NCBI RefSeq assembly: GCF_009791395.1
Contig: NZ_WSZK01000015.1
Coordinates: 434,001-498,000 of the forward strand
Source of the DNA: Halomarina oriensis
GTDB taxonomy: Archaea; Halobacteriota; Halobacteria; Halobacteriales; Haloarculaceae
Reading direction: 5' to 3'
Length of the DNA: 64,000 nucleotides
A model generated the notes under the pieces. The model was not told the origin of the DNA. It saw only the letters and a list, made by a program, of their open reading frames with translations, and made no database searches. Positions 1 to 64,000 of this stretch are shown piece after piece. Position numbers and translations under genes: made by a program. Within the stretch, counting starts at the first letter, position 1. Every line of letters begins with the position of its first letter.

Positions 1-418
<418 letters not shown>

Positions 419-422
<4 letters not shown>

Positions 423-1414
423 GCGACCACGCGGACCGGACGGGCGGCCCGAGTCTCACGGCCGCCCCGACGTGGGAACCGACCTCGTCGGACCCGAACG
501 ACGAGCAGTTCGGCGACGTCGTCCGCTCGCGCGACGGCGACCCGACACCGGCGCTCGCCAGCGCGGACGTGGCGCTCCTCGGCGAACCGTTCGACGAGGC
601 CGTCGTCGGCAGGAGGGGCGCGAGACACGGCCCCGACGCGCTCCGCGAGGCACTCGCGTCGGTCAAGACCCACCACTTCACGAACGGAACGGTCGGCGAG
701 ATGCTCGACCTCGGGGACGTGGCGTTCGACGGCGAGTCCCGACCGGCCGTGAGCGACCTCCAGCGGGCGGTCGAGGACTTCGCACGCCACCTCCACGACA
801 GCGACGCGTTCCCCGTCTTCCTCGGTGGTGACAACTCACTGACCTACCCGAACGTCGCGCCGCTGCTCGACTCGGACAGCGTCGGCGTCCTGAACGTCGA
901 CGCTCACCTCGACGTCCGCGAGGTCCACGACGACCCGACGAGCGGAACGCCGTACCGCCAACTGCTCGAGGACGGACTCGCAGCCTACGCCTGCGTCGGC
1001 GCACGGCACTTCGAGACGACCGGCGAGTACGCCGCGTTCGTCGACGAGCACGACGGCGTCGTGGTGACGAGCGAGGCGGTCGGCAGGAGCCTCGACGACG
1101 CACTCGACCGGGCGCTCGCGGCGATGGGCGGCGTCGACACGCTCTACGTCAGCGTCGACCTGGACGTGCTGGACGCCGCACACGCGCCGGGGGTCAGCGC
1201 CCCGACACCGGGCGGCCTCTCGACCCGCGAACTGTTCGCCCTCCTCCGGCGTATCGGGGCGGACGACCGCCTCGCGGGCTTCGAGGTGGTCGAGTGTGCG
1301 CCGCCGCTAGACCGCGAGGAACTGACCGCCCGCGCCGGGGCACGGGCCATCGCCCACCTGCTCGCGGGACGACGGGACGGGACGCTCGCCGACGCCTCGG
1401 GGGTGGAGCGATGA
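419..1414 (+). CDS. hutG: Formimidoylglutamase (arginase/ureohydrolase family)
   Basis: This enzyme hydrolyses N-formimino-L-glutamate, the product of HutI, to glutamate plus formamide. The 331-residue protein has the ureohydrolase metal motifs in order: GGDNS at about residues 136-140 (usually GGDHS, with His as an Mn ligand), DAHLD at about 161-165, and SVDLDVLD at about 246. The ATG overlaps the hutU stop and its own stop overlaps the hutI ATG, so the genes are translationally coupled. The Asn in the first motif differs from arginases. I read it as a feature of this HutG type, not damage, because the other ligands are intact. Agmatinase is the alternative, but the hut context argues against it. 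Confidence 0.88.
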
Positions 1415-2640
1415 GTTCCTCGACGACGCTCGTCGTCCACGATGCCACGGAGGTGTTCACGAGCGACGACGACGTCATCGAGAACGGTGCGGTGGTCGTC
1501 GAGGACGGCAAAATCGTCGCCGTCGGCCGGAGCGACGAGGTGACCCGTGAGTACCCCGCAGCGAACGCCGACCGGGTCGTCGACGCGTCCGGAAAGGCCG
1601 TCCTGCCGGGGTTCGCCGACTCGCACACCCACGCGCTGTTCGCTGGCGACCGCTCGGACGAGTTCGCCGCGAAGTTACGAGGGAAGGCGTATCAGGACAT
1701 CCTCGCCGAGGGCGGCGGTATCCTGCGAACCGTCCGCGCCGTCCGGGAGGCCAGCGACGAGGAGTTGCTGGCGGCGATGCTCGACCGCCTCGACGCGATG
1801 TGCGCCCACGGGACGACCACCGTCGAGGTGAAGTCGGGCTACGGCCTCGACACCGAGACCGAACTGCGGATGCTCGACGTCCTCGCTCGCGCTGACGACG
1901 CCCACCCGGTCGACGTGGTGCCGACGTTCATGGGCGCGCACGCGATTCCCGAGGGCGGCGACGCCGAGTCCTACACCGAGCAGGTCGTCGACGAACAGCT
2001 ACCGGCAGTGGCCGAGCAGGGCGTCGCGGAGTTCTGTGACGTGTTCTGCGAGGAGGGTGTGTTCTCGGTAGAGCAGTCCCGACGCGTGCTGGAAGCCGGG
2101 ATGGACCACGGCCTCACGCCGAAGGTCCACGCCGAGGAGTTCGTCCACCTGGGCGGAGCGCAACTCGCCGCCGACGTCGGCGCGACGAGCGCCGACCACC
2201 TGCTGCACGCCGACGAGTCGGACGCTCGGGCCGTCGCGGCGGCGGGCGTCGTCCCCGTCTTCCTCCCCGGCACGGCGTTCGGTCTCGGGGCGGAGTACGC
2301 CGACCACGAACCGTTCGTAGAGGCGGGTGCGACCGTCGCCGTCGCCAGCGACTTCAACCCGAACTGCTACGCGCCGAGTATGGCCTTCGCCACCACGCTC
2401 GCCTGCGTCGGGATGGGGATGCCACCCGCAGCGGCCGTCACCGCCGCGACCCGCGGCGGCGCACTGGCGATGGACCGCGAGGACCGCGGGACGCTCGCGC
2501 CGGGCCAGCGCGGCGACCTGCTCGTCGTCGACGCCCCCTCGCACGTCCACGTCCCCTATCGGTTCGGGCAGAACGTCGTCGAGACGGTCGTGAAAGACGG
2601 CAGGGTGGTCGCGGAGGACGAGGTGGTCCAGCGTGAGTGA
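1411..2640 (+). CDS. hutI: Imidazolonepropionase
   Basis: This enzyme opens the imidazolone ring to give N-formimino-L-glutamate. The 409-residue protein belongs to the amidohydrolase superfamily: an N-terminal small beta domain, then the metal-binding SHTH at about residue 71, and a C-terminal stretch ([14 protein letters not shown]) typical of the family. I chose the ATG at 1411, which overlaps the hutG stop. The open frame continues upstream to 1294, but those residues are Arg-rich antisense-like filler. The length matches bacterial HutI of about 400 residues. The 3' end overlaps hutH. Confidence 0.92.
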
Positions 2641-4243
2641 CGCCGCCGGGCCGACCCCGGTCGAACTCGACGGCGAGACGCTCACTCCCGAGGACGTGGT
2701 GAGAGTCGCCCGCCACGACGCGCCGGTGACCGTCACCGAGGAGGCCCGCCAGCGCGTCCGTGAGGCCCGCGAACGCGTCGAGAGCATCGCCGAGAGCGGC
2801 GAGGCGGTCTACGGCATCAACACGGGGTTCGGCGAGTTGGTAGACACCCGCATCCCCCCCGAACAGGTCGACGAACTCCAGACGAACCTGATTCGGAGCC
2901 ACGCCGCCGGTGCGGGCCGCGAACTCACCCGCGAGGAAGTGCGAGCGCTGATGGTCACCCGCATCAACGCGCTCGTCAAGGGCTACTCGGGCGTTCGAGA
3001 GGTGGTCGTCGACCACCTCGTGACGCTGCTGAACGAGCGCGTCCACCCCGTCGTGAAGTCACGGGGGAGTCTCGGGGCGAGCGGTGACCTCGCGCCGCTG
3101 GCGCACATGGCGCTCGTCCTGCTGGGCGAGGGCGAGGCGACCGTCGAACCGACGAACGGCGACGATGCACTCACCGAACGCGTCACCGGCACAGAGGCGC
3201 TGGAACGGGTGGGCCGCGACCCGCTCACCCTCCGGGCGAAAGAGGGTCTCGCGCTCATCAACGGGACACAGTTGACGGTCGGTCTGGCCGCGTTGCTGGT
3301 CGTCGACGCCGAGCGGCTCTGCGAGGCCGCCGACGCCGCCGGGGCGCTCACCGTCGAGGTGACGATGGGCACCACCGCCGCCTGCGACGCCGCCATCCAG
3401 CGCGTCCGTCCACACGCCGGGCAGACCGTCAGCGCGAGTCGCGTCAAAGCCCACTGCGAGGGGAGCGACGTCGTCGAGTCCCACCGCAACTGCGACCGGG
3501 TGCAGGACGCCTACTCGTTGCGCTGCCTGCCGCAGGTCCACGGCGCGGTCCGCGATTCGGTGGCCCACCTCCGGGAGGCCGTCGAAGTCGAGTTGAACAG
3601 CGCGACGGACAACCCGCTGGTCTTCCCCGTCGGAGAGGTCGACCGCCGGGCGTCGGGAACCGACGCTGCCGACGTCGTCTCGGGCGGGAACTTCCACGGC
3701 GAACCGCTCGCACTCCGCCTCGACTACCTCGTGAGCGCGCTGACCGAACTCGCCGCCATCGCCGAGCGCCGAACCGACCGGATGCTCAACCCGAACGTCC
3801 AGGAGCCACACCTCCCGCCGTTCCTGACCCCGGAGAGCGGCGTCCGCTCGGGCTACATGATCGCGCAGTACACCGCCGCCTCGCTCGTCTCGGAGTGCCG
3901 CGCGGTGGGGCGGACCGCGACGGACAACACCCCGGTCAGCGGGAACCAGGAGGACCACGTCTCGATGTCCGCGACGGCGGCCCACGCCGCCCGCCGGACG
4001 CTCCGCAACGCGCGGCAGGTCGTCGCCGTCGAACTGCTCTGTGGGGCGCAGGCCGCCGATTTCGTCGACTCCGGGTTGGCGCACGGCGTCGGGACCGGTG
4101 CGACCTACCGAGCGGTTCGGGAGGTCGTTCCACCGCTGGACGAGGACCGCCCGCTCGCGCCGGAGATGGAGGCGGTCGATTCGCTGGTGGCGACCGGTGC
4201 GCTCCAGCAGGCGCTCGACGGTGCGATAGAAAAGACGGAGTGA
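2633..4243 (+). CDS. hutH: Histidine ammonia-lyase
   Basis: This enzyme deaminates L-histidine to urocanate, the first step of the pathway, although it is last in the operon. The 536-residue protein contains GASGDLAPL at about residues 148-156. The Ala-Ser-Gly there cyclises into the MIO electrophile. SGNQEDHVSM further on is the conserved C-terminal active-site segment. It starts with GTG at 2633 inside the hutI 3' end. The last 12 codons and the stop are repeated almost exactly at 6519-6557, downstream of an inserted gene block. The lengthened family size (about 510 in bacteria) is otherwise normal. Confidence 0.95.
   Translation: MSDAAGPTPVELDGETLTPEDVVRVARHDAPVTVTEEARQRVREARERVESIAESGEAVYGINTGFGELVDTRIPPEQVDELQTNLIRSHAAGAGRELTREEVRALMVTRINALVKGYSGVREVVVDHLVTLLNERVHPVVKSRGSLGASGDLAPLAHMALVLLGEGEATVEPTNGDDALTERVTGTEALERVGRDPLTLRAKEGLALINGTQLTVGLAALLVVDAERLCEAADAAGALTVEVTMGTTAACDAAIQRVRPHAGQTVSASRVKAHCEGSDVVESHRNCDRVQDAYSLRCLPQVHGAVRDSVAHLREAVEVELNSATDNPLVFPVGEVDRRASGTDAADVVSGGNFHGEPLALRLDYLVSALTELAAIAERRTDRMLNPNVQEPHLPPFLTPESGVRSGYMIAQYTAASLVSECRAVGRTATDNTPVSGNQEDHVSMSATAAHAARRTLRNARQVVAVELLCGAQAADFVDSGLAHGVGTGATYRAVREVVPPLDEDRPLAPEMEAVDSLVATGALQQALDGAIEKTE
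4205..4241 (+). repeat. Left 37-bp direct repeat (hutH 3' end)
   Basis: These 37 bases, ending at the first base of the hutH stop codon, recur without mismatch at 6519-6555. One base later the copies differ (TGA here, TAA at the right copy), and then match for two more bases. Position at a gene 3' end and flanking of foreign-looking genes are what an attachment-site duplication would give. Confidence 0.9.
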
Positions 4244-4411
4244 GGGGGTCAATAGCTCACAGTTCGACAGCTTCGGTTGGCCTCCGCTGCCTCGGTTCTG
4301 AGACGCAGAGCGTGGGTCTATCAGTGGCACGTAGACTTGAGACAATCTGAGTTGGTCTCATCACACCGACTCGGGAAAAAGACTACAAATGAGAACTCTA
4401 ATTTGAGTGAT

Positions 4412-4750
4412 GTGAACCTCGCATACCTGCTCGGGTTTGGTCTGCTTGTCGCACTACCAGTCGGCGCATTCGTATACCGAGATTCGGCATTGTTTGATGG
4501 AAAAGGCCGACTCCCGTGGGCACTGGGAGCGGCCCTCGTCACAGGAGTCGGGGCAGCACTGTCGTTCGCTTACTCCAGCCAGTTGGTCTTCGCCGCAACT
4601 CGCATCATTCGAGGTGAGGCCGGTGTCACGAATCCGTGGACGGTTCCGTTCACCTACGTGATGCTGACTGCGGTCGTCGTCGTCCTGACCATTATCGGCT
4701 ATTGGTTCGGTGTCCGTGCGACCACGACGCGAAGAAGAGACGCTGCGTAG
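4412..4750 (+). CDS. Small membrane protein, function unknown
   Basis: I read this from the GTG at 4412, giving about 112 residues. The frame is open upstream to 4277 but that part is not membrane-like. Three hydrophobic helices are visible: near the N-terminus (LAYLLGFGLLVALPVGAFVY), in the middle (LGAALVTGVGAALSFAY) and near the C-terminus (VMLTAVVVVLTIIGYWFGV), then a short Arg-rich tail. The TTG at 4403 is an alternative start. It is the first gene inside the repeat-bounded island and has more AT-rich codons than the hut genes. I do not recognise a family. Confidence 0.6.
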   Translation: MNLAYLLGFGLLVALPVGAFVYRDSALFDGKGRLPWALGAALVTGVGAALSFAYSSQLVFAATRIIRGEAGVTNPWTVPFTYVMLTAVVVVLTIIGYWFGVRATTTRRRDAA

Positions 4751-4874
4751 TCTGGTGTGTTGGGTACGGAGATGACTACCTAACCAGTATTCTGATTCTG
4801 CTCCCGCGATACACTCGCGGTACGCATCTGGCAACCACCACACGCATCCACCAACGGAGTGGCAACGTTTACCC

Positions 4875-4890
4875 AGTAGAGAATTCTACT
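4875..4890. promoter_or_regulatory. Inverted repeat just upstream of vapB (probable autoregulatory operator)
   Basis: AGTAGA-GAAT-TCTACT is a perfect 6-bp inverted repeat with a 4-base spacer, ending 6 bases before the vapB ATG. VapB-type antitoxins usually bind such a palindrome at their own promoter, with VapC as co-repressor. The placement fits that role; binding itself is inferred. Confidence 0.5.
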
Positions 4891-4896
4891 AGAAGT

Positions 4897-5172
4897 ATGG
4901 CGACCTCCGTGAAGATGGACGAGGACACGAAGTCCCGTCTCGAACGGTTACAGGCCGAAATTCGACTACAGACCGGCGAGCGCGTCACCCAACAGGCGAT
5001 TCTGGCTCGACTCGTCGAGCGTGCCTTCGAGTCGAAAGCCGACCTCGTCGACTCGTTCCGCGAGGAGCGCGTCCCCCTCGACGACGAGGAGCGAGCGCGC
5101 TTCCACGAGGGGACGGTCTCGTCGGGGAAGACGACGACCGAAGCGGACGTCGACGACGTGCTCTACGGATGA
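4897..5172 (+). CDS. vapB: VapB-type antitoxin
   Basis: This 91-residue protein should bind and neutralise the PIN toxin encoded immediately downstream. The N-terminal half (MATSVKMDEDTKSRLERL and the following helices) looks like a ribbon-helix-helix DNA-binding domain. The acidic C-terminal half would wrap the toxin. I chose ATG 4897 because upstream residues are not conserved-looking and the operator-like palindrome lies directly before it. Its stop overlaps the vapC start by four bases, the usual antitoxin-toxin coupling. Confidence 0.8.
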   Translation: MATSVKMDEDTKSRLERLQAEIRLQTGERVTQQAILARLVERAFESKADLVDSFREERVPLDDEERARFHEGTVSSGKTTTEADVDDVLYG

Positions 5173-5597
5173 GCGTCTTCGTCGACACGGGCGTGTTCTA
5201 CGCCCACCACGACACGGACGCGGCCAGACACGACGACGCCGTGGCCGCGTTCGACCGACTGCTCGAGGGGACGTATGGACAGCCGTACACGAGCGACTAC
5301 GTCCTCGACGAGACGGTCACGCTCACTCGCAGCCGAACCGGGTCACACGACGCAGCGGACATCGTCGCCCGTCGTATCCTCGGCGAAGAGTCGTTCCCCC
5401 GCGTGTTCGACGTCCTCAACGTCGGCCCCGATGTGGTTCGCGGGGCGCTGGAGACGTTCCGCCGGTACGACGACCACGACCTCAGCTTCACCGACGCGAC
5501 CATCGTCCGCCAGTGCGAAACGAGGGGTATCGACACCGTGTTGAGTTTCGATTCGGATTTCGACGGTCTGGTCACGCGTACAGTTCCCGGCGAGTAA
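5169..5597 (+). CDS. vapC: VapC-type PIN-domain toxin (ribonuclease)
   Basis: This is a 142-residue PIN nuclease. The acidic metal-binding residues are visible: Asp6 (FVDTG), Glu48 (VLDE), Asp109 (SFTDA) and Asp128/Asp130 (SFDSD). All expected catalytic positions are present, so it should be active. VapC toxins cut RNA, often tRNA or the sarcin-ricin loop, when released from VapB. It overlaps vapB and sits inside the repeat-bounded island, where an addiction module would help retain the DNA. Confidence 0.85.
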   Translation: MSVFVDTGVFYAHHDTDAARHDDAVAAFDRLLEGTYGQPYTSDYVLDETVTLTRSRTGSHDAADIVARRILGEESFPRVFDVLNVGPDVVRGALETFRRYDDHDLSFTDATIVRQCETRGIDTVLSFDSDFDGLVTRTVPGE

Positions 5598-5721
5598 CCG
5601 CCGGTCGGCCACCTCCGCGTCACGACTGCACGATGCCGTCGACCCGGTAGTCGAGGACTCGCCCGTGGGATACGCTGATGGCACCCACCCTCGTTACACC
5701 GTTCACACCTCGTGTCGCTCC

Positions 5722-6483
5722 ATGACGGACCTCAACCGATACACGGCGGAGTTGGCGGCATCGTACCGGACTGCTCACGAGCGGACCGACGTTGGTGACG
5801 AGTCCTTCTATCTCGACTGCGCGACAAACACCGACGGACGAGTACTCGAAGCCGCGTGCGGGACCGGGCGACTCTACCTCGAACTGCTCGACGAGGGCGT
5901 TGACGCGGATGGCTTCGACGTGTCCCGACCGATGCTCGAACTGCTCCAAGAACGCGCGGCGACGATGGGAGTACAGCCGACGGTCTGGCAAGCCGACCTC
6001 CGAACGGTCGGCACGGCGTCGGCGTACGACCTCGTCATCGTCCCGTACAACTCGTTCTGTAACCTGACGACGGTCGACGACCAGTTGGCAGCACTCGACG
6101 CGCTCCACGCCGCGTTGAACCCCGGCGGCCGGCTCGTCTTCGACGTCTACGTCCCGCAGTACGACGTCATCGCCGACGCCTTCGGCGAGTGGCACTCCGA
6201 ACGCGAGTTCGAACACGACGGGCGCACGCTCTACAGTCGAACGCGAACGACGATCGAGAGTCAGGTCGACCAGACGTACCGCTGCGAACACGAGATTCGG
6301 GACACGGACGGCGACGAGGTCGCACGCGAGGAGTTCGTGCTGGCACACCTCCCGCCCCAGCAAGTCGAGTTGCTGGCCCGGCACTCGCCGTTCGAGCAGT
6401 GGTCGGTCGATGGGGGGTTCGACGGTGATGGACTCGACGATGGTGATGGTGTCCAACTGTGGCGGCTTCGAAAGGCTGCGTAA
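5722..6483 (+). CDS. Class I SAM-dependent methyltransferase
   Basis: This 253-residue protein has a Rossmann methyltransferase core. Motif I is VLEAACGTGRLYLEL, followed by an acidic motif II region (ADGFDVSRPML), a DLVIVPYNSF motif IV region and PGGRLVFDV as motif VI. I chose ATG 5722 because the first 19 residues of the longer frame look untranslated. The substrate cannot be told from sequence. It is the last gene before the right repeat; its base composition is closer to the host than that of the first island gene. Confidence 0.8.
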   Translation: MTDLNRYTAELAASYRTAHERTDVGDESFYLDCATNTDGRVLEAACGTGRLYLELLDEGVDADGFDVSRPMLELLQERAATMGVQPTVWQADLRTVGTASAYDLVIVPYNSFCNLTTVDDQLAALDALHAALNPGGRLVFDVYVPQYDVIADAFGEWHSEREFEHDGRTLYSRTRTTIESQVDQTYRCEHEIRDTDGDEVAREEFVLAHLPPQQVELLARHSPFEQWSVDGGFDGDGLDDGDGVQLWRLRKAA

Positions 6484-6518
6484 CACACCGGAGGAGTTTG
6501 GCGAGAGCTGAAGCGAGA

Positions 6519-6555
6519 CAGCAGGCGCTCGACGGTGCGATAGAAAAGACGGAGT
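6519..6555 (+). repeat. Right 37-bp direct repeat (second copy of hutH 3' end)
   Basis: This is an exact copy of 4205-4241, here not attached to any hutH reading frame. The following bases give a TAA stop in the same register instead of TGA. It is followed by about 25 bases and then the end of the RPA-associated gene on the other strand, so hutH and the RPA operon were probably direct convergent neighbours before the insertion. Confidence 0.9.
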
Positions 6556-6582
6556 AAGATTCGACGGTGCGATTCGAGAGCG

Positions 6583-7206
6583 TTACGCCGACGGTTGCGC
6601 TTCGGCTTCTGCCTCTTCCTCGTCCAGTTCTTCGAGCGCGCCGAGTGCGGCACGACGGTACTGGTCGAGGGTCAGCGTGCCCTCCTCGTCGGCGTAGTGT
6701 TCGCGGGCCATCGAGACGTACTCGTTCTGCGTGGCCTCGTCGCTCTCGACCGCTTGGATGCGTTCGAGCGTCCGCGTCGCCGTCTCGACGACCCAGCGGT
6801 CACGGGTGTCGGCGTCGACGGCGGTGACGGACTCCGGACGGAGCGAGACGTTGATCTCGCCGTCGTCGGTCTCGAAGGTGCGGGGCTTGCCCGCGACGGC
6901 GACGTAGACCGGCGGTTCGGCTTCACGGAGGAAGCTCGCGGCTTCCGGCTGGTACTGGCCGGCGTACATGAAGAACGTCCCCGAGGGGTCGACGACGCGA
7001 CCCTGCCAGTACTCCGAGTCCGAGCCGACGTCCTCGGTTTCCGTCAGGGTACCGACGACGAACACGCGGTTGGCGCGTTCGCCGGTCGGGAGCAGCGCGT
7101 AGACGGGCGCGCGCTCCTCGTCGGACTCTTTGAACGTGTACTGGGCGTCATTGAACTCGGTGGCGAAGACCCGTCGGGCGACTTCGCGGGTGGGTGCTCC
7201 GGACAT
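6583..7206 (-). CDS. RPA-associated protein (Rpap)
   Basis: This 207-residue protein belongs to the archaeal family encoded beside single-stranded DNA-binding RPA and known to work with it in DNA replication and repair in haloarchaea. The N-terminal two thirds (VFVVGTLTETEDVG, WQGRVVDPSGTFFMYAGQY) look like an OB fold. The C-terminus is helical and very acidic, ending in a Glu/Ala-rich tail. Its ATG follows the RPA stop codon with no gap, so both are read from one transcript. Confidence 0.85.
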   Translation of the reverse strand: MSGAPTREVARRVFATEFNDAQYTFKESDEERAPVYALLPTGERANRVFVVGTLTETEDVGSDSEYWQGRVVDPSGTFFMYAGQYQPEAASFLREAEPPVYVAVAGKPRTFETDDGEINVSLRPESVTAVDADTRDRWVVETATRTLERIQAVESDEATQNEYVSMAREHYADEEGTLTLDQYRRAALGALEELDEEEAEAEAQPSA

Positions 7207-8142
7207 CTACATCGACCTCGCTTTGATGAGCGCGTCGCCAGCATCGACCGGCCCGAGGCGCTCGAACTCGTCGGCCAGCACGTAGCGACCGAAGGTGGGG
7301 CCGCGAACGCGGTAGTACAGACCGAGAATCTCGGCTTTCATCTCGTCGGCGACGACGCTCGTGTCGAGGGCGTCCATCGCCATCCCCTTCGCCTCCTCCA
7401 GTTCGACGCCGGTCAGTTCCTCGGTCGCCTCCTGGTCGAAGATGACCTCGTGGACCGACTCGCCGTCGTCGAGGACGGCCTTGATGCGCAGGTCGAACTC
7501 GCCGTCGACCTCGCCGTGTTCGCTACAGCGCCCGTTCTGGAGGACGCGGGTGCAGTCCTCCTCGGGACAGCGCTTGATGAGTCCCGACCCGCGCTGGACG
7601 TCGATGAGCGCGCCCTCGACCTCCGTCGAGTCGTCGCCCACCTCGACGTCCTCGTCGAGTTCCTGGATGCTCGTCGTGCGGTTGAGTTTCACCGAGTAGC
7701 GACCCTCGTACTCGTCGGTGACGACGTTGCCGAGGCTGTAGGACGTACCCTCTTCGAGTTTCGGCAGGTCGCTCGTCTGGAAGGAGACGAACTTGATGGT
7801 GCCCGACTCGTCGCCGAGTAGACCGACCTGCGAGATGGCGTCGCTGCGGGGTTCCCAGAGGTCGACCAACTTGACCCGGAGGTCGACCCACTGCTCGTCC
7901 CGGTCGATGTCCGCGGCCTGAACGAGTTCGTTGCCGCCGCCACCACCGCCGCCGAGTTCGTCACGGTCCATGCCCGCTTCGTCGAGGTAGCTCGACACGA
8001 TAGAGCGCCGTGCCTCCTCGGCGGGGACCTTGTACTCGTCGACGAGCGTCTCCAGTCGCTCCTCGATCTCCTCGACCGACACGTCGAGCGTGTCGGCAAA
8101 CTGCGCGTGAATGTCTTCCGCGTGCTGTCGTAGATCAGCCAT
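7207..8142 (-). CDS. Replication protein A, single-stranded DNA-binding subunit
   Basis: This 311-residue protein coats single-stranded DNA during replication, recombination and repair. After a helical N-terminal segment comes a Gly-rich linker near residue 70, then an OB fold (LRVKLVDLWEPRS, GLLGDESGTIKFVSF), a second beta-rich region, and a zinc-ribbon-like CPEEDC...CSEHG. It starts at the ATG at 8142. The frame runs on to 8427, but upstream residues are Pro/Arg-rich filler. The neighbour is its Rpap partner. This corresponds to the haloarchaeal rpa3-type operon. Confidence 0.85.
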   Translation of the reverse strand: MADLRQHAEDIHAQFADTLDVSVEEIEERLETLVDEYKVPAEEARRSIVSSYLDEAGMDRDELGGGGGGGNELVQAADIDRDEQWVDLRVKLVDLWEPRSDAISQVGLLGDESGTIKFVSFQTSDLPKLEEGTSYSLGNVVTDEYEGRYSVKLNRTTSIQELDEDVEVGDDSTEVEGALIDVQRGSGLIKRCPEEDCTRVLQNGRCSEHGEVDGEFDLRIKAVLDDGESVHEVIFDQEATEELTGVELEEAKGMAMDALDTSVVADEMKAEILGLYYRVRGPTFGRYVLADEFERLGPVDAGDALIKARSM

Positions 8143-8419
8143 TGGTTGCTCCGTCTCCGCGTGTGTTCGGTGGGAGACGTACGCCGCTTGGTTCTTGCCG
8201 GTAATTAAAGCCTCGCTAGCGGGGTGAAAGTGAAAATTCCGGACGGAGACGTGACCGAGACCGTCCGATTGCCCGGAGCCGTCGTCGGGAGCGACACTGC
8301 CGAGGTGGAGCGGACGAGTCGGACGGGTCCGGGCCGGAACGGGCGGCGGGACGACCGACGGTCGGAGTCGAACCGTCACACCCGACGAGACTTTGGGGGT
8401 TCGTGCCGTGATGTAGCGT

Positions 8420-8713
8420 ATGAGCAACCGCCGTCGACTGGAGTTCCTCCTCCGGTCGAAGTTCCGCGAGGCGGGCCGGCAGGTCGGGGCGGCGAAACAC
8501 GCCTACGACACCGCCCGCGAGGCGACCGCGGCCGACCTCGACGTCGACGACGACGGGAAGGTCCGCATCGTCTGCCGGCGCTACGCCGAGAAGCGTGCCG
8601 TGGACCTCGACAAGGGCTTTCGACCGGACTGTTTCGACCCCGACCACCAGGACTGCGTCGGCTGTGTCGAGGACATCCGCGAGGGGCGCATCCAGACCTG
8701 GGACGACGACTGA
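8420..8713 (+). CDS. Conserved haloarchaeal protein, function unknown
   Basis: This 97-residue protein has a basic N-terminus (MSNRRRLEFLLRSKFREAG), a helical middle, and a C-terminal CFDPDHQDCVGC cluster that could bind a metal through three Cys and one His. It diverges from the RPA operon across a 277-base gap and probably has its own promoter there. I recognise the type as a small conserved protein of halophilic archaea but know of no function. Confidence 0.7.
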   Translation: MSNRRRLEFLLRSKFREAGRQVGAAKHAYDTAREATAADLDVDDDGKVRIVCRRYAEKRAVDLDKGFRPDCFDPDHQDCVGCVEDIREGRIQTWDDD

Positions 8714-8786
8714 GCGCGACCGCACCCCGTGACGGTCCCCCGAGTGGAGCCATACCGATTAGTCCCGCCGCGTCGAAGGCCGTCCC

Positions 8787-9791
8787 ATGCACGTCACAGC
8801 GGTCGTTCTCGCCGGCGGAACCGGGACTCGAATGTACCCCGCCAGTTCCGACCAGCGCCCGAAACAGTTCCTCTCGTTCGGCGACGGCCCGTCGCTGCTG
8901 ACCCGGACCGTCGAGCGTGCGAGCGAGGTGGCCGACACCGTCTACGTCCTCACGCGTCCGGACTACGCCGACGCGATTCCCGACCACGCCCCCGACGCCG
9001 AGGTACTGACCGAACCGGCGGGCCGGGACACCGGCCCCGCGCTCGTCTACGCCGCCCACGAGGTTCGAGAGCGGGAGGGTGAGGACACCGTCATGCTCTG
9101 TCTCCCGAGCGACCACTCCGTCGAAGGCGACTTCGGTAGCGTCGCGGAGCGTGCCTGCGAGGTGGCCGCCGACACCGACGCGCTCGTCACCCTCGGCGTC
9201 GAACCCGACCGGGCGGCGACGGGCTACGGCTACATCAAGCCCGGCGAGGAACACGACGGCTACTACACGGCGGCCGGGTTCTTCGAGAAACCCGACGCGG
9301 GCGCGGCCGAGCGCTACCGGTACAACGGCTTTCTCTGGAACGCCGGGATGTTCGCGTGGACGCCCGAGGCGTTCCTGGCGGAGGCGCGTCGCGGTGACCT
9401 CGCCCAACTCGTGAAAGGCGTCGAGGCGGGCAACGCCGAGAGCGCGTTCAGACTCGCCGAGTCGGTCAGCGTCGACTACGCCGTCCTCGAAGACGCCCGC
9501 GAGGTGGCCGTCGTCCCCGCGACGTTCGAGTGGGACGACCTGGGAGCGTGGGACGCGCTCGTCCGGGTGTTCGCTGACGCTGCGGACGACGACGGCAACG
9601 TCGTCCTCGGTGACGCGCTCACGATAGACACCGAGGACTGTGTAATCGCTGCGGGCGAGGACCAGCACGTCAGCGCGGTGGGCGTCTCGGACCTCACCGT
9701 CGCCGCCTACGACGGGAACGTGCTCGTCGTCCCGACGCGCCAGGCCCAGCGCGTGCGCGAGGTGGTCGACCGACTGCGAGATTCGGAGTGA
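8787..9791 (+). CDS. Mannose-1-phosphate guanylyltransferase-type nucleotidyltransferase
   Basis: This enzyme should transfer GMP from GTP to mannose-1-phosphate, giving GDP-mannose for glycosylation or polysaccharides. The N-terminus has the nucleotidyltransferase signature LAGGTGTRMYP with PKQFL after it. Further on are PSDHSV, GYGYIKPG, FLWNAGMFAW and EWDDLGAWDAL, all typical of the ManC/GMP family. The 334-residue length means the isomerase cupin domain of bifunctional enzymes is absent. Another sugar-1-phosphate substrate is possible. Confidence 0.85.
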   Translation: MHVTAVVLAGGTGTRMYPASSDQRPKQFLSFGDGPSLLTRTVERASEVADTVYVLTRPDYADAIPDHAPDAEVLTEPAGRDTGPALVYAAHEVREREGEDTVMLCLPSDHSVEGDFGSVAERACEVAADTDALVTLGVEPDRAATGYGYIKPGEEHDGYYTAAGFFEKPDAGAAERYRYNGFLWNAGMFAWTPEAFLAEARRGDLAQLVKGVEAGNAESAFRLAESVSVDYAVLEDAREVAVVPATFEWDDLGAWDALVRVFADAADDDGNVVLGDALTIDTEDCVIAAGEDQHVSAVGVSDLTVAAYDGNVLVVPTRQAQRVREVVDRLRDSE

Positions 9792-9864
9792 GCGAGCGAG
9801 GAGCGAACGAGAATCTCGGGGGGCGAGCGAGCCGCTGTCGCGCCTCGCGAGCAGGGTGGTTCGA

Positions 9865-10035
9865 ATGAGCGTGCCGGAGCGAGACGAGGCGGCCGACGAG
9901 ACGGTGGCCGACGAGACGCCTCCCGACGGACAGCGCGGTCCGTGGCTGCTGGCGCTCGGTGCGCTCGCCATCGGCGTCCTCGCGTTCCTCGCGTCGGGGG
10001 CGCGAGCGCTACTCGAACGCCTCCGCCGTCGCTGA
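9865..10035 (+). CDS. Small single-span membrane protein
   Basis: This short frame encodes 56 residues: a hydrophilic acidic N-terminus of about 25 residues, one hydrophobic helix (WLLALGALAIGVLAFLASG), then an Arg-rich end (LLERLRRR). The positive charges after the helix suggest an N-outside orientation. It lies 73 bases after the guanylyltransferase on the same strand. Codon use is haloarchaeal. No family recognised. Confidence 0.5.
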   Translation: MSVPERDEAADETVADETPPDGQRGPWLLALGALAIGVLAFLASGARALLERLRRR

Positions 10036-10051
10036 GCGGAACGGGGCGTCC

Positions 10052-10222
10052 TCACGCCGACTCGTCGCGCCGGTAGACCAGGTAGGCCCCGGCGAGCGTC
10101 ACCAGCGAGGCGACGAACGTCACCAGGAACACCGGGCCGGTCGACCCGACGAAGAAACCGACGTAGAGACTGGACGCCAGCAACAGGTACGTCACGACGA
10201 GCAACAGCCGATATCGCTCCAT
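10052..10222 (-). CDS. Small two-span membrane protein
   Basis: The minus strand encodes 56 residues from ATG at 10222: MERYRLLLVVTYLLLASSLY begins the first hydrophobic helix, and a second follows (VFLVTFVASLVTLAGAYLV) before a short YRRDESA end. It follows the SDR gene on the same strand with a 9-base gap, so it is probably the last gene of that transcript. Function unknown. Confidence 0.55.
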   Translation of the reverse strand: MERYRLLLVVTYLLLASSLYVGFFVGSTGPVFLVTFVASLVTLAGAYLVYRRDESA

Positions 10223-10231
10223 GGTACCGAG

Positions 10232-11008
10232 CTACGTCTGGCCGCCGTCGATGGGGACGGAGACGCCGTTGAGAAAGCTCGCCCGGTCGCTGGCGAGGAA
10301 CGCGACGACGTCGCCCAGTTCCTCGGGCCGACCGATGCGTTCGAGCGGGATACCCGCGCCCCACTCCTCGCGGGCGGCGTCGTAGTCGTCGTACTCGCCG
10401 CGCTCGATACCCTGCTCGATGAGGTCCTCGATACGACTGGTCTCGTGGGTGCCCGGCAGGACGGCGTTCGTCCGGACGTCGGGCGCGAACTCCGTCGAGA
10501 GCGTCTCGACGAGGCCGATGACGCCCCGCCGGACCGAGTTCGAGAGGACGAGGCCGTCGATAGCGTGTTCGACCGACCGCGAGGTGATGGCGGTGATGGT
10601 CCCGCCGCCGTCTTCGAGGTGCGGGTGGGCGGTCCGAGCGGTCCAGACGACGCTCATCACCAGCAGGTCGTAGGCGTCGTACCAGTCCTCGTCGTCCGTG
10701 TCGAGGAACGCGCCGCTGGGCGGGCCGCCCGCGCTCGTGACGACGTGGTCGAGGCCGCCGAAGGCGTCGACGGTGTCGGTGACGAACCCCTCGACGCGCT
10801 CCCGGTCGGTGATGTCCGCCTCGACGGCCAGTACGTCGCCGTCGCCGAGCGATTCGAGCGAGTCGCGGGTGTCGTCGATGTGTGCCCGCGTGCGTCCACA
10901 GACGGCGACGTGTGCGCCCTCGCGGGCGAGTGCTTCCGCGCTGGCGCGGCCGAGTCCACTGGTGCCGGCGGTGACGAGTGCGGCGTCACCGGCGAGGCCG
11001 AGGTCCAT
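10232..11008 (-). CDS. SDR-family oxidoreductase with unusual active site
   Basis: This 258-residue protein is a Rossmann-fold short-chain dehydrogenase/reductase. The cofactor loop TAGTSGLGRASA and the arginine after the second strand (VCGRTRA) suggest NADP(H). A conserved SAGGPP follows. Where the catalytic Tyr-x-x-x-Lys is expected the sequence reads GLVLSNSVRRGV, with neither Tyr nor Lys in place. This resembles a divergent FabG-like subgroup with an LSN segment there. I chose ATG 11008; the frame beyond it is short and Arg-rich. Substrate unknown. Confidence 0.75.
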   Translation of the reverse strand: MDLGLAGDAALVTAGTSGLGRASAEALAREGAHVAVCGRTRAHIDDTRDSLESLGDGDVLAVEADITDRERVEGFVTDTVDAFGGLDHVVTSAGGPPSGAFLDTDDEDWYDAYDLLVMSVVWTARTAHPHLEDGGGTITAITSRSVEHAIDGLVLSNSVRRGVIGLVETLSTEFAPDVRTNAVLPGTHETSRIEDLIEQGIERGEYDDYDAAREEWGAGIPLERIGRPEELGDVVAFLASDRASFLNGVSVPIDGGQT

Positions 11009-11105
11009 GTCGGGGGCTCTCACGGAGGGGTGAAATAGCTCACTGCGGCGGCCGAACACGGACCGAAAGACGAAGACCTATTCTCCTGGCCCCGAAGTGC
11101 GAGCA

Positions 11106-12299
11106 ATGGCCTCCAGACGGCAGTTCCTCACGGGTCTCGGAGCGCTTGGAGCGACGACGTTCACCGGCTGTCTCGGCCTCGGAGCGGGCGGTGCTCCCGA
11201 GGGCCAGCAGTGGTCGGTGTCGCCCGGTCAGAGCGTCGAGCAGTTCGGCCTCGACCGGACCGGAGTGTACGCGACGGTCAGCGAGGAGGGAGGAGACGGG
11301 GCGACGGTCGGCCCCGACGGCCGGTCGTACGCGCTCGTTCGTCTCGACCCCGACACCGGCGAGGAGCGGTGGCGACGTTCGCTCGAGACGAGAGCCGACG
11401 CGCTCCACGTCGACGGTGACCGCGCCTACGTCCTCCTCGGGTACCTCGACGACCCGCGGACCGACGTTGCGAACGACGGCTACACCGAACTGCTCGCGGT
11501 CGACGGCGCTGGCGACCAGCGCTGGCGGCGTGAACTCCCGGCGACACGCGCTCCGCTCGTCGGTGACGCGACGGGCGTCTACGCCATCGCCGACGGACGG
11601 GTGGTCGCGCTGACCCACGAGGGGTCGACGCGCTGGCAGACCGACCTCGAACGCCCCGGCGTGCAGATGGCCGTCGAGGGCGGAGCGCTGTTCGTCGCCG
11701 GACGGCGAGGCGGGGTCGACGGTGCGATGGCCGCGCTCGACGCCGAGAGCGGTACGGTACGGTGGCACCGCGACGAGACCGTCGAGACTCCGTTCACCCC
11801 CGAGACGGCGCTCGTTGCGAACGCCGACAGCGTGTTCGCCGCCGCCGACGGGGAACTCGTCACGCTCGACCGAGCGACCGGCGAGACCGTCTGGGACACT
11901 CACTTCGGCGACGGCGTCGTCACGGCGCTCGGCGTCACCGAGACCGACCTCTCGGTCGCCACTGCGACCGACAACCAGGGGCAGAACGGTGGTGGGCGGT
12001 TCGGGACGCTCTACGGGATTTCGGCCGACGACGGCGTCGAGCGCTCGGAGTTCCGACTCGACGAACCGGTGATCGACGCGGCGTTTCGAGGACGGCGGGC
12101 GGCCGCGCTCACACACACCGGCCGCGTCGTCGGCACCGAACTCGGCACGCCGCCGTTCGAGACGCGGTACGAAATCGACCTCGACTGGGAGGAGACCCGA
12201 CGGGGGCGAATCGACGCGCTCGGCGACGCACTGTACGTCCGGACACCGGCGGAGACGGTGCTGAAGCTCGTTCCACCGACCGAAACCGACGAGGAGTGA
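11106..12299 (+). CDS. Tat-exported lipoprotein with PQQ/quinoprotein-like beta-propeller
   Basis: This 397-residue protein begins MASRRQFLTGLGALG, a twin-arginine signal, and a lipobox TFTGC follows, so it should be exported folded and lipid-anchored on the outer face of the membrane. The rest is a series of repeats with the form D-x-x-T-G-x-x-x-W (DTGEERWRR, ESGTVRWHRD, ATGETVWDT), the signature of quinoprotein-alcohol-dehydrogenase-like propeller blades, as in BamB/PQQ-repeat proteins. No enzyme residues are evident. I use ATG 11106; the ATG at 11097 is three codons upstream. Confidence 0.85.
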   Translation: MASRRQFLTGLGALGATTFTGCLGLGAGGAPEGQQWSVSPGQSVEQFGLDRTGVYATVSEEGGDGATVGPDGRSYALVRLDPDTGEERWRRSLETRADALHVDGDRAYVLLGYLDDPRTDVANDGYTELLAVDGAGDQRWRRELPATRAPLVGDATGVYAIADGRVVALTHEGSTRWQTDLERPGVQMAVEGGALFVAGRRGGVDGAMAALDAESGTVRWHRDETVETPFTPETALVANADSVFAAADGELVTLDRATGETVWDTHFGDGVVTALGVTETDLSVATATDNQGQNGGGRFGTLYGISADDGVERSEFRLDEPVIDAAFRGRRAAALTHTGRVVGTELGTPPFETRYEIDLDWEETRRGRIDALGDALYVRTPAETVLKLVPPTETDEE

Positions 12300-12300
12300 G

Positions 12301-12762
12301 CTACGGTTTCCGGACCCGGACCTGCCCGTCGCTCGTGACGCCGACGAGGATGTCCTGTCGGACCTCGCGGCCCCGAACCGCGTCGCCCGCGGCGTCCGAG
12401 ACGAGTTTCATCAGCTCCGGGGCGGCGTAGTTCACCTTCACGCCCGCCTCGTCACACGCCGAGTAGACCCGCTGGGGCACGTCGTAGAGGTCGGTCCCCG
12501 GTTCGACGGCGATGCGGACCGGCGCGCGCAGCGCCTCGGCGAACGCGACGGTCTCGTGGGCTTTCGCCACGTTCTCGCGGGCGCTGGCCTCGATAGAGGA
12601 GACGTTCGCCCGCGAGGTGCCCAGCCACTCGGCGATGGTCGCCTGTGCGAGGCTTCGCTCCCGGAGCGCGAGCACCTCCGCCTGCCGACGGGTCAGCACG
12701 CTCGTCTCGGGGTCGAACCCGACGCTGGCCAGGATGTCGTCGACGTCGGCAGGGTCAGTCAC
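12301..12762 (-). CDS. Tfx-family DNA-binding regulator
   Basis: This is a 153-residue protein. The N-terminal half is a helix-turn-helix of the sigma-factor region 4 style (LTRRQAEVLALRERSLAQ, then WLGTSRANVSSIE), in which the first phrase is characteristic of archaeal Tfx regulators. The C-terminal half (PVRIAVEPGTDLYDVPQRVY onward) is the conserved partner domain of that family. Tfx of Methanothermobacter controls a molybdenum enzyme operon. Targets here cannot be seen. It is convergent with the propeller lipoprotein gene. Confidence 0.8.
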   Translation of the reverse strand: MTDPADVDDILASVGFDPETSVLTRRQAEVLALRERSLAQATIAEWLGTSRANVSSIEASARENVAKAHETVAFAEALRAPVRIAVEPGTDLYDVPQRVYSACDEAGVKVNYAAPELMKLVSDAAGDAVRGREVRQDILVGVTSDGQVRVRKP

Positions 12763-12860
12763 GGAAGAGAATACGAGCGGGAGGGGCTTGTAGCCCGTGG
12801 TTCAGGGTCGAACGGCGAGCGCCGAACGGAGCGGAGAGGAGGGCCGAGTCCGACGAGGAG

Positions 12861-14822
12861 TCAGGGTGCTGGCGTCGGCCCCGACCGGCGATTTCGGTCC
12901 CGACCTGGCGGGGCAGGGGCGTACGCCGAGAGCCGGTCGAGTAGCGAGGACTTCTCGACGGCGTCGACGAGTGCCACGTTCAGCACCTCGCTGATGTTGC
13001 TGACGGGGACGACGTCGACCTGCTCGCGGAACTCCGCCTCGACGAGCACGTCCTGTGCGTTCGCGGCCGGGATGACCACCGTCTTCGCGCCCGCCTTCGC
13101 CGCCGCCTCGATCTTGTAGGTGACGCCACCGACCGGGAGCACGTCGCCGCGAACCGAGAGCGACCCGGTCATCGCCACGGACTGGTCGACGGGAATCCCT
13201 TCGAGGGCGCTGACGACGGCCGCCGCGACGGTGACGCTCGCGGAGTCGCCGTCGACGCCACCCTCGCCCGCACCGACGAACTGGACGTGGACGTCCATCT
13301 CGTCCAGGTCGACGCGGGCGTACTTCTTGACGACCGCAGAGACGTTGTTGACCGCCTCCGTGGCGACCGCCTGGAGCTTTCCGGTGGCGATGACCTCCCC
13401 CGACCCCTGTGCGGGCGTCACGGCCGCGACGACGGGCAGGACGATACCGGAGTCCTCGCCCATCACCGCGAGACCGTTGACCCGGCCGACGACGCTCCCC
13501 TCGACCAGCGAGAGGTCGTACTCCCGCCGCCGGGCGATGTACTGGTCGGCGAGTTGCTGTTCGATGGACCGTGCCCGGCGCTTGGCGCGGAGCACGTGGT
13601 CGCGCGTCGTGTACTCGGCGTCCTCGGCGCGGGCGATGTCACCCGCGACACGCACGAGGCCGCCGAGGTTGCGGAACGCAAGCGTGAGGTGGCCCTTCCG
13701 GCCCGCCCGGCGCTGGGCTTCGAGGACGACCTCCGCGACCGCGGCGGCCTCGAACGCCGGGAGGCGGCCGTCCCGAGCGACCTCCTGGGCGACGAACCGA
13801 GCGAACTGACGACGGGTCTCGGGGGTGTCCGCGATGGTGTCGTCCATGTACACCTCGTAGCCGTAGCCCTTGATGCGCGAGCGGAGCGCCGGGTGCATGT
13901 TCTCCATCGCGTCGAGGTTGCCCGCCGCCATCATCACGAAGTCCGTCGGGACGGGGTCGGTCTTCACCATCGCGCCCGAGGACTGCTCGGACTGGCCGGT
14001 GATGGAGAACTCGCCCTCCTGGATGGCCGTCATCAGCTTCTGCTGGGAGCGGATGTCGAGCGTGTTGATCTCGTCGACGAACAGCACGCCACGACTGGCC
14101 TTGTGGATGGCCCCGGCCTCGACCCGGTCGTGACTGGGGGTGGCGAGGCCGCCGGACTGGTAGGGGTCGTGACGGACGTCGCCGAGCAGTGCGCCGGCGT
14201 GAGCACCCGTCGCGTCCGCGAACGGTGCGGTCTGCTGGTCGCCGTTGTCGACCAGCAGGTTCGGCACGCTCGCACGCTGGGTGCGGCCACCCACCCGGAA
14301 GACGTAGAAGACGATGGCGGCGGCGATGATACCGACGAGCGGTTCCCCCGCGACGAACAGCGCGTACCCGAGGACGGCGACGACGACGAGCCACATCACC
14401 AGCGAGCGCAGTTGTCCACGCTTCCGCGTCTCGACGCGGTGTGTCTCGATTATCTCCCGACCGCGACCCGCCGGGACCATCCGAACCGTCGGCTGGTTGC
14501 CGTCCTCGGGGTTGTGGTAGACGAGGACGTCCTGGAGCTCCTCGCGGGGGAGGAGCTGACTCATCGCCTTGGCGAGCATCGACTTCCCCGTCCCCGGAGA
14601 GCCGATCATCATGACGTGGCGGCGCTGTGTCGCCGCCTTCAGCACCACGTCGCGGGCGTCGTCCTGCCCGATGACCTGGTCGATGAGTCGGTCGGGGACC
14701 GCGACGTCGTCGGTCGTCTCGATGTCGAGACCACCGAGCAGGTCGACGGCCGACTCCCCCTCGGCCGTCGCCGGGGCGGACGCGTCTCCCGTGGCCGTTC
14801 GAGCAGTGGGGCCGGTGTTCAC
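12861..14822 (-). CDS. lonB: Membrane-anchored archaeal Lon protease (LonB)
   Basis: This ATP-dependent protease degrades regulatory and damaged proteins at the cytoplasmic membrane. The 653 residues contain a Walker A GSPGTGKS at 74-81 and an AAA+ module interrupted by two transmembrane helices at about 139-157 and 160-176, a hallmark of archaeal LonB. The C-terminal protease domain has the Ser-Lys dyad Ser527 (DGDSAS) and Lys570 (VTYKIEAA), 43 residues apart as in bacterial Lon. In Haloferax LonB is essential and controls carotenoid content. Confidence 0.95.
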
Positions 14823-14946
14823 GCAGTGCGTACGCTCGCTCGGGATTTACCCTCGTCGGCGCGCGTGCTGGCGACTGCCGGCAACGAGAGAGAACGGCGT
14901 TTCCGAGTGTCACGAAAGCGGTCGCTCGCGGACCGCGACGAGGCTC

Positions 14947-15411
14947 CTACGAGCCCCAGAAGTTGTCGCGGCTGCCCAGTCGTTCACGACGCGTGCGGCG
15001 AGGCCCGTCGTCGTCGCCGTCGTCCTCGTCGGCGGCGGCGGCGTCGGTCACTTCCTCGTCCTCCTCGTCCTCCTCGTCCATCGGGAGGCGTTCGAGTTCG
15101 TCGGCCTGTGCGTGGTTCGAGCGGACCTTCGTCACCTTCACCCGCGCACGGGCGTCCGGAAGGATGCCGTCGACGAGGATGATGAAGCCATCCTCGGTCC
15201 GACCGACGCCAGCACCGCTACGGTGGATGTCGGTCACCTCGACGACGACCTCCTCACCGGGTTTCACCGGCTGGGACTTCAGGTCGCGGATGGGTTGACT
15301 GTAGTGCTGGCACCACTCCGTCCCGCTTCGGTTGGTGTAGTGCTGACAGCCCATCCCCTCGATACGCTCGGAGAAACTCGGGCACTCGTCCGCGAGCGGA
15401 CAGTTGGGCAT
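14947..15411 (-). CDS. TRAM-domain protein
   Basis: This 154-residue protein has three parts. The N-terminal segment is Cys/His-rich (MPNCPLADECPSF, GCQHY, WCQHYS), with a spacing that could bind zinc. A TRAM domain follows at about residues 50-105 (VKPGEEVVVEVTDIHRSGAG, FIILVDGILPDARARV), a beta-barrel that binds RNA and acts as an RNA chaperone in archaea. The tail is very acidic with EEDEEDEE runs. It lies upstream of lonB on the same strand with a 124-base gap. Confidence 0.85.
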   Translation of the reverse strand: MPNCPLADECPSFSERIEGMGCQHYTNRSGTEWCQHYSQPIRDLKSQPVKPGEEVVVEVTDIHRSGAGVGRTEDGFIILVDGILPDARARVKVTKVRSNHAQADELERLPMDEEDEEDEEVTDAAAADEDDGDDDGPRRTRRERLGSRDNFWGS

Positions 15412-15539
15412 ACTGGCGCTACAGAGGCTGCAGATTAAACGCTTGTGGGTTCAGCGTTCGTCGACCGCAGACACCGGCACGGCCCGCGCCGAGCGCGTCG
15501 TGACCGTATCGTTTTGCCCACGGCGCTCTCGGTGTCCGT

Positions 15540-16175
15540 ATGCAGTTCCGTGCCTCGCTCGGCGCGCTGTTGGTCGGGAGCGTCCTCGCCGTCCCGACGA
15601 TGCTGTTCTCGCTCGTCGTCGACGGGTCGGTCGTGGGCGCGACGGCGCTCGGCCTCGGTCTGTTCCTCCCGTTCGCCGTCTACGCCGCCCACGTCGACCC
15701 CGACCCTGCGACACGGTTCCCGGCACGCCCCGTCCTCGCCGCCGGGAGCGTGCTCGGCGTCGGACTCCTGCTGGTCGCCGCACTCGACGGACCGACGGCG
15801 TTCGGCATCGTCGTCGGCGCGCTCACCGCCGCGCTGGCGTTCGGCTACCACGGCCGGTACGCACGGACCCCGCTGTCGCCCACGCTGGTCGGTGTCGGTG
15901 GGACGGCGGTCGGACTCGTCGTCGCCGCCGTCGCCGTTCTCACCGCGACGCCGCTGGCGGGCGGGCTCGGTGTCGCCGCCGTCGCCGCCGCGAGCGTCGA
16001 CTACTGCCGTGCGCGGTCGTACCTCTCCCGGCGGAGTCGCCGAATCGCCGCGACCGTCGCGCTGGTCGGCGGGATGGTGGTGGTCGTCGGAGGCGTCCTC
16101 GCCGACCGGGCGACGACGGGAATCGCGCTCGCGTCGGCGCTTCTGGTGGTCGGTGCGGCACTCGCTGTCGAGTGA
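15540..16175 (+). CDS. Multi-span membrane protein, function unknown
   Basis: This 211-residue protein has about seven hydrophobic stretches rich in Val, Ala and Gly (for example LVGSVLAVPTMLFSLVV, TLVGVGGTAVGLVVAAVAVL and ATVALVGGMVVVVGGVLA). A cytoplasmic basic patch (YCRARSYLSRRSRR) precedes the last two helices. No catalytic or transport motif is visible. It ends 48 bases before tRNA-Pro. Confidence 0.7.
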   Translation: MQFRASLGALLVGSVLAVPTMLFSLVVDGSVVGATALGLGLFLPFAVYAAHVDPDPATRFPARPVLAAGSVLGVGLLLVAALDGPTAFGIVVGALTAALAFGYHGRYARTPLSPTLVGVGGTAVGLVVAAVAVLTATPLAGGLGVAAVAAASVDYCRARSYLSRRSRRIAATVALVGGMVVVVGGVLADRATTGIALASALLVVGAALAVE

Positions 16176-16223
16176 CCGGTAGAACGAAACCCGTTTACGT
16201 GGGATGCGCTTTGGTTCACCTGC

Positions 16224-16296
16224 GGGACCGTGGGTTAGCCTGGTATACTTCGGGCCTTGGGTGCCCGTGACCCCGGTTCAAATCCGGGCGGTCCCA
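16224..16296 (+). tRNA. tRNA-Pro (anticodon UGG)
   Basis: This 73-base gene folds into a normal cloverleaf. GGGACCG pairs with CGGTCCC in the acceptor stem, with A as discriminator. The anticodon stem is CGGGC/GCCCG around the loop CTTGGGT, whose positions 34-36 are TGG. The T arm is CCCGG-TTCAAAT-CCGGG. CCA is not encoded. TTTT follows six bases after the gene and could end transcription. No intron is seen. Confidence 0.93.
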
Positions 16297-16749
16297 TTCC
16301 ACCTTTTAGCTTCGTCGGGTGCGCGAAGCGCACCCCTCCTCGCAAGAACCTGGACCAAAAAGAGGCCGCGACTCGCTTTACTCGTCGCGGTACAGCGTGC
16401 TTGAGAACCGCAGACAGCGATTCAAATCCGAGTGGACTTGCTCTTTCCGAGGAACGGACGTGACGAGCGAATCGCTCGTCCGCCCGTTTGAACCAGACGA
16501 GACCGAGCGAAACGAGGTCTCGGCGAGGTTGGAATCCGGGGACCCGACTCGTCTCCCGAAGGACCCGTTCGCTTCGAGTCCCGAGATTCGAGACGTGAAA
16601 CACACCCACTTCTTTCGTCGATAGCTCCAGATAGTATATTGCAGAGCCACAGTTACCACACAGATTCAAGTAAAACCCGATTTTGGACAGGAATAGTTCG
16701 TTTAGCAAGCCCGTGGCTTAACCTCTTTGGTAACTGATGGCACGGTGCT
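16297..16749. other. Hairpin-rich non-coding stretch downstream of tRNA-Pro
   Basis: I see no convincing gene in these 453 bases. Four inverted repeats stand out: GGGTGCGC-GAA-GCGCACCC at 16317-16335; CCGCGAC...GTCGCGG at 16366-16390; GACGAGCGA-A-TCGCTCGTC at 16462-16480; CGAGACC...GGTCTCG at 16498-16522. The ten bases TTCAAATCCG of the tRNA T arm recur at 16421-16430 in a partly similar context. The last 130 bases are AT-rich and probably hold the promoter of the next gene. Confidence 0.6.
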
Positions 16750-17496
16750 ATGAACGGAGCTACTCACGTGATTCTGCAGGTCGAAATCCCGCAGTTCCTA
16801 CAGGAGACCGTCGCCCAGACCATCGCCTTCGTCCCGAACCTCGTCGGGGCGCTCGTCGTCCTGCTCATCGGGTGGGTCGTCGGGCGCGTCGTCCGGAGGA
16901 TCGTCTCGGGGGTGACCGACCGGGTCGAACTCGACCGACTGGTGTTGAACACGCCCATCGGGTCGATACTGGGCGGGACGGAGGACGCGGTGTCGAACGC
17001 ATTCGGAACGCTGGCGGCGTGGTTCGTCTACGCGGTCGCGCTCCTCGCAGCGGCCGACGTCCTCGACGTGGCGGTCCTCTCACAGTGGATCGCGACCGTC
17101 GTCTCGTACCTACCGGCGTTCGTCGCCGGCCTGTTGATCATCGTCCTCGGCTTCGTAGTGGCCGACTTCGTCGGTGACGCCATCGAGCGAACGCGAGCGG
17201 CGACCCGAACCGCGTACACGTCGTGGTTCGCAACGGGCGTCCGACTGTTCCTGTACTTCGTCGTGATCACGGTCGGTCTCGACACCATGGGCGTCGACGT
17301 GACGCTGCTCACGACCGTTGCGACGGCTCTGGCGATCGGTGTGGCGGTCGCCATCGGCCTGGGTGGCGGACTCGCCATCGGCCTCGGCGGGCGGGAGTAC
17401 GTCGCGGACAACGTCGACCGGTGGATGCGTCGCGCGAAGCACGTCACCCCACCACCCGACGGCCAGTCCGAGGAGAGCACACCCATCTCCGACTGA
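16750..17496 (+). CDS. Membrane protein with mechanosensitive-channel TM-helix repeats
   Basis: This 248-residue protein carries the conserved TM-helix repeat found at the N-terminus of some MscS-like channels and also in free-standing proteins: LVGALVVLLIGWVVGRVVRR, and again FVAGLLIIVLGFVVADFVGD. A Gly-rich helix near the end (AIGLGGGLAIGLGG) resembles the MscS pore helix. The soluble MscS beta domain is absent, so channel activity is uncertain. The C-terminus is short, basic and then Ser/Glu-rich. Confidence 0.75.
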   Translation: MNGATHVILQVEIPQFLQETVAQTIAFVPNLVGALVVLLIGWVVGRVVRRIVSGVTDRVELDRLVLNTPIGSILGGTEDAVSNAFGTLAAWFVYAVALLAAADVLDVAVLSQWIATVVSYLPAFVAGLLIIVLGFVVADFVGDAIERTRAATRTAYTSWFATGVRLFLYFVVITVGLDTMGVDVTLLTTVATALAIGVAVAIGLGGGLAIGLGGREYVADNVDRWMRRAKHVTPPPDGQSEESTPISD

Positions 17497-17731
17497 ACGC
17501 CCGAAGGCGGTCGCTTCTTGCCGACGTACGCTGACGTAGCCCCGACACGTGTCGCCGCCGATCGCCACCCGTTCGACGAGCGGACGGCGGCGGCACCGCG
17601 TCCGTCCTGTTCGTCGTCGGTGCGGGGAGGAGTACGCCGTCAACGAGAGAGACGGGACCGTCCCGACCTCGCTGGTCGTGGTCATCGTCACGAGCGCGAC
17701 ACACCTCTCTCGTACGGAGAACCCACCGGTT

Positions 17732-18490
17732 TCAGTCGCCGGTCGTCAGCACCCGCGTGATGCGCTCGCCGTCGTCGACGGCGATGGCCCACGCGTCGCT
17801 CACGGCACGGTCACCGAGCACGTGTTCGGGGACGAGGGGTGCGGGGACGGGGTCGAAGCCGGCCCGTCGCATCGCGCGGTAGCTAGCGTAGACGCCGAGC
17901 AGGTGGCCGGTCACGTCCGTGACGTGAAGGCGCTTGTCGGCCGCACGGCGGTACGAGTACGGAAACGCGTCGGCAGGCGGGGCACGGAGTGTCTCGACGG
18001 AGTCCAACCGGGCGACGACCTGTTCGTCGTCGTAACACACCAGTCGGACGTTGCCCTGGCCGACGGGGACCTCCTCCCAGCGGTAGTCGGGGCGGTAGGC
18101 ACGCCACGCGGCGAGTCCGCCGTGTTCGAGGCGGACACGGTCGAGCGAGGGGTAGAACTCGCGGTGGCCGTCGGTCGCACGGCGGACGAAGGCCGGCGAG
18201 GAGAGGACGTCGTGTGCGTCGGCCGCGACGGTCGGTGTGGCGACGAACAGACAGCGACGACCCTCGCGGGCGGCCCCCGCGACGCGTTCGAGGACGGTCG
18301 TCGGGTCGGCCTCCGAGAGACGCTCGATGGCGAGCGAACGGTCGTCGGCGGGGAGCGAGTCGCTCAGGCGTGCCCCGGTCCGTGGCGTCGCCACCGCGTC
18401 CGGTTCCCCCCGGTCGGTCGAGCGTGTGACGTCGAACCCCCGACTGCGGACGTACCGCACGCCGTCGTCGAGAGCGTCGCTGGTGGCCAT
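17732..18490 (-). CDS. Conserved haloarchaeal protein, function unknown
   Basis: This 252-residue soluble acidic protein was read from ATG 18490. The frame continues to 18640, but that part covers the mcm promoter and looks non-coding. It contains alternating helices and strands, for example ARLSDSLPADDRSLAIERL and GRRCLFVATPTVAADAHDVL. The second phrase, a basic loop then a hydrophobic strand, hints at a nucleotide-binding-like fold, but no Walker motif is present. It diverges from mcm across 143 bases. I cannot assign a function. Confidence 0.65.
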   Translation of the reverse strand: MATSDALDDGVRYVRSRGFDVTRSTDRGEPDAVATPRTGARLSDSLPADDRSLAIERLSEADPTTVLERVAGAAREGRRCLFVATPTVAADAHDVLSSPAFVRRATDGHREFYPSLDRVRLEHGGLAAWRAYRPDYRWEEVPVGQGNVRLVCYDDEQVVARLDSVETLRAPPADAFPYSYRRAADKRLHVTDVTGHLLGVYASYRAMRRAGFDPVPAPLVPEHVLGDRAVSDAWAIAVDDGERITRVLTTGD

Positions 18491-18633
18491 CGAGAGCACT
18501 ACGACTCCTGCTGGCAAGAACTGTACGACGGCGGCAGGGCCCCGGCACGAACCGCCACGACCACCGTAGTTCACGTTCACTTCCGGGTCGCTCTTTGCGA
18601 ACCTTCTTGTCTGATTAGGCGATACCGACGGTA

Positions 18634-21600
18634 ATGGCACAGGCGGAGAACACCGACATCATCGACGACTTCGAGGAGTTCTACCGCAACTACTACCGGA
18701 ACGACATCGGTGAACTCGCGCGGAAGTACCCCAACGAGCAGCGCTCGCTCTACATCTCCTACGACGACCTCTATCGCTTCGACCAGGACCTCGCCGACCA
18801 GTACCGCAACCAGCCAGGACAGCTCCAGGAGTACGCCGAGGAGGCGCTCAGACTGTACGACCTGCCCGTCGACGTCTCGCTCGGGCAGGCTCACGTCCGT
18901 ATCCACGAACTCGACCAGGTGACCGACATCCGGGACATCCGGGCGCGTCACCGGGGGCAGCTCATCGCGGTCCGGGGCATCGTCCGGAAGGCGACCAACG
19001 TCCGTCCGAAGATACAGCAGGCGGCCTTCGAGTGTCAGCGCTGCGGTACGCTCACCCGCATCCCCCAGACCGGCGGCGACTTCCAGGAACCCCACGAGTG
19101 CGGTGGCTGTGAACGACAGGGGCCGTTTCGCATCAACTTCGACCAGTCGGAGTTCGTCGACGCCCAGAAGATTCGCGTCCAGGAGTCCCCCGAGGGACTG
19201 CGTGGCGGGGAGACCCCACAGAACATCGACGTCCACATCGAGGACGACGTCACCGGGAAGGTGACCGCCGGCGACCACGTCAACGTCACCGGCATCCTCA
19301 GGCTCGACCAGCAGGAGTCCGGGCAGAAGAAGTCCGCCATGTTCGACGTGTTCATGGACGGCATCGCCGTCGAGATCGAGGACGAGCAGTTCGAGGAGAT
19401 GGACATCACCGACGAGGAGAAGCGGAAAATCGTCGCGCTGTCGGACGACGACAGCATCTACGAGCAGATGGTCGGGTCGATGGCGCCCTCCATCTGGGGG
19501 TTCGAACAGGAGAAACTCGCCATCATCCTCCAGTTGTTCTCGGGAGTCACGAAACACCTCCCCGACGGCTCCCGGATTCGTGGCGACTTCCACATGCTCC
19601 TGATAGGGGACCCCGGGACGGGGAAATGCGTCGCCGGAGACACTCGCGTTACGCTCGACGACGGCTCCGAGGTACCGATTCGCGAGCTCGTCGAATCGAA
19701 TCTCGACGATCCGAAGCCCGTCGACGACGGCGTCTGGGACGCGGTCAATTTCGACGTCCCGTCGATGGGCGACGACGGGTCGTTGACGATGCAGCGGGCG
19801 ACGAAAGTCTGGAAGCGAGAGGCCCCCAAACAGCTCTACCGAATCCGGACTGAGAGTGGTCGCGAAGTCGACGTGACGCCTTCTCATCCGCTGTTCGTCG
19901 GGCGCGACGGTGGAACCGAACCGGTCGTCGCCGAGAATCTCGACGAAGGGCAGTTTATCGCCGTTCCGCGGTCGTTACCGACGATGGGTGACGATTCGCT
20001 GGACATTTCGACTCGACGGTCGCAGGCCAACAACGCCGTCAGACTCGACGTTCCAGATCGACTGACGCCGTGGTTCGCTCGACTCCTCGGATTCGTCATC
20101 GCGGAAGGGTACGTCCAGCGTCGAGACGGCGGCAGCGCAACGACCTACGTTACGAACGACGACCGCGAGATTCTCGACGACGTCACGAACGCACTGGAGC
20201 GACTCGGGTTGAATCCGAACGAGCGCAGCCCACACGGTGGGAAGACCGCTCGTGAAATCGTCTGCTCGTCGAGTGAACTCGCGAGTCTCTTCGAGGAACT
20301 CGAACCGGCGATGCTTGCAGGGTCGAACGAACAGCGTGTTCCACCCGCGATACTGCGGGCCACTCGACCGGCCAAACGGGGGTTCCTGCAGGCGTTCGTC
20401 GACGCAGAGGGGACCGTCTCACCGAAGCAACGCGAAGTGAGCGTCTCTTCGACCAGTCGAGAACTCCTCGAAGCGGTCAGGAGTCTGCTCCTCGCGTTCG
20501 GCATCGATTCGCAGCTTCGGTCGAAGGCAGGTGGGAGCTATCGACTTCGCATCAGCGGCGATGACTTCGCGCGATACGTCGGGCGTATCGGCTTCGTTAC
20601 CGAACGCAAGCAGTCCGCTGCCGAGGCGATGGTCGACTCGACGTCGAACACGAACCACGACGTGATTCCTGCCGTAGGAGCCACGCTACGAGACGTCAGG
20701 GAATCGCTCGGATCGACACAGGCAGACTGTGGGCTGCCACGAAGCACGTACCAGCACTACGAACGCGGCGACCGTAACCCGAGTCGAGAGAGCCTGAAAA
20801 CGGTCGTCGAGACGTTCGGGAGTGAACTCGACGACACGGTCAACGTGGTGGCAGACGGTGGTGTCGACGCTGCTGCTACGACGCTCGACAGACTCGGCGC
20901 GATGGCGAACGACGACATCGCGTGGGACCGTATCGAATCCATCGAACCCGTCGAGTCGAACGACGAGTGGGTTTACGACCTCGAAATCGAAGGAACGCAC
21001 AACTATCTCACGAACAACGTCGTCTCGCACAACTCCCAACTCCTCCAGTACGTCCGGTCTATCGCTCCGCGCTCTGTGTACACCTCCGGTAAAGGGTCGT
21101 CCAGTGCGGGTCTCACGGCCGCCGCCGTGCGCGACGACTTCGGCGAGGGCCAGCAGTGGTCGCTCGAAGCCGGTGCGCTCGTCCTCGCCGACCAGGGTAT
21201 CGCGGCGGTGGACGAACTCGACAAGATGCGCCCCGAGGACCGCTCGGCGATGCACGAAGCGCTAGAGCAGCAGTCCATCTCGATTTCCAAGGCCGGCATC
21301 AACGCCACCCTCAAGTCGCGCTGTTCGTTGCTCGGCGCGGCGAACCCGAAGTACGGCCGGTTCGACGAGTACGAACCCATCGCCGAGCAGATCGACCTCG
21401 AACCGGCGCTCGTCTCGCGGTTCGATCTCATCTTCACGGTGACGGACAAACCCGACGCCGACCGTGACCGCGACCTCGCCGACCACATCCTGACGACGAA
21501 CTACGCCGGGGAACTCCACACCCACCGCACCGAGAACGCCACCTCGAACTACTCCGACGACGAGGTCGAGAAGATAACCGAGACGGTCGAACCGGCCATC

Positions 21601-22137
21601 GACGCCGACTTCCTCCGGAAGTACATCGCCTACGCGAAACGCACCTGCTTCCCCGTCATGACCGAGGAGGCGAAAGGGGAGATCGAGCAGTTCTACGTCG
21701 ACCTGCGAGCACAGGGCACCGACGGCGACTCACCCGTGCCCGTCACCGCCCGGAAACTGGAGGGCCTCGTGCGTCTCGCGGAAGCCTCCGCCCGCGTCCG
21801 TCTCTCGGACCGCGTCGAGGTCGAGGACTCGAAACGCGTCATCGACATCGTTCGCTCGTCGCTGGAGGACATCGGGATGGACCCCGAGACCGGCGAGTTC
21901 GACGCCGACATCGTCGAGACGGGGCGTTCGAAGACCCAGCGCGACCGCGTGCGCTCGATCAAGGACATCATCCGCGACGTCGAGACCGAGTACGACGACG
22001 GCGCACCCGTCGAGGAGGTGCTCGACCAGGCCGAGGCCGCCGGCATCGAACGCTCGAAGGCCGAACACGAGATCGAGAAACTCCGGCGACAGGGCGACGT
22101 CTACGAACCGAGTCAGGACCACCTGCGGACGGTCTGA
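18634..22137 (+). CDS. mcm: Replicative helicase MCM, interrupted by an intein
   Basis: The precursor has 1167 residues; removing the 469-residue intein leaves a 698-residue MCM, the usual haloarchaeal size. The N-terminal domain has a zinc motif (CQRC at about 134 and CGGC). The AAA+ core has Walker A GDPGTGK at 325-331, split by the intein before Ser-Gln-Leu-Leu, Walker B AVDELDKM near 859, and an arginine-finger SRFDLIF. A winged-helix domain ends the protein. The hexamer unwinds DNA at replication forks. Until the intein splices, the P-loop is broken, so helicase activity depends on splicing. Confidence 0.97.
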   Translation: MAQAENTDIIDDFEEFYRNYYRNDIGELARKYPNEQRSLYISYDDLYRFDQDLADQYRNQPGQLQEYAEEALRLYDLPVDVSLGQAHVRIHELDQVTDIRDIRARHRGQLIAVRGIVRKATNVRPKIQQAAFECQRCGTLTRIPQTGGDFQEPHECGGCERQGPFRINFDQSEFVDAQKIRVQESPEGLRGGETPQNIDVHIEDDVTGKVTAGDHVNVTGILRLDQQESGQKKSAMFDVFMDGIAVEIEDEQFEEMDITDEEKRKIVALSDDDSIYEQMVGSMAPSIWGFEQEKLAIILQLFSGVTKHLPDGSRIRGDFHMLLIGDPGTGKCVAGDTRVTLDDGSEVPIRELVESNLDDPKPVDDGVWDAVNFDVPSMGDDGSLTMQRATKVWKREAPKQLYRIRTESGREVDVTPSHPLFVGRDGGTEPVVAENLDEGQFIAVPRSLPTMGDDSLDISTRRSQANNAVRLDVPDRLTPWFARLLGFVIAEGYVQRRDGGSATTYVTNDDREILDDVTNALERLGLNPNERSPHGGKTAREIVCSSSELASLFEELEPAMLAGSNEQRVPPAILRATRPAKRGFLQAFVDAEGTVSPKQREVSVSSTSRELLEAVRSLLLAFGIDSQLRSKAGGSYRLRISGDDFARYVGRIGFVTERKQSAAEAMVDSTSNTNHDVIPAVGATLRDVRESLGSTQADCGLPRSTYQHYERGDRNPSRESLKTVVETFGSELDDTVNVVADGGVDAAATTLDRLGAMANDDIAWDRIESIEPVESNDEWVYDLEIEGTHNYLTNNVVSHNSQLLQYVRSIAPRSVYTSGKGSSSAGLTAAAVRDDFGEGQQWSLEAGALVLADQGIAAVDELDKMRPEDRSAMHEALEQQSISISKAGINATLKSRCSLLGAANPKYGRFDEYEPIAEQIDLEPALVSRFDLIFTVTDKPDADRDRDLADHILTTNYAGELHTHRTENATSNYSDDEVEKITETVEPAIDADFLRKYIAYAKRTCFPVMTEEAKGEIEQFYVDLRAQGTDGDSPVPVTARKLEGLVRLAEASARVRLSDRVEVEDSKRVIDIVRSSLEDIGMDPETGEFDADIVETGRSKTQRDRVRSIKDIIRDVETEYDDGAPVEEVLDQAEAAGIERSKAEHEIEKLRRQGDVYEPSQDHLRTV
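19627..21033 (+). other. Intein in the MCM Walker A loop, with LAGLIDADG endonuclease
   Basis: Precursor residues 332-800 form the intein. It begins Cys (CVAGDTRVTLDDGS, block A), has the block B TPSHPLF, and ends GTHNYLTNNVVSHN with the usual His-Asn; the next extein residue is Ser. Two dodecapeptide motifs of a homing endonuclease are present, LLGFVIAEGYV and FLQAFVDAEG, each keeping an acidic catalytic residue. Between the endonuclease and block F sits an extra helix-turn-helix-like segment at about 685-735 (ESLGSTQADCGLPRSTYQHY). Codon use is less GC-biased than in the exteins. Confidence 0.93.
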
Positions 22138-22146
22138 GGACTCGGC

Positions 22147-22755
22147 TCAGTTCCCGGAGTCGTCGTGCAGTGCCGCGTCCAGTTCCCTCTCCGTCAGCTC
22201 GGTGAGCGCCCGCGGTTCGTCGGGCGGCCCCGACGTGTCGTCCTCGGCACCGTCGAGCGTCCGCTGCCACCACTGGACGTCGTGCCACGCGCCGTGTTTG
22301 TAGCCCGCTCGCTCGAACGTGCCGACGGGCGCGAACCCCATCGAGTCGTGCAGGCCAGCACTCGCGGCGTTTGGGACGGTCATGCCGGCGTAGACGGTCC
22401 GATAGTTCTGTCGAGCCAGCAGGTCGAACAGCGCGGTGTAGAGCGTCCGGCCGACACCGGAGCGGTGGCTGTCGCGGGCGACGTAGACCGAACACTCGGC
22501 GCTCCAGCGGTAGGCCGGTCGTGACTGGAACGGTCCCGCGTACGCGTAGCCCACGACACCGGCGTCCGTCCCGGCGACTAACCACGGATACTGCGGGAGT
22601 GTCGCGTCGATTCGCTCGCGCAACTCGTCGGCCGACGGCGGGTCGCCCTCGAAGGAGATGGCCGTCTCCTCGACGAACGGCGCGTAGATTCGGCGTATCG
22701 CGGGCGCGTCGTCGGGGCTGGCGAGTCGGCGGCGAACGTCGGCAGAGGCGGGCAT
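22147..22755 (-). CDS. GNAT-family N-acetyltransferase (phosphinothricin acetyltransferase-like)
   Basis: This 202-residue protein transfers acetyl from acetyl-CoA to an amine. It shows the Pat-like GNAT pattern: IRRIYAPFVEETAISFE near the N-terminus, VVGYAYAGPFQSRPAYRWSA, a CoA-loop HRSGVGRTLY, and NAASAGLHDSMGFAPVGTF. The last 40 residues after the domain are an acidic tail not found in the bacterial enzymes. Such enzymes often act on methionine sulfone or similar compounds; the real substrate is unknown. It is convergent with mcm, with a gap of 9 bases. Confidence 0.85.
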   Translation of the reverse strand: MPASADVRRRLASPDDAPAIRRIYAPFVEETAISFEGDPPSADELRERIDATLPQYPWLVAGTDAGVVGYAYAGPFQSRPAYRWSAECSVYVARDSHRSGVGRTLYTALFDLLARQNYRTVYAGMTVPNAASAGLHDSMGFAPVGTFERAGYKHGAWHDVQWWQRTLDGAEDDTSGPPDEPRALTELTERELDAALHDDSGN

Positions 22756-22818
22756 GCAGGGAGGACCACGCGAGTCGGCAAACCAGTGGTGCCGTCGTGT
22801 CCGCTCACCGGGACGCGC

Positions 22819-23586
22819 TCACATCTCCTGTTCCGTCGGGCGAATCAGCAGTTCGTTGACCGAGACGTTCGCGGGTTGTGTGACGGCGTAGACGATGCCA
22901 GCGGCGATGTCGTCGGGTGCGAGCGCGTCCATCGACGCCACCATCTCCTTGGCTCCCTCTCGTTCGTCCTCGTCGGGGATGTGCTGCTGGAGTTCGGTGT
23001 CGACGGCCCCCGGTTCGACGAGCGTCGTGCGGATACCGTCGCCACAGAGGTCCTTCCGGACGGACTCGGTGAAGCCGTTGACGCCGAACTTCGTCCCGTT
23101 GTACGCGGCGTGGCTCGGGTAGGCGTGGCGGCCGGCGACGGACGAGAGCTGGACGACGTGGCCCCGGCCGTCGCCCGTCTCCTGCATCTTCGGGACGGCG
23201 AACCGCGTCGCCTTCATCAGACCCAGCAGGTTCACCTCGACCATCTGCTCGAAGTGGTCGGTGTCGGACGCCTGGAACGGTTCGTTGAGCATCACGCCGG
23301 CGTTGTTGAGGAGGACGTCGAGTCGGCCGAACTCCTCGACGGCCGTGTCGACGAGGCTCCGTACCTGCTCTTCTTCGGCCACGTCCGTCGGGACGACCAG
23401 CGCGTCGCCGCCCTCGTCTTCGATGTCGTCGGCCAGCGTCCGGAGGTCGTCCTCGCGGCGGGCGGCGAGGACGACGCTCGCGCCCTCGTCGGCCAGCACG
23501 CGTGCGGTGGCTTCGCCGATACCCGAGGAGGCACCGGTGACGATTGCGACACGGTCTGTGAGGTCCGTCGGTGAGACGTCGACCAT
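22819..23586 (-). CDS. SDR-family NAD(P)-dependent oxidoreductase
   Basis: This 255-residue protein is a classical short-chain dehydrogenase. The cofactor motif GASSGIGEATA, LNNAGV, the active-site Ser (LSSVAG) and the Tyr-x-x-x-Lys motif (YNGTK) are all intact. Similarity in layout to YdfG/3-hydroxy acid dehydrogenase-type enzymes is suggested by LARREDDL after the second strand. The substrate is unknown. I used ATG 23586; a longer frame upstream would cover the promoter. Confidence 0.85.
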   Translation of the reverse strand: MVDVSPTDLTDRVAIVTGASSGIGEATARVLADEGASVVLAARREDDLRTLADDIEDEGGDALVVPTDVAEEEQVRSLVDTAVEEFGRLDVLLNNAGVMLNEPFQASDTDHFEQMVEVNLLGLMKATRFAVPKMQETGDGRGHVVQLSSVAGRHAYPSHAAYNGTKFGVNGFTESVRKDLCGDGIRTTLVEPGAVDTELQQHIPDEDEREGAKEMVASMDALAPDDIAAGIVYAVTQPANVSVNELLIRPTEQEM

Positions 23587-23692
23587 ACCGAACGGAGGAG
23601 CGTGGGACGGAAAACGCCGGGCGAGGCGGGGGCGATTGCCGGTGTCACACGGCGGCCGAACCTGTATCCGTCCCCGTGACCTACGTGGCCCC

Positions 23693-23998
23693 ATGATAAC
23701 ACGCGTCGTTCTCTCGCATCCCGAGGCGCTGAGCAGTTGGGGTCGTCAGCAGATAGCGACGACACACTTCCGCGCGTGGCTCGGACGTACCCACGACACC
23801 TTCGAGGAGGGCGAGCAGTTCGAGGAGTTCGCCGACGTGGGCTGTTGTGGGGACGCGCTCCACATCCCGTTCGTCGTCGAGGCGGTGGAGGGGAGCGGCG
23901 AGGTGACCCGCGAGACGGCCGTCGAGTACGTCGAACGGACGGGGTGTGACTTCGCGGGTGGGTGGGAGGTGCAGAGTCGGGCCGGGCCGTCGACCTGA
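23693..23998 (+). CDS. Small conserved haloarchaeal protein, function unknown
   Basis: This 101-residue protein reads from ATG 23693. It is acidic in the middle (FEEGEQFEEFADVGCCGDAL) with a Cys-Cys pair, and contains hydrophobic strand-like segments (IPFVVEAVEG). It diverges from the SDR gene with a 106-base gap between starts. The size and composition are typical of small single-domain haloarchaeal proteins. I do not know a function. Confidence 0.65.
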   Translation: MITRVVLSHPEALSSWGRQQIATTHFRAWLGRTHDTFEEGEQFEEFADVGCCGDALHIPFVVEAVEGSGEVTRETAVEYVERTGCDFAGGWEVQSRAGPST

Positions 23999-24496
23999 CG
24001 CCGTCCGGACCGCCGGAGAGCCCCGGTGTGTCGGCCCCTCACGCCAGCGGCGAACGCCGGTGGCCCGGCCGCGACGCCTCCGCGTCGCCGTGTCCGGGAA
24101 CCGCCCCCACGACCAGTGTTCCGACGAGACCCACCAGCGCGAGCGTTCGTCGAAGACGGGACGACTCCGACACCGAAGACGGCGGTCCGGCCAGCGATGC
24201 CGTACCGGGTCCGTCGCTGCCGGCCAGTGGCCGCCACGAACACGCCTGCGACGGCCGGTGAGAGCGACTGCGGGAGTGCGGCGGTCACACCGGCGATAAA
24301 CTACTGGCTGCGATAGCAAACGGGGCATCGGCGCGAGGAGAGCGGCCGGGGACACGGGTCGTCCGGTCGTCGAACCGTCGAGCGGCGTCACGGCGGTACA
24401 CGGTTCGCGTCGACGCTCGCGCCCGACGGGCAGCGTCGCTGGACAGTCCGAAGCGACGGGAAGCGCTTTTGTGCCGCCGGCCGTGAGCGTCGGTCG
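23999..24496. other. Mostly non-coding 498-base gap
   Basis: No gene on the plus strand is convincing here; the open frames are Arg/Pro-rich in the way of random GC-rich DNA. One weak minus-strand candidate is listed separately. The last 100 bases before the next start should contain its promoter. Confidence 0.5.
24039..24173 (-). CDS. Possible small membrane-anchored or exported peptide (weak)
   Basis: A GTG-started frame of 44 codons reads MSESSRLRRTLALVGLVGTL and continues VVGAVPGHGDAEAS before an Arg-rich end. It has the layout of a signal peptide or single anchor: basic, then 15 hydrophobic residues, then AVPGHGDA as a possible cleavage region. No ribosome-binding site or homologue is known to me. 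It could be chance. Confidence 0.22.
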   Translation of the reverse strand: MSESSRLRRTLALVGLVGTLVVGAVPGHGDAEASRPGHRRSPLA

Positions 24497-24769
24497 ATGG
24501 ACCGGATTTCGGCGCTTCGGAACGTCGAGGACGCGCTGAGCGAGTTCGAGGCCGGCGAAAGCGACCTCGCGTCCATGGAGCGTCGCGTCCGGGGTGTGTT
24601 GCGCACCTACGCCACCGAGTTCGCCGAGCAGGACGCGTACCGTGCGAGCGGCGCGGAGGGCGTCGACGGCGTCGTGGTCCTCGCGTCCTCACCCTCGGAG
24701 GCCCGCGAACGGGCCGCCGACCTCACGGGCGTCGACCGGGGGTCGGTGTCCGTCGACCGCGTGGAGTGA
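24497..24769 (+). CDS. Small conserved haloarchaeal protein, function unknown
   Basis: This 90-residue acidic protein has long helices at the N-terminus (ALRNVEDALSEFEAGESDL) and a strand-helix-strand end (GVVVLASSPSEARERAADL then SVSVDRVE). It opens a run of same-strand genes reaching 27505, conserved together in haloarchaea around a MinD-like ATPase and a TFB. No motif points to an enzymatic role. Confidence 0.7.
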   Translation: MDRISALRNVEDALSEFEAGESDLASMERRVRGVLRTYATEFAEQDAYRASGAEGVDGVVVLASSPSEARERAADLTGVDRGSVSVDRVE

Positions 24770-24837
24770 CTCCCCCGGTCGGAGGATTCGAGGCCGACTA
24801 CACATCATTTTAGTGCAACGAGTCGTGAACCTCTCGC

Positions 24838-25176
24838 GTGTTGCTCGTCGTCGCCTACTCGCGGGCCGCGCGCACGTCGCTGCGGAACGTCCACAGAAGT
24901 CACGAGGAGAGCGTCGTCCGACGGTTCGGTCGCGTCGCACTGTTCGAGTTCACCGAACTCGGGGCCTTCCTCGCGCTTCGACTGCGGGCGAAGCATCCGG
25001 AGGACGTTGCCGTCGACCGTGTCGAACCGTTCAACGAGTTCGAGGCCGTCCCCGAGTCGGTTCGGGACGCCGCGGCCGCCTACGAAGCACGAGAGCGCGA
25101 GAGCCTCCCGTACACGGCCTTCGCGGCGGACCGGGAGTACCCGCTTCCCGAGACGATGGCCGGCCGCGACCTATGA
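24838..25176 (+). CDS. Conserved haloarchaeal protein, function unknown
   Basis: This 112-residue protein starts with GTG at 24838, 68 bases after the previous stop, with an AT-rich patch (catcattttag) in between that may be a promoter. The sequence is MLLVVAYSRAARTSLRNVHR followed by a hydrophobic core (RVALFEFTELGAFLALRL) and an acidic C-terminus. The stop overlaps the next ATG (ATGA), so it is coupled to the coiled-coil gene. Function unknown. Confidence 0.72.
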   Translation: MLLVVAYSRAARTSLRNVHRSHEESVVRRFGRVALFEFTELGAFLALRLRAKHPEDVAVDRVEPFNEFEAVPESVRDAAAAYEARERESLPYTAFAADREYPLPETMAGRDL

Positions 25177-25985
25177 GGCTCACGCTGGACGAAGACCGGG
25201 AGACGGACGCCGCCGACCTCGACGGCCGAGTCGCTCGGTCGGAGGTGCTCGCGGCCGTCCGCGGCGAGCGGGCGTGGCTGGACTGTCCCGAACCGGGACC
25301 CCTGTTCGAGCGAGTCGGAGCGGTCACCCCCGAACTGGCGGTTCGCCCACGGACCGCACTCGCCGTCGCCGCGCGGTCCCGCGGAGTGACCGCACCACAG
25401 GACGAGGAGATACGCCGACTCCGGTCTCGGCTGGAACCGCTCGACGGCGACGACGACGACGTCGAGACGGCGACACACCGACGGCGACTGGCCGAGACGA
25501 GCGAGGGCGTCGACCGACTCCGCGAGCGAGTCGCGCGCCTCCAGGGTCGAATCGCCGCACTCCGCGAGCACGAGGACGGTTCGAGCGACGCCGAGGCCGA
25601 CCTCACGACGGCGCTGACGGCGCTCACCGAGCACGAGACCGAGCAGGTCGCCGCTCGTCAGGCGCTCGACCACGCCCGCGAGCGACGACGTGACCGACAC
25701 GACCGCCGAGAGGAACGGCGGCGACTCGACGATCGCCTCGCCAACCGCGAGCGGGCGGCGCGACGCCACCTCGTCGAGCGGGTCGAACCGGAGTTCAGGG
25801 CGGCGGTCGGGGCGCTCGACGGACCGGACGCTCGGGAGACGCCGTTCGAGGCGTCGCCGGTGACCGCCGCGCTCGCCGTCTACCGCGTCGGCGACCCGGC
25901 CGCGCCGGTCGTCCTCGACTGCGACCGGTTCCCCGACGCGCGGACGGCCGCCGACTGGCTCGACACAGCCGTGCTCCGGGTCTGA
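25173..25985 (+). CDS. Coiled-coil protein of haloarchaea, function unknown
   Basis: This 270-residue protein has a short globular N-terminus, then a long charged helical region at about residues 85-200 rich in Glu, Arg, Leu and Ala (RLRERVARLQGRIAALREHE, ARQALDHARERRRDRHDRRE) that should form a coiled coil, and a C-terminal alpha/beta end (ALAVYRVGDPAAPVVLDCD). The start overlaps the preceding stop. Lying beside a MinD-like ATPase it may be a structural or positioning partner, but that is inference from neighbourhood only. Confidence 0.7.
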   Translation: MRLTLDEDRETDAADLDGRVARSEVLAAVRGERAWLDCPEPGPLFERVGAVTPELAVRPRTALAVAARSRGVTAPQDEEIRRLRSRLEPLDGDDDDVETATHRRRLAETSEGVDRLRERVARLQGRIAALREHEDGSSDAEADLTTALTALTEHETEQVAARQALDHARERRRDRHDRREERRRLDDRLANRERAARRHLVERVEPEFRAAVGALDGPDARETPFEASPVTAALAVYRVGDPAAPVVLDCDRFPDARTAADWLDTAVLRV

Positions 25986-26030
25986 CACACCGCCCGGAGT
26001 TTATCAACCACGACGGTACCAGCGCCGGCC

Positions 26031-26852
26031 ATGAACGCCGAGTGGACGACACGCCACTGCGCCGACCGAACACTGATCGAGGTGACGCTCACGAGCGACC
26101 GACCGCGACGGGTTCGGGTCGAACCGACCGGCGACCCGACGCTCCACCCGCCACGGACCGGGGGGATCCCCGACGCCGGATGGGACGACACCGGCTTCTC
26201 GGGGGTCGTCGACGGCCGACTCGGTCTGGGGTTCGCCGTCACGGACCCCACCGACTCCCCGCCCGTCACCGTCGACTGGCGCGGCCCGCCCGACGACGAC
26301 CCGACCTTCGAGGGCCACCCCGACGTACCACGCGTCGAGGCGACCACGGACGGTGTCCTCCGGACGCTTTCGGACCCACGGCCACCACGAGCAGCGCTCC
26401 CGACAACGGCGACGAGCGGAGAGGCCACGTCCGCGACCGACCGCGAACACGGGACCGGCGAGGAGGCGGAGCGCGACGCCTCGGACCGGCCGACGCCCGA
26501 GCGACCCTCGGCGGCGACGGACGGAGCGTCACCGATACGGGAGACGAGCGACGGTGCCACCAAGGACGAACCGAGCGACGACACGCCGTCTACCGGGGTC
26601 GACCTCGCGGCGGTCGAGCGCCGTCTGGAACTGGCCGAGCGACTCGCGGCGGCCGAGACGCTGACGGCGGCGAGCGCCGCCGTCGCCGCCGCGGGCGGTA
26701 TCGACGGGGTCCGCGCACTCGACGGACACCTCGCTGCGGACCGTGACCGCCTCCGGGCACTGGCAGAGCGCGTCGAGACCCTCGGAGACCGCGTCGACTC
26801 GGTCGACCTCCCGGTCGAGACGCTCGCCCGTATCGGCGGTGAGCGACCGTGA
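26031..26852 (+). CDS. Conserved haloarchaeal protein with disordered middle
   Basis: This 273-residue protein has a beta-rich N-terminal domain (residues 1-110; for example LIEVTLTSDRPRRVRVEPTG), a low-complexity Thr/Ser/Asp/Glu/Arg linker at about 115-190, and a helical C-terminal segment (AAVERRLELAERLAAAETL). The architecture suggests two binding modules joined by a flexible tether. Its stop overlaps the GTG of the MinD-like gene, so the two proteins are made together. No family with a known function is recognised. Confidence 0.7.
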   Translation: MNAEWTTRHCADRTLIEVTLTSDRPRRVRVEPTGDPTLHPPRTGGIPDAGWDDTGFSGVVDGRLGLGFAVTDPTDSPPVTVDWRGPPDDDPTFEGHPDVPRVEATTDGVLRTLSDPRPPRAALPTTATSGEATSATDREHGTGEEAERDASDRPTPERPSAATDGASPIRETSDGATKDEPSDDTPSTGVDLAAVERRLELAERLAAAETLTAASAAVAAAGGIDGVRALDGHLAADRDRLRALAERVETLGDRVDSVDLPVETLARIGGERP

Positions 26853-27505
26853 TCGTCGCCGTCACCGGTGGGAAAGGCGGTGTCGGGAAGTCGACGGTCG
26901 CGTACAACCTCGGCGCGGAACTGGACGCCGTGGTCGTCGACGCGGACCTCGGGATGGCCGACCTCCCGACCGGTCACGGGCCGGACCTCCACGACGTCCT
27001 GGCCGGGCGAGCGGACGCCGTCGAGGCCGTCCGCGAGGATGGGCCGGTCGACCTGCTCCCCTGTGGCCGGTCGCTGGCCGGGGCACACGCCGCCGACCCG
27101 CGGCGACTCGTCGACACCCTCGCGGCCGTCGAACGGGTGTCCGGCCCCGTCGTCGTCGACTGTCCTGCGGGACTCGGGAGCGACGTCGGCCTCCCGCTGC
27201 TGGCCGCCGACGCCTCGCTGCTGGTGACGACGCCCGACCGCATCGCGCTCGCCGACGCCGTCCGGGCGCGGGCACTGGCCCGTGAACTCGACGCCGGACT
27301 CCTCGCCGTCGCGCTGAACCGCGCCGACCCCGACGCACCCGTCGACCACGTCGAGGAGACGTTCGGTGCGCCGGTCGTCCCCGTCCCCGAACGGGCGGCT
27401 ATCGCTCGGGGAACGGCCAACGGTCTCCCAGCCCGACAGGTCGCGGCGTCGTGTGGCGAACCGTTCGCGGCCCTCGCCGGTCACGTTCGACTCGTCGCTC
27501 GCTGA
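26849..27505 (+). CDS. MinD/ParA-like P-loop ATPase
   Basis: This 218-residue protein has an intact deviant Walker A motif (GGKGGVGKST) right at the N-terminus, followed by switch-like VVVDADLGMAD and VVVDCPAGLGSD. These are marks of MinD/ParA ATPases that dimerise on ATP and position cell structures, DNA or membrane complexes. A membrane-targeting amphipathic helix like that of bacterial MinD is not obvious at the C-terminus. The GTG start overlaps the previous gene. A second MinD-like gene lies 1.7 kb downstream on the other strand. Confidence 0.85.
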   Translation: MIVAVTGGKGGVGKSTVAYNLGAELDAVVVDADLGMADLPTGHGPDLHDVLAGRADAVEAVREDGPVDLLPCGRSLAGAHAADPRRLVDTLAAVERVSGPVVVDCPAGLGSDVGLPLLAADASLLVTTPDRIALADAVRARALARELDAGLLAVALNRADPDAPVDHVEETFGAPVVPVPERAAIARGTANGLPARQVAASCGEPFAALAGHVRLVAR

Positions 27506-27567
27506 GAAGCAGTCCGCTCGGTCCCCCGTCGTTCCCGACGGGTCGGGGTCGTAGCGTCCGTCTCGGT

Positions 27568-28428
27568 TCAGTCCTCGGTCAGTTCGACGTACGTCGTCCG
27601 GAGCGTGACGGGCGTGACGCCGCCGGCGTCGGCCGCCTCCGCCTGCGTGAGCGGGTAGCTCCGCTCGCGGGCGGCGGTGTAGAGACACGCTGCCGCGACC
27701 CCGCCGGGGTTCCGGCCGGTGACGAACGCGGTGTCCAGCCCCTCCAGCAGGTCACGCGCCGCGCGTTCGATGGCCTGTGGCAGGTCGAGGTCGCTGGCGA
27801 ACCGCGCGAGGTACTCGGCGGGGTCGATGGGACCGGTCGGCAGGCCGAGGTCACGGTTGAGCGCGTCGTACGCCGTCTGGAGTTCCGCGCGGGTCGCCTT
27901 CGCGTGCGCGACGACTTCGTCGACGGTCCGCGAGAGGCCGTCGGCCCGGCAGGTCGCGTACACTGCCGCCGCCGCGAACCCCTCCAGCGACCGACCGGGA
28001 AGCAGGTCGGCGTCCTGGCCCGACTCGAACAGCACGCACGACCGGTCGCGGATGGACTTCGGCAACTGGAGGCGGTCGGTGAGGCGGCGAATCTCGGTGA
28101 ACGCGTAGACCTTGTTGCGCTCTGACTTCGTCGATATCTGGGCGCGACTGTGCTGGCGGCGCATCCGGGCGACGCGACGACGCTTGCGCCCCTTCAGCCG
28201 CGAGGAGTAGCCGATCTCCGTCGAGAGACCGCGGTCGTGACGCGAGCGGGTCAGCGGCGCACCCGTCCGCTTGGGGTCGGTGTCGTCGTCCGCGAACGAG
28301 CGCCACTCCGGACCGCGGTCGAGGCTGTCCTCGCCGACGACGAGACCACACTCGCCACAGACCGTCTCGGTTCGTTCCTGCTGCAGTCGACCACTACACT
28401 CGGGACAGCTTCGTGCCGTCGTGCTCAT
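27568..28428 (-). CDS. tfb: Transcription initiation factor TFB
   Basis: This 286-residue TFIIB homologue recruits RNA polymerase to TBP-bound promoters and binds the BRE element. The N-terminal zinc ribbon is CPEC...CGEC, with a B-reader/linker region (RGPEWRSFADDD). Two cyclin-like repeats follow, the first around SKYSR-like TEIRRLTDRLQLPKS and the second around FASDLDLPQAIERAA. Haloarchaea have several TFBs with different promoter sets; which one this is cannot be told. It is convergent with the MinD-like gene. Confidence 0.93.
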   Translation of the reverse strand: MSTTARSCPECSGRLQQERTETVCGECGLVVGEDSLDRGPEWRSFADDDTDPKRTGAPLTRSRHDRGLSTEIGYSSRLKGRKRRRVARMRRQHSRAQISTKSERNKVYAFTEIRRLTDRLQLPKSIRDRSCVLFESGQDADLLPGRSLEGFAAAAVYATCRADGLSRTVDEVVAHAKATRAELQTAYDALNRDLGLPTGPIDPAEYLARFASDLDLPQAIERAARDLLEGLDTAFVTGRNPGGVAAACLYTAARERSYPLTQAEAADAGGVTPVTLRTTYVELTED

Positions 28429-28607
28429 ATCAGAAACTCGGTCCCGAACCCATGTAAAAGGCTACCGGGAAGCGTCGATTTCGACCTTCAGAAGCCCGCT
28501 ACCACGTGTCGGTAACCGACACCTGTACGGAACGTCGTTCGTTCACCCTTCGAAAACAGTCACGTCATAGGACAGGATTTAACAGTGGGGAGGCGTGAGT
28601 CCGGGCC

Positions 28608-29119
28608 ATGGGACTGGCCGACATCGCGGCCGGACTGGAGGTGACCGCCGAGCAGCGAGCGCGCGGTGTCGCCACCGTCGACGCCACCGAGTCGTCGCTC
28701 GCGGAGCGACTCGCACCGTTCGCCGACGATCTGCCGTGTTCGCCCGACGAGGCGGAAGCCGTCGTCGAGACGTACGCCGGCGGCGAGAGCGTCGGAACGA
28801 GCGCACGCGCGGCGGGCCTACCGCCGATGACGGGTGCGAAGACGCTCCACCTGCTCGGCGAGCGGTGTCGCCGCTCGGGCCGACCGGCCGCGAGGTGGTT
28901 CGTGACTGGCTGAACGCGGAACTGTCGCGGGCGGACGCGCTCGCGCTCACGGGTGCGAGCGAGACGGCGTTCGTCCTCGCGGCCTACGTCGAGACGCACG
29001 ACCCGCTCGACGAGGCGCGTGAGGTGCTGGCGGGGGCGCTGTCCCCGAGTGGCGACGCCGCCGTCGAGAAGCGAGAGCTGCTGGGTGAGACGATGAGTGA
29101 CGCGGGCAGCCTGCGGTGA
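28608..29119 (+). pseudogene. Conserved haloarchaeal protein, split by a one-base frameshift near 28862
   Basis: The first frame reads MGLADIAAGLEVTAEQRARG through TGAKTLHLLGE, then turns to Arg-rich filler and stops at 28913. A second frame takes over at the same place with AVSPLGPTGREVVRDWLNAE and runs to the stop at 29119. Adding one G in the GGCGAGCGGTG around 28858-28866 joins them into a single protein of about 170 residues. The joined protein is helical and has no domain of known function that I recognise. It is either a pseudogene or an assembly error. Confidence 0.7.
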
Positions 29120-29183
29120 CTCCAGTCACCGCGACGCCGCCGTGTCACGAGTGAGCAATGTGACTTCACTTCGGTGACGACGG

Positions 29184-29924
29184 TCAGCGACCGATTCTGT
29201 CGAGGACCCCCGGTTCGTCCGTATCGAGGTCGAACGACGCTCCGAACAGCGTCTCGCACGTCCGGGCGACCCCCGCGACGAACGAGTCGTCAGCGGTCAG
29301 CGAGACCGGCACTTCGCGTGGGTCGGTCGTGTCGGCTTCCGGAATCGCCCCTGCGACGTCCTCGGGGTCGCCCCCGTCGGTGAACGTGAGCACCGTCTCG
29401 GGGTCGGGCGCGCCCACGTCCGCGAGACGGTCCCGCTGGCGGGCGAGGCCGTCGTGCCCGCGCGGGGTGTCCGGGGCGACGAGGGCGACGCGGTCGGTGG
29501 TGGTGACGGCGGCGACGGCCTGGTTCGCCGCGACGGGTGGTACGTCGACGAGGACGTGGTCGAAGGAGTCGGCAGCCGTCTCGACGAGCGACCCGAACCG
29601 CTGGGCCGCCTCGGGCGTCTTCGCGCGAGCGAGTCGCTCGAACGGTGCACGGGCGGGACAGACCGCGAGTCGGCCCGCGTCGTCGGTCTCGACGTCGACC
29701 AACCCGGCCGCGAGCGACGGCGTTCCGGCGTCGGCGTCGGTACACAGCGCGGTGACGTCGGTGTCGAGTCGACCGGAGACGTGGTCCGCGAGCCCCTGTG
29801 TCGCGTAGGCGGCGTCGAGGACACAGACGTCACGGCCGGTTCGTGCGAGGACGGCGGCAGATTCGAGCGTCGTGCGGGTCGTGCCGGCACCGCCGACCGC
29901 TCCGACGAGGCTGAGCGTGGTCAT
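29184..29924 (-). CDS. MinD/ParA-like protein with degenerate P-loop
   Basis: This 246-residue protein has the ParA/MinD fold: SLVGAVGGAGTTRTTLESAA at the start, VCVLDAAYATQGLADHV, and DHVLVDVPPVAANQAVAAV. The Walker A equivalent reads GGAGTTRTT. The signature Lys of GGVGKS/T is replaced by Thr-Arg, and the second Gly-Lys is missing. ATP hydrolysis may be lost or changed. It is encoded near an intact MinD-like gene and may form a pair with it. Confidence 0.8.
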   Translation of the reverse strand: MTTLSLVGAVGGAGTTRTTLESAAVLARTGRDVCVLDAAYATQGLADHVSGRLDTDVTALCTDADAGTPSLAAGLVDVETDDAGRLAVCPARAPFERLARAKTPEAAQRFGSLVETAADSFDHVLVDVPPVAANQAVAAVTTTDRVALVAPDTPRGHDGLARQRDRLADVGAPDPETVLTFTDGGDPEDVAGAIPEADTTDPREVPVSLTADDSFVAGVARTCETLFGASFDLDTDEPGVLDRIGR

Positions 29925-29972
29925 ACGTTCCGTCGTTTGCTCCTCCGATAAAAACCCAGTGACAGCGGGCCG

Positions 29973-30218
29973 TCAGAAGTCCGCTCGACTCAGCCAGTCG
30001 ACGGCCGCCGCGACGAACCACGCCATCCAGACGGTGAACGCGACGAGCGCCGCGGCGTACTGGAGGCGCACGTCGGGGACGATGACGAACGCGACGAGGG
30101 CGGCGAGCGTGACGACGGCGAGCGCCAGTCGGTTGCGCAGGTGGTCGCCGAGCGCCGCTCGCGTCGCTTCGCGGGCGTCCGGTGGGGGCGTCTCCTCGTC
30201 GGGACGGGTGGGTGTCAC
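29973..30218 (-). CDS. Small two-span membrane protein
   Basis: I read this from the GTG at 30218, giving about 81 residues; the frame extends to 30284, where it would overlap the HIT gene 3' end. After a Pro/Arg/Glu-rich N-terminus there are two hydrophobic helices (LALAVVTLAALVAFVIV and YAAALVAFTVWMAWFVAAAV). The C-terminus is short (DWLSRADF). It lies between the HIT gene and the degenerate MinD gene on the same strand. Function unknown. Confidence 0.55.
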   Translation of the reverse strand: MTPTRPDEETPPPDAREATRAALGDHLRNRLALAVVTLAALVAFVIVPDVRLQYAAALVAFTVWMAWFVAAAVDWLSRADF

Positions 30219-30258
30219 GGGTTCGTTCTGGGGTCGGCCACGACGCCGGGTCGGTGCG

Positions 30259-30687
30259 TCACTCCGCGTGGTCGCGGATGGCACCGGCTACCGCGTCGAA
30301 CTCCTCGTCGTCCAGTTCGGGCCGCGTCCAGTCGAGGGTGTGGAGCGGGCCGACGCCGTCGTCCTCGAACCGCGGGACGACGTGGAGGTGGGCGTGTGGC
30401 ACCTCCTGGCCCGACGCCGCGCCGTTGTTCATGCCGACGGTGGTCGCGTCGGCGTCCACCGCGGCCTCGACGGCCGGTGTCAACTCGCCGGCGGTGGCGA
30501 ACACGGCCTCCCGAACGTCGTCGGGCATCTCCGCCACCGTCTCGTAGTGGTCGCTCGGGATGACGAGCGTGTGGCCCCGCGCCAGCGGGTTCACGTCGAG
30601 GAACGCGAACGTGTGCTCGCCCTCGTGGACGGTCCGACTCGGGACGTCGCCGGCGACGATGGAACAGAAGATGCAGTCCTCGCTCAT
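30259..30687 (-). CDS. HIT-family nucleotide hydrolase/transferase
   Basis: This 142-residue histidine-triad protein should act on nucleoside phosphoramidates or dinucleoside polyphosphates. It has CIFCSIVAGDVPSRTVHE at the N-terminus, GHTLVIPSDHYE in the middle and the catalytic triad motif HAHLHVVPR at about residue 100. Cys residues in CIFC suggest a zinc site as in HINT relatives. I use the ATG at 30687. Confidence 0.9.
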   Translation of the reverse strand: MSEDCIFCSIVAGDVPSRTVHEGEHTFAFLDVNPLARGHTLVIPSDHYETVAEMPDDVREAVFATAGELTPAVEAAVDADATTVGMNNGAASGQEVPHAHLHVVPRFEDDGVGPLHTLDWTRPELDDEEFDAVAGAIRDHAE

Positions 30688-30814
30688 GGCGCGACGCTCG
30701 CCCGCCGCGGGCAAAAGCGTAGCGGGCACCGTCCGATACGCTCGCGGACCCCATCTACCGGCCGTATACCGCGCCAGGCGAGGAACTTTACCCCCGCACC
30801 ACCCGTGACGAACC

Positions 30815-31261
30815 ATGGCAATCGACCACACGGCCGCCGGTCGGCCGGACACGACCCTCGAGACGGTTCGCGTCGAGGCGTTCGGGGCGACGTTCGACCT
30901 CGACGCCACCTCGCTCGACCGGTCTGCGGCCGACCTGCGACGACAGGTCGGCGAGTACGAACGCGGCGAACGCGAGACGTTCGACTGCTCGGTCACCTAC
31001 CCCGACGACTTCACCGGGCGCGTGATGCGGGCGATGCGCGAGATTCCGTTCGGCGAGACGCGCACCTACGGTGACCTCGCGGCCGCCCTCGACACCGCGC
31101 CCGTCGCCGTCGGCGGGGCCTGCGGTCGGAACCCGGTGCCGCTCGTGGTCCCGTGTCATCGCGTCGTCGCCAGCGACGGCGGTCTCGGTGGCTACTCCGC
31201 CTCGGGCGGCCTCGACACGAAACGGCGACTGCTCGTCCACGAGGGGGTGCTGGAGGAGTGA
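30815..31261 (+). CDS. ogt: Methylated-DNA--protein-cysteine methyltransferase
   Basis: This 148-residue suicide enzyme removes alkyl groups from O6-alkylguanine. The C-terminal domain has a helix-turn-helix (GRVMRAMREIPFGETRTYGD) and the acceptor motif VPCHRVV with the reactive Cys, then GGYSASGGLDTKRRLL. The N-terminal domain is short and acidic, as expected for a minimal Ogt. The downstream amidohydrolase starts inside its stop codon (GTGA). Confidence 0.92.
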   Translation: MAIDHTAAGRPDTTLETVRVEAFGATFDLDATSLDRSAADLRRQVGEYERGERETFDCSVTYPDDFTGRVMRAMREIPFGETRTYGDLAAALDTAPVAVGGACGRNPVPLVVPCHRVVASDGGLGGYSASGGLDTKRRLLVHEGVLEE

Positions 31262-32202
31262 GCGAGACGGCGGACGACGGCGACGAGTCCGAACACGACG
31301 ACCTGTCGGACGGGACGGGCGACGACCGGCGGGCAGGCGCGGTCGGAGACGACGGGGCGACGCCGGACGACCGGTTCGTCCCGGCCATCGACTGTCACGT
31401 CCACCTGATGCCCGAACGCCTCGTCGCGGCCATCCGCGGTGCGCTCCACGACGAGGCCGGGTGGGAGTTTCCCCACCCGAGCGACCGCGAACCGATGGAG
31501 CGGACGCTCCGCGCTGCGGGCGTCGAACGCTACTGCGCCCTGCCGTACGCCCACAAGCCCGCCATCGCCCGCGAGTTGAACGAGTGGGTGCTGGCCCGGT
31601 CGGCGGAGTCCGAGATGGTCGTCCCGTTCGCCACCGTCCACGGCGACGACCCCGTCGAGGAGGTGGTCCGCGAGGCGTTCGAGGCGGGCGCACGCGGCCT
31701 GAAGTTCCAGTGTCCCGTCCAGCGCCTCGCGCCCGACGACCCGCGACTCGACCCGGCGTACGAACTCGCCGCCGAGTACGACCGGTCGGTGCTGTTCCAC
31801 GGCGGCACCGCTCCGATGTTCGAGGCCAGCCCCTACGTCGGCGTCGAGCGCTTCGAAGCGTTCGTCGACTCCTACCCCGACGTTCGGGCCTGCTGTGCCC
31901 ACATGGGCACCTTCCAGCACGAGCAGTTCCTCGACGTGCTGGCCGAGAACGAACACGTCTACCTCGACACCTGCTTCGCCATGTCGAGCGCCGTCGGCGA
32001 GTCGATGGCGTTCGACCCGAGCGAGATACCCGACTCGGCGTTCGTCGAGCACGCCGACCGTATCATGTACGGGTCGGACTACCCGAACATCCCCCACAGC
32101 TACGAGAGCGAGCGCGAACACCTGCTGGGGCGTGACCTCCCCGGAGAGACGTACCGCGACCTGTTCCACGACACCGCAGAACGGTTCCTGGGGGAGCGCT
32201 GA
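31258..32202 (+). CDS. Amidohydrolase (ACMSD/TIM-barrel family)
   Basis: This 314-residue protein is a metal-dependent TIM-barrel hydrolase of the amidohydrolase-2 group, which includes decarboxylases such as ACMSD. Ligands visible are AIDCHVHLMP at about residue 45, LFHGGTAP, CAHMGTF and YGSDYPN with the catalytic Asp. A very acidic N-terminal extension of about 40 residues precedes the domain. The GTG start overlaps the ogt stop. The substrate is not evident. Confidence 0.82.
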   Translation: MSETADDGDESEHDDLSDGTGDDRRAGAVGDDGATPDDRFVPAIDCHVHLMPERLVAAIRGALHDEAGWEFPHPSDREPMERTLRAAGVERYCALPYAHKPAIARELNEWVLARSAESEMVVPFATVHGDDPVEEVVREAFEAGARGLKFQCPVQRLAPDDPRLDPAYELAAEYDRSVLFHGGTAPMFEASPYVGVERFEAFVDSYPDVRACCAHMGTFQHEQFLDVLAENEHVYLDTCFAMSSAVGESMAFDPSEIPDSAFVEHADRIMYGSDYPNIPHSYESEREHLLGRDLPGETYRDLFHDTAERFLGER

Positions 32203-32269
32203 GCGTGCCGACCGACGGACCGACGGACGGTTCCGGTCGGAGGGTCGTGACGGACGGGGGGAGACCGTG

Positions 32270-33580
32270 GTGAGCGTCGGCCTCCCGCGCGACCGCTGGC
32301 GGTGGGTGCTGTGGGCCGTTCTCTCGGGCGGGTTCCTGCTCGTCAACTTCCATCGCGTCTCGACGGCGGTGCTCGCCGAGAGCCTCGGCCGGGCGTTCGA
32401 CACGACCGGCGCACAACTGGGTCTGCTCCACGCCTCCTTTTTCTACATCTACGCCGGACTCCAACTGCCGGCGGGCGTGCTGGCCGACCGCGCCGGGACG
32501 CGACGGGTCGCGGCCGCAGGTGTCGCCGTGATGAGCGTCGGCGTCGTCTGGTTCGCGCTCGCCGACTCGCTCGTCTCGGGGTTCGCCGGCCGTGCGCTGG
32601 TCGGTCTCGGCGGGAGCGTCTGTTACATCGCCATCCTGCGGTTCTGTGCCAACTGGTTCCGCGACGACCAGTTCGCCACGATGACCGGGTGGACCGTCGC
32701 CGCTGCCGGACTCGGCGGCGTCCTCGCCACGACGCCGCTCGCGCTGGCCGTCGAGGCGACTGGCTGGCGAACGACGCTGCTCGTGACGGCGGCCGTCGGC
32801 GGGGTACTGGCGGTCGGTATCTTCGCGCTCGTCCGCGACAGCCCCGAGAAGGCCGGATTTCTCCCCGTCGAGGGTGCCACCCCGCCCACACGGAGCGTCG
32901 ACCTCGGAACCGTCTGGTCGAACGTCGTGCGCGTCCTCCGTGACCGCGAGACGTGGATTCTGGGCGTCATGCTCTTTTTCGTCATCGGGACGAACTTCAC
33001 CGTCCTCGGCCTGTGGGGCGTCCCGTTCGTCGTCGACGTCTACGGGACGACGGTCGCTGCCGCCTCCACCGTCGTCCTCGTCGGGAACGTCGGCCTCCTG
33101 CTCGGTCCGCCGGTCGTCGGGACCCTCTCGGACCGCATCGGCCGCCGGACGGACGTCATCCTCGCCTCGGCGGTCGTGTTCACGCTCTCGTACGGCGTGG
33201 TGTTTCTCGTCGTCACCCCGCCGCTGGTCGTCTTCGCCGCGCTGCTGTTCCTAGCGATGTTCTCCAACGGCGGGACGCTGCTCGCCTACACCGTCGCCAA
33301 GGAGCGCCACGCCGCCAGCGCCAGCGGCACGGTGACGGGGACGGTCAACTCGCTGGGCTACTTCGGCGCGGCCGTCTTCCCCGCGCTGATGGGCGTCGTC
33401 CTCGACGCCTACTGGACCGGGCGGACCGTCGACGGCGCTCGCGTCTACACCGTCCCCGGCTACCGCGTCGCGTTCGGCCTCGCCACCGCGACGGGCGTCG
33501 TCGCCGTCGCCTGTGCGGTCTACCTCCACGTCCGGACCAGCAGCGGCGCGAACGCACGGGCCGTCCCCGCCGACGACTGA
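32270..33580 (+). CDS. Major facilitator superfamily transporter
   Basis: This 436-residue protein has 12 predicted membrane helices in two halves. The loop 2-3 signature reads GVLADRAGTRR and the equivalent in the second half is GTLSDRIGRRTD, as in MFS carriers. The first helices (FLLVNFHRVSTAVLAESLG) resemble nitrate/sugar-phosphate-type MFS, but the cargo cannot be named. I chose the second of two adjacent GTG codons (32267 and 32270) for its spacing from the purine run GGGGGGAG. Confidence 0.85.
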   Translation: MSVGLPRDRWRWVLWAVLSGGFLLVNFHRVSTAVLAESLGRAFDTTGAQLGLLHASFFYIYAGLQLPAGVLADRAGTRRVAAAGVAVMSVGVVWFALADSLVSGFAGRALVGLGGSVCYIAILRFCANWFRDDQFATMTGWTVAAAGLGGVLATTPLALAVEATGWRTTLLVTAAVGGVLAVGIFALVRDSPEKAGFLPVEGATPPTRSVDLGTVWSNVVRVLRDRETWILGVMLFFVIGTNFTVLGLWGVPFVVDVYGTTVAAASTVVLVGNVGLLLGPPVVGTLSDRIGRRTDVILASAVVFTLSYGVVFLVVTPPLVVFAALLFLAMFSNGGTLLAYTVAKERHAASASGTVTGTVNSLGYFGAAVFPALMGVVLDAYWTGRTVDGARVYTVPGYRVAFGLATATGVVAVACAVYLHVRTSSGANARAVPADD

Positions 33581-33664
33581 GCCGACGCGGCGGCCCGACG
33601 GGTGTCGCCGTCGAACGACGCCGGTGCCGTCCACGGAGCGGTCGGAGACCGACGAGAACAGTCG

Positions 33665-34360
33665 TCAGTCGTTGAGTCGCGCCTTGTCGAACCGGCTCAG
33701 CGGGAGGCGCAGGTCGTCGAGGCCGGGGAGGTGCTTGACGTTGGAGACCACCTTCGCGGAGTCGGAGGTCGGTGCGCTGAGACAGGAGAGCCTGATACCG
33801 CGGTCGAGCCACTTCTCGGGGAGGATGTGGTCGTTGGGCATCGGCATCTCGCCGTCGACGAGCGCCACCGCACAGTTCGAACACGCGCCGCCACGGCAGG
33901 CGTACGGCCACCGCAGGCCGTGTTCCTCGGCGGCCTCGAGCAGCGAGTCGTCCGGCGGCGCGACGAACGCGCCGAACTCGTCGACGTCGAGGGCGGCGTC
34001 GGCCGCCTTCTCGAAGAGGTCGTCGTCCGTTATCTGCCAGCCACGGTCGGCGAGCGCCTCGTAGTCGAGATACTCGACGCGGACGCCCTCCGGTTCCCGG
34101 TCCGCCGGGTCCTCGCCGGCCTCGCCGTCAGAGTCGTTGTCACCGTCGCTCTCGCCGTCCGCCGAGTCGTCGCCGTTCAGTTCGGGAGCCTCGGCGTCCT
34201 CCGAGAGGATCGTCTCGTAGGCGGACCGGACCTGCTGGAACTCGTGGGTCGAGCCACCGTGGTCGGGGTGGGCCTCCAGCACGCGCCGCCGGTAGGCGCG
34301 TTCGACCTCCTCGTCGGTGGCGTCCGACTCGACGTCCAACACCTCGAACGGGGATTCCAC
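33665..34360 (-). CDS. DnaJ-domain and 2Fe-2S ferredoxin fusion protein
   Basis: This 231-residue protein joins two modules. Residues 1-60 are a J domain with the HPD triad (LEAHPDHGG), which stimulates DnaK/Hsp70. An acidic linker of about 40 residues follows. Residues 100-231 form a plant-type ferredoxin: CRGGACSNC supplies three cluster cysteines and LSCLSAP the fourth. The arrangement suggests a cluster protein delivered to or handled by a chaperone, or an electron carrier tethered to one. I know of the type in haloarchaea, but not a proven role. Confidence 0.85.
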   Translation of the reverse strand: MESPFEVLDVESDATDEEVERAYRRRVLEAHPDHGGSTHEFQQVRSAYETILSEDAEAPELNGDDSADGESDGDNDSDGEAGEDPADREPEGVRVEYLDYEALADRGWQITDDDLFEKAADAALDVDEFGAFVAPPDDSLLEAAEEHGLRWPYACRGGACSNCAVALVDGEMPMPNDHILPEKWLDRGIRLSCLSAPTSDSAKVVSNVKHLPGLDDLRLPLSRFDKARLND

Positions 34361-34516
34361 ACGCTCCGTTGGCGCTCGTAGAGCGTAAAATCCTCGTCTT
34401 TCGGCGAGCGAGCGGGGACGGCGGAATCGGCCGGTTCGAGGGCAGACCCGTCGAATCGTCGCGTCGACGACGCCCGTCGCGGTGGCGGGACGACTGGCGA
34501 CCGGAGAGACGGAGAG

Positions 34517-35380
34517 TCACCCCAGCGACCGCTCCCCGCTCGCGTCGACGCTGGCCGCGAACGCCGGGAGCGCCGGCAACACCGTCTCGACCGGCCCGGT
34601 GTTGAACTCGCGGAACAGGCCCTGCACGCCCTCGATGGTCGTATCGTCCACCCCGACCCCACGGAGGTCCGCCGGCGCGAGTCGCGGCCGGTAGGGAGTG
34701 GTCCCGACGAACTCGTCGACGAGGTCGGTCGTCTCCGCGAGCGCTCGGTCGAACCCCTCGCCCTCGAAGACGGGGTCGAGGTCACTCCAGAGCGTGTCGA
34801 GGAAGGTGGGCCACTGGGCGAGACAGCGGTAGATACTGGGGAGACTCTCCTCGAACCCGTGGAACGCTCGAATCGAGTCGACGGTGTCGGCCAGTTCCTC
34901 GGGCGGCGTGTCGACCATCGTCGGCGGTGCCCCCCGGTCGCGGTCCAGCCAGTCCGGGAACGCTCCGGTCGCCCAGCGCTCGTCGGGCGGCGAGGGGTCG
35001 TGCTCGTCGTGGAGCGCACGGTCCATCGTCTCGAACAGCACCGCGAGTCGGGGCGCGACGACGTCGAACGTCGCCAGTTGCCCGCGCAGTTCGGCGAACT
35101 CGGCCGGCGAGACACCCGCCTCGGTACGTCGGTAGGTGGGCACGTCGAGCGCCGAGAGCACGGCGTCGCGGTACGCGACCGAGAGACGGGCGAACCCACG
35201 GGTCTCGAAGAGCGGCTTCACCTGCCCCCACGCGTAGCGCGTGAGTTCGGGGTCGTTCGCCATCACGGTCCGGAAGATCCAGTTGACGACCGGTGCGCGG
35301 AACGTCTCGCGGACGTCGTCGTAGACGCCGCGTCGCCACCCGGTCGCCTCGTTCGCGTACAGTTGGCGGCTGGTGTCCAT
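34517..35380 (-). CDS. DehI-like (2-haloacid dehalogenase family) protein
   Basis: This 287-residue protein is built of two similar halves. Each contains a helical segment followed by a Trp and PxF: first VVNWIFRTVMANDPELTRYAW, then SIYRCLAQWPTFLDTLWSDL. This internal repeat and the size match the DehI family of haloacid dehalogenases, in which a pseudo-dimer holds the active site. I cannot verify the catalytic Asp and Asn, so dehalogenase activity is uncertain; a related helical protein of other function is possible. Confidence 0.55.
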   Translation of the reverse strand: MDTSRQLYANEATGWRRGVYDDVRETFRAPVVNWIFRTVMANDPELTRYAWGQVKPLFETRGFARLSVAYRDAVLSALDVPTYRRTEAGVSPAEFAELRGQLATFDVVAPRLAVLFETMDRALHDEHDPSPPDERWATGAFPDWLDRDRGAPPTMVDTPPEELADTVDSIRAFHGFEESLPSIYRCLAQWPTFLDTLWSDLDPVFEGEGFDRALAETTDLVDEFVGTTPYRPRLAPADLRGVGVDDTTIEGVQGLFREFNTGPVETVLPALPAFAASVDASGERSLG

Positions 35381-35424
35381 GCCCCCGACTCACACGCCGA
35401 GCGGGTAGCCGTTGTGGTGACCGG

Positions 35425-36171
35425 TTACCGACTGCGTTCGACGGCCCTCGAGGACCGCTCGCCGGAGGGCGACGACCCCGCACGGTCGACGGCCCCGTCC
35501 GTGGTGGTGTGGTCGGCCGGTGTCGCCTCGCCGTCGTCGAGTTCCAGTGTGACCGGTCGGGCGAGTCGCCCCAGTGCGCGGCGCACCGGCCCCGGGTCCG
35601 ACCGTTCGACGGGGACGAACGCGCTCCCCTCACGGACGACCAGGTCACGCTCGCGGAGGTGGTCGAGGGCGTCGTCGACTGCCTCGGGCGTCTCCTCGAA
35701 CGTCTCGCGGAGTTCCCGACGAGTGTGCGGTCGGTCACGCAGTCGCTCACGGACCCGCCGAGCGAGGTACTGTCGGTACACCTCGTCGCCGTCGGCCGGG
35801 GTCGAGTCGGGTCGACGGACACCCTCGTGGCGGAGCGTCTGGACGCCGTCGAAGAGCATCCACGCGCCGCCGACGGCGAACAGCACCCCCATCGCAACAC
35901 CCGCGTCACCGGAGTCGAGCAGCGCTAGCGCGACACCCGAGACGGTCACGAACAGCCCCGACGCGACGCTCTGGATCTCGCCGCGCAGGTCGTAGGCGTC
36001 GGCGACCACCTCCGAGCCACCGACGAGGACGGCGCTGAGCAGTGTCGTGAGGAGGACGTTTCCGGGGTTCTGGTCGGTGATCCACGCCAGCACGAGCACC
36101 ACCAGGACAGCCATCCCGACCGACCGCCGGTCGAGTCGCTCGCGGAGGGTTCGACGGAGGGGGGCCAGCAT
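35425..36171 (-). CDS. Membrane protein with cytoplasmic winged-helix domain
   Basis: This 248-residue protein has four hydrophobic helices in the first 110 residues (MAVLVVLVLAWITDQ, VLLTTLLSAVLVGGS, GLFVTVSGVALALLD, GVLFAVGGAWMLFDG). A winged-helix-like region follows at about 130-185 (RPHTRRELRETFEETPEAVD, ALDHLRERDLVVREG), and then a disordered acidic/Arg tail. The layout suggests a membrane-bound one-component regulator or a sensor of membrane state. The ligand is unknown. Confidence 0.7.
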   Translation of the reverse strand: MLAPLRRTLRERLDRRSVGMAVLVVLVLAWITDQNPGNVLLTTLLSAVLVGGSEVVADAYDLRGEIQSVASGLFVTVSGVALALLDSGDAGVAMGVLFAVGGAWMLFDGVQTLRHEGVRRPDSTPADGDEVYRQYLARRVRERLRDRPHTRRELRETFEETPEAVDDALDHLRERDLVVREGSAFVPVERSDPGPVRRALGRLARPVTLELDDGEATPADHTTTDGAVDRAGSSPSGERSSRAVERSR

Positions 36172-36218
36172 CGTGTCGGGCCACGAATCGGACGCTCAAG
36201 AAAGCTGGCTTCGACGGG

Positions 36219-36692
36219 TCAGTCGAGTGCCGTGCGGAACCGTTCGCGTTCGACGACGCGGAACGTCATCGCTACCTCGCCGACCGGTCGGGGGTCGGCG
36301 TCACTCCCGGCCGAGTCGTCGCTCCCGTCGAGTCGCGCGGCCGTCGCGTCGAGGTGGACCCTCGGCCCGTCGGTGTCGACGACGACGGTCTCGACGCGAA
36401 GCCGTGTCCCCTCGGGGGCCGGTCGACGGTGGGTGAGGTCGGCGTGTTCACCGACCGTCCCGGTGCCGTCGGGGAGGTGACCGTGGAGCGACTCCCGGCC
36501 GACGAACTCACACGCCGCGAGCAGGTGTGGCGACCCGAGGACGTGGAGATGCTCGTCGGGCGTCGAGTCGGCCGCCGCCGGCAGACCGGGCGGGTCGGTC
36601 TGTTCGCCGAACACCGTCGTCGTGTGCCGGCGTTCGACGGTGAACTCGCGCGTTCCGGCGATTCGTTCCTCGGCGAGATGCGAGAGGTCCAT
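36219..36692 (-). CDS. Hotdog-fold thioesterase-like protein
   Basis: This 157-residue protein resembles the FlK-type thioesterase group: LGSPHLLAACEFVGRESL has the layout of the helix with the catalytic Glu, and VGEHADLTHRRPAPEGTRLR resembles the conserved H-x-A-x-T-P-x-G segment. These enzymes cleave acyl-CoA thioesters. The acidic insertion (DGSDDSAGSDADPR) is a haloarchaeal adaptation. Substrate unknown. Confidence 0.7.
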   Translation of the reverse strand: MDLSHLAEERIAGTREFTVERRHTTTVFGEQTDPPGLPAAADSTPDEHLHVLGSPHLLAACEFVGRESLHGHLPDGTGTVGEHADLTHRRPAPEGTRLRVETVVVDTDGPRVHLDATAARLDGSDDSAGSDADPRPVGEVAMTFRVVERERFRTALD

Positions 36693-36716
36693 GCGGGTCG
36701 CACGGCGAGCGGTGTG

Positions 36717-37405
36717 TTAACTCTGGACCCCGCAGGCGACGAGCGCCTCGCCGATGGCGTCGAGGTACGACTCGCGGTCGTAGCCGAGTCGAGCCATCCA
36801 CACCTCTTGATAGGACGGGTGGAGAACCGGGAGGACGGGTACACCGAGCGTCGGGCAGTCCTGTGTGTCGAGCACGAGGTCCAGAAAGCCGTCGACGGTG
36901 CGACCCTCGACGGCCAGCAGCGACTGGGTGGCGTGCCTCCCGGTCGCCAGTACGCAGTCGGGGGCGACGCGGTCGACCTCTTCGCGCAGGTACGAGCGAC
37001 AGTTCGCACGTTCTTCGGGGTGGGGTTCGCGCGGTTGTCCGTCTCCTGGGGTGGGCAGCCCAGTTCGTTCGCGGCCGTGGGGTCGTCGTGGGGAATCGCG
37101 GCGCTCGGGAAGCATTTGACGGCGTTCGTGTAGTAGGCGTCGTAGCCCACCTCCTCGACCATCGTGCGAATCTTCTTGCCCGACCGGCCGCCGGAGTAGG
37201 CCATCCCGGTCCAGTTACCGCCCTGCCAGCGGTCGGCCTCCGGGGTCCCGGCCGCGGGCGCTTCGCCGACGACGACGAGCGAGGCGTCGCGGGGGCCGAC
37301 GCCCCAGCAGATGCGGTTGCGGGCGGCGACGAGCGCCGGGCAGCGTCGGCAGTCCTCGGCGAGCGTGAGGCGGTCGTCGGGGTCGGGGAACGGCGGGTCG
37401 CTCAC
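36717..37405 (-). pseudogene. udg: Uracil-DNA glycosylase (family 4/5), frame broken near 37030
   Basis: The first frame from ATG 37405 has the Fe-S cysteines CRRCP, the active-site GEAPAAGTPEADRW, and TNAVKCFPS, then drifts. The second frame picks up at REPHPEERANC and continues to PDCVLATG (two cysteines 16 apart, as in the Fe-S site of family 4 enzymes) and LHPSYQ, ending at 36717. The switch falls in CGCGCG at 37028-37033; two extra bases (or one missing) would explain it. Joined, the protein is about 228 residues. The enzyme removes uracil from DNA. Pseudogene or assembly error. Confidence 0.8.
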
Positions 37406-37456
37406 TCCCGGTTCGACGCGCGGCGGGGCCGAGAACCTACCGTCTGCGCGGTGGGT

Positions 37457-39127
37457 TCAGTTCCCCTCACCGCCACCGTTCCCGTTGCCGTTCCCGCCAC
37501 TCTCGCCACCGCCCGTCCCCTTCCCGTGGCCGTTCTCACCGCTTTCGCCACCCTTCCGGTTCTCCTTGCCGTTGCCCGTCCCGCTCTGCCCCGGTCGACC
37601 GGCGAGTTCGACCGGTCCGTCGAGCGTCGGCACGGCGAGCGTCGACGGGTCGGTCCGGGAGTGGTGGACCGTCACGGCGTCTTCCGGGTCGCTGTCGACG
37701 TGCAGGCCGTCCTCGAACGGGACGGCGCTCTCGACGAGCGCGTCGTCGTTCAGCGTGAGCGACAGTCGGAGCGTGTGACCGGCCGCGACGTGGCGTTCGA
37801 CGCCGACGAGGTCGAACGCGAGTAGCCCCGCATCCTCGACGAGCGTCGCGGCGACCTGGTCTTTGAGCAGCGTCGCCTCGCCGGAGGGAGCGACGTCGTA
37901 CAGCGCTCCGAACAGGTGGGGTGCGGAACTGCCGCTCTCGTCGTGCGGAGTGACGTCGAGCCAGCACCGGGGCGTCCCGACGAGGTCGAACCCCTCCCGG
38001 ACGTGGAAGTCGAAGGAGACGCCGTCGGCGTCGTCACCGTGGAGACGAGTCTCACGACCGGGGCGGGCGGTCCCGAGCGAGGCGGGGTCGGCCCCGTCCG
38101 GGAGGGCGTCGTACTCCTCGAACGTCTCCGACTGGGAGCGGTAGAGCGTCACCGGGGCGACGTCGGCGTCCTCGCCGTCCTTGAGATGCTGGTCGAACCA
38201 CGCCAGCGCGGCGGTGTCGGCGAACTGCGTCTGTGTGGGCGTCGGGCCGCCGCTGTCGACGAAGTCGTGGCCGAAGTCGTACAGCACGAGGCGGGTGTCG
38301 GTGCCGGTGTCGCGCAGGCCCCGGTAGTTGGCGAACGCCTCGTTGGGAGTGAACAGACGGTCCTCCCACCCCGAGACGAGGAGCGTCGGCGTCTCGATGC
38401 GACCGAGTTTCCCGACGGGCGAGCGCGTCTCCCAGAACCGCCGGAGTTCGGGCGAGGCCTCACGGTTCTCGACCGCCTGCCGGGAGAGGTCGAGAAAGCG
38501 GTCGTTCGGTTCCCCGTTGGCGATACCGGACTGGTAGAGACCGAAGAACCACGCCCACTTCAGGACGCGATTGGGGTCGTTCGAGAACCGGAGGTCGTGC
38601 CACGCCCACCGCGGGACGAGCGCGTCGAGGCGGTCCTCGGTGATGGCGCTCTGAAGCTGGATACCCGCCCCGTAGGAGTAGCCGTCCATCCCGACGCGGG
38701 GGTTCTCCGGCCCGTCGGTCTGGACGCTCTCGCGGCCGGCCAGCCACGTCAGGAGCGCGACGACGTCACCGACCTCGTTCGGGCCGTCGACACCTACCTC
38801 GCCGCCCGAATCCCCGAACCCCCGCGAGTCGTAGGTGAGGACGACGTAGCCGTTCGAGGCGTAGAACTCCGCGAGCGGGCGTCGGTCCGCCCGTGTCCCG
38901 CCCCAGCCGTGTGTCATCAGGATAGCGGGAACCTCGCCGTCGACGGCCGGTTCGAACAGCGTCGCCTCGATGGTCGTCCCGTCGAACGACTCGACGTCGA
39001 GGGAGTCGGTGACGGCGAACTCGCCGTCGGCCTGCGGTGCCGCACCGACACCCCGGTCCGAGAACAGCCCCACACCGGCCGCCACCATCGCACTGTACGT
39101 CAGAAACTCTCGTCTGGTCGAATCCAT
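37457..39127 (-). CDS. Tat-exported alpha/beta-hydrolase of the CocE/X-Pro dipeptidyl-peptidase type
   Basis: This 556-residue protein starts MDSTRREFLTYSAMVAAGVG, a twin-arginine signal, so it is exported folded. The hydrolase core has LMTHGWGG (oxyanion region), the nucleophile elbow GYSYGAG and a C-terminal FGHDF for the catalytic His, with a D in GWEDRLF as acid. A beta-sandwich domain follows (SFDFHVREGFDLVGTPRCWL) as in S15/CocE proteins. The last 45 residues are a Gly/Asn/Glu low-complexity tail (GNGNGNGGGEGN at the end). Substrate unknown. Confidence 0.85.
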   Translation of the reverse strand: MDSTRREFLTYSAMVAAGVGLFSDRGVGAAPQADGEFAVTDSLDVESFDGTTIEATLFEPAVDGEVPAILMTHGWGGTRADRRPLAEFYASNGYVVLTYDSRGFGDSGGEVGVDGPNEVGDVVALLTWLAGRESVQTDGPENPRVGMDGYSYGAGIQLQSAITEDRLDALVPRWAWHDLRFSNDPNRVLKWAWFFGLYQSGIANGEPNDRFLDLSRQAVENREASPELRRFWETRSPVGKLGRIETPTLLVSGWEDRLFTPNEAFANYRGLRDTGTDTRLVLYDFGHDFVDSGGPTPTQTQFADTAALAWFDQHLKDGEDADVAPVTLYRSQSETFEEYDALPDGADPASLGTARPGRETRLHGDDADGVSFDFHVREGFDLVGTPRCWLDVTPHDESGSSAPHLFGALYDVAPSGEATLLKDQVAATLVEDAGLLAFDLVGVERHVAAGHTLRLSLTLNDDALVESAVPFEDGLHVDSDPEDAVTVHHSRTDPSTLAVPTLDGPVELAGRPGQSGTGNGKENRKGGESGENGHGKGTGGGESGGNGNGNGGGEGN

Positions 39128-39255
39128 GACTGGTGAACGACCGTGAGGGACCGACAAAACGACCGTTCACGCTCCCCGTGACAGTCACGTACTGTCGGTT
39201 ATCCGATACATCTGTCGGCACGGCGAGGACGAGAGCGGACTCCTCGTCCCCGTCC

Positions 39256-39468
39256 TCACTCCGTCAGCGGCATGACGACGCCGAAGACGAGCGGTGCGAA
39301 CAGGCCGACGAGGATGCCCAGCGCCTCCATATCGATGAGGAGCGTGTGGAGCGTCGAGGGGCCGTGAATCAGCGACGCGCCGAGTGCGCCACCGAGGAAC
39401 ATGGCGACACCGAGGAGGAAACCGCGCTTTGCGAACGTCGGGTAGTCGAGCGAACCGTAGCGTCCCAT
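39256..39468 (-). CDS. Small two-span membrane protein of haloarchaea
   Basis: This protein of 70 residues reads from ATG 39468: MGRYGSLDYPTFAKRGFLLG, then two hydrophobic helices (GFLLGVAMFLGGALGASLI and GILVGLFAPLVFGVVM). The short polar N-terminus and PLTE end are typical of a conserved small haloarchaeal membrane protein. Function unknown. Confidence 0.65.
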   Translation of the reverse strand: MGRYGSLDYPTFAKRGFLLGVAMFLGGALGASLIHGPSTLHTLLIDMEALGILVGLFAPLVFGVVMPLTE

Positions 39469-39564
39469 ACTCCCGCGTTCCCGTGGACTGCCGAAAGCGT
39501 TTCGAGACCCCCTGTGACACACCCCCACGGAACGTTGATGTGATTCCGTCGGTGAGGAGACGAC

Positions 39565-39801
39565 GTGAGAGAAGTCCCACTCGAACCGTTTCTCGACCTG
39601 TTCTGGGTCGTCGCGTACAGTCTGGTGACGACGCTGTTGACCGTCGGTGGCGTGCTCATCGAACGGAGCGGAGTCGCCGTGCTCGCCACCGACACGACCA
39701 CCGGCGTGTGGATGGCCTTCATCGGGGCCGTCGCCCTCGGTGCGGCGTACCTCGTCGCCACCGACCGATTGCTGCCGAGCGTCCGGGCGCTTCGGGCCTG
39801 A
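39565..39801 (+). CDS. Small two-span membrane protein
   Basis: This 78-residue protein starts at the GTG at 39565. Two hydrophobic stretches, LFWVVAYSLVTTLLTVGGVL and VWMAFIGAVALGAAYLVA, are separated by a short polar loop. It diverges from the other small membrane gene and precedes ileS. No family recognised. Confidence 0.55.
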   Translation: MREVPLEPFLDLFWVVAYSLVTTLLTVGGVLIERSGVAVLATDTTTGVWMAFIGAVALGAAYLVATDRLLPSVRALRA

Positions 39802-39877
39802 AGCCGGGAGGAGAGTACACGACAGCCCCGCCTGTCCGACCGATTGGCCTTTAGTGACGGCGGTGTGTTGAAGCGGT

Positions 39878-42800
39878 ATGAGCGATTCCGAGGACCCAGA
39901 GGCATCCGGGCCGGACCGTGAGCGGTTCGCCGAGGTGCCCGACCAGTACGACCCCCACGCACTGGAAGAACGTGTCCGGGAGTACTGGCAGGAGGCCGAG
40001 GCCTACGAGCGAACCAAACAGCACCGCGAGGGCGCAGAGCGGTTCTTCTTCGTCGACGGCCCGCCCTACACGAGCGGTGCGGCCCACATGGGGACGACGT
40101 GGAACAAGTCCCTGAAAGACACCTACATCCGCTACAAGCGGATGTGCGGCTACGACGTCACCGACCGGCCGGGCTACGACATGCACGGCCTGCCCATCGA
40201 GACGAAGGTGGAGGAGAAACTCGACTTCGAGAACAAGAAGGACATCGAGGCGTTCGGGATGGAGAACTTCATCGAGGAGTGCAAGGAGTTCGCCGACGAG
40301 CAACTGGAGGGCCTCCAGGACGACTTCAAGTCCTTCGGCGTCTGGATGGACTGGGAGAACCCCTACAAGACCGTCTCCCCGGAGTACATGGAGGCGGCGT
40401 GGTGGGGGTTCGCCCAGGCCCACGAACGCGGACTGGTCGACCGGGGTAAGCGCTCCATCACGCAGTGTCCCCGCTGTGAGACCGCTATCGCCAAGAACGA
40501 GGTCGAGTACCACGAGATCGAGTCCCCCAGTATCTACGTCTCGTTCTCGCTGACCGGCCGCGAGGGGAGTCTCGTCGTCTGGACGACGACGCCGTGGACC
40601 GTCCCCGCCAACACGTTCGTCGCCGTCGACGAGGACGCGACGTACGCCGCCGTGCGCGTCGAATCGACCGAGAGCGGTGACTACGAGGGCGAACTGCTCT
40701 ACGTCGCCGCGGACGTGGTCGACGACGTGATGGACCGCGCCGGTGCGACCGACTACACCGTCGAGGAGGAGCTCGGCGGCTCCGAACTGGTCGGGTGGTC
40801 GTACGAACACCCGCTCCCCGAGGAGGTCCCGGACCACCCGCAGGGCGCGGGTGCAGGCGAAGTGTACCACGCCGACTACGTCGAGATGGACCGCACCGGT
40901 CTCGTCCACTCCGCGCCCGGCCACGGGCAGGAGGACTTCGAGCGCGGTGACGAGTTAGGACTGGACATCTTCTGTCCGGTCGGGCCGGACGGCGTCTACA
41001 CTCAGCAGGGCGGCAAATATGCAGGAGGGTTCGTCCGTGAGGCCAACGACGACATCATCGCGGACCTCGACTCGGCGGGCCACCTCCTGAGCGCGAGCAC
41101 GACTCGTCACGACTACGGCCAGTGTTGGCGCTGTGACACGGACATCGTCTTCCTCGCCACCGACCAGTGGTTCGTCACCGTCACCGACGTCAAGGAGGAG
41201 ATGCTGGAGAACCTCGAAGACTCCGAGTGGTACCCCGCCGAGGCGCGGGACAACCGCTTCCGGAAGTTCATCGAGGGGTCGCCCGACTGGAACGTCTCCA
41301 GACAGCGCTACTGGGGCGTCCCCATCCCCATCTGGACTCCCGAGGAGAGCGCGGACTCGTCCGCGAGCCGTTCGAGCGAGCGAAGCTCGCGAGAAGACGG
41401 CGAAGCCGTGGACGGCTGGTCCGGCGACATCGAGGACACCCTCGTCGTCGCCACGCGCGAGGAACTCGCCGAGCGCGTCGACCAGGACGTCGACCCCGAG
41501 GCGGTCGACCTCCACCGCCCGACGGTCGACGACCTGACCATCACCGAGGACGGCACGACCTACACGCGCGTTCCGGACGTGTTCGACGTCTGGCTCGACT
41601 CCTCCGTGGCGTCGTGGGGCACCCTCGACTACCCCGGCGAGACCGAGGACTTCGAGGAGTTGTGGCCGGCGGACCTCATCATGGAGGCCCACGACCAGAC
41701 GCGGGGCTGGTTCTGGTCACAGCTCGGCATGGGCACGACGGCGATGGGCGAGATTCCGTACGAGCAGGTGCTGATGCACGGCTGGGCGCTCGCCGAGGAC
41801 GGGAGGAAGATGTCGAAGTCCATCGGGAACGTCGTCACGCCGAGCGAGGCCCTCGAACGTCACGGCGCGGACCCGATGCGCCTGTTCCTCCTGGGGGTGG
41901 ACCCGCAGGGCGAGGACATGCGCTTCTCGTGGGACGAGATGGCGACGATGCAGCGGAACCTCAACATCCTCTGGAACGTGTTCCGCTTCCCGCTGCCGTA
42001 CATGCGGATGGACGGGTTCGACCCCGAGGAAGTATCCCTGGAGAACTGCGACCTCGAACTCGTCGACGAGTGGGTCCTCTCCCGACTGGCGACCACCGTC
42101 GAGACGATGACCGACCACTGGGAGGCGTTCCGCCAAGACCGCGCGCTCGACGCGCTGCTGGAGTTCGTCGTCGAGGACGTCTCGCGGTTCTACATCCAGG
42201 TCGTCCGCGAGCGGATGTGGGAGGAGTCCGACTCCGACAGCAAGACCGCCGCCTACGCGACGCTGTATCGCGTGCTGGAGGAGACGACGAAACTGCTCGC
42301 CCCGTTCGCGCCGTTCGCCGCCGACGAGGTGTACGGCACGCTCACCGGCGACACCGGCCACCCGACGGTCCACATGTGTGACTGGCCGGACCCCGATTCG
42401 GCGTATCAGGACGCGGAACTGGAGGCCGACGTCGCGGTCCTCCGCGCCGTCGAGGAGGCGGGCGCGAACGCCCGTCAGCAGGCCGAACGCAAACTGCGCT
42501 GGCCGGTCCCGCGCGTCGTCGTCGCCGCGAACGACAGCGAGGCCGCCCGCGCGGTCCGCGAGTACGCCGCGCTGGTCGAAGAGCGCCTGAACGCCCGCGA
42601 GGTGGACGTCGTCGCTCCCGGCGAGGAGTGGGGCGAACTACGCTACTCCGCGCAGGCCGACATGTCGGTGCTCGGTCCCGCTTTCGGCGGGCAGGCCGGC
42701 GAGGTGATGCAGGCGCTCAACGCCGCCCGTATCTCCGAACCGACGCTCGACGCGCTCGAAATCGCCGTCGCGGACGAACTGGGCGAGCAGGTCGAGTTGA

Positions 42801-43195
42801 CCGAGGAGATGGTCGAGTTCGTCACCGAGACGCCCGAGGGTGTCGCCGCCACACCGTTCCGGGTGCGGGGCGACGACCGCGGGGTCGTCTACGTCGACAC
42901 CGCCATCACCGAGGACATCGAGAGCGAGGGGTACGCCCGCGAGGTCATCCGGCGCGTCCAGGAGATGCGCAAGGACCTCGACCTCGAACTGGACCGCGAA
43001 CTGCGTCTGGACCTCGACGTGGCCGACGAGCGGGTCTCGGACCTGGTTCGACGCCACGAGAGCCTCATCGCCGAGGAGGTCCGCGCCGAGGAGTTCGGGA
43101 GCGTCGAGGACGGCCACCGCAAGGAGTGGGAGGTCGAGGGCGTGACGATGACCATCGCCATCGAACCGCTCGCCGCACCCGAACAGGCCGACTGA
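39878..43195 (+). CDS. ileS: Isoleucyl-tRNA synthetase
   Basis: This 1105-residue class I synthetase charges tRNA-Ile. The HIGH-type motif reads HMGT at about 71-74 after PPYTSGAA, and the second signature KMSKS is at 644-648. The editing domain (WTTTPWT) and anticodon-binding helices are present. About 25 residues at roughly 490-514, Ser/Arg/Glu/Asp-rich (SADSSASRSSERSSREDGEA), break the segment between PIPIWTPEE and GDIEDTLVV. The DNA there is made of palindromes, so an inserted element is suspected. The enzyme otherwise looks functional. Confidence 0.95.
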   Translation: MSDSEDPEASGPDRERFAEVPDQYDPHALEERVREYWQEAEAYERTKQHREGAERFFFVDGPPYTSGAAHMGTTWNKSLKDTYIRYKRMCGYDVTDRPGYDMHGLPIETKVEEKLDFENKKDIEAFGMENFIEECKEFADEQLEGLQDDFKSFGVWMDWENPYKTVSPEYMEAAWWGFAQAHERGLVDRGKRSITQCPRCETAIAKNEVEYHEIESPSIYVSFSLTGREGSLVVWTTTPWTVPANTFVAVDEDATYAAVRVESTESGDYEGELLYVAADVVDDVMDRAGATDYTVEEELGGSELVGWSYEHPLPEEVPDHPQGAGAGEVYHADYVEMDRTGLVHSAPGHGQEDFERGDELGLDIFCPVGPDGVYTQQGGKYAGGFVREANDDIIADLDSAGHLLSASTTRHDYGQCWRCDTDIVFLATDQWFVTVTDVKEEMLENLEDSEWYPAEARDNRFRKFIEGSPDWNVSRQRYWGVPIPIWTPEESADSSASRSSERSSREDGEAVDGWSGDIEDTLVVATREELAERVDQDVDPEAVDLHRPTVDDLTITEDGTTYTRVPDVFDVWLDSSVASWGTLDYPGETEDFEELWPADLIMEAHDQTRGWFWSQLGMGTTAMGEIPYEQVLMHGWALAEDGRKMSKSIGNVVTPSEALERHGADPMRLFLLGVDPQGEDMRFSWDEMATMQRNLNILWNVFRFPLPYMRMDGFDPEEVSLENCDLELVDEWVLSRLATTVETMTDHWEAFRQDRALDALLEFVVEDVSRFYIQVVRERMWEESDSDSKTAAYATLYRVLEETTKLLAPFAPFAADEVYGTLTGDTGHPTVHMCDWPDPDSAYQDAELEADVAVLRAVEEAGANARQQAERKLRWPVPRVVVAANDSEAARAVREYAALVEERLNAREVDVVAPGEEWGELRYSAQADMSVLGPAFGGQAGEVMQALNAARISEPTLDALEIAVADELGEQVELTEEMVEFVTETPEGVAATPFRVRGDDRGVVYVDTAITEDIESEGYAREVIRRVQEMRKDLDLELDRELRLDLDVADERVSDLVRRHESLIAEEVRAEEFGSVEDGHRKEWEVEGVTMTIAIEPLAAPEQAD

Positions 43196-43330
43196 GCGTC
43201 TGGGAGCAGTCCGTTCTTTCGATTGCAGGTTCGAGGGAGTGTTCGAGGAGTCTCAGACAGCCAGTACGGACACGACCGAGTCCACTGCTCGGGGCGCAGA
43301 CTCTTACCCGAGCGAGTCGTTACCACACCC

Positions 43331-43678
43331 ATGCGCTACGGGACGAGCGTTCGGGAGGGAACGGTGTACGTCGCCACACCGGACGGCGACCTCCCCATCG
43401 GACCGTACGACGCCGTCGTGAAGTCGGTCGGCGGGCCGTCGTGGACCATCTCGTATTCGCCGTGGGTGCGCGAGCGCTACCCGAACCTCGACACCGACGA
43501 CGAGGGCATCACGCTGAACGTCCGGGACTTCGTCGAGTCGCTGACCCACGACGAGGGGTTCGTCGACGCGCTGGCGGCCTGTCCCGACCGGCAGGTCAAC
43601 CCCGAAGACCCGCTCTCGCCACGACTCGGACTGTTCGTCGGGCGACTGCTCCAGCGGCTGGAACGCGGGTTGGAGTAG
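43331..43678 (+). CDS. Conserved haloarchaeal protein, function unknown
   Basis: This 115-residue protein reads from ATG 43331. It contains YGTSVREGTVYVATPDGDLP, YDAVVKSVGGPSWTISYS and a C-terminal helix (GLFVGRLLQRLERGLE). The first half looks like a small beta-sheet domain. It lies downstream of ileS and is convergent with the PRPP synthetase gene. I know of no function. Confidence 0.65.
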   Translation: MRYGTSVREGTVYVATPDGDLPIGPYDAVVKSVGGPSWTISYSPWVRERYPNLDTDDEGITLNVRDFVESLTHDEGFVDALAACPDRQVNPEDPLSPRLGLFVGRLLQRLERGLE

Positions 43679-43703
43679 CCAGGAGAGACGGAGAGTCGAG
43701 TCC

Positions 43704-44549
43704 TCAGAGCGCGTCCGCTACGAGCGGTGCGACGCTGACGGAACTCACCGAGCGTTCGATAGTGTCGGTTCCGAAGACGGCCTCGACGCCGGCACGGGCG
43801 AGTTTCACCTGTGCGTTCGCGGCGAGCATCGGGTGGACGCAGGTGGCGAAGACCCGGCCGACGCCGTCGGCCTGGAGGTGTTCGATGGCTCCGGACATCG
43901 TCGAACCCGTTGCGATGATGTCGTCGACGACGACGGTGTCCCGACCGGTCGCGTCCGTCTCGCTCGGAGTGTGACTCACCGTGCCGGTGTCGTAGTCTCG
44001 GACCTTCTCGAAGTGGTCGACCGCACCCGTCCCGTAGGCGTCCCGGACGGACTCGGCGAACCCACGGGCGCTGGCGTCGGGCGCGAGGAACAGCGGGTCC
44101 GTGAGGTCCTCGGGAAGCGGGTCGGCGAGCAGGCCGCTCGCGTCGACGTGGTCGCAGGGGACGTCGAAGAACGCACAGACTGCGGGTTCGTGAGGTGTGA
44201 CCGTCACCACGCGGTCGGTGCTCGTCGAGACGGCCCGCGCCATCGCCTCGGCGGAGACGGGGTCGCCGGCCTTGAACTGCCTGTCCTGTCGGGCGTAACC
44301 CATGTACGGCAGGACGGTGGTGACGCGCTCGGCCTGCCGTTCCGCGACGTCCTGCAACTGGAGCAGTTGGACGAACGCGTCGCTGGACGTCGTCGACGCG
44401 ACGACGACGGCGTGGTCGGCGTCGATGTCGGCCCGCGCGATGAGTTCGCCGTCGGCGAACCAGTCGTACTCGACGGGCGCGACGGCGTGGTCCGTCTCGG
44501 CGGCGAGTCGCGCCGCGAGCGACTGCGACGCCGACCCGGGAAGTATCAT
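43704..44549 (-). CDS. prs: Ribose-phosphate pyrophosphokinase (PRPP synthetase)
   Basis: This 281-residue enzyme makes PRPP from ribose-5-phosphate and ATP for nucleotide and histidine synthesis. Visible are the catalytic flexible loop region YARQDRQFKAGDPVSAEA, TPHEPAV, and the PRPP-binding signature VVVDDIIATGSTM near the C-terminus. Its short length and missing bacterial extensions fit the archaeal class. I take ATG 44549; the frame continues upstream into the divergent neighbour region without good residues. Confidence 0.92.
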   Translation of the reverse strand: MILPGSASQSLAARLAAETDHAVAPVEYDWFADGELIARADIDADHAVVVASTTSSDAFVQLLQLQDVAERQAERVTTVLPYMGYARQDRQFKAGDPVSAEAMARAVSTSTDRVVTVTPHEPAVCAFFDVPCDHVDASGLLADPLPEDLTDPLFLAPDASARGFAESVRDAYGTGAVDHFEKVRDYDTGTVSHTPSETDATGRDTVVVDDIIATGSTMSGAIEHLQADGVGRVFATCVHPMLAANAQVKLARAGVEAVFGTDTIERSVSSVSVAPLVADAL

Positions 44550-44571
44550 GTCCGAGCGTCTGCGGCGCGGG

Positions 44572-45054
44572 CTAAAACGCGTTTTCCTTCGGGGTGTCGG
44601 GCGTGGTCGGTGTCTCCACACGACAGTCAGTAACGTCCCCCAAGAGCCGGAGTATCTCGATATCTCCGTCCTGGTCGGGATACCCGACGCGGACGGATGC
44701 CCTGACGAGTCCCGGTTCGTCGACGCCGTCGTCGAGCGCCAGTTCGGCCCACCCCTCGGACGATTCGTGGCGCGCCCGGACGACGTACGGTCCCGGCGCG
44801 TCGTGCCAGGCACACGGGAGTCGCCCACCGTCGACGATGCCGTTCGCACGGGCGTCGGTGTCGAGCGTCCGGTCGAGCACCGTCTCGCCGTCCGCGTCGA
44901 CCTGTACGGTGACGGTGTGCGGTTCGTCGTCCCAGTTACCGACGTAGAGCGCACCGAGACCGACGTACCGCTCACCGCTGAACAGCCCCGAGACGGTCGA
45001 ACAGCCGGCGGTCGCGGTCGTTCCGAGCAGTGCGAGGAGGGCACGGCGGCGCAT
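44572..45054 (-). CDS. Tat lipoprotein, function unknown
   Basis: This 160-residue protein begins MRRRALLALLGTTATAGCST. It has a basic N-terminus, a hydrophobic stretch and a lipobox Thr-Ala-Gly-Cys, so it should be exported and lipid-anchored; the arginines allow Tat use. The mature part is beta-rich (GALYVGNWDDEPHTVTVQVD, GPYVVRARHESSEGWAELAL) like a small cell-surface Ig-type domain. It is separated by 22 bases from the PRPP synthetase gene. Confidence 0.7.
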   Translation of the reverse strand: MRRRALLALLGTTATAGCSTVSGLFSGERYVGLGALYVGNWDDEPHTVTVQVDADGETVLDRTLDTDARANGIVDGGRLPCAWHDAPGPYVVRARHESSEGWAELALDDGVDEPGLVRASVRVGYPDQDGDIEILRLLGDVTDCRVETPTTPDTPKENAF

Positions 45055-45101
45055 AGTTCGGCCTGCAAGCGAGTGTGAATAAGTCTTCTCCGCCCGGCTA
45101 C

Positions 45102-45876
45102 TCAGGGAACCGCGATGCCACGCACGTCGGGCAGGCCGAGCGACCGCGAGTGCCACTCGTCGTCGCCTTCCACCAGAAACGTCCCGTCCGCGGTGACGGC
45201 GTACAGCTGGTCGCCGTACGCGACACCCGCGACGGTCCCCGAGACCGGTAGCTCCACCCGGTTCCACGTCTCGCCGTCGAGGGAGAGGAGCGCGTCGTCG
45301 GTGGCGGCGTGGGTCCGTTCGCCGTCAGAGGTGACGACGCGGTAGGACCCCCGACCGTCGTCCATCCAGCCGTTCCCGAGGACGTACAGGCCCGCGTCGG
45401 TGGCGACGCGTGGCGTCCCCCGGACGGTCACGTCCCGCGCGTCGTCGAGGCCGGCGTGGGTGAGGCCGTCGGGCGTGAGACGGAACACGCCGCTCGCGGC
45501 GGCCACGAGGTCACCGTCGAGCGCCCGGACGGCCGCACACTCCCCGAGCGTCGTCCAGGATTCGGCGTCGTAGCGTGCGACCCGGTCCTCGCCGGCGGCG
45601 AGCAGGTCCCCGGAGCGGTCGAAGCCGACCGCACTGGCGGGACCGAACCCCGTCTCGGCGAGCGTCGCGCCGAGGAGGACGTCCTCGTCGGTGGCGACCG
45701 CGAGCGTTCCGTCGTGGGCGGCCACGTCGCCGGCGGAGCGGCGGTCGGCGAGACCGAACTCGCCGACGAGGTCACCCGAGACCGAGACTCGCGCGAGGCC
45801 CATGCCCGTGGCGACGAACGCCTCGCACGCCCCCCGACTGCTCGCCGTAGACCCGCTTCTCGTCGATGGTGCTCAT
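45102..45876 (-). pseudogene. Beta-propeller-like haloarchaeal protein, frame broken in a G run at 45830-45835
   Basis: An intact frame of 233 residues runs from an internal ATG 45803 to the stop. Upstream, a second frame starts at ATG 45876 with MSTIDEKRVYGEQSG, the typical start of this haloarchaeal family (known in Haloferax as the HVO_0234 type, from memory). Removing one base of the six-base G run gives EQSGACEAFVATGMGLARVS and joins the two frames into a protein of about 257 residues. Short blades such as DGTLAVATDEDVLL recur. Either an indel error or a real frameshift; the short frame could still be translated. Confidence 0.7.
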
Positions 45877-45986
45877 GAGCGACTGCGCGCGGGCCGAGCG
45901 GGAAAAGCTGTCGTCACGGCCGACGACGCCCCGAGACGACGGCGGGAGGACGACAGTCACAAGTCGACGCACTCCGAGCATCGGCC

Positions 45987-46015
45987 GTGTTCAGCGCCAT
46001 CGACTATCTGGAGTG
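45987..46015 (+). pseudogene. Displaced original 5' end of the aminotransferase gene
   Basis: Reading from GTG 45987 gives M-F-S-A-I-D-Y-L-E and then TG of a Trp codon, where the sequence changes to AT-rich DNA. The intact aminotransferase 2.7 kb away begins M-V-N-F-S-T-I-S-Y-L-E-W. F-S-x-I-x-Y-L-E-W is shared. The simplest reading is that this is the original start of that gene, cut off by the island. Confidence 0.7.
46005..46015 (+). repeat. Left boundary repeat of the AT-rich island
   Basis: TATCTGGAGTG, last bases of the displaced 5' end of the aminotransferase gene, encoding Y-L-E and part of W. It matches 48711-48721 at 9 of 11 positions, with seven identical bases at the end (TGGAGTG). 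Confidence 0.7.
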
Positions 46016-46133
46016 TTCATCAGACATTCATTATGCCGCCCGATGTAAAATGGCCGCACAGACACCCAGAGTCAAGAACACAGAATTGTAGAGGTGTGAC
46101 ACTACCACACCACCAGTGAGATAAGATAAGCCT

Positions 46134-46748
46134 CTATCGAGTAATAATATCCACTGATTTGATTGTCCAATTGTTCTTCGCGTCCTTGATTTTTAGCGGG
46201 AACTCATGCGTGGTTCCATCAACCTCACCGACGAGGTAGACAAAGAGGACGATAGAGAACCGGCGAACAGTAACAGAACTCGCTGAAAGAGTCCCAGATT
46301 CTGGGTCGTACGTATGTTCGGCACAGGGGATGTCCTGTAACTCAACTATCACATCGTCCGGAGCATGGAATTGGATATCGAAAGAGTCCAACTTTTCAGA
46401 GATTGCTATCGCTCCTTGAATCTCGCATTCACCATCTCGGAGAATGACTTCACCACGACTTTCCGCAACCTTGTCTGGAACTTTCCCCCCATCACCTGTT
46501 GTCATCGGCGTAAGACCAACCTCAATGCCGAACGGCCCGTATGCGAGATAGAACGCAAGCAGTGGAAGAACGTATGCCGCTACTGCCAGACCTGCGATGA
46601 TGGTTTGGCCGAAGATAGCAGAAAGAATCCAGAGAAGTGTTCCGACAACGCCACTGGCATATGCTATGATGGATGATTTGTACTCACTCAGAAACGGTCG
46701 AATTTCTGCTTTGTAATGTGAGACGTTGAACCGCTCCTGACCACCCAT
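46134..46748 (-). CDS. Two-span membrane protein with beta-rich C-terminal domain (island gene C)
   Basis: This 204-residue protein has a polar N-terminus, two membrane helices at about 26-48 and 50-70 (SSIIAYASGVVGTLLWILSA, IIAGLAVAAYVLPLLAFYLA), then a domain of about 130 residues that alternates short strands (GEVILRDGECEIQGAIAIS, VTVRRFSIVLFVYLVGEVD). It follows gene B with an 8-base gap, so they are one operon. Two helices plus a small beta domain is the layout of some membrane-acting immunity effectors such as CBASS Cap15; this is only a shape analogy. No family recognised. Confidence 0.65.
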   Translation of the reverse strand: MGGQERFNVSHYKAEIRPFLSEYKSSIIAYASGVVGTLLWILSAIFGQTIIAGLAVAAYVLPLLAFYLAYGPFGIEVGLTPMTTGDGGKVPDKVAESRGEVILRDGECEIQGAIAISEKLDSFDIQFHAPDDVIVELQDIPCAEHTYDPESGTLSASSVTVRRFSIVLFVYLVGEVDGTTHEFPLKIKDAKNNWTIKSVDIITR

Positions 46749-46756
46749 CTTAATCG

Positions 46757-47425
46757 CTACGCGTCTTCCTCAAACAGGACATCTCGCTCGAAAATCTGGA
46801 TGATGTGTTCCCTCGCTTGAGGACTTTCGCTATGGATTGACAGAGTCCCATCGGTATAGCGGGCAGTGGTCTGCTCACCCTCATGCTGGAACACGACCGT
46901 AGCAGATTCAATCGGGTGTTTCTCGACCAAGTAGCCAAATTCGGATTCTCTAAGGTCAGACTCGCTGTGTATCTGAGCGAGCGAAATTTCTTCTGCTTGG
47001 TCACCGAGGAGAGTGACCTCAAGAATACTGTCCGCTGAACGGAGGAAGTTCCAGAGCCGGTCACGATGAACTGTCAATTTCCGGTAAATCCGAACTTCGC
47101 TCGGGATTATTGAGTTGATTCGCTTGATGACCGAATCTATCGATGGGAGGTCCACATCAGATTCAAGGATGAACAGCTGAGATTCTTCACGAAACTCGAA
47201 ATCTAACTGAATCTCCCTTCCACCCCCGAATTCGGCTACTTCTTCGTACTCTATTGAGCCGCGGTATACAATCTGACTTCCAAATGGATAATCGCTACAG
47301 CGGGGTGTTACCCTTCGTGTGCCAGCAGTCTCTATAGAGAAATCACTTGAAGATGTGTCTGACAGTCGCTCAAACCGCTGACCGTTGCCAGAGATTTTTG
47401 TCCGGCGGAGACTGCTTGACCCCAT
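46757..47425 (-). CDS. Unknown protein (island gene B)
   Basis: This 222-residue soluble protein has a Ser/Arg-rich N-terminus, then an alternating strand/helix region (EIQLDFEFREESQLFILESD, INSIIPSEVRIYRKLTVHRD, SILEVTLLGDQAEEIS) and a C-terminal beta part (ESATVVFQHEGEQTTARYTD). It is acidic but less extreme than the chromosomal proteins. Its start is 72 bases after the stop of gene A and its stop is 8 bases before gene C. I find no nuclease, ATPase or cyclase motif. Confidence 0.65.
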   Translation of the reverse strand: MGSSSLRRTKISGNGQRFERLSDTSSSDFSIETAGTRRVTPRCSDYPFGSQIVYRGSIEYEEVAEFGGGREIQLDFEFREESQLFILESDVDLPSIDSVIKRINSIIPSEVRIYRKLTVHRDRLWNFLRSADSILEVTLLGDQAEEISLAQIHSESDLRESEFGYLVEKHPIESATVVFQHEGEQTTARYTDGTLSIHSESPQAREHIIQIFERDVLFEEDA

Positions 47426-47496
47426 GCGTCAATCTTCACTCTCCTTTGTTCCTGCAGGCATACCACAACTTCGGTTCCGGATTCGTTGATACATTC

Positions 47497-48519
47497 TTAG
47501 AATTCAGCCAGCCCGGATTGCCTGTTCTTGTACTCCTTGCGGTTGCCTTTCTGGCGGTACTTCTCAACCACTTCATCGGCGGGGAATGTGATTTCAGCAC
47601 CCTGGCGCTCACACTCGTCATAGAGGTCGTAAAAGAACTCATCAGGGGGGTACTTCTCGCCCGAATCTAACGATTCCCAATGGTCGTAGACCTTGAGAAG
47701 TTCGGTTAAGAAGGTTACAGACAGTGCCATCCGCTTCAACGGGTCTCCCCCGTCAATATCTTGCTCTGCCTTGATGTGAACCCGACCCCCTGTTTCAATT
47801 TGAGCCTTGACGAACTGACCGGACACTCCAAAGATACCTTCGACGAAGGCCATCTCTTTTCCTCGCAAAATCCCCATCAAAATTGTTGTCGCTTTGGCGA
47901 TATCAGTAGAATCATCTACACGGTTGCTTCGGCCAAAGCGGTCTTCGTCGCCTTCGATTCGAGCGTCGCTTAGGAGATTGGTACTCAATTCATCGCTCAA
48001 TGCCTCGCCATTTTTGTACTTAGATAAAATCCAGAGAAGGAAGTCAGGTGAGAAGCCAATCTCTTCCGTCTTTAGATACTCGTCAAGCTTGTTGTCAATG
48101 AGGTTGGCCGCTTTTTTCGCCTCTGTCTTGTTTCCCTTTATGAACAGGTAATCTGGGAAGTGCCAGTACACGTCGACGCTATCAGTCGTTCGGATGTGCC
48201 GGTACACGGTCCCCTCCTCGTCATCCTCGACCTCGCCTTCGTCCCAGTTTTCGTAGCGATATCGAATTCCGTGCATGTCCTCGGCTTGCTCCTTTATTGG
48301 GCGAGAGATTTCCGGAGATTCAGCTACCATCTCCGAGAAGCTCAGCATATGGTAGCCTGACCCTGGCTTGTCCTTTGTTCCCTTTGAGAAGTCCTTCAGT
48401 TCGTTCTCTACGATGTCTTCAATATTAATGCTCGCGTTGAGGACCTTCGTCCTGTAGAGACCATTGAATACAAGACGGCCATCATAGGAGAAGACGCCGT
48501 TAGACGATGGACCACTCAT
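47497..48519 (-). CDS. Unknown protein (island gene A)
   Basis: This 340-residue soluble protein is first in the island operon; ATG 48519 has a TATA-like box about 27-34 bases upstream, giving a leaderless transcript. Segments include SYDGRLVFNGLYRTKVLNAS, a His/Tyr-rich middle (YRHIRTTDSVDVYWHFPDYL), FLLWILSKYKNGEALSDELS and RMALSVTFLTELLKVYDHWE. Helices dominate the C-terminal half. No catalytic motif that I know, and no tyrosine or serine recombinase signature, is visible. Codon use is AT-rich like the other island genes. Confidence 0.65.
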   Translation of the reverse strand: MSGPSSNGVFSYDGRLVFNGLYRTKVLNASINIEDIVENELKDFSKGTKDKPGSGYHMLSFSEMVAESPEISRPIKEQAEDMHGIRYRYENWDEGEVEDDEEGTVYRHIRTTDSVDVYWHFPDYLFIKGNKTEAKKAANLIDNKLDEYLKTEEIGFSPDFLLWILSKYKNGEALSDELSTNLLSDARIEGDEDRFGRSNRVDDSTDIAKATTILMGILRGKEMAFVEGIFGVSGQFVKAQIETGGRVHIKAEQDIDGGDPLKRMALSVTFLTELLKVYDHWESLDSGEKYPPDEFFYDLYDECERQGAEITFPADEVVEKYRQKGNRKEYKNRQSGLAEF

Positions 48520-48544
48520 TTACTCAGTCGATGCAATCGTATCA

Positions 48545-48552
48545 TAATATAA
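48545..48552 (-). promoter_or_regulatory. TATA box for island gene A
   Basis: On the minus strand TTATATTA lies about 27-34 bases before the ATG of gene A, the distance expected in haloarchaea for leaderless transcripts. It is inside AT-rich DNA, so chance matches are more likely than elsewhere. Confidence 0.5.
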
Positions 48553-48686
48553 CTTCTTTCTTAGTGAGGATATCACAGCGTGGTATCTGGAGCAGTTGGA
48601 AGCGAGTCGGAACGGTGTTGTGAGACTAAGCCAAACAGTCATTGAGCATCACAGGTTTAGTCCAACAAAGAGAATGTATACTACAA

Positions 48687-49739
48687 ATGGTTAATTTTTC
48701 GACAATTTCTTACTTGGAGTGGATCTCGGGGCGACCCGCGCGGGCGACCCACGACCTCGCCTCTTCGGACCTCCGCCCGGAGGGGCCGTCCACCGGCGTC
48801 GTTCCGGAACGCCTGCGGTGGCTCGGCGACGAGGACGACGTCACCCTCGAAGCGCAACTCGCCGACGTCTACGACCGCGCGACGGGGAACGTCCACGTCA
48901 CGGCGGGTGCGAGTCACGCCAACGCGCTGGTCGCCGCGGCGTTCGCCGAGGGCCGCGTGCTCGTCGAACGGCCGGGCTACGAACCGCTCGTGGCGTGCTC
49001 GCGGGCGTTCGGCGCGACCGTCGACCGGTTCGACCGCCCCGACGGCCGTCTCGACCCGGACTCGCTCGCCGAGGCGCTGACCGACGACACCGCGATGGTC
49101 GTCTGCACGAACCGGCACAACCCGACGGGGCGACTCGCGGGCCGCGAGACGCTGCGGGCGTGTGCCGAGCACGCCGCCGCCCACGACGCGCTGTTGGTCG
49201 TCGACGAGGTGTACGCCTCCTACGGTTCCGAGGCGGCCGACGGACCGTTCGGCGGGCCGTCGGCCGCGGGTCTGCCGAACACGCTCGTCGTCGGGTCGCT
49301 GACGAAGTTCCTCGGGTTGGGTGACCTGCGTATCGGGTGGGTCGTCGGCCCGGACGAACTCGTCGAGCGACTGAAGACGGCGGCGTGGTACTTCCCGGTC
49401 GTCGCCGGGCCGAGTCGGGCGCTCGCACGACGGGCACTGGCGAACCGTGACCGACTCGCCGAGCGCTCGCGGGAACTGTGTACCCGGAACCACGACCTGC
49501 TGGCGACGGCCGTCACCGAGACGTACGAGGGGACGGTCCCCGACGGGTCGCCGTACGCGCTGGTGGGTCACCCCGAGTACACGGGCGACGAACTGGCCGC
49601 GCGGGCGGCGGAGAACGAGGTGCTCATCGTTCCCGGCCGGTTCTTCGAGCGGCCGGACGCCGTGCGGGTGAGTCTCGGTGGCTATCCCGAGGCGATGGAG
49701 ACGGCGCTGGCGGCGCTGGCGGCGGCGGTGGAGAACTGA
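48687..49739 (+). CDS. PLP-dependent aminotransferase (class I/II), N-terminus supplied by island
   Basis: This 350-residue protein is a fold-type I aminotransferase. LTKFLGLGDLRIGW holds the PLP-binding Lys, NRHNPTGR is the cofactor-phosphate/Asn motif, and VVDEVYASYG carries the Asp and Tyr. Histidinol-phosphate or aspartate-like substrates are possible. The first 10-11 codons use A/T-rich triplets (atg gtt aat ttt), and then the codons switch abruptly to GC-rich at TGG-ATC-TCG. This junction is the right edge of the island. I chose ATG 48687. Confidence 0.85.
   Translation: MVNFSTISYLEWISGRPARATHDLASSDLRPEGPSTGVVPERLRWLGDEDDVTLEAQLADVYDRATGNVHVTAGASHANALVAAAFAEGRVLVERPGYEPLVACSRAFGATVDRFDRPDGRLDPDSLAEALTDDTAMVVCTNRHNPTGRLAGRETLRACAEHAAAHDALLVVDEVYASYGSEAADGPFGGPSAAGLPNTLVVGSLTKFLGLGDLRIGWVVGPDELVERLKTAAWYFPVVAGPSRALARRALANRDRLAERSRELCTRNHDLLATAVTETYEGTVPDGSPYALVGHPEYTGDELAARAAENEVLIVPGRFFERPDAVRVSLGGYPEAMETALAALAAAVEN
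48711..48721 (+). repeat. Right boundary repeat of the AT-rich island
   Basis: TACTTGGAGTG, in frame in the aminotransferase gene as Y-L-E and the first two bases of W. It matches the left copy at 46005-46015 at 9 of 11 positions. GC-rich host sequence begins with the next base. Confidence 0.7.
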
Positions 49740-49752
49740 ACCGGTCGGCGGA

Positions 49753-50109
49753 CTACTCCTCGTCGTCCTCGTCGGGGTCCTCGGTCCCGGCGGGGGCGAC
49801 GTTCTCGGTACCGGTGGCGGCCGCACCGGTACCCGCCGACGGGTCGCCAGCGGGGTCGGTGCGGGCGTCCTCACGGACCTCGCCCATGATGGCCTCGGCG
49901 TCGATGTCGGCGAGGACGTCGTTGAACTCCGTCGTCACTGCCGCCGACACCTCCTCACGGAACCGCTCCTCGCTGGGGTACTCCCGAACCGCGAGGACGC
50001 GACCCTCCTCGGTGGTGATGACGGCCTCCGCGACGCCGTCCTCGTAGCGGTACTGGCGGCCGCGGACCAGTTCGTCCTCGTCGCCGTCGCCGTCGGTGTG
50101 GTCCGACAT
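49753..50109 (-). CDS. Small acidic haloarchaeal protein, function unknown
   Basis: This 118-residue protein was read from ATG 50109. The folded part at about 10-80 has ELVRGRQYRYEDGVAEAVIT and EGRVLAVREYPSEERFREEV, then FNDVLADIDAEAI. The C-terminal 40 residues are a Gly/Ala/Thr/Asp/Glu tail. It is convergent with the aminotransferase gene. Function unknown. Confidence 0.65.
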   Translation of the reverse strand: MSDHTDGDGDEDELVRGRQYRYEDGVAEAVITTEEGRVLAVREYPSEERFREEVSAAVTTEFNDVLADIDAEAIMGEVREDARTDPAGDPSAGTGAAATGTENVAPAGTEDPDEDDEE

Positions 50110-50236
50110 ACCCCGCGGTACCACGGCCTCCCGGATGAAGCTAGTGGCGGAGGTAACACACGTAGCCACACCTCGGATTTCGAGAAACACTCGTAGCCCA
50201 CGACGTCACCCGGTCGGGTCGCCGAGCGTCTCCCGG

Positions 50237-50692
50237 ATGCGACTCGTCGAACAGACCGACTGGAACGACTGTGGGGCGGCCTGTCTGGCGACGGTGACGG
50301 GCGACTCGCTCGCCGGCATCAAACGGCACCTCGACGTGCCGACGCCACACGGACAGCTCGAAGCGTACCTCGACGCTCACGCCCTCCCCAACGACCACGT
50401 CACGGTCCGTGGCGAACCGACGGTGCGAACGCTCTCCCGACAGCATCGGCCGTTCGCCCGGAGCCTGCCGTTCGAGCGCCGGACCCTGCTCCTCTCGGTG
50501 GCCTCCCCCGCCCGAACCATCGACTGGCACGCCGTCGTCCTCCACCGGGGACGTGTCCTCGACCCACAGGGCGAGTTCGACTGGACCGCCCTCTCCCGGA
50601 GTCGCTGTATCTGGGCGACCGAAGTGTACCCCGACGAACGGCCGACGGCGGCGCGGACGGCACGGCCGGGCGTCGCGGTCGGAAGCGACTGA
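50237..50692 (+). CDS. Stand-alone C39-like papain-fold peptidase domain protein
   Basis: This 151-residue protein begins MRLVEQTDWNDCGAACLATV. That phrase, D-C-G-x-A-C-L, is the Cys-helix signature of C39 peptidases, which trim leader peptides of exported peptides. Further on DWHAVVLHRGRVLDPQGEF supplies the His and Asp partners in the right order. It is the size of an isolated C39 domain with no ABC transporter attached. It could instead be a deamidase or transglutaminase-like relative; no substrate peptide is seen nearby. Confidence 0.6.
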   Translation: MRLVEQTDWNDCGAACLATVTGDSLAGIKRHLDVPTPHGQLEAYLDAHALPNDHVTVRGEPTVRTLSRQHRPFARSLPFERRTLLLSVASPARTIDWHAVVLHRGRVLDPQGEFDWTALSRSRCIWATEVYPDERPTAARTARPGVAVGSD

Positions 50693-50801
50693 GTGCGCAC
50701 GCCGACGACGAGTGCCGGGCGGGAACCGTGCGACCGGGCGCTAACACCGGTATCGGGACGTCCGAGCGACAGCCGCGCCGAACCGGCCGCTCGAACGAGA
50801 A

Positions 50802-50815
50802 TTAGACTCGTCTAA
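50802..50815. promoter_or_regulatory. Palindromic operator-like site upstream of the metal transporter
   Basis: TTAGAC-TC-GTCTAA is a perfect 6-bp inverted repeat with two spacer bases, about 20 bases upstream of a TATA-like sequence. Such TTAG...CTAA palindromes resemble binding sites of DtxR/MntR-family metal regulators. This fits the encoded transporter, but no regulator gene is nearby. Binding is inferred. Confidence 0.5.
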
Positions 50816-50832
50816 ACATCCGATTCGAGGGA

Positions 50833-50841
50833 TAGTATTTT
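50833..50841 (+). promoter_or_regulatory. TATA-like box of the metal transporter operon
   Basis: TAGTATTTT lies 36-44 bases before the ATG of the leader ORF and about 20 bases after the palindrome, in an otherwise GC-rich stretch. The spacing allows a short untranslated leader of about 10-12 bases with AAGGA near the start codon. Confidence 0.45.
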
Positions 50842-50876
50842 GTAGTTCGCGCACCCACAGACGAGCAAGGAAGCTC

Positions 50877-50960
50877 ATGAAGCTCGGTTCTACGCCACGT
50901 CGTTCGGCGGTCGGTTCGCCGGACGAGGAGAGTCTGTCGGAGGTGTCGTCGGTCCCATGA
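50877..50960 (+). CDS. Short leader ORF coupled to the metal transporter
   Basis: A frame of 27 codons, MKLGSTPRRSAVGSPDEE and then a Ser/Glu-rich end, finishes with a TGA overlapping the transporter ATG (ATGA). AAGGA precedes its ATG. The coupling suggests that ribosomes finishing here re-initiate on the transporter. It might instead be part of the transporter 5' region without a peptide function. No sequence family is known to me. Confidence 0.4.
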   Translation: MKLGSTPRRSAVGSPDEESLSEVSSVP

Positions 50961-52225
50961 CGCAACAGGGGCCCGTCGAGAACCTGTTGGTACAGTTCAA
51001 CCTGAGTCTGCCGGAGGTCTGGGAGATATTCATCTACTCCGTGCGAGACGGGTTCGTCCAGGTCAGCGCGTTCGTCGCCATCACGGTGCTGCTGTTCAGC
51101 TACGTGCAGTACCGGACCGGCGGACGCATCGTGACGTTCCTGGAAGACAACGAACGGCTTCAGCCGCTAGCCGGCGCGCTGCTCGGACTGACACCCGGCT
51201 GTGGGGGAGCCATCATCGCCATGCCGCTGTACATCCGGGGGTCCATCAGCTTCGGCACCGTCGTGGCGACGCTCGCCGCGACGGCCGGCGACGCGGCGTT
51301 CGTCATCATCGCGCTGGCCCCCGAGGCCGCGCTGTACGCCTACGGTATCGCGTTCGTCGCGGCGGTGCTGTTCGGCTACGCCATCGACGTCTGGGGGTTG
51401 GGCGTCGGGCGCGTCGACCGCGCCGTCGAGCGTATCGGCCGACCGATGACCGACGGCGGGTTCGCCACCACGAGCGTCGACGACGACAGTCCCAGCGTCG
51501 CGGGCTACGACCCGGACGGACACGACGACTGCCACCGTCCCGGCACCACCAGCGCCGACGACGGAGTCATGACACCTCTCAGCCACGCGGCCCACGTCGT
51601 CTGGTGGGTCGTCGCCGTCGCCGGTCTCGTCGCCGGCGTCACCTATCTGGCACGGGGCGCACCCGAGGTGCCACTGGAACTCGCTCCGACGTTCTTCGGC
51701 CTGTTCACCGTCGCCGGCATCGCCGGGACGGCGCTCTCGTTCTACCTCCACTTCTTCGGCCGACGGTACATCGGCGAGGGGGAGGCCGGACGCATCCGTG
51801 ACGACTTCCAGAGCGCCTACGAGACGTTCCAGCACGCCGCGATGGAGACGAGCATGGTGACCGTCTGGGTCATCGGTGCGTACCTCGTCTACGAGTACGG
51901 CGTCGTCGTGTTCGCACTGGACATCGGCGCACTCACCGCGGCCGCAGGGGTACTCGCCCCCATCGCCGGCGCGCTGCTGGGACTCATCCCCGGCTGTGCC
52001 CCACAAATCGTCTTCGCGGGTCTGTACGCCGAGGGAGCCATCCCGTTCTCGGCGCTCACGGCCAACGCCATCAGCCAGGACGGCGACGCGCTGTTCCCGC
52101 TGCTGGCCATCGACATGAAGGCGGCCATCATCGCCACCATCTACACGACGATTCCCGCGCTCATCACCGGCGTCCTGCTCTACTACTTCTGGCCGTTCGC
52201 GGAGTTCGGCTTCGGGGTGCTGTGA
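50957..52225 (+). CDS. Putative manganese/heavy-metal exporter, 10-TM ArsP_2-like family
   Basis: This 422-residue membrane protein has two matching halves. Each has the hallmark loop with PGC: GALLGLTPGCGGAIIAMPLY in the first, and GALLGLIPGCAPQIVFAGLY in the second. The rest is predicted helix, with a hydrophilic loop of about 60 residues in the middle that includes Asp/His-rich GHDDCHRPG. This matches the putative 10-TM heavy-metal exporter family. It is followed by a UspA gene and preceded by a metalloregulator-like palindrome. Metal identity is inferred. Confidence 0.75.
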   Translation: MTQQGPVENLLVQFNLSLPEVWEIFIYSVRDGFVQVSAFVAITVLLFSYVQYRTGGRIVTFLEDNERLQPLAGALLGLTPGCGGAIIAMPLYIRGSISFGTVVATLAATAGDAAFVIIALAPEAALYAYGIAFVAAVLFGYAIDVWGLGVGRVDRAVERIGRPMTDGGFATTSVDDDSPSVAGYDPDGHDDCHRPGTTSADDGVMTPLSHAAHVVWWVVAVAGLVAGVTYLARGAPEVPLELAPTFFGLFTVAGIAGTALSFYLHFFGRRYIGEGEAGRIRDDFQSAYETFQHAAMETSMVTVWVIGAYLVYEYGVVVFALDIGALTAAAGVLAPIAGALLGLIPGCAPQIVFAGLYAEGAIPFSALTANAISQDGDALFPLLAIDMKAAIIATIYTTIPALITGVLLYYFWPFAEFGFGVL

Positions 52226-52668
52226 TGTACGACCGTATCCTCGCGCCGACCGACGGGAGCGACCCCGCGACGGCCGCCGTCCGCCACGCCCTCGCCCTCG
52301 CCCGGACGACCGGAGCGACGGTCCACGCCGTCTACGTCCTCGACACCCGGACGGGGTTCCTGACCGTCTCGAAGGACGAGGTCCGCGGTGCACTCCGCGA
52401 GGTGGGCGAGGACGCCGCCACGACGATACTGAACGAGGTCGAACGACTCGCAACCGACGCCGACGTCGAACTCGTGACCGAAGTCGTCGACGGCGCTCCC
52501 GACCAGGCTATCCTCGACTACGCCGCCGACCACGACGTGGACCACATCGTCGTCGGCACCCACGGACGGACGGGACTCGAACGCCGCCTCCTCGGGAGCG
52601 TCACCGAACGGGTAATCGGCGGTGCGTCCGTCCCGGTGACGGCCGTCCACGGCGACGACGCGGACTGA
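52225..52668 (+). CDS. Universal stress protein (UspA family)
   Basis: This 147-residue protein has the UspA alpha/beta fold: MYDRILAPTDGSDPATAAV, VHAVYVLDTRT, and the ATP-binding G-x2-G-x9-G(S) motif in GTHGRTGLERRLLGSVTERV. ATP-type UspA proteins often bind near membrane transporters and modulate them. It follows the exporter with overlapping codons (TGATG), so it may serve that transporter. An alternative GTG start lies one codon upstream. Confidence 0.88.
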   Translation: MYDRILAPTDGSDPATAAVRHALALARTTGATVHAVYVLDTRTGFLTVSKDEVRGALREVGEDAATTILNEVERLATDADVELVTEVVDGAPDQAILDYAADHDVDHIVVGTHGRTGLERRLLGSVTERVIGGASVPVTAVHGDDAD

Positions 52669-52845
52669 CACCCCGCCGCCACGACCGCCGACCACTTCTC
52701 GCGGCACGGACGGACCGTCAGCGGCCGATACGTGACGGACCGGTCGTGGCCGTACCTTCGGATTCGATATAGCACTCGACAGTGTATCGCAGGCGAGAAC
52801 GTCCTTCGCAATTTCTTTGCGGACGGGCCGCAGAGTTGGCCACGA

Positions 52846-54213
52846 ATGAAGATTTTCGGCTCCAGCGGCGTTCGCGGCGTCGCAAACGAGGAGCTCACAC
52901 CGGCGTTCGTCGCGCGGGTGGCGATGGCCGTCGGTTCGGTCTGGGCGACCGACACCGACGGCGACGTCTCGGTCGCTCTCGGTCGGGACACCCGCACGAC
53001 GGGCCGGATGTTCGCCGACAGCGCCAGTTCGGGGCTGACCAGCGTCGGCTGTGACGTCGACCGACTGGGCGTGCTTCCGACTCCCGGTCTCCAAGCGTAC
53101 GCCGACGAGACAGGTATCCCCGCGGTGATGATCACTGCGAGCCACAACCCCGCGCAGTACAACGGAGTGAAATTAGTCGGTCCCGACGGCGTCGAACTCG
53201 CCCGTGACGCGCTCGAACGCGTCGAGGACCGACTGCTCGGCGAACGGTTCGAACGGGTGCCGTGGAACGAGACGGGCGACGTCCGGACGGTCGAGGAGGC
53301 CCGTGAACGCTACGTCGACGGTCTGCTGGCCAGCGTCGACCGCGAGCCCATCGCGGCCGCGGACCTGACGGTCGCCCTCGACCCCGGCCACGGGGCCGGC
53401 GCACTCACCAGTCCCGAGTTCTTCCGCCGCCTGGGCTGTCGGGTCGTTACCGTCAACGCCCAACCGGACGGGCACTTCCCCGGCCGGGACCCCGAACCCG
53501 TCGAGAAGAACCTCGGTGACCTCCGGCGACTCGTCCGGGCGACCGACGCCGACGTCGGTATCGCTCACGACGGCGACGCCGACCGCGCCATCTTCGTCGA
53601 CGAGACGGGCACTCACGTCGAGGGGGACGCCGCGCTGGCGGCGTTCGCCGGCGACGAACTTCAGGCCGGCGACACGACCGTCAGTGCGGTCAACGTCTCC
53701 CAGCGCCTCGTCGACACGGTCCGTGACGCCGACGCCGACCTCGAGCTGACGCCCATCGGCAGCACGAACATCATCACCAGTATCCAGCGCCTCGAACGCG
53801 AGGGGACCCGCGTTCCCGTCGCCGGCGAGGGCAACGGCGGCATCCTCTTTCCGGACTACCGCCTCGCCCGCGACGGCGCGTACGCCGCCGCGCGGTTCCT
53901 CGAACTCCTCGTCGACCGCGCCGCGAGCGACATCGCGGCCGACCACGCCGGCTACCACAACGTCCGGGTGAACGTCGGCTACGAGGACGACGCCGAGCGC
54001 GAACGACTCGTCACCCGCGCGGAGGCGGCCGCTCTCGACGCGGACGCCGAGTTGACGACCATCGACGGCTACCGCCTCGACTACGGTGACGCGTGGGTGC
54101 TCGTCCGGCCGAGCGGCACCGAACCCGTCGTCCGCATCTACGCCGAGGCCCGCGACCTCGACCGGGCGCAGGAACTGGCCGATTCGATGCACGACGCCCT
54201 CCAGCAAAACTGA
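52846..54213 (+). CDS. glmM: Phosphoglucosamine mutase
   Basis: This enzyme interconverts glucosamine-6-phosphate and glucosamine-1-phosphate for UDP-GlcNAc synthesis. The 455-residue phosphohexomutase has the phosphoserine loop TASHNP (Ser99), the Mg site DGDADR at 242-247 and the C-terminal phosphate loop RPSGTEPVVRIYAEA. I chose ATG 52846; an upstream extension to 52732 is not mutase-like. It could also act on other sugars, as archaeal relatives often do. Confidence 0.9.
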   Translation: MKIFGSSGVRGVANEELTPAFVARVAMAVGSVWATDTDGDVSVALGRDTRTTGRMFADSASSGLTSVGCDVDRLGVLPTPGLQAYADETGIPAVMITASHNPAQYNGVKLVGPDGVELARDALERVEDRLLGERFERVPWNETGDVRTVEEARERYVDGLLASVDREPIAAADLTVALDPGHGAGALTSPEFFRRLGCRVVTVNAQPDGHFPGRDPEPVEKNLGDLRRLVRATDADVGIAHDGDADRAIFVDETGTHVEGDAALAAFAGDELQAGDTTVSAVNVSQRLVDTVRDADADLELTPIGSTNIITSIQRLEREGTRVPVAGEGNGGILFPDYRLARDGAYAAARFLELLVDRAASDIAADHAGYHNVRVNVGYEDDAERERLVTRAEAAALDADAELTTIDGYRLDYGDAWVLVRPSGTEPVVRIYAEARDLDRAQELADSMHDALQQN

Positions 54214-54387
54214 GCAGGCTGTTTTCGGTGTTCGACTCGCTCTCGAGCCGTCGCTCTCGCAACGGGCGGTAAATCACTGGGTGCTATACGAAATCACCTG
54301 CCCGGACACGCTTCTCGCCAGTCGCGGAGGAGCGTGTCGAACGGAGCGGCGGTGTCCACCGACCGGAGTGCAGGCGGCGCTCGGTCC

Positions 54388-54963
54388 TCAGGAGTGTTCG
54401 CGGTTGTCCACGACACGGAGGCGGCCACCACAGCCACCACAGCGATAGGCCTCTGTCTCCGCCACCAGTTTCGAGCGGCGGTAGCGTGCGAGTCGGCTCC
54501 CGCAGGACGCACAGACGACCCACCAGTTCGGGTCGGCGAAGCGCTCGCAGTGGACCCCGGTCTGCAAACGGTCGGCGAGTGTCCGGAACCGCTCGCCGTG
54601 GCTCGGGTCGTCGTGTTCGTTCAGCAGGTGGACGTGGAGCAGTTCGTGGCGGACCGTCTCAGCGGCCGCTCCCCAGCCCCGTTCCTGGAAGTGCTCCCAG
54701 GTCAGCGAGACGGCGAGCGGTTCGCCGTCGCGGTGTTTCACCGCACCCGCTCTCCGCTTCGCGCGTTTGCTCACCTCCCAGTCGAGCGCCGAGACGGACA
54801 CCGAGAGGTCGTACGCCCGGACGACGTCGCGGGCGTAGACCTTCGACACCGCGAGGAACTCCTCGACGGAGACCTCCGAGTCGAGCGCGTAGTACGCCAC
54901 GTCGGGGGCCGTCGGCTCCGAGGAGCCGTTCGTATCGGTGTCGGTCGGGAGTCGGTCGGCCAC
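54388..54963 (-). CDS. SprT-like zinc metalloprotease
   Basis: This 191-residue protein has the zinc-protease motif HELLH at 106-110 with a further His two residues on (HVHL), and a C-terminal zinc ribbon (CASCGSRL ... YRCGGCGGRL). SprT/Spartan proteins cut proteins crosslinked to DNA in eukaryotes; the archaeal role is less known. The position of the catalytic Glu (HELLH) is intact. It is convergent with glmM. Confidence 0.85.
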   Translation of the reverse strand: MADRLPTDTDTNGSSEPTAPDVAYYALDSEVSVEEFLAVSKVYARDVVRAYDLSVSVSALDWEVSKRAKRRAGAVKHRDGEPLAVSLTWEHFQERGWGAAAETVRHELLHVHLLNEHDDPSHGERFRTLADRLQTGVHCERFADPNWWVVCASCGSRLARYRRSKLVAETEAYRCGGCGGRLRVVDNREHS

Positions 54964-55067
54964 GGTCGTTAGAGTGCGAGGCGTGGAGCAGTGTCGCTGT
55001 TTCGGTGACCCACGTCCGGGAGTCGCTGGCCGGTCCGCCGGAAGCTATACGTCACCCACCCGACAGC

Positions 55068-55871
55068 ATGGGATCGATGGACGAGTCCTCGTACACACCG
55101 TGGCCCGAACCGCACCCGAACCAGACGCGAGTGATGCTCCTCGGAACGTACCACATGAGCAACCCCGAACAGGATACGGTCAACGTGGAGGCCGACGACG
55201 TGCTGACCGCCGAGCGACAGCGCGAACTCCGCGAACTGGCAGACCGACTGGAGCAGTGGGAACCACACCGGGTCGCCGTCGAGATGCCGTACGACCGGCA
55301 AGACGAGGTCGACACCGAGTACGAGGAGTACCGGACGGGCGAACGGCAGTACGACCAAGAGGGTCGAAACGAGGTCGTCCAGGTCGGGTATCGGCAGGCC
55401 GACCGCCTCGGGCACGAGTTCGTCGCGGCCATCGACGAACGCCCGCCCGACCCCGAGGACGACCCGTTCGACGACCGGGACGTCGACGCGACGCGGAAGC
55501 GGGACGTCCCGCTCCCGGACGTCGGGGCGATGCGACGGGAGGTCGACGAGCGGTTGAGCGAATCGACGATTCCCGAGTACCACGCGTGGATGAACACCGA
55601 GGACGAACTCCGGGCCAACCACGACCTGATGTTCGACGCGGGAGTCCGGGCCGACCCCGACGACCAGTTCGGCAGTCCGGTCGCTCTGGCGTTCTGGTAC
55701 GACCGCAACCTCAGGCTGGTCCACCACTGTTGGCGGACGATGGCGGAGGACGACGACCGAATCCTGCTGGTCGCGGGCGCAGGCCACGTCCGCGTCCTGC
55801 GCCACCTGTTCGACGAAACACCGATGTTCTGTCCCGTGAGTCCGCGGCCGTACCTCCCGAGCGCACCGTAG
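55068..55871 (+). CDS. TraB-like/DUF5694-type protein
   Basis: This 267-residue protein begins near TRVMLLGTYHMSNPEQDTVN, the conserved G-T-x-H-x-x-N-P opening of a TraB-like or DUF5694 family that includes possible metal-dependent hydrolases. The central part is acidic with Arg/Asp repeats (DDRDVDATRKRDVPLPDVGA). RILLVAGAGHVRVLRHLF near the end is the typical second motif. There are two nearby ATG codons, 55068 and 55077; either may be used. Role unknown. Confidence 0.7.
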   Translation: MGSMDESSYTPWPEPHPNQTRVMLLGTYHMSNPEQDTVNVEADDVLTAERQRELRELADRLEQWEPHRVAVEMPYDRQDEVDTEYEEYRTGERQYDQEGRNEVVQVGYRQADRLGHEFVAAIDERPPDPEDDPFDDRDVDATRKRDVPLPDVGAMRREVDERLSESTIPEYHAWMNTEDELRANHDLMFDAGVRADPDDQFGSPVALAFWYDRNLRLVHHCWRTMAEDDDRILLVAGAGHVRVLRHLFDETPMFCPVSPRPYLPSAP

Positions 55872-55879
55872 TCGGTCTG

Positions 55880-57049
55880 TCAGTTCAGCGCCGGCAACCC
55901 GTCGAGCGGCGGGTGGTCGTCCAGCGCGTCCTCGGCGGTCGCCAGTTCCTCGCGGACCCGGTCGAGGTCACGCTCGACCGCCCCCGAAGCGACCCGTTCG
56001 CGCTCCTCGTCCGAGAGCTGGGTTCGGGCCCGTGCGCTCTCGCGGAGACGCTCGTAGTCGTCTCGGCGCGGCAGGTCGCGGACTGCTCGCAGGCGGACGA
56101 CGCACTCCTCGTCGGCGAACCGCGAGACCACCGCGAGCAGTTCGCGGGTCCGCCAGCGCAGTTCGTCGGCAGGGCGGGGCGGCCACGCGACGGTCAACGG
56201 GTCGGCGTCGAGACGTTCGAGGTACGTCCGGTTCGTGGCGACCGCCCCCTTGAGCGCCCGCGGGTCGTCGACGTAGTGGCTCAGCTTCGAGTTCGAGTAG
56301 TCCGCGAGGTCGAGCAGGTCCGGGAGCGGCTTCTCGGCGGCGGGGGCGGCGGCGACGAACTCACGGAGACGCTGGGGCGGAGCGTCGAACCCGACCAGCG
56401 GGTAGTCCGCGGCGGCCGTCGCCACGAGGTCGAGCAGGTCGCGGGTGCTCGTCTCCCGACGGTAGCTCGCAAACGCCTCACGGACCGCCTCGTCGTAGGA
56501 CGCGATGGGGTCGCGGAGCCGTTCGACGGGCGCCTCGAGGTCGGCCGCGCCGAGTCGCCCGAGGTCGGCGAGGCGGTCACGGCGCTCTCGGAGGTCGTTC
56601 CGGCGAGCGAGGACCGCACGGCGAGCGTCCCGGTAGGCCCCGCGAGCGGACTCGTACTCCTCGAGAAGGTCGGCGAGGTCGGCCACGGGGGCGAGCGCCT
56701 CGCGGGCCCGGTCGAAGTCACTGGTCGAGAGGGTCTGTTGCTGGAGCGCCTCGTCGGCGTCGTCGAACGCCTCGCGTTCCGGGAGGTCGTCGTCGAGTCC
56801 GTCGATGACATCGGCGACCGCCTCCTGGAAGGCGATGTACTTCTCGAACTCGCCGTAGCCGGTGGCTTCCTCCTCGTGGCGGTCCAGCGTCGCCACGAGG
56901 TCGCGGTAGGCGGTAGCCGCCCGGTCGAGGTCAGCGCGCCCGACCTCGGCGACACGCTCGCGGGCGGCGTGGAGGCGCTCTGCGGCCCGGTTCAGGTCGG
57001 TAGCCAGCGACGCGGTGTCGCCCTCACCGACCGAGGCCGCGTCACTCAT
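55880..57049 (-). CDS. Coiled-coil haloarchaeal protein, function unknown
   Basis: This 389-residue protein is almost all helix, with heptad-rich segments ([40 protein letters not shown]), a hydrophobic middle ([18 protein letters not shown]) and an acidic C-terminus. Its 5' end overlaps the end of hisI by 8 bases, so it is transcribed with it. A structural role is likely; no catalytic motif is visible. Confidence 0.7.
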
Positions 57050-57440
57050 ACACCTCGTCGGGGTCGAAGACGCGTTCCCCGACGGTCCTCACCCCTGCTG
57101 TCGCGCCCGCTCCGTCGGCGTCGACCGACTCGATCGACCGGTGGAAACAGCTCTCGTGGCCGGTGTGACACGCCCCGCCCTCCTGGTCGACGAGGTAGAG
57201 CAGCGCGTCGGCGTCACAGTCGACACGCACCTCCCGAACGCGCTGGACGTTGCCGCTCGTCGCTCCCTTCTGCCACAGTTCCTCGCGCGACCGGGAGTAG
57301 TAGTGTGCCAGCCCCGTCTCGTGGGTTCGCTCGACGGCCTCGGGGGAGGCGTAGGCGAGCATCACCACCTCGCCGGAGTCGGCGTCCTGCGCGACGGCGG
57401 GGACCAACCCGTCGTCGCCGAACTCGATGTCGACGGTCAT
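57042..57440 (-). CDS. hisI: Phosphoribosyl-AMP cyclohydrolase
   Basis: This enzyme opens the purine ring of PR-AMP in histidine biosynthesis. The 132-residue protein has the zinc/magnesium site motif [20 protein letters not shown] and [12 protein letters not shown] with its conserved cysteines, and [17 protein letters not shown]. It is the cyclohydrolase domain alone; the pyrophosphohydrolase (HisE) half is separate, as in archaea. Start is ATG 57440. Confidence 0.93.
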
Positions 57441-57529
57441 GCCCGAGAGAACGCGGACCGGCCGAATAGGCCTTTTGTCGTCGCCACCGGGAGCGGCCGA
57501 CCCGACCGACTCGGCCGACGACCGGCCGT

Positions 57530-58591
57530 TCAGACGAGACCGACCGCCTGCAACGCCGCGAACAGCAGGTCGCCGTAGACGAACGCGACGAGCAGACCGA
57601 CGAACATCGGGACGATGAACGGGAGACCGGGGCTGAGCCACACCCGGTCGCGCTCGACGAGCACCTCGATGCCCGCTCGGAGGCCGTCGGGAGTCGTCCC
57701 GTAGGCGTCGCCATCGATGTCGGCGAGGAAGGCGGCCGCCCCCCACGGGTCGTCGAACGGTTCGGCGGACGAGGCGTCGGTCTCGGCGCGGGCCGCCTGC
57801 GCGTCCGACACGTCGGAGACGACCGCACCGCCGTCGGTCGCCACACGCTCGTCCTCGATGGCACCGTCACCCGGCGCGGACGTCACACCGACGCTGGTGG
57901 GGTCGCGGTGGGCTTCGGGTGCGTCGAGGAGCGCTCGGAGGTCCGTCCCGCGCCAGCGCAGGTACATCCGCAGGGCGTCGAGGTCCAGACCAGCGCGTGA
58001 ACGACCCTCGGTCGTCTCCAGCAGTCGTCCGTACTCCGCGTCGACGACGGCGCTGTCGACGGGTTTTCCCAGGAACATCAGCACCGAGCGGTGGCCCGCC
58101 AGCAGGTTCCGCACGCCGAGGACGAGCGGGTAGGCCAGACCGACGAGCACCGTGTTCGTGAGGACGGTCAGCGAGAAGACGCCGAGCGAACTCGGTTCGA
58201 GCGGGAGCACCGCTCCGGGGAGGTAGTACGTCGGATACGTCGGCAGGAGGACCGCGAGGGCGATGAGCGCCTTCGCGTCCGCACCGCCGAACCCGCCCAG
58301 TCGCCAGAAGAGGAAGCCGAGCGGTGCGACGATACCGAGACTCACGACCGCTCGGACGGTGAACGCGTAGCGCTCGAACGACCCGGCGGGGGCCGACAGC
58401 GCGGCCCACCCCTCGACCGCCAGCAGGACCGCCCCGAGGACGAACAGCGGGAGCCAGGTCACGTTGGCGACCCGGCGCGTCCGCAGGTCGTGGTACGCCG
58501 CCCAGGCGAACACCGGGACGGCGAGGAGTCGGAGCAGGTCCGGGACGGAGGCGACCTGCGTGACGCTGTCGAGGAACACAGCGACGCTCAC
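57530..58591 (-). CDS. pibD: Archaeal prepilin/preflagellin peptidase (A24 family)
   Basis: This 353-residue membrane protease trims signal peptides of archaellins and pilins. The first catalytic Asp is in [15 protein letters not shown], and the second in the GxGD-type motif [12 protein letters not shown]; both are kept. About six hydrophobic helices surround a long cytoplasmic segment (about 185-300) rich in Asp, Ala and Glu, longer than in non-halophilic FlaK. No pilin gene is nearby, which is usual. Confidence 0.85.
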
Positions 58592-58626
58592 CTCCCGATC
58601 GGATTAAAACTTCAGGGAACGTGTGT

Positions 58627-59022
58627 TTACCCGCGCAACTGCTCGACCTGGTGGCGACGGCGCTGGAGGTCGACCGCCGGCTGGAGCGACCCCTGCGCGG
58701 AGAGTCGGTCGAGCAGCATCAGCGGGTCCGATCCCTCGTGTTCGACGACGTCCATCGCCGCGTCGATGTCCCGGCGGTGCAGTGCCAGCGAGTCGAGGTA
58801 GCCGACGGCGAGCGCCATCGCCGCGCCGGCCTCGCCGGTCGGGAACTCCTCGCTGATACGCTCGAACTCCGTCTCGCTCGGCGCGCTCTCGGCGTCGTGG
58901 AGGGTGAGACAGCGCGAGCAGATGGCGGCCACGCCGGAGTCGTCGGGCGCGTGGTCGGCGAGTTCGTCGGGGACGGAGAAGGCCAACAGCGGTGCGTCAC
59001 AGTGCGGACAGAGGTCGCTCAT
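58627..59022 (-). CDS. Small zinc-ribbon haloarchaeal protein
   Basis: This 131-residue protein starts MSDLCPHCDAPLLAFSVPDE. CPHC and the later ICSRC form a zinc ribbon. The remainder is helical (AAMALAVGYLDSLALHRRDI, SDPLMLLDRLSAQGSL). It belongs to a conserved haloarchaeal family, I believe DUF6276. It lies upstream of the peptidase gene with 35 bases between them and may be cotranscribed. Confidence 0.7.
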   Translation of the reverse strand: MSDLCPHCDAPLLAFSVPDELADHAPDDSGVAAICSRCLTLHDAESAPSETEFERISEEFPTGEAGAAMALAVGYLDSLALHRRDIDAAMDVVEHEGSDPLMLLDRLSAQGSLQPAVDLQRRRHQVEQLRG

Positions 59023-59246
59023 ACGTCGAGATTCGGGGCCTCCGTGAAAAGGGTGGTAGAAATGCAGGTGAGTAGCGGTGGGTCGCCGTGGTAGCAGTGC
59101 GGCCCTCGATTGTGCCGCGAGCGAGTGCAACGAGCGAGCGGGGTGATTGAACCGTCGAGCGGAGCGAGGCGGTGACCGAATCCTTTTGCTCCAGCGTTTA
59201 CACTGCCGGGGCCGGAGCGACCCGGCGCGTGGATAAAAGGTGGGCG

Positions 59247-59945
59247 TTAGTCGTCCGCCGTAATCGTCTCGCGTTTGATCTCCTCGTCGCCCTCGGTGAC
59301 GCCGGCCTCGGCCTTCTCTTCTTCTTCTTTCTTGGCCTTGATCTTCTTCATGCGGAAGATCTCCTCGCGCTCTTGCTCTTCGAGTTTCTGCTCGATGTAG
59401 TCCTGTGCGTCGTAGAGGTCGGGGAGGAGTTTGAACTCCAGGGCGTTGACGCGGCGCTTGGTGGTCTCGATCTCCTCGAGCATCTTCTTCATCGCCGTCT
59501 CGACCTCGGCGGCGAGGATGATCTGTTCGAGCAGTTCCTCGTAGGCCTCGGCGGCCTCGTCGATACGGGCGGAGGTGCCGACGACACCGTAGCCACGCTG
59601 GTCGAGGCTCTTCTTGACCTTCGAGGACTCGATCTGCGGGACGACGACGCCCATGATGTTCTTCGACTGCGTGGTGATCTCGGGGTGTTCTTTGAGTGCG
59701 GCGGCGGCCCCGCGGACGGCGACGTCGCCGTCCATCGCGCGGGCCATGTTGATGTTGCGCTGGGCGTCGGTGTAGGCGTCGTCGAGGTCCGAACGGACGT
59801 CCTGTGCCTGGTCGAGGATGTCCATGAACTCCATGATGAGGCCGTCACGCTTCTTCTCCAGCGTCCCGTGACCGCGCTCGGAGAGGTCGATGCGGTCCTC
59901 GATCGCCATGAGGTTCTTTCGCGTCGGCTTGACGTCCTTGGCCAT
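59247..59945 (-). CDS. atpD: A-type ATP synthase subunit D
   Basis: This 232-residue subunit forms the central rotor stalk of the A-type ATP synthase. It is a long coiled coil with [20 protein letters not shown] at the N-terminus and the conserved [20 protein letters not shown] near residue 180, then a charged Lys/Glu tail ([20 protein letters not shown]). In most haloarchaea atpD directly follows atpB. Here two other genes lie between them. Confidence 0.93.
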
Positions 59946-60024
59946 GTTGCGTCGTTCTTCCAGTTTGTGGGACTTACGCCTTTCCACTCCGTACCGGGTG
60001 TCGACATCCGGTCGGTCACAGTTA

Positions 60025-60687
60025 TCACCTCGCCGCCGAGTCCGGCGACGGTTCCACGTCTCTGCGCTCGCTCGGGGAGTCTGCTGTCCGGAGAGTGTAC
60101 CCGATAGCGAACATCGTCAGCGCCAGTCCACAGACGATACCGAGGGTGACGAACTCACGTCCGGGGATGGCCGGGGTAGCGACGTTCGCGACGAAGATGG
60201 CGGATGGGACCGCCAAGAGAACACTGACAGTCCGGGAATGGACGCCGGCACGGAGGCTAGCTACACTGAACGACGAGAACGCCAAGAGACTCCCGGCGAT
60301 GATTCCGGGGAAGACGAACGCGAGCGGTAATCCACCGATTGCACCCCCACGCTCTACGGCAGCCCCCGTGACGAACGCGGCGAGAGACGCCCCACCCAAG
60401 AATACGAACGCTACCAGGCCGAGGACGGCGAAGACGCCGCCAGCACGGGCCAACCAGCGGCTCCGGTCGGAAAGTCTGGGATACAAGCCGAGCAGTCCGA
60501 CGAGACCGGCGACCCAGCCAGCGGCGATGAACGCTTCTCCCACGAGCAGGTCGAGGCGGTCCGCGCCAGTCACCATACCAGCCACTGCGAACGCCGCGGC
60601 GACGCCGAACAGCACTGCGGCGACGAGGAACAACCGCGGACTCCGTAGTTCGAGTGCACCCCATCGAATCGCATCATTCCGTGTCAT
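60025..60687 (-). CDS. Multi-span membrane protein, function unknown
   Basis: This 220-residue protein has about six hydrophobic helices ([54 protein letters not shown], and more) joined by short loops with few charges. I do not see a transport or enzyme motif. It lies in the same direction as atpB and atpD, with the HTH gene divergent upstream. Function unknown. Confidence 0.7.
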
Positions 60688-60882
60688 GACGGTTACGTAC
60701 AGAGACGAGACAGCAATAGCTGTAATCCGTATGAAATTATGGTGGTTCTATCGACCAGTTCGTACCGTCGGCTTCGGCCACCGGGCCGGACGGGTGGCCG
60801 CCGAGTCGTCACGGGTCAACGAACTGGTGCGAGGAGGGCGACCACGACCGGGAGTTACGTACCCCTACCACGTAGCGAGTGT

Positions 60883-61861
60883 ATGACGGCCGACAGTGGG
60901 AGAGAAACGACATCGGCACTGTCACCCGACGACGCGTTCGGCGTGCTGGGCGACGAGACCCGCCTCGATATCCTACAGACGCTCGGTGCGGCCGAGCGAC
61001 CGCTCGCGTACTCCGAACTGTTCGAGCGGGTTGAGTACGACGACGCCTCGAACTTCAGCTACCACCTGGACAAACTCGTGGGGCACTTCGTCCGGAAGCG
61101 AGACGAGGGGTACGACCTGTGGGAGGCGGGGCGACGCGTGGTCGAGGCCGTCCTCGCGGGGGCGGTGACCGACACCCCCGTCGTCGAACCGACACGAGTC
61201 GACGAACGGTGTCCCTACTGTGGTGCTCCCATCGAGGTGGGCTTTCAGCACGCCCGTGTCGAGATGAACTGCACCGAGTGCCCCGGTTTCATGCGGCACG
61301 CGCGGTCACAGGACAGACGGTTCACCGACTACGGAACGCTCGGATTCTTCCTGTTCCCACCGGCAGGCATCCGTGGACGAACCGCCGATGGGGTGCTGGA
61401 AGCGGCCTGGACGTGGCGACACGCCGATTTCCTGGTCGCGAGCACCGGAGTCTGTTCGCGCTGTTCCGCACCGCTGGACCACTCGGTGACCGTCTGCACG
61501 GACCACGACGCCTCGGCTGGCTACTGCGAGCTGTGTGAACACCGCTACGCAGTCCAGTTCCACACACACTGTCGGAACTGTAATCGAACGAGTCACCTCA
61601 TCGCGCCGGGATGTTTGCTGGCCACCACCGAGTTGCTCGCGTTCTTCACCGAACACGGCATCAATCCCCCTGGCTCCCGAACGCCTCGACAGGGCGTTAC
61701 AGTCGCTCACGGACTACGACGAGGAAGTCGTCTCGGTCGACCCGTTCGAGGTTCGCCTCACGTTCACCGTCGACAGCGAGGCACTCACCCTGACCGTGGA
61801 CGACGACCTCTCGGTCGTCGACGTCACGAGGCAGGCGGCTTCCGAATCTACCGATGGCTGA
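60883..61861 (+). pseudogene. ArsR-like HTH and zinc-ribbon protein, frame broken at the C run 61666-61670
   Basis: The first frame has a winged helix (GDETRLDILQTLGAAERPLA) and several zinc-ribbon-like cysteine pairs (CPYCGAP, CTECPGF, CSRCSAP, CELCEHR, CRNCNR), then runs into Arg/Gly filler after HGINPP. The second frame continues LAPERLDRALQSLTDYDEEV to a stop at 61861. Removing one C of the five-base run gives HGINPLAPERLDRALQ and joins them into about 325 residues. This matches a haloarchaeal HTH family in layout. Indel error or real inactivation. Confidence 0.75.
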
Positions 61862-61936
61862 GCCCGCTGCTCGTGGGACACCGTCCAGCACAACTCTCGT
61901 GAGAAAAACGAAAGAACGAGCGAACCACCGAGTCCG

Positions 61937-63355
61937 TCAGTCCGCGGTCGCTTCGACGGTCTCGGACTCGTCTTCCTCGTAGTACTTCTCGATCTCCTCT
62001 TCGTCGACGCGGTTGAGTTCCGACTTGGGGAACATCGACAGCAGGTCCCACGCGACGTCGAGGGTGTCCTCGATGGAGCGGTCGGTGTGGAAGCCCTGGT
62101 CGACGAACTCCTTCTCGAAGCGCTCTGCGAAGTCGAGATACCGGTTGTCACGCTCGTCGAGCGCTTCACGACCGACGATGTTCACGAGGTCACGCAGGTC
62201 CTCACCCTCCGCGTACGCGGCGTAGAGCTGGTCGGAGACACCGGCGTGGTCCGAACGGGTCAGCCCCTCGCCGATCCCGTCGTCCATCAGTCGCGAGAGG
62301 CTCGGCAGCACGTTGACCGGCGGCTGGTAGCCCTGCGAGTTGAGGTCGCGGTCCATCATGATCTGCCCCTCCGTGATGTAGCCCGTCAGGTCGGGAATCG
62401 GGTGGGTGTCGTCGTCGCCGGGCATCGTGAGGATAGGAATTTGAGTGACCGAGCCCTCACGACCCTCGATACGACCGGCACGCTCGTAGATGGTGGCCAG
62501 GTCGGTGTACATGTACCCGGGGTAGCCACGTCGGCCCGGTACCTCCTCACGCGCGGCACCGATCTCGCGCAGCGCCTCGCAGTAGTTGGTCATGTCCGTG
62601 AGGATGACCAGTACGTGGTAGCCCTTGTCGAACGCGAGGTACTCGGCGGTCGTGAGCGCCATCCGCGGCGTGACCGTCCGCTCGACGGCGGGGTCGTCCG
62701 CGAGGTTCGTGAAGACGACCGAGCGTTCGAGCGCGCCGGTGCGCTCGAAGTCGTCCATGAACTCGTTGGCCTCCTCGGCGGTGATACCCATCGCGCCGAA
62801 CACCACTGCGAACTCGCTCTCGCCCTCGCCGTCCTCCGCGACGTCCTCGGGGACGGTCGCCTGTCGGGCGACCTGCAGTGCGAGGTCGTTGTGGGGGAGC
62901 CCCGACGCCGAGAAGATGGGCAGTTTCTGCCCACGAACCAGCGTGTTCATCCCGTCGATGCTGCTCACACCGGTCTGGATGAACTCCTCGGGGTACTCGC
63001 GTGCCGTCGGGTTGATGGCCGCACCGACGATGTCGCGGCGTTCGTCCGGGACGATCTCGGGACCGCCGTCGATGGGTCGACCGGACCCGTCGAGGACGCG
63101 ACCGAGGAGGTCCTCGGTGACGGGCATCTTCAGGGTCTCGCCGAGGAAGCGAACGGAGGACTGACGGTCGATACCGGAGGTCCCCTCGAACACCTGTACG
63201 GCGACGAAGTCGCTGGTCGATTCGAGCACCTGTCCACGACGGACGTCGCCGTTGGGGGTCTCGATCTCGACCATCTCGTCGTACCCGATCGGCTCTTCGG
63301 TCTCGACGAACACCAGCGGGCCGCTGATCTCCGTGATGGTTTTGAATTCCTTCAT
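61937..63355 (-). CDS. atpB: A-type ATP synthase subunit B
   Basis: This 472-residue non-catalytic nucleotide-binding subunit of the A-type synthase has [20 protein letters not shown], in which the catalytic P-loop is replaced by [28 protein letters not shown], and the conserved [13 protein letters not shown]. It starts at ATG 63355, two bases before the stop of atpA on the same strand. Function is ATP synthesis coupled to proton or sodium flow. Confidence 0.96.
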
Positions 63356-63357
63356 GG

Positions 63358-64000
63358 TTAGTAGAGGTCGCGCAGTTGCGCGGTGAGCTCCTCTTTCAGG
63401 TCTGCGATGTACTCCTCGTAGTCCGAGGCGGTGCCCATGCGGTTGAGCTTGGGGGCGGCCTCGACGGACGTGATCTCGGGGACCGGGACGCCCGCGTCGA
63501 GCGCCTCGAACCCCTCGTCGTTGAACGTCTTGATGGCCGTCAGCATGAGGAACGTCTTCTCCGGCGGGCAGTAGCGGTCCTCGTCGTGGAACGCGTTCTG
63601 CTGGAGCCACGCCTCACGCAGGTAGCGTGCGACTTCGAGGGTGAGCTGCTGGTCCTCGGGCAGTGCGTCCTTGCCGACGAGCTGAACGATCTCCTGGAGT
63701 TCGCCCTCCTCGTCGAGCGTGTCGACGGCCCACTGGCGCGTGTCGGCCCAGTCGTCGTCGATGTTGTCGACGAACCACGGGTCGAGCTGTTCGCGGTACA
63801 GCGAGTACGACTCGTTCCAGTTGATCGCCGGGAAGTGCCGCCGTTCGGCGAGGTCCGCGTCCAGCGCCCAGAACGTCTTGACGATACGCAGCGTGTTCTG
63901 CGTCACCGGCTCCGAGAAGTCGCCGCCGGGCGGCGAGACGGCCCCGATGACCGAGATGGAGCCCTCGGTGCCGTTCATGTTCTCGAAGTAGCCGGCACGC
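63358..64000 (-). CDS. atpA: A-type ATP synthase subunit A, C-terminal part (truncated by window end)
   Basis: The C-terminal 213 or so residues of the catalytic subunit are present, with [20 protein letters not shown] (the conserved catalytic-domain loop) and the C-terminal helical bundle ([19 protein letters not shown]). The frame is open at the right edge, so the P-loop GPFGSGKT lies beyond the window. The stop is followed directly by atpB. Confidence 0.95.

Follow-up and report, generated by a model that had tools for sequence, protein, structure and literature searches.

The closest structural counterpart of the element described here is the VMA-b intein of Thermococcus litoralis (TliVMA, 7qss), which shares with it the order of HINT splicing domain, LAGLIDADG endonuclease and helix-turn-helix (HTH)-type accessory domain, and occupies the corresponding position in the Walker A motif of another ATPase. 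When TliVMA was deprived of its accessory domain, the whole intein bound DNA less well and no longer cut at a second site; grafting the domain transferred second-site cleavage, yet in tests on the domain alone it seemed to add nothing to overall DNA affinity. In the authors' view the domain makes TliVMA more promiscuous, i.e., specificity is relaxed (PMC8966425). In PI-TkoII (2cw7) an HTH-type accessory domain likewise adjoins the LAGLIDADG endonuclease (PMC8966425), but the host is a DNA polymerase and there is an extra domain IV. The PabCDC21-1 and PhoCDC21-1 mini-inteins (6rpp, 6rpq) offer a counterpart to the splicing domain, and have neither endonuclease nor HTH. Closest in gene and insertion point, as well as in LAGLIDADG endonuclease and HTH, are the haloarchaeal MCM-a (CDC21-a) inteins such as that of Haloferax mediterranei (PMC10643990, PMC3972481, PMC4071816). 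The MCM-a site lies immediately after the Walker A lysine of archaeal MCM (PMC3972481, PMC10643990), each haloarchaeal species surveyed has one core MCM, to which inteins are confined (PMC3972481), and in vivo cutting and homing have been shown for the H. mediterranei intein (PMC10643990). The term HTH is absent from PMC10643990 and PMC4071816, and we found no DNA complex or assay for any haloarchaeal intein HTH.

We analysed a 64,000-nucleotide stretch of the Halomarina oriensis genome (the window), in which the haloarchaeal mcm gene is split at GDPGTGK|SQLL, within the ATP-binding loop of the helicase (Table 1). The junctions read GDPGTGK|CVAGDT and VVSHN|SQLLQYV, and Cys1 directly follows the Walker A lysine codon (19624-19626); the insertion point is the known MCM-a site. 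An earlier sequence-only reading had placed an intein between GTGK and SQLL, with limits that proved exact. In a Pfam/NCBIfam profile search of the precursor, the models Intein_splicing (E 9e-27), LAGLIDADG_3 (E 8e-32, in two stretches) and HTH_3 all exceeded their curated cutoffs, as did both intein_Nterm and intein_Cterm. The splicing residues C1, T84-P-S-H87 (the block B TxxH), H468-N469 and Ser+1 are all in place, and are invariant or nearly so in relatives. The two acidic LAGLIDADG motifs reported in that reading are intact as well; both acids are glutamates, of which E160 never varies among 63 relatives and E261 is kept in 90% or more, and in an AlphaFold2 model each stands at the end of its LAGLIDADG helix, in a fold that matched I-DmoI-type endonucleases on structure comparison. 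We consider it likely that the element is a full-length MCM-a homing intein made up of a HINT domain, a two-motif LAGLIDADG endonuclease and an HTH accessory domain for homing.

Table 1. Features of the mcm gene and its intein in the window (aa, intein residues).
Feature	Position	Strand	Details
mcm (core replicative helicase) gene	18634..22137	+	1167 codons, single frame; MCM P-loop, MCM_OB, MCM_lid, MCM_N, MCM_WH_arc; NF040949
N-extein	18634-19626	+	mcm gene
Walker A codons GDPGTGK	19606..19626	+	upstream of intein
MCM-a (CDC21-a) intein	19627..21033	+	469 aa; Cys1 (19627-19629) ... His468-Asn469 (Asn469, 21031-21033) / Ser+1
HINT splicing domain, N-terminal half	19627..19980	+	aa 1-118; TIGR01445 E 1e-20
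First LAGLIDADG motif, LLGFVIAEGY	20083..20112	+	aa 153-162; acid E160 at 20104-20106
Second LAGLIDADG motif, FLQAFVDAEG	20383..20412	+	aa 253-262; acid E261 at 20407-20409
HTH accessory domain (HTH1)	20677..20838	+	aa 351-404; HTH_3 type, helix 2 four residues shorter
HINT splicing domain, C-terminal half, blocks F-G	20911..21033	+	aa 429-469, ends VVSHN; TIGR01443 above cutoff
C-extein	21034-22134	+	mcm gene
Motif-completing Walker A Ser	21034-21036	+	C-extein, after intein

The further claim that replication depends on splicing should be read cautiously. The intein does interrupt Walker A, but the same genome holds a second MCM homologue outside the window (L201, G000:C7:680268-681263), intein-free and with an intact GDPGTGKS loop, which weakens the case for such dependence. 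This homologue is 45% identical to the MCM of the window over the N-terminal 331 residues.

The sequence-only reading had also proposed a helix-turn-helix at about residues 685-735 of the precursor, and this segment, HTH1, is borne out by profile and predicted structure alike. HTH_3 matched intein residues 354-402, equivalent to precursor residues 685-733 (E 1e-7; 32.2 bits against a cutoff of 23), and the AlphaFold2 model, built from 63 sequences (mean pLDDT 91.6, pTM 0.90, with pLDDT about 90 across the HTH), agrees in predicting helices at 351-361, 364-366, 372-380 and 387-404, i.e., an HTH-type fold. A chance match was ruled out because HTH_3 matched in 34/34 aligned relatives (E up to 0.01). 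When the HTH1 profile was compared with the PDB, it matched the designed DNA-binding protein DBP48, a restriction controller protein and a Cro/C1-type protein; its alignments with DBP48 and controller protein C consistently showed a four-residue deletion that shortens helix 2. In the model this helix comprises residues 364-366 only, a single turn, and HTH1 is HTH-type, not a classical XRE domain. Given a helix 2 reduced to one turn, classical major-groove binding is not assured. The protein is otherwise acidic (HINT-N and HINT-C are each at -10), but its 23-residue recognition segment has a net charge of +2, which is compatible with DNA contact, if no proof of it.

HTH1 is under strong purifying selection. 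At least 90% identity is found in 45% of HTH columns, a share exceeded only by the first LAGLIDADG motif (53%). Six endonuclease-bearing pairs allowed omega for HTH1 to be estimated by a counting method; it came to 0.01-0.12, mostly similar to or below the omega of HINT and endonuclease. These values bear on another reading, in which the endonuclease has decayed and left the segment to drift as a degenerate relic. The shortened helix 2 would suit such decay, as would the HTH_3 score, which in the window (E 1e-7) falls short of that of the best relatives (5e-17). Against this, omega in the HTH is 0.12 between the window and its nearest relative, both LAGLIDADG acids are intact, and the shortening is common to 30/30 aligned relatives and was therefore inherited from the ancestor of the family, not acquired by recent decay; we regard a drifting relic as very improbable.

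Structure comparison points to the same arrangement as in TliVMA. The best match to the predicted intein was 7qss (Z 36.7, rmsd 3.0, 408 residues aligned), although the two are only 24% identical, followed by PI-TkoII (Z 36.2, rmsd 2.6, 398 residues); the splicing domain matched the PabCDC21-1 and PhoCDC21-1 mini-inteins at Z 25-26, with 1.1-1.5 A rmsd over ~158 residues. As 408 residues aligned to 7qss and 340 to the accessory-domain-deleted form 7qsu, the HTH of the window would occupy the TliVMA accessory-domain position. HTH1 thus lies where an accessory domain (ACD) is found, with the endonuclease before it and the C-terminal half of HINT after it, and has a corresponding fold. Sequence homology between the two domains was also considered, and was undetected: the HINT and endonuclease of 7qss do align by sequence profile, whereas the TliVMA accessory domain and HTH1 do not. 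On the modelled structure, the correspondence is one of position and fold, not of sequence.

We then asked how widely the domain occurs. With a query of the intein plus flanks and a cutoff of E <= 1e-10, 291 of 391 Halobacteria genomes gave a match, although this query may also reach other inteins. HTH1 was found in 131/131 distinct endonuclease-bearing MCM-a inteins extracted, including 11 long ones in which an automatic motif test missed it and in all of which it was recognised on reading. An endonuclease-plus-HTH profile also reached a second group of inteins, at E about 1e-30, often downstream in the same mcm frame; three at this later insertion site (L235, L236 and L237) have the same shortened HTH1. 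The segment had been taken for an unusual extra of this intein, a view that does not survive its presence in every endonuclease-bearing MCM-a intein examined and in other haloarchaeal mcm inteins: an HTH-type domain is a standard, fixed part of the MCM-a homing module, not an oddity of the window copy. The copy number does vary. About half of the endonuclease-bearing set, the window intein among them, has one HTH (mostly 466-477 aa), whereas the remainder, mostly 527-530 aa, has a second, canonical HTH after HTH1, which a second predicted model resolved into helices 416-425, 430-437, 441-450 and 459-474 (pLDDT 91.2). The second HTH may have been lost several times independently: the tree prefers 4-5 changes, but a single clade of single-HTH inteins was not rejected (AU p 0.115).

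Several further inteins were noted in passing. L235-L237 have two further HTH-like segments besides HTH1, before the C-terminal splicing block. In genome G069, two more haloarchaeal inteins, L238 in the ATP synthase A subunit (at GSGK|C) and L239 in the RFC small subunit (at GTGK|C), have HTH-like segments before and/or after the endonuclease.

The nearest relatives of the window intein are in other genera: those of Halogeometricum pallidum (74% identity), a genome of the same family (G228, 72%) and Haloglomus halophilum (67%). In the two nearest species of the same genus, whose N-exteins are 96% and 95% identical, the site is empty and GTGK|SQLL runs on uninterrupted; another (G374) has a 189-residue mini-intein at the MCM-a site, and four more are uninterrupted there. 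Empty sites in close relatives are as expected of a mobile intein, and this pattern is consistent either with transfer into the lineage of the window or with loss in others, events that are usual among inteins. GC3 is 0.73 in the intein and 0.88-0.90 in the exteins; this was rejected as a sign of recent arrival, as intein GC3 lies below that of the upstream extein in 182/182 relatives measured (mean difference -0.20), which makes it a family trait. A co-conversion tract gave no signal, flank identity near the site to the carriers Halogeometricum pallidum and Haloglomus being not clearly above that to same-genus empty alleles, and a search of viral contigs with the whole precursor as query found no encoded relative. 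Beyond Halobacteria, an MCM-a-type intein on a contig labelled Candidatus Nanohalarchaeota (L190) shares 43% identity with that of the window, reflecting either transfer to a nanohaloarchaeon or mis-binning, and a haloarchaeal-type mcm intein on a contig binned as a Mollicutes MAG (L121) is presumably contamination. Elsewhere in the H. oriensis genome, outside the window, there is a mini-intein-like insertion (CFHRETKLWYEDEDG ... LLAKN|C; L002, G000:C7:518991-519278), whose host looks like the large subunit of DNA polymerase II (DP2).

Inteins that have lost the endonuclease help to separate splicing from homing. There were 33 endonuclease-less MCM-a inteins; the 28 smaller than 250 aa are all without HTH, and the other five (268-315 aa) have it. 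That all 28 small mini-inteins do without the domain upholds the earlier suggestion that it is not needed for splicing. It also weighs against a structural spacer or folding aid, needed by the splicing domain and with no role on DNA, as these mini-inteins presumably splice, the host gene being taken as essential; HTH conservation is, moreover, concentrated at helix-1 and recognition-helix positions. Such a structural role could draw on the retention of HTH1 and HTH2 under constraint in the other five, but we hold it to be improbable.

Those five inteins (L100 and L232, 315 aa; L233 and L234, 306 aa; L094, 268 aa) have both LAGLIDADG motifs cleanly deleted and keep HTH1, with HTH2 kept in four, and apparently represent three deletion lineages. 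L232 and L100 belong to one genus and are sisters nested among endonuclease-bearing relatives. Given this placement and an identical deletion point, their common ancestor had probably already lost the endonuclease. Across HTH1 and the following segment with HTH2, they differ by ~15 nonsynonymous and 32 synonymous changes, and omega for this HTH region, 0.13 (0.06-0.23), equals that of HINT; L233 and L234 are too similar to judge selection, which leaves L232/L100 as the single informative pair. An HTH that is kept and constrained without an endonuclease may do something besides serving one, and these cases hint at a role in its absence or at structural dependence. That the HTH is a module with its own selected role, separable from the endonuclease (site guarding, regulation or folding support in splicing-only elements), seems to us rather unlikely.

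What the HTH does in the full-length element is best considered along the presumed homing cycle. In this species the precursor would splice the intein out via Cys1, Asn469 and Ser+1, restoring the Walker A sequence GDPGTGKS; the freed intein would then cleave mcm alleles that lack an intein, its target being the conserved Walker A codons, and repair of the cut allele would copy the intein in. The HTH would belong to this homing machinery and not to splicing; its most probable role is to touch DNA next to the cut and so to tune which sites the endonuclease cuts, whether by sharpening or by relaxing specificity. The conservation and position of HTH1 fit a DNA-contact role, and it is plausible, as the sequence-only reading had suggested, that the HTH helps the endonuclease to recognise its own site, although TliVMA, the only experimental precedent, is more complicated. 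One may postulate an alternative in which the HTH mainly broadens target choice, so that additional sites are cut and new alleles reached, as proposed for TliVMA; there the accessory domain creates the second cleavage site and can carry that property with it when grafted (PMC8966425), and the HTH of the window is at the same fold position. The accessory domain is, however, the most divergent part of VMA inteins, whereas HTH1 is among the most conserved parts of MCM-a inteins, and the high conservation of the MCM-a site (PMC10643990) is more in keeping with a fixed target than with one that roams; broadening of target choice is thus possible, and we think it doubtful.

The endonuclease-less inteins that keep the HTH provide a natural experiment on what the accessory domain does alone. 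For the family as a whole, the MCM-a homing module has in the HTH a fixed and conserved component, in contrast to the VMA accessory domains, which change fast and lie behind the 'changing specificity' model.

Follow-up and report, generated by a model that had tools for sequence, protein, structure and literature searches.

A conserved leader ORF that probably couples a metal-regulated promoter to PF11449 transporter genes in haloarchaea

Introduction

Archaeal regulons of the MntR/SirR type (DtxR family) have reportedly been treated by Leyn and Rodionov in 2015, and the operator considered herein may already be described there. Such regulons possess a palindromic operator, an autoregulated DtxR-family gene and transporter targets of manganese or zinc type, and passages on Halobacterium SirR (PMC3600143) describe this protein as an Mn(II)-dependent autorepressor whose mutant has elevated manganese uptake genes. 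The locus analysed here shares the operator, regulator-gene and target properties, but adds a leader ORF and, in a sister clade of the transporter, a start codon placed inside the operator. A search of the open full-text literature returned no mention of an MntR/SirR leader ORF or of an operator-internal start codon.

Further precedents concern translation. Passages of work on overlapping gene pairs in Haloferax volcanii and E. coli (PMC6728339, PMC10666635) describe termination–reinitiation at NTGA overlaps with a Shine–Dalgarno (SD) motif inside the upstream frame, and 13 of 14 tested pairs from these two organisms were strictly coupled (PMC6728339). The same overlap and internal motif occur at the present locus; compared with the pairs in those passages, however, the upstream frame is short, variable in length, devoid of a conserved product and fixed to a promoter. 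Short ORFs at the 5′ end of an mRNA that serve a downstream gene are likewise on record: a 2025 review raises, as a proposal, that uORFs may deliver ribosomes to a coupled gene (PMC12548453), and 5′-terminal uAUG ORFs are described for E. coli (PMC4965119). As far as passages of these two sources extend, the present case differs from them in spanning many haloarchaeal families and two unrelated transporter families, and in being tied to a metal operator. In passages of a Haloferax volcanii study (PMC4983044), 72 % of protein-coding transcripts are leaderless and long 5′-UTRs harbour 16 small ORFs, which at 15–31 aa resemble the leaders described here; set against those passages only, it is for the present leaders that conservation and a stop/start overlap are known.

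The same search yielded no recognised description of conserved adaptor ORFs, or of an operator-embedded leader start, in archaea. The parts of the system are known and their combination is apparently new, the novelty being the conservation of the leader, its recurrence at GDT1 genes and the embedding of a start codon in the operator. It would provide an archaeal, conserved and testable case of a short ORF that is kept for the act of translation and not for its product, with one compact element joining transcriptional metal control to translational coupling. It would also extend a probable manganese regulon to haloarchaeal PF11449 and GDT1 transporters, and it bears on gene finding, in that such leaders may be functional despite unconserved peptides.

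Organization of the locus

The window, by which is meant the whole 64-kb stretch of DNA analysed, belongs to a 4.07 Mb genome in 50 contigs, judged by its relatives to be that of a haloarchaeon. The original prediction named a palindrome, a TATA-like box, an AAGGA motif and a 27-codon ORF ending in ATGA with the start of a transporter gene, and every one of these elements is present (Table 1). Beyond that first reading lie the second half-site, the SD-like motif within the leader and the leader ORF as a family-wide device. The transporter matches PF11449 with an E-value of 1.9e-119 and 399.5 bits (cut-off 32.5), residues 22–412 aligning to positions 3–359 of the 359-position profile, and NCBIfam NF037962 with an E-value of 4.8e-84; comparison with PDB chains gave no match up to E 1. 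A universal-stress-protein gene (52222–52668) starts at the transporter stop with no gap and is probably co-translated with the transporter. From the usual spacing between TATA box and start at archaeal promoters, transcription in the window is predicted to begin at about 50862–50868.

Table 1. Features of the leader and transporter region (window positions; empty cells, nothing assigned)
Feature	Position	Strand	Remarks
Operator palindrome TTAGAC-TC-GTCTAA (TTAGACTCGTCTAA)	50802–50815		Predicted MntR/SirR (DtxR-family) type; conserved at homologous loci, site also at a DtxR-family gene
Second half-site TTCGA	50824–50828	+	22 nt from operator start, adjoins BRE; class A column conservation
BRE-like purine stretch and TATA-like box	50829–50842	+	TATTTTG at 50836–50842; spacing similar in class A loci
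AAGGA	50867–50871		Precedes leader ATG at 50877
Leader (adaptor) ORF, 27 codons (MKLGSTPRRSAVGSPDEESLSEVSSVP)	50877–50960	+	Position and overlap conserved, peptide not
GGAGGTG, SD-like	50939–50945	+	Within leader ORF, 5′ of transporter start
ATGA overlap (−4 nt)	50957–50960		Leader stop TGA 50958–50960, transporter ATG 50957–50959
PF11449 (ArsP_2) membrane transporter, 422 aa	50957–52225	+	Pfam and NCBIfam matches

The operator and its regulon

As a bare pattern the palindrome is not very rare: the 64-kb window contains 39 perfect 6-2-6 inverted repeats, only one of which has at least four A/T per arm, and 0.72 matches to the operator motif are expected per 64 kb when up to two mismatches are allowed. 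Across the 4.07-Mb genome, exact TTAGACNNGTCTAA is found at one place and, with up to one mismatch, at four, against none for the reversed control, whilst exact TTAGAYNNNTCTAA has two sites only, one 5′ of the transporter and the other 5′ of a DtxR-family gene. What raises the palindrome above chance is its conservation across homologous loci. Out of 391 genomes sampled across the class, 120 contained homologues of the PF11449 transporter, as did 14 GTDB loci, and TTAGN6CTAA lies upstream (up to 420 nt from the aligned start) in 125 of the 135 homologous loci fetched, a set that contains near-duplicates. The other ten comprise seven with TTTGN6CTAA, two with a site just past the 420-nt limit and one, the distant paralogue L137, with none.

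Control by a metalloregulator, as originally proposed, gains comparative support from the occurrence of the same site before the regulator gene itself and before several families of metal transporter; when looked for at other transporter promoters, it was found to precede ZnuA-type and GDT1 genes in relatives. The second exact site of the host genome is situated 3 nt 5′ of the start codon of this MntR/SirR-like DtxR-family gene, an ORF with PF01325, PF02742 and FeoA (1518–2225 of locus L004). Amongst 40 relatives, TTAGAYNNRTCTAA occurs zero to three times per genome and is present in 30. From 29 such loci, one per genome, ten precede DtxR-family genes, five ZnuA-type genes, four GDT1 and four PF11449 genes, the rest being three before a Tat-type protein (L150, L152, L166) and three unassigned (L143, L163, L168); Pfam checks covered two GDT1 and four ZnuA-type genes, the others being judged by sequence likeness. 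Judged from these comparisons, the operator appears to define a metal regulon, and this part of the interpretation is of a known kind and very likely right. The Tat-type protein of L152, the only one of the three checked, matches multicopper oxidase and is perhaps a manganese oxidase. The CDF gene of L003, whose site has one mismatch, was rejected as a regulon member, sites of that looseness being at chance level (six forward matches against five in the control), and a one-mismatch site at L002, to which no gene was assigned, was likewise treated as chance.

With regard to the metal, the candidate regulator carries Asp where ScaR has Glu (aDvleh and aEvleh, respectively), the position at which iron-type DtxR proteins have Cys, and its best NCBIfam model is MntR, under the cut-off (192.7 of 350 bits). 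The protein MneA is a manganese exporter. According to passages of PMC7380456, MneA of Vibrio cholerae belongs to the GDT1 members, and this, together with the Mn(II) dependence of Halobacterium SirR in the passages of PMC3600143, makes manganese the likeliest metal. The genes that share the site lend good support to an operator for a metalloregulator, probably one that answers to manganese.

The original prediction called the transporter a metal exporter. The family assignment stands, PF11449 being labelled a putative heavy-metal exporter; the word exporter is a label of the family, and outward transport by this protein is putative. A contrary reading, in which the transporter serves uptake of manganese (or another metal) and is repressed by the metal-bound regulator together with ZnuA-type uptake genes, falls somewhat short of an even chance. 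In its favour are the position of the sister-clade operator over the predicted transcript start, the presence of the site at ZnuA-type genes, and the rise of manganese uptake genes in Halobacterium on loss of the autorepressor SirR (passages of PMC3600143); the PF11449 label speaks against it, as does that of GDT1, which has the same site and is labelled a divalent cation/proton antiporter. As uptake concerns function and not architecture, it is compatible with a leader that acts as an adaptor ORF.

Promoter geometry

Homologous loci display two arrangements. In class A, to which the window belongs, the order is palindrome, TTmGA at +22, purine-rich BRE and TATA box, with column conservation across 31 loci of T in 31 at operator +22, T in 29 at +23 and G in 29 at +25. 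In class B, the sister clade, most loci have an AT-rich TATA-like stretch beginning 26 to 34 nt 5′ of the palindrome, so that the predicted transcript start falls on the palindrome. The window thus has its operator upstream of the TATA box, whereas that of the sister clade coincides with the predicted start of transcription. Activation, as read from an operator upstream of the TATA box, was dropped as an explanation, ZnuA-type genes having both geometries. In a midpoint-rooted protein tree the class A and class B clades split at 100/100 support, and four class B loci (L025, L033, L037 and L046) belong to the class A clade by protein.

Conservation of the leader ORF

The 42 class A loci, from which L131 (disrupted gene, first ATG at operator +60, gap 34) and the distant paralogue L134 are excluded, reduce to 32 non-redundant loci and, for the phase test, to 31 on removal of the bacterial L014 (5-codon ORF, gap 108); for L009 the operator was chosen manually. 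In all 31, the first ATG at or beyond operator +60 falls at +68 to +77, as against about 10 % in shuffles. The leader of 25 loci ends at −4/−1 relative to the transporter start, where 6.8 are expected with length and phase randomised (P = 1e-12), and within −4 to +5 in 30 of 31, where 7.8 are expected (P = 3e-18), both P values being nominal, with common descent ignored. Leaders that do not overlap end 1 nt before the start in L006, L021 and L044, 2 nt before it in L009 and 5 nt before it in L024. Lengths range from 20 to 74 codons (5 in the exception L012), and 27 of 31 leaders are in phase 2; this constancy of phase despite many leader lengths is a better argument than the P values. In L012, the 5-codon ORF leads through ATGA to a 33-codon ORF that ends near a transporter start, both lying between operator and transporter.

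These counts bear on the view that the leader ORF has arisen by chance, a GC-rich leader seldom having stops and NTGA being common, such that no selection would be needed. When frame and NTGA were fixed, as in the first null model, most shuffled leaders did stay open, with 25 of 32 seen and 19.1 expected; this model is uninformative for phase and was replaced. In addition, a crude, home-made gene caller run on 464 kb of the host genome gave 205 genes preceded by 110 nt or more of free DNA, of which three combine an AT-rich box, an ATG ORF of 5–60 codons and a −4/−1 overlap, the window transporter and a SurE-like gene being two of these; a count so low also indicates that the pattern is rare outside these families. 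Once phase is randomised, however, the 6.8 loci expected stand against the 25 observed, the phase is held across many leader lengths, and the arrangement recurs independently in the sister clade and at GDT1 genes, leaving chance an improbable explanation. The translational coupling put forward in the original prediction is, measured against this phase-randomised null, strongly supported by phase conservation across the loci compared. The −4/−1 overlap and the SD motif in the upstream frame, by which coupled pairs are recognized, are both found in the window (ATGA and GGAGGTG).

Peptide, RNA and ribosome-binding signals

Comparison of the leaders indicates that what is conserved is an architecture and not a peptide. 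Differences between three pairs of close leaders are distributed 10/11/20 over codon positions 1, 2 and 3, compared to 9/1/22 in the transporter, and strong conservation in the 16-codon leaders of class B (42 compared) is confined to the ends, namely the ATG together with the operator half, a stretch resembling GGTGAG, and the TGA. Were the leader an attenuator or a regulatory peptide that responds to some signal through its sequence, the conserved start and stop positions would be accounted for, as would the likeness of some leaders, such as those of L013 and L018 from Halococcus, which share MNDNxRSSECI; yet there is no conserved peptide across loci, changes at codon position 2 are as frequent as at position 1, and the region 50650–51100 has neither an Rfam match nor a marked fold (z −0.30), which renders this reading slightly less probable still than chance. 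The Rfam comparison of 50650–51100 extended up to E 1, and a riboswitch was rejected on its outcome; the predicted RNA fold is no better than shuffles.

The AAGGA motif had been offered as the ribosome-binding site of the leader, an assignment that is not upheld: of the 31 class A loci two, one of them that of the window, have an SD-like motif before the leader start, and passages of PMC6728339 report that SD motifs in haloarchaeal 5′-UTRs do not function in de novo initiation. At 15 of the 31, an SD-like motif lies within 22 nt of the transporter start. AAGGA is not conserved, and the important motif is probably GGAGGTG within the leader; the rarity of SD motifs at the leader with their greater frequency at the transporter fits near-leaderless initiation followed by reinitiation.

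Leader ORFs in the sister clade and at GDT1 genes

The class B set consists of 84 loci, without the bacterial L014–L016 and the distant paralogues L133, L134, L135, L137 and L138. The first ATG resides within the palindrome in 76 of them (59 at +6, 17 at +4), and the leader ends at −4 in 48, −8 in 18, −11 in five, +1 in four, −1 in two and −7 in one, with six misfits. After thinning to 64 non-redundant loci, the ATG is embedded in 56, whilst the leader ends at −4/−1 in 34 (11.4 expected) and within −11 to +5 in 58 (20.4 expected). Two class B loci, L058 and L079, have no leader, their first ATG being in the transporter's own frame such that the transporter starts directly, and no coupled leader ORF was seen at the bacterial L014–L016; from these loci, the leader is not indispensable.

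The GDT1 set was not thinned and comprises 34 loci, 30 from among the matches listed from 219 matching genomes and four from the operator search. Fifteen of these 34 listed loci directly follow an mntR-like gene, 17 have the operator and two have neither. In 16 of the 17 operator-driven loci, again among the matches listed, a short ORF starts at operator +21 to +28 and ends at −4 to +4 of the gdt1 start, and at these genes the adaptor ORF may stand in for the upstream mntR gene. The mntR-like genes are a within-regulon control: by eye, the 11 compared have no leader ORF, each gene using the first start codons that follow its operator.

Proposed mechanism

The preferred interpretation, to which a probability of about 0.76 is given, is that of a metal-regulated promoter followed by a near-leaderless adaptor ORF that hands ribosomes over by termination–reinitiation. 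An MntR/SirR-type regulator of the DtxR family would bind the palindrome and the half-site at 50824, beside the BRE and TATA box, presumably in response to manganese. The transcript would begin just 5′ of the leader ATG, and ribosomes would enter the leader ORF in near-leaderless fashion and, having terminated at ATGA, start again on the transporter with the help of GGAGGTG. The leader peptide would be a by-product, selection acting on where the leader starts, on its frame staying open and on the overlap of its stop with the transporter start. Against this interpretation count the presence of an SD-like motif in no more than 15 of 31 class A leaders, the leaders that stop short of an overlap, the chained ORFs of L012 and the loci that lack a leader. 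Comparison amongst loci shows the operator, spacing, frame and overlap to be conserved, and the coupled leader ORF is very likely right as an architecture.

A broader proposal, which could go either way, is that product-free adaptor ORFs in haloarchaea form a standing interface between promoter and transporter, absorbing first codons dictated by the operator and passing ribosomes on. That operator DNA dictates the first codons would follow from near-leaderless transcript starts on the operator or next to it. Under the same proposal, it is evenly balanced whether the 14-bp element of the sister clade doubles as operator and ribosome start.

Distribution of the transporter

The PF11449 transporters of L014, L015 and L016, from Balneolota and Salinibacter, fall among the haloarchaeal class A sequences in the tree and have retained TTAGN6CTAA upstream. 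The nesting of the Balneolota sequences in the class A clade suggests that the transporter moved to bacteria. A Haloferacaceae sequence is the nearest relative of the window copy in that tree (81/86), and same-genus relatives of the host have class B copies, such that the window copy was probably acquired or differently retained. Outside these transporter families, a SurE-like gene identified by eye (G000 contig C7, 1–400000, minus strand) has a 13-codon leader with a −4 overlap behind an AT-rich box.
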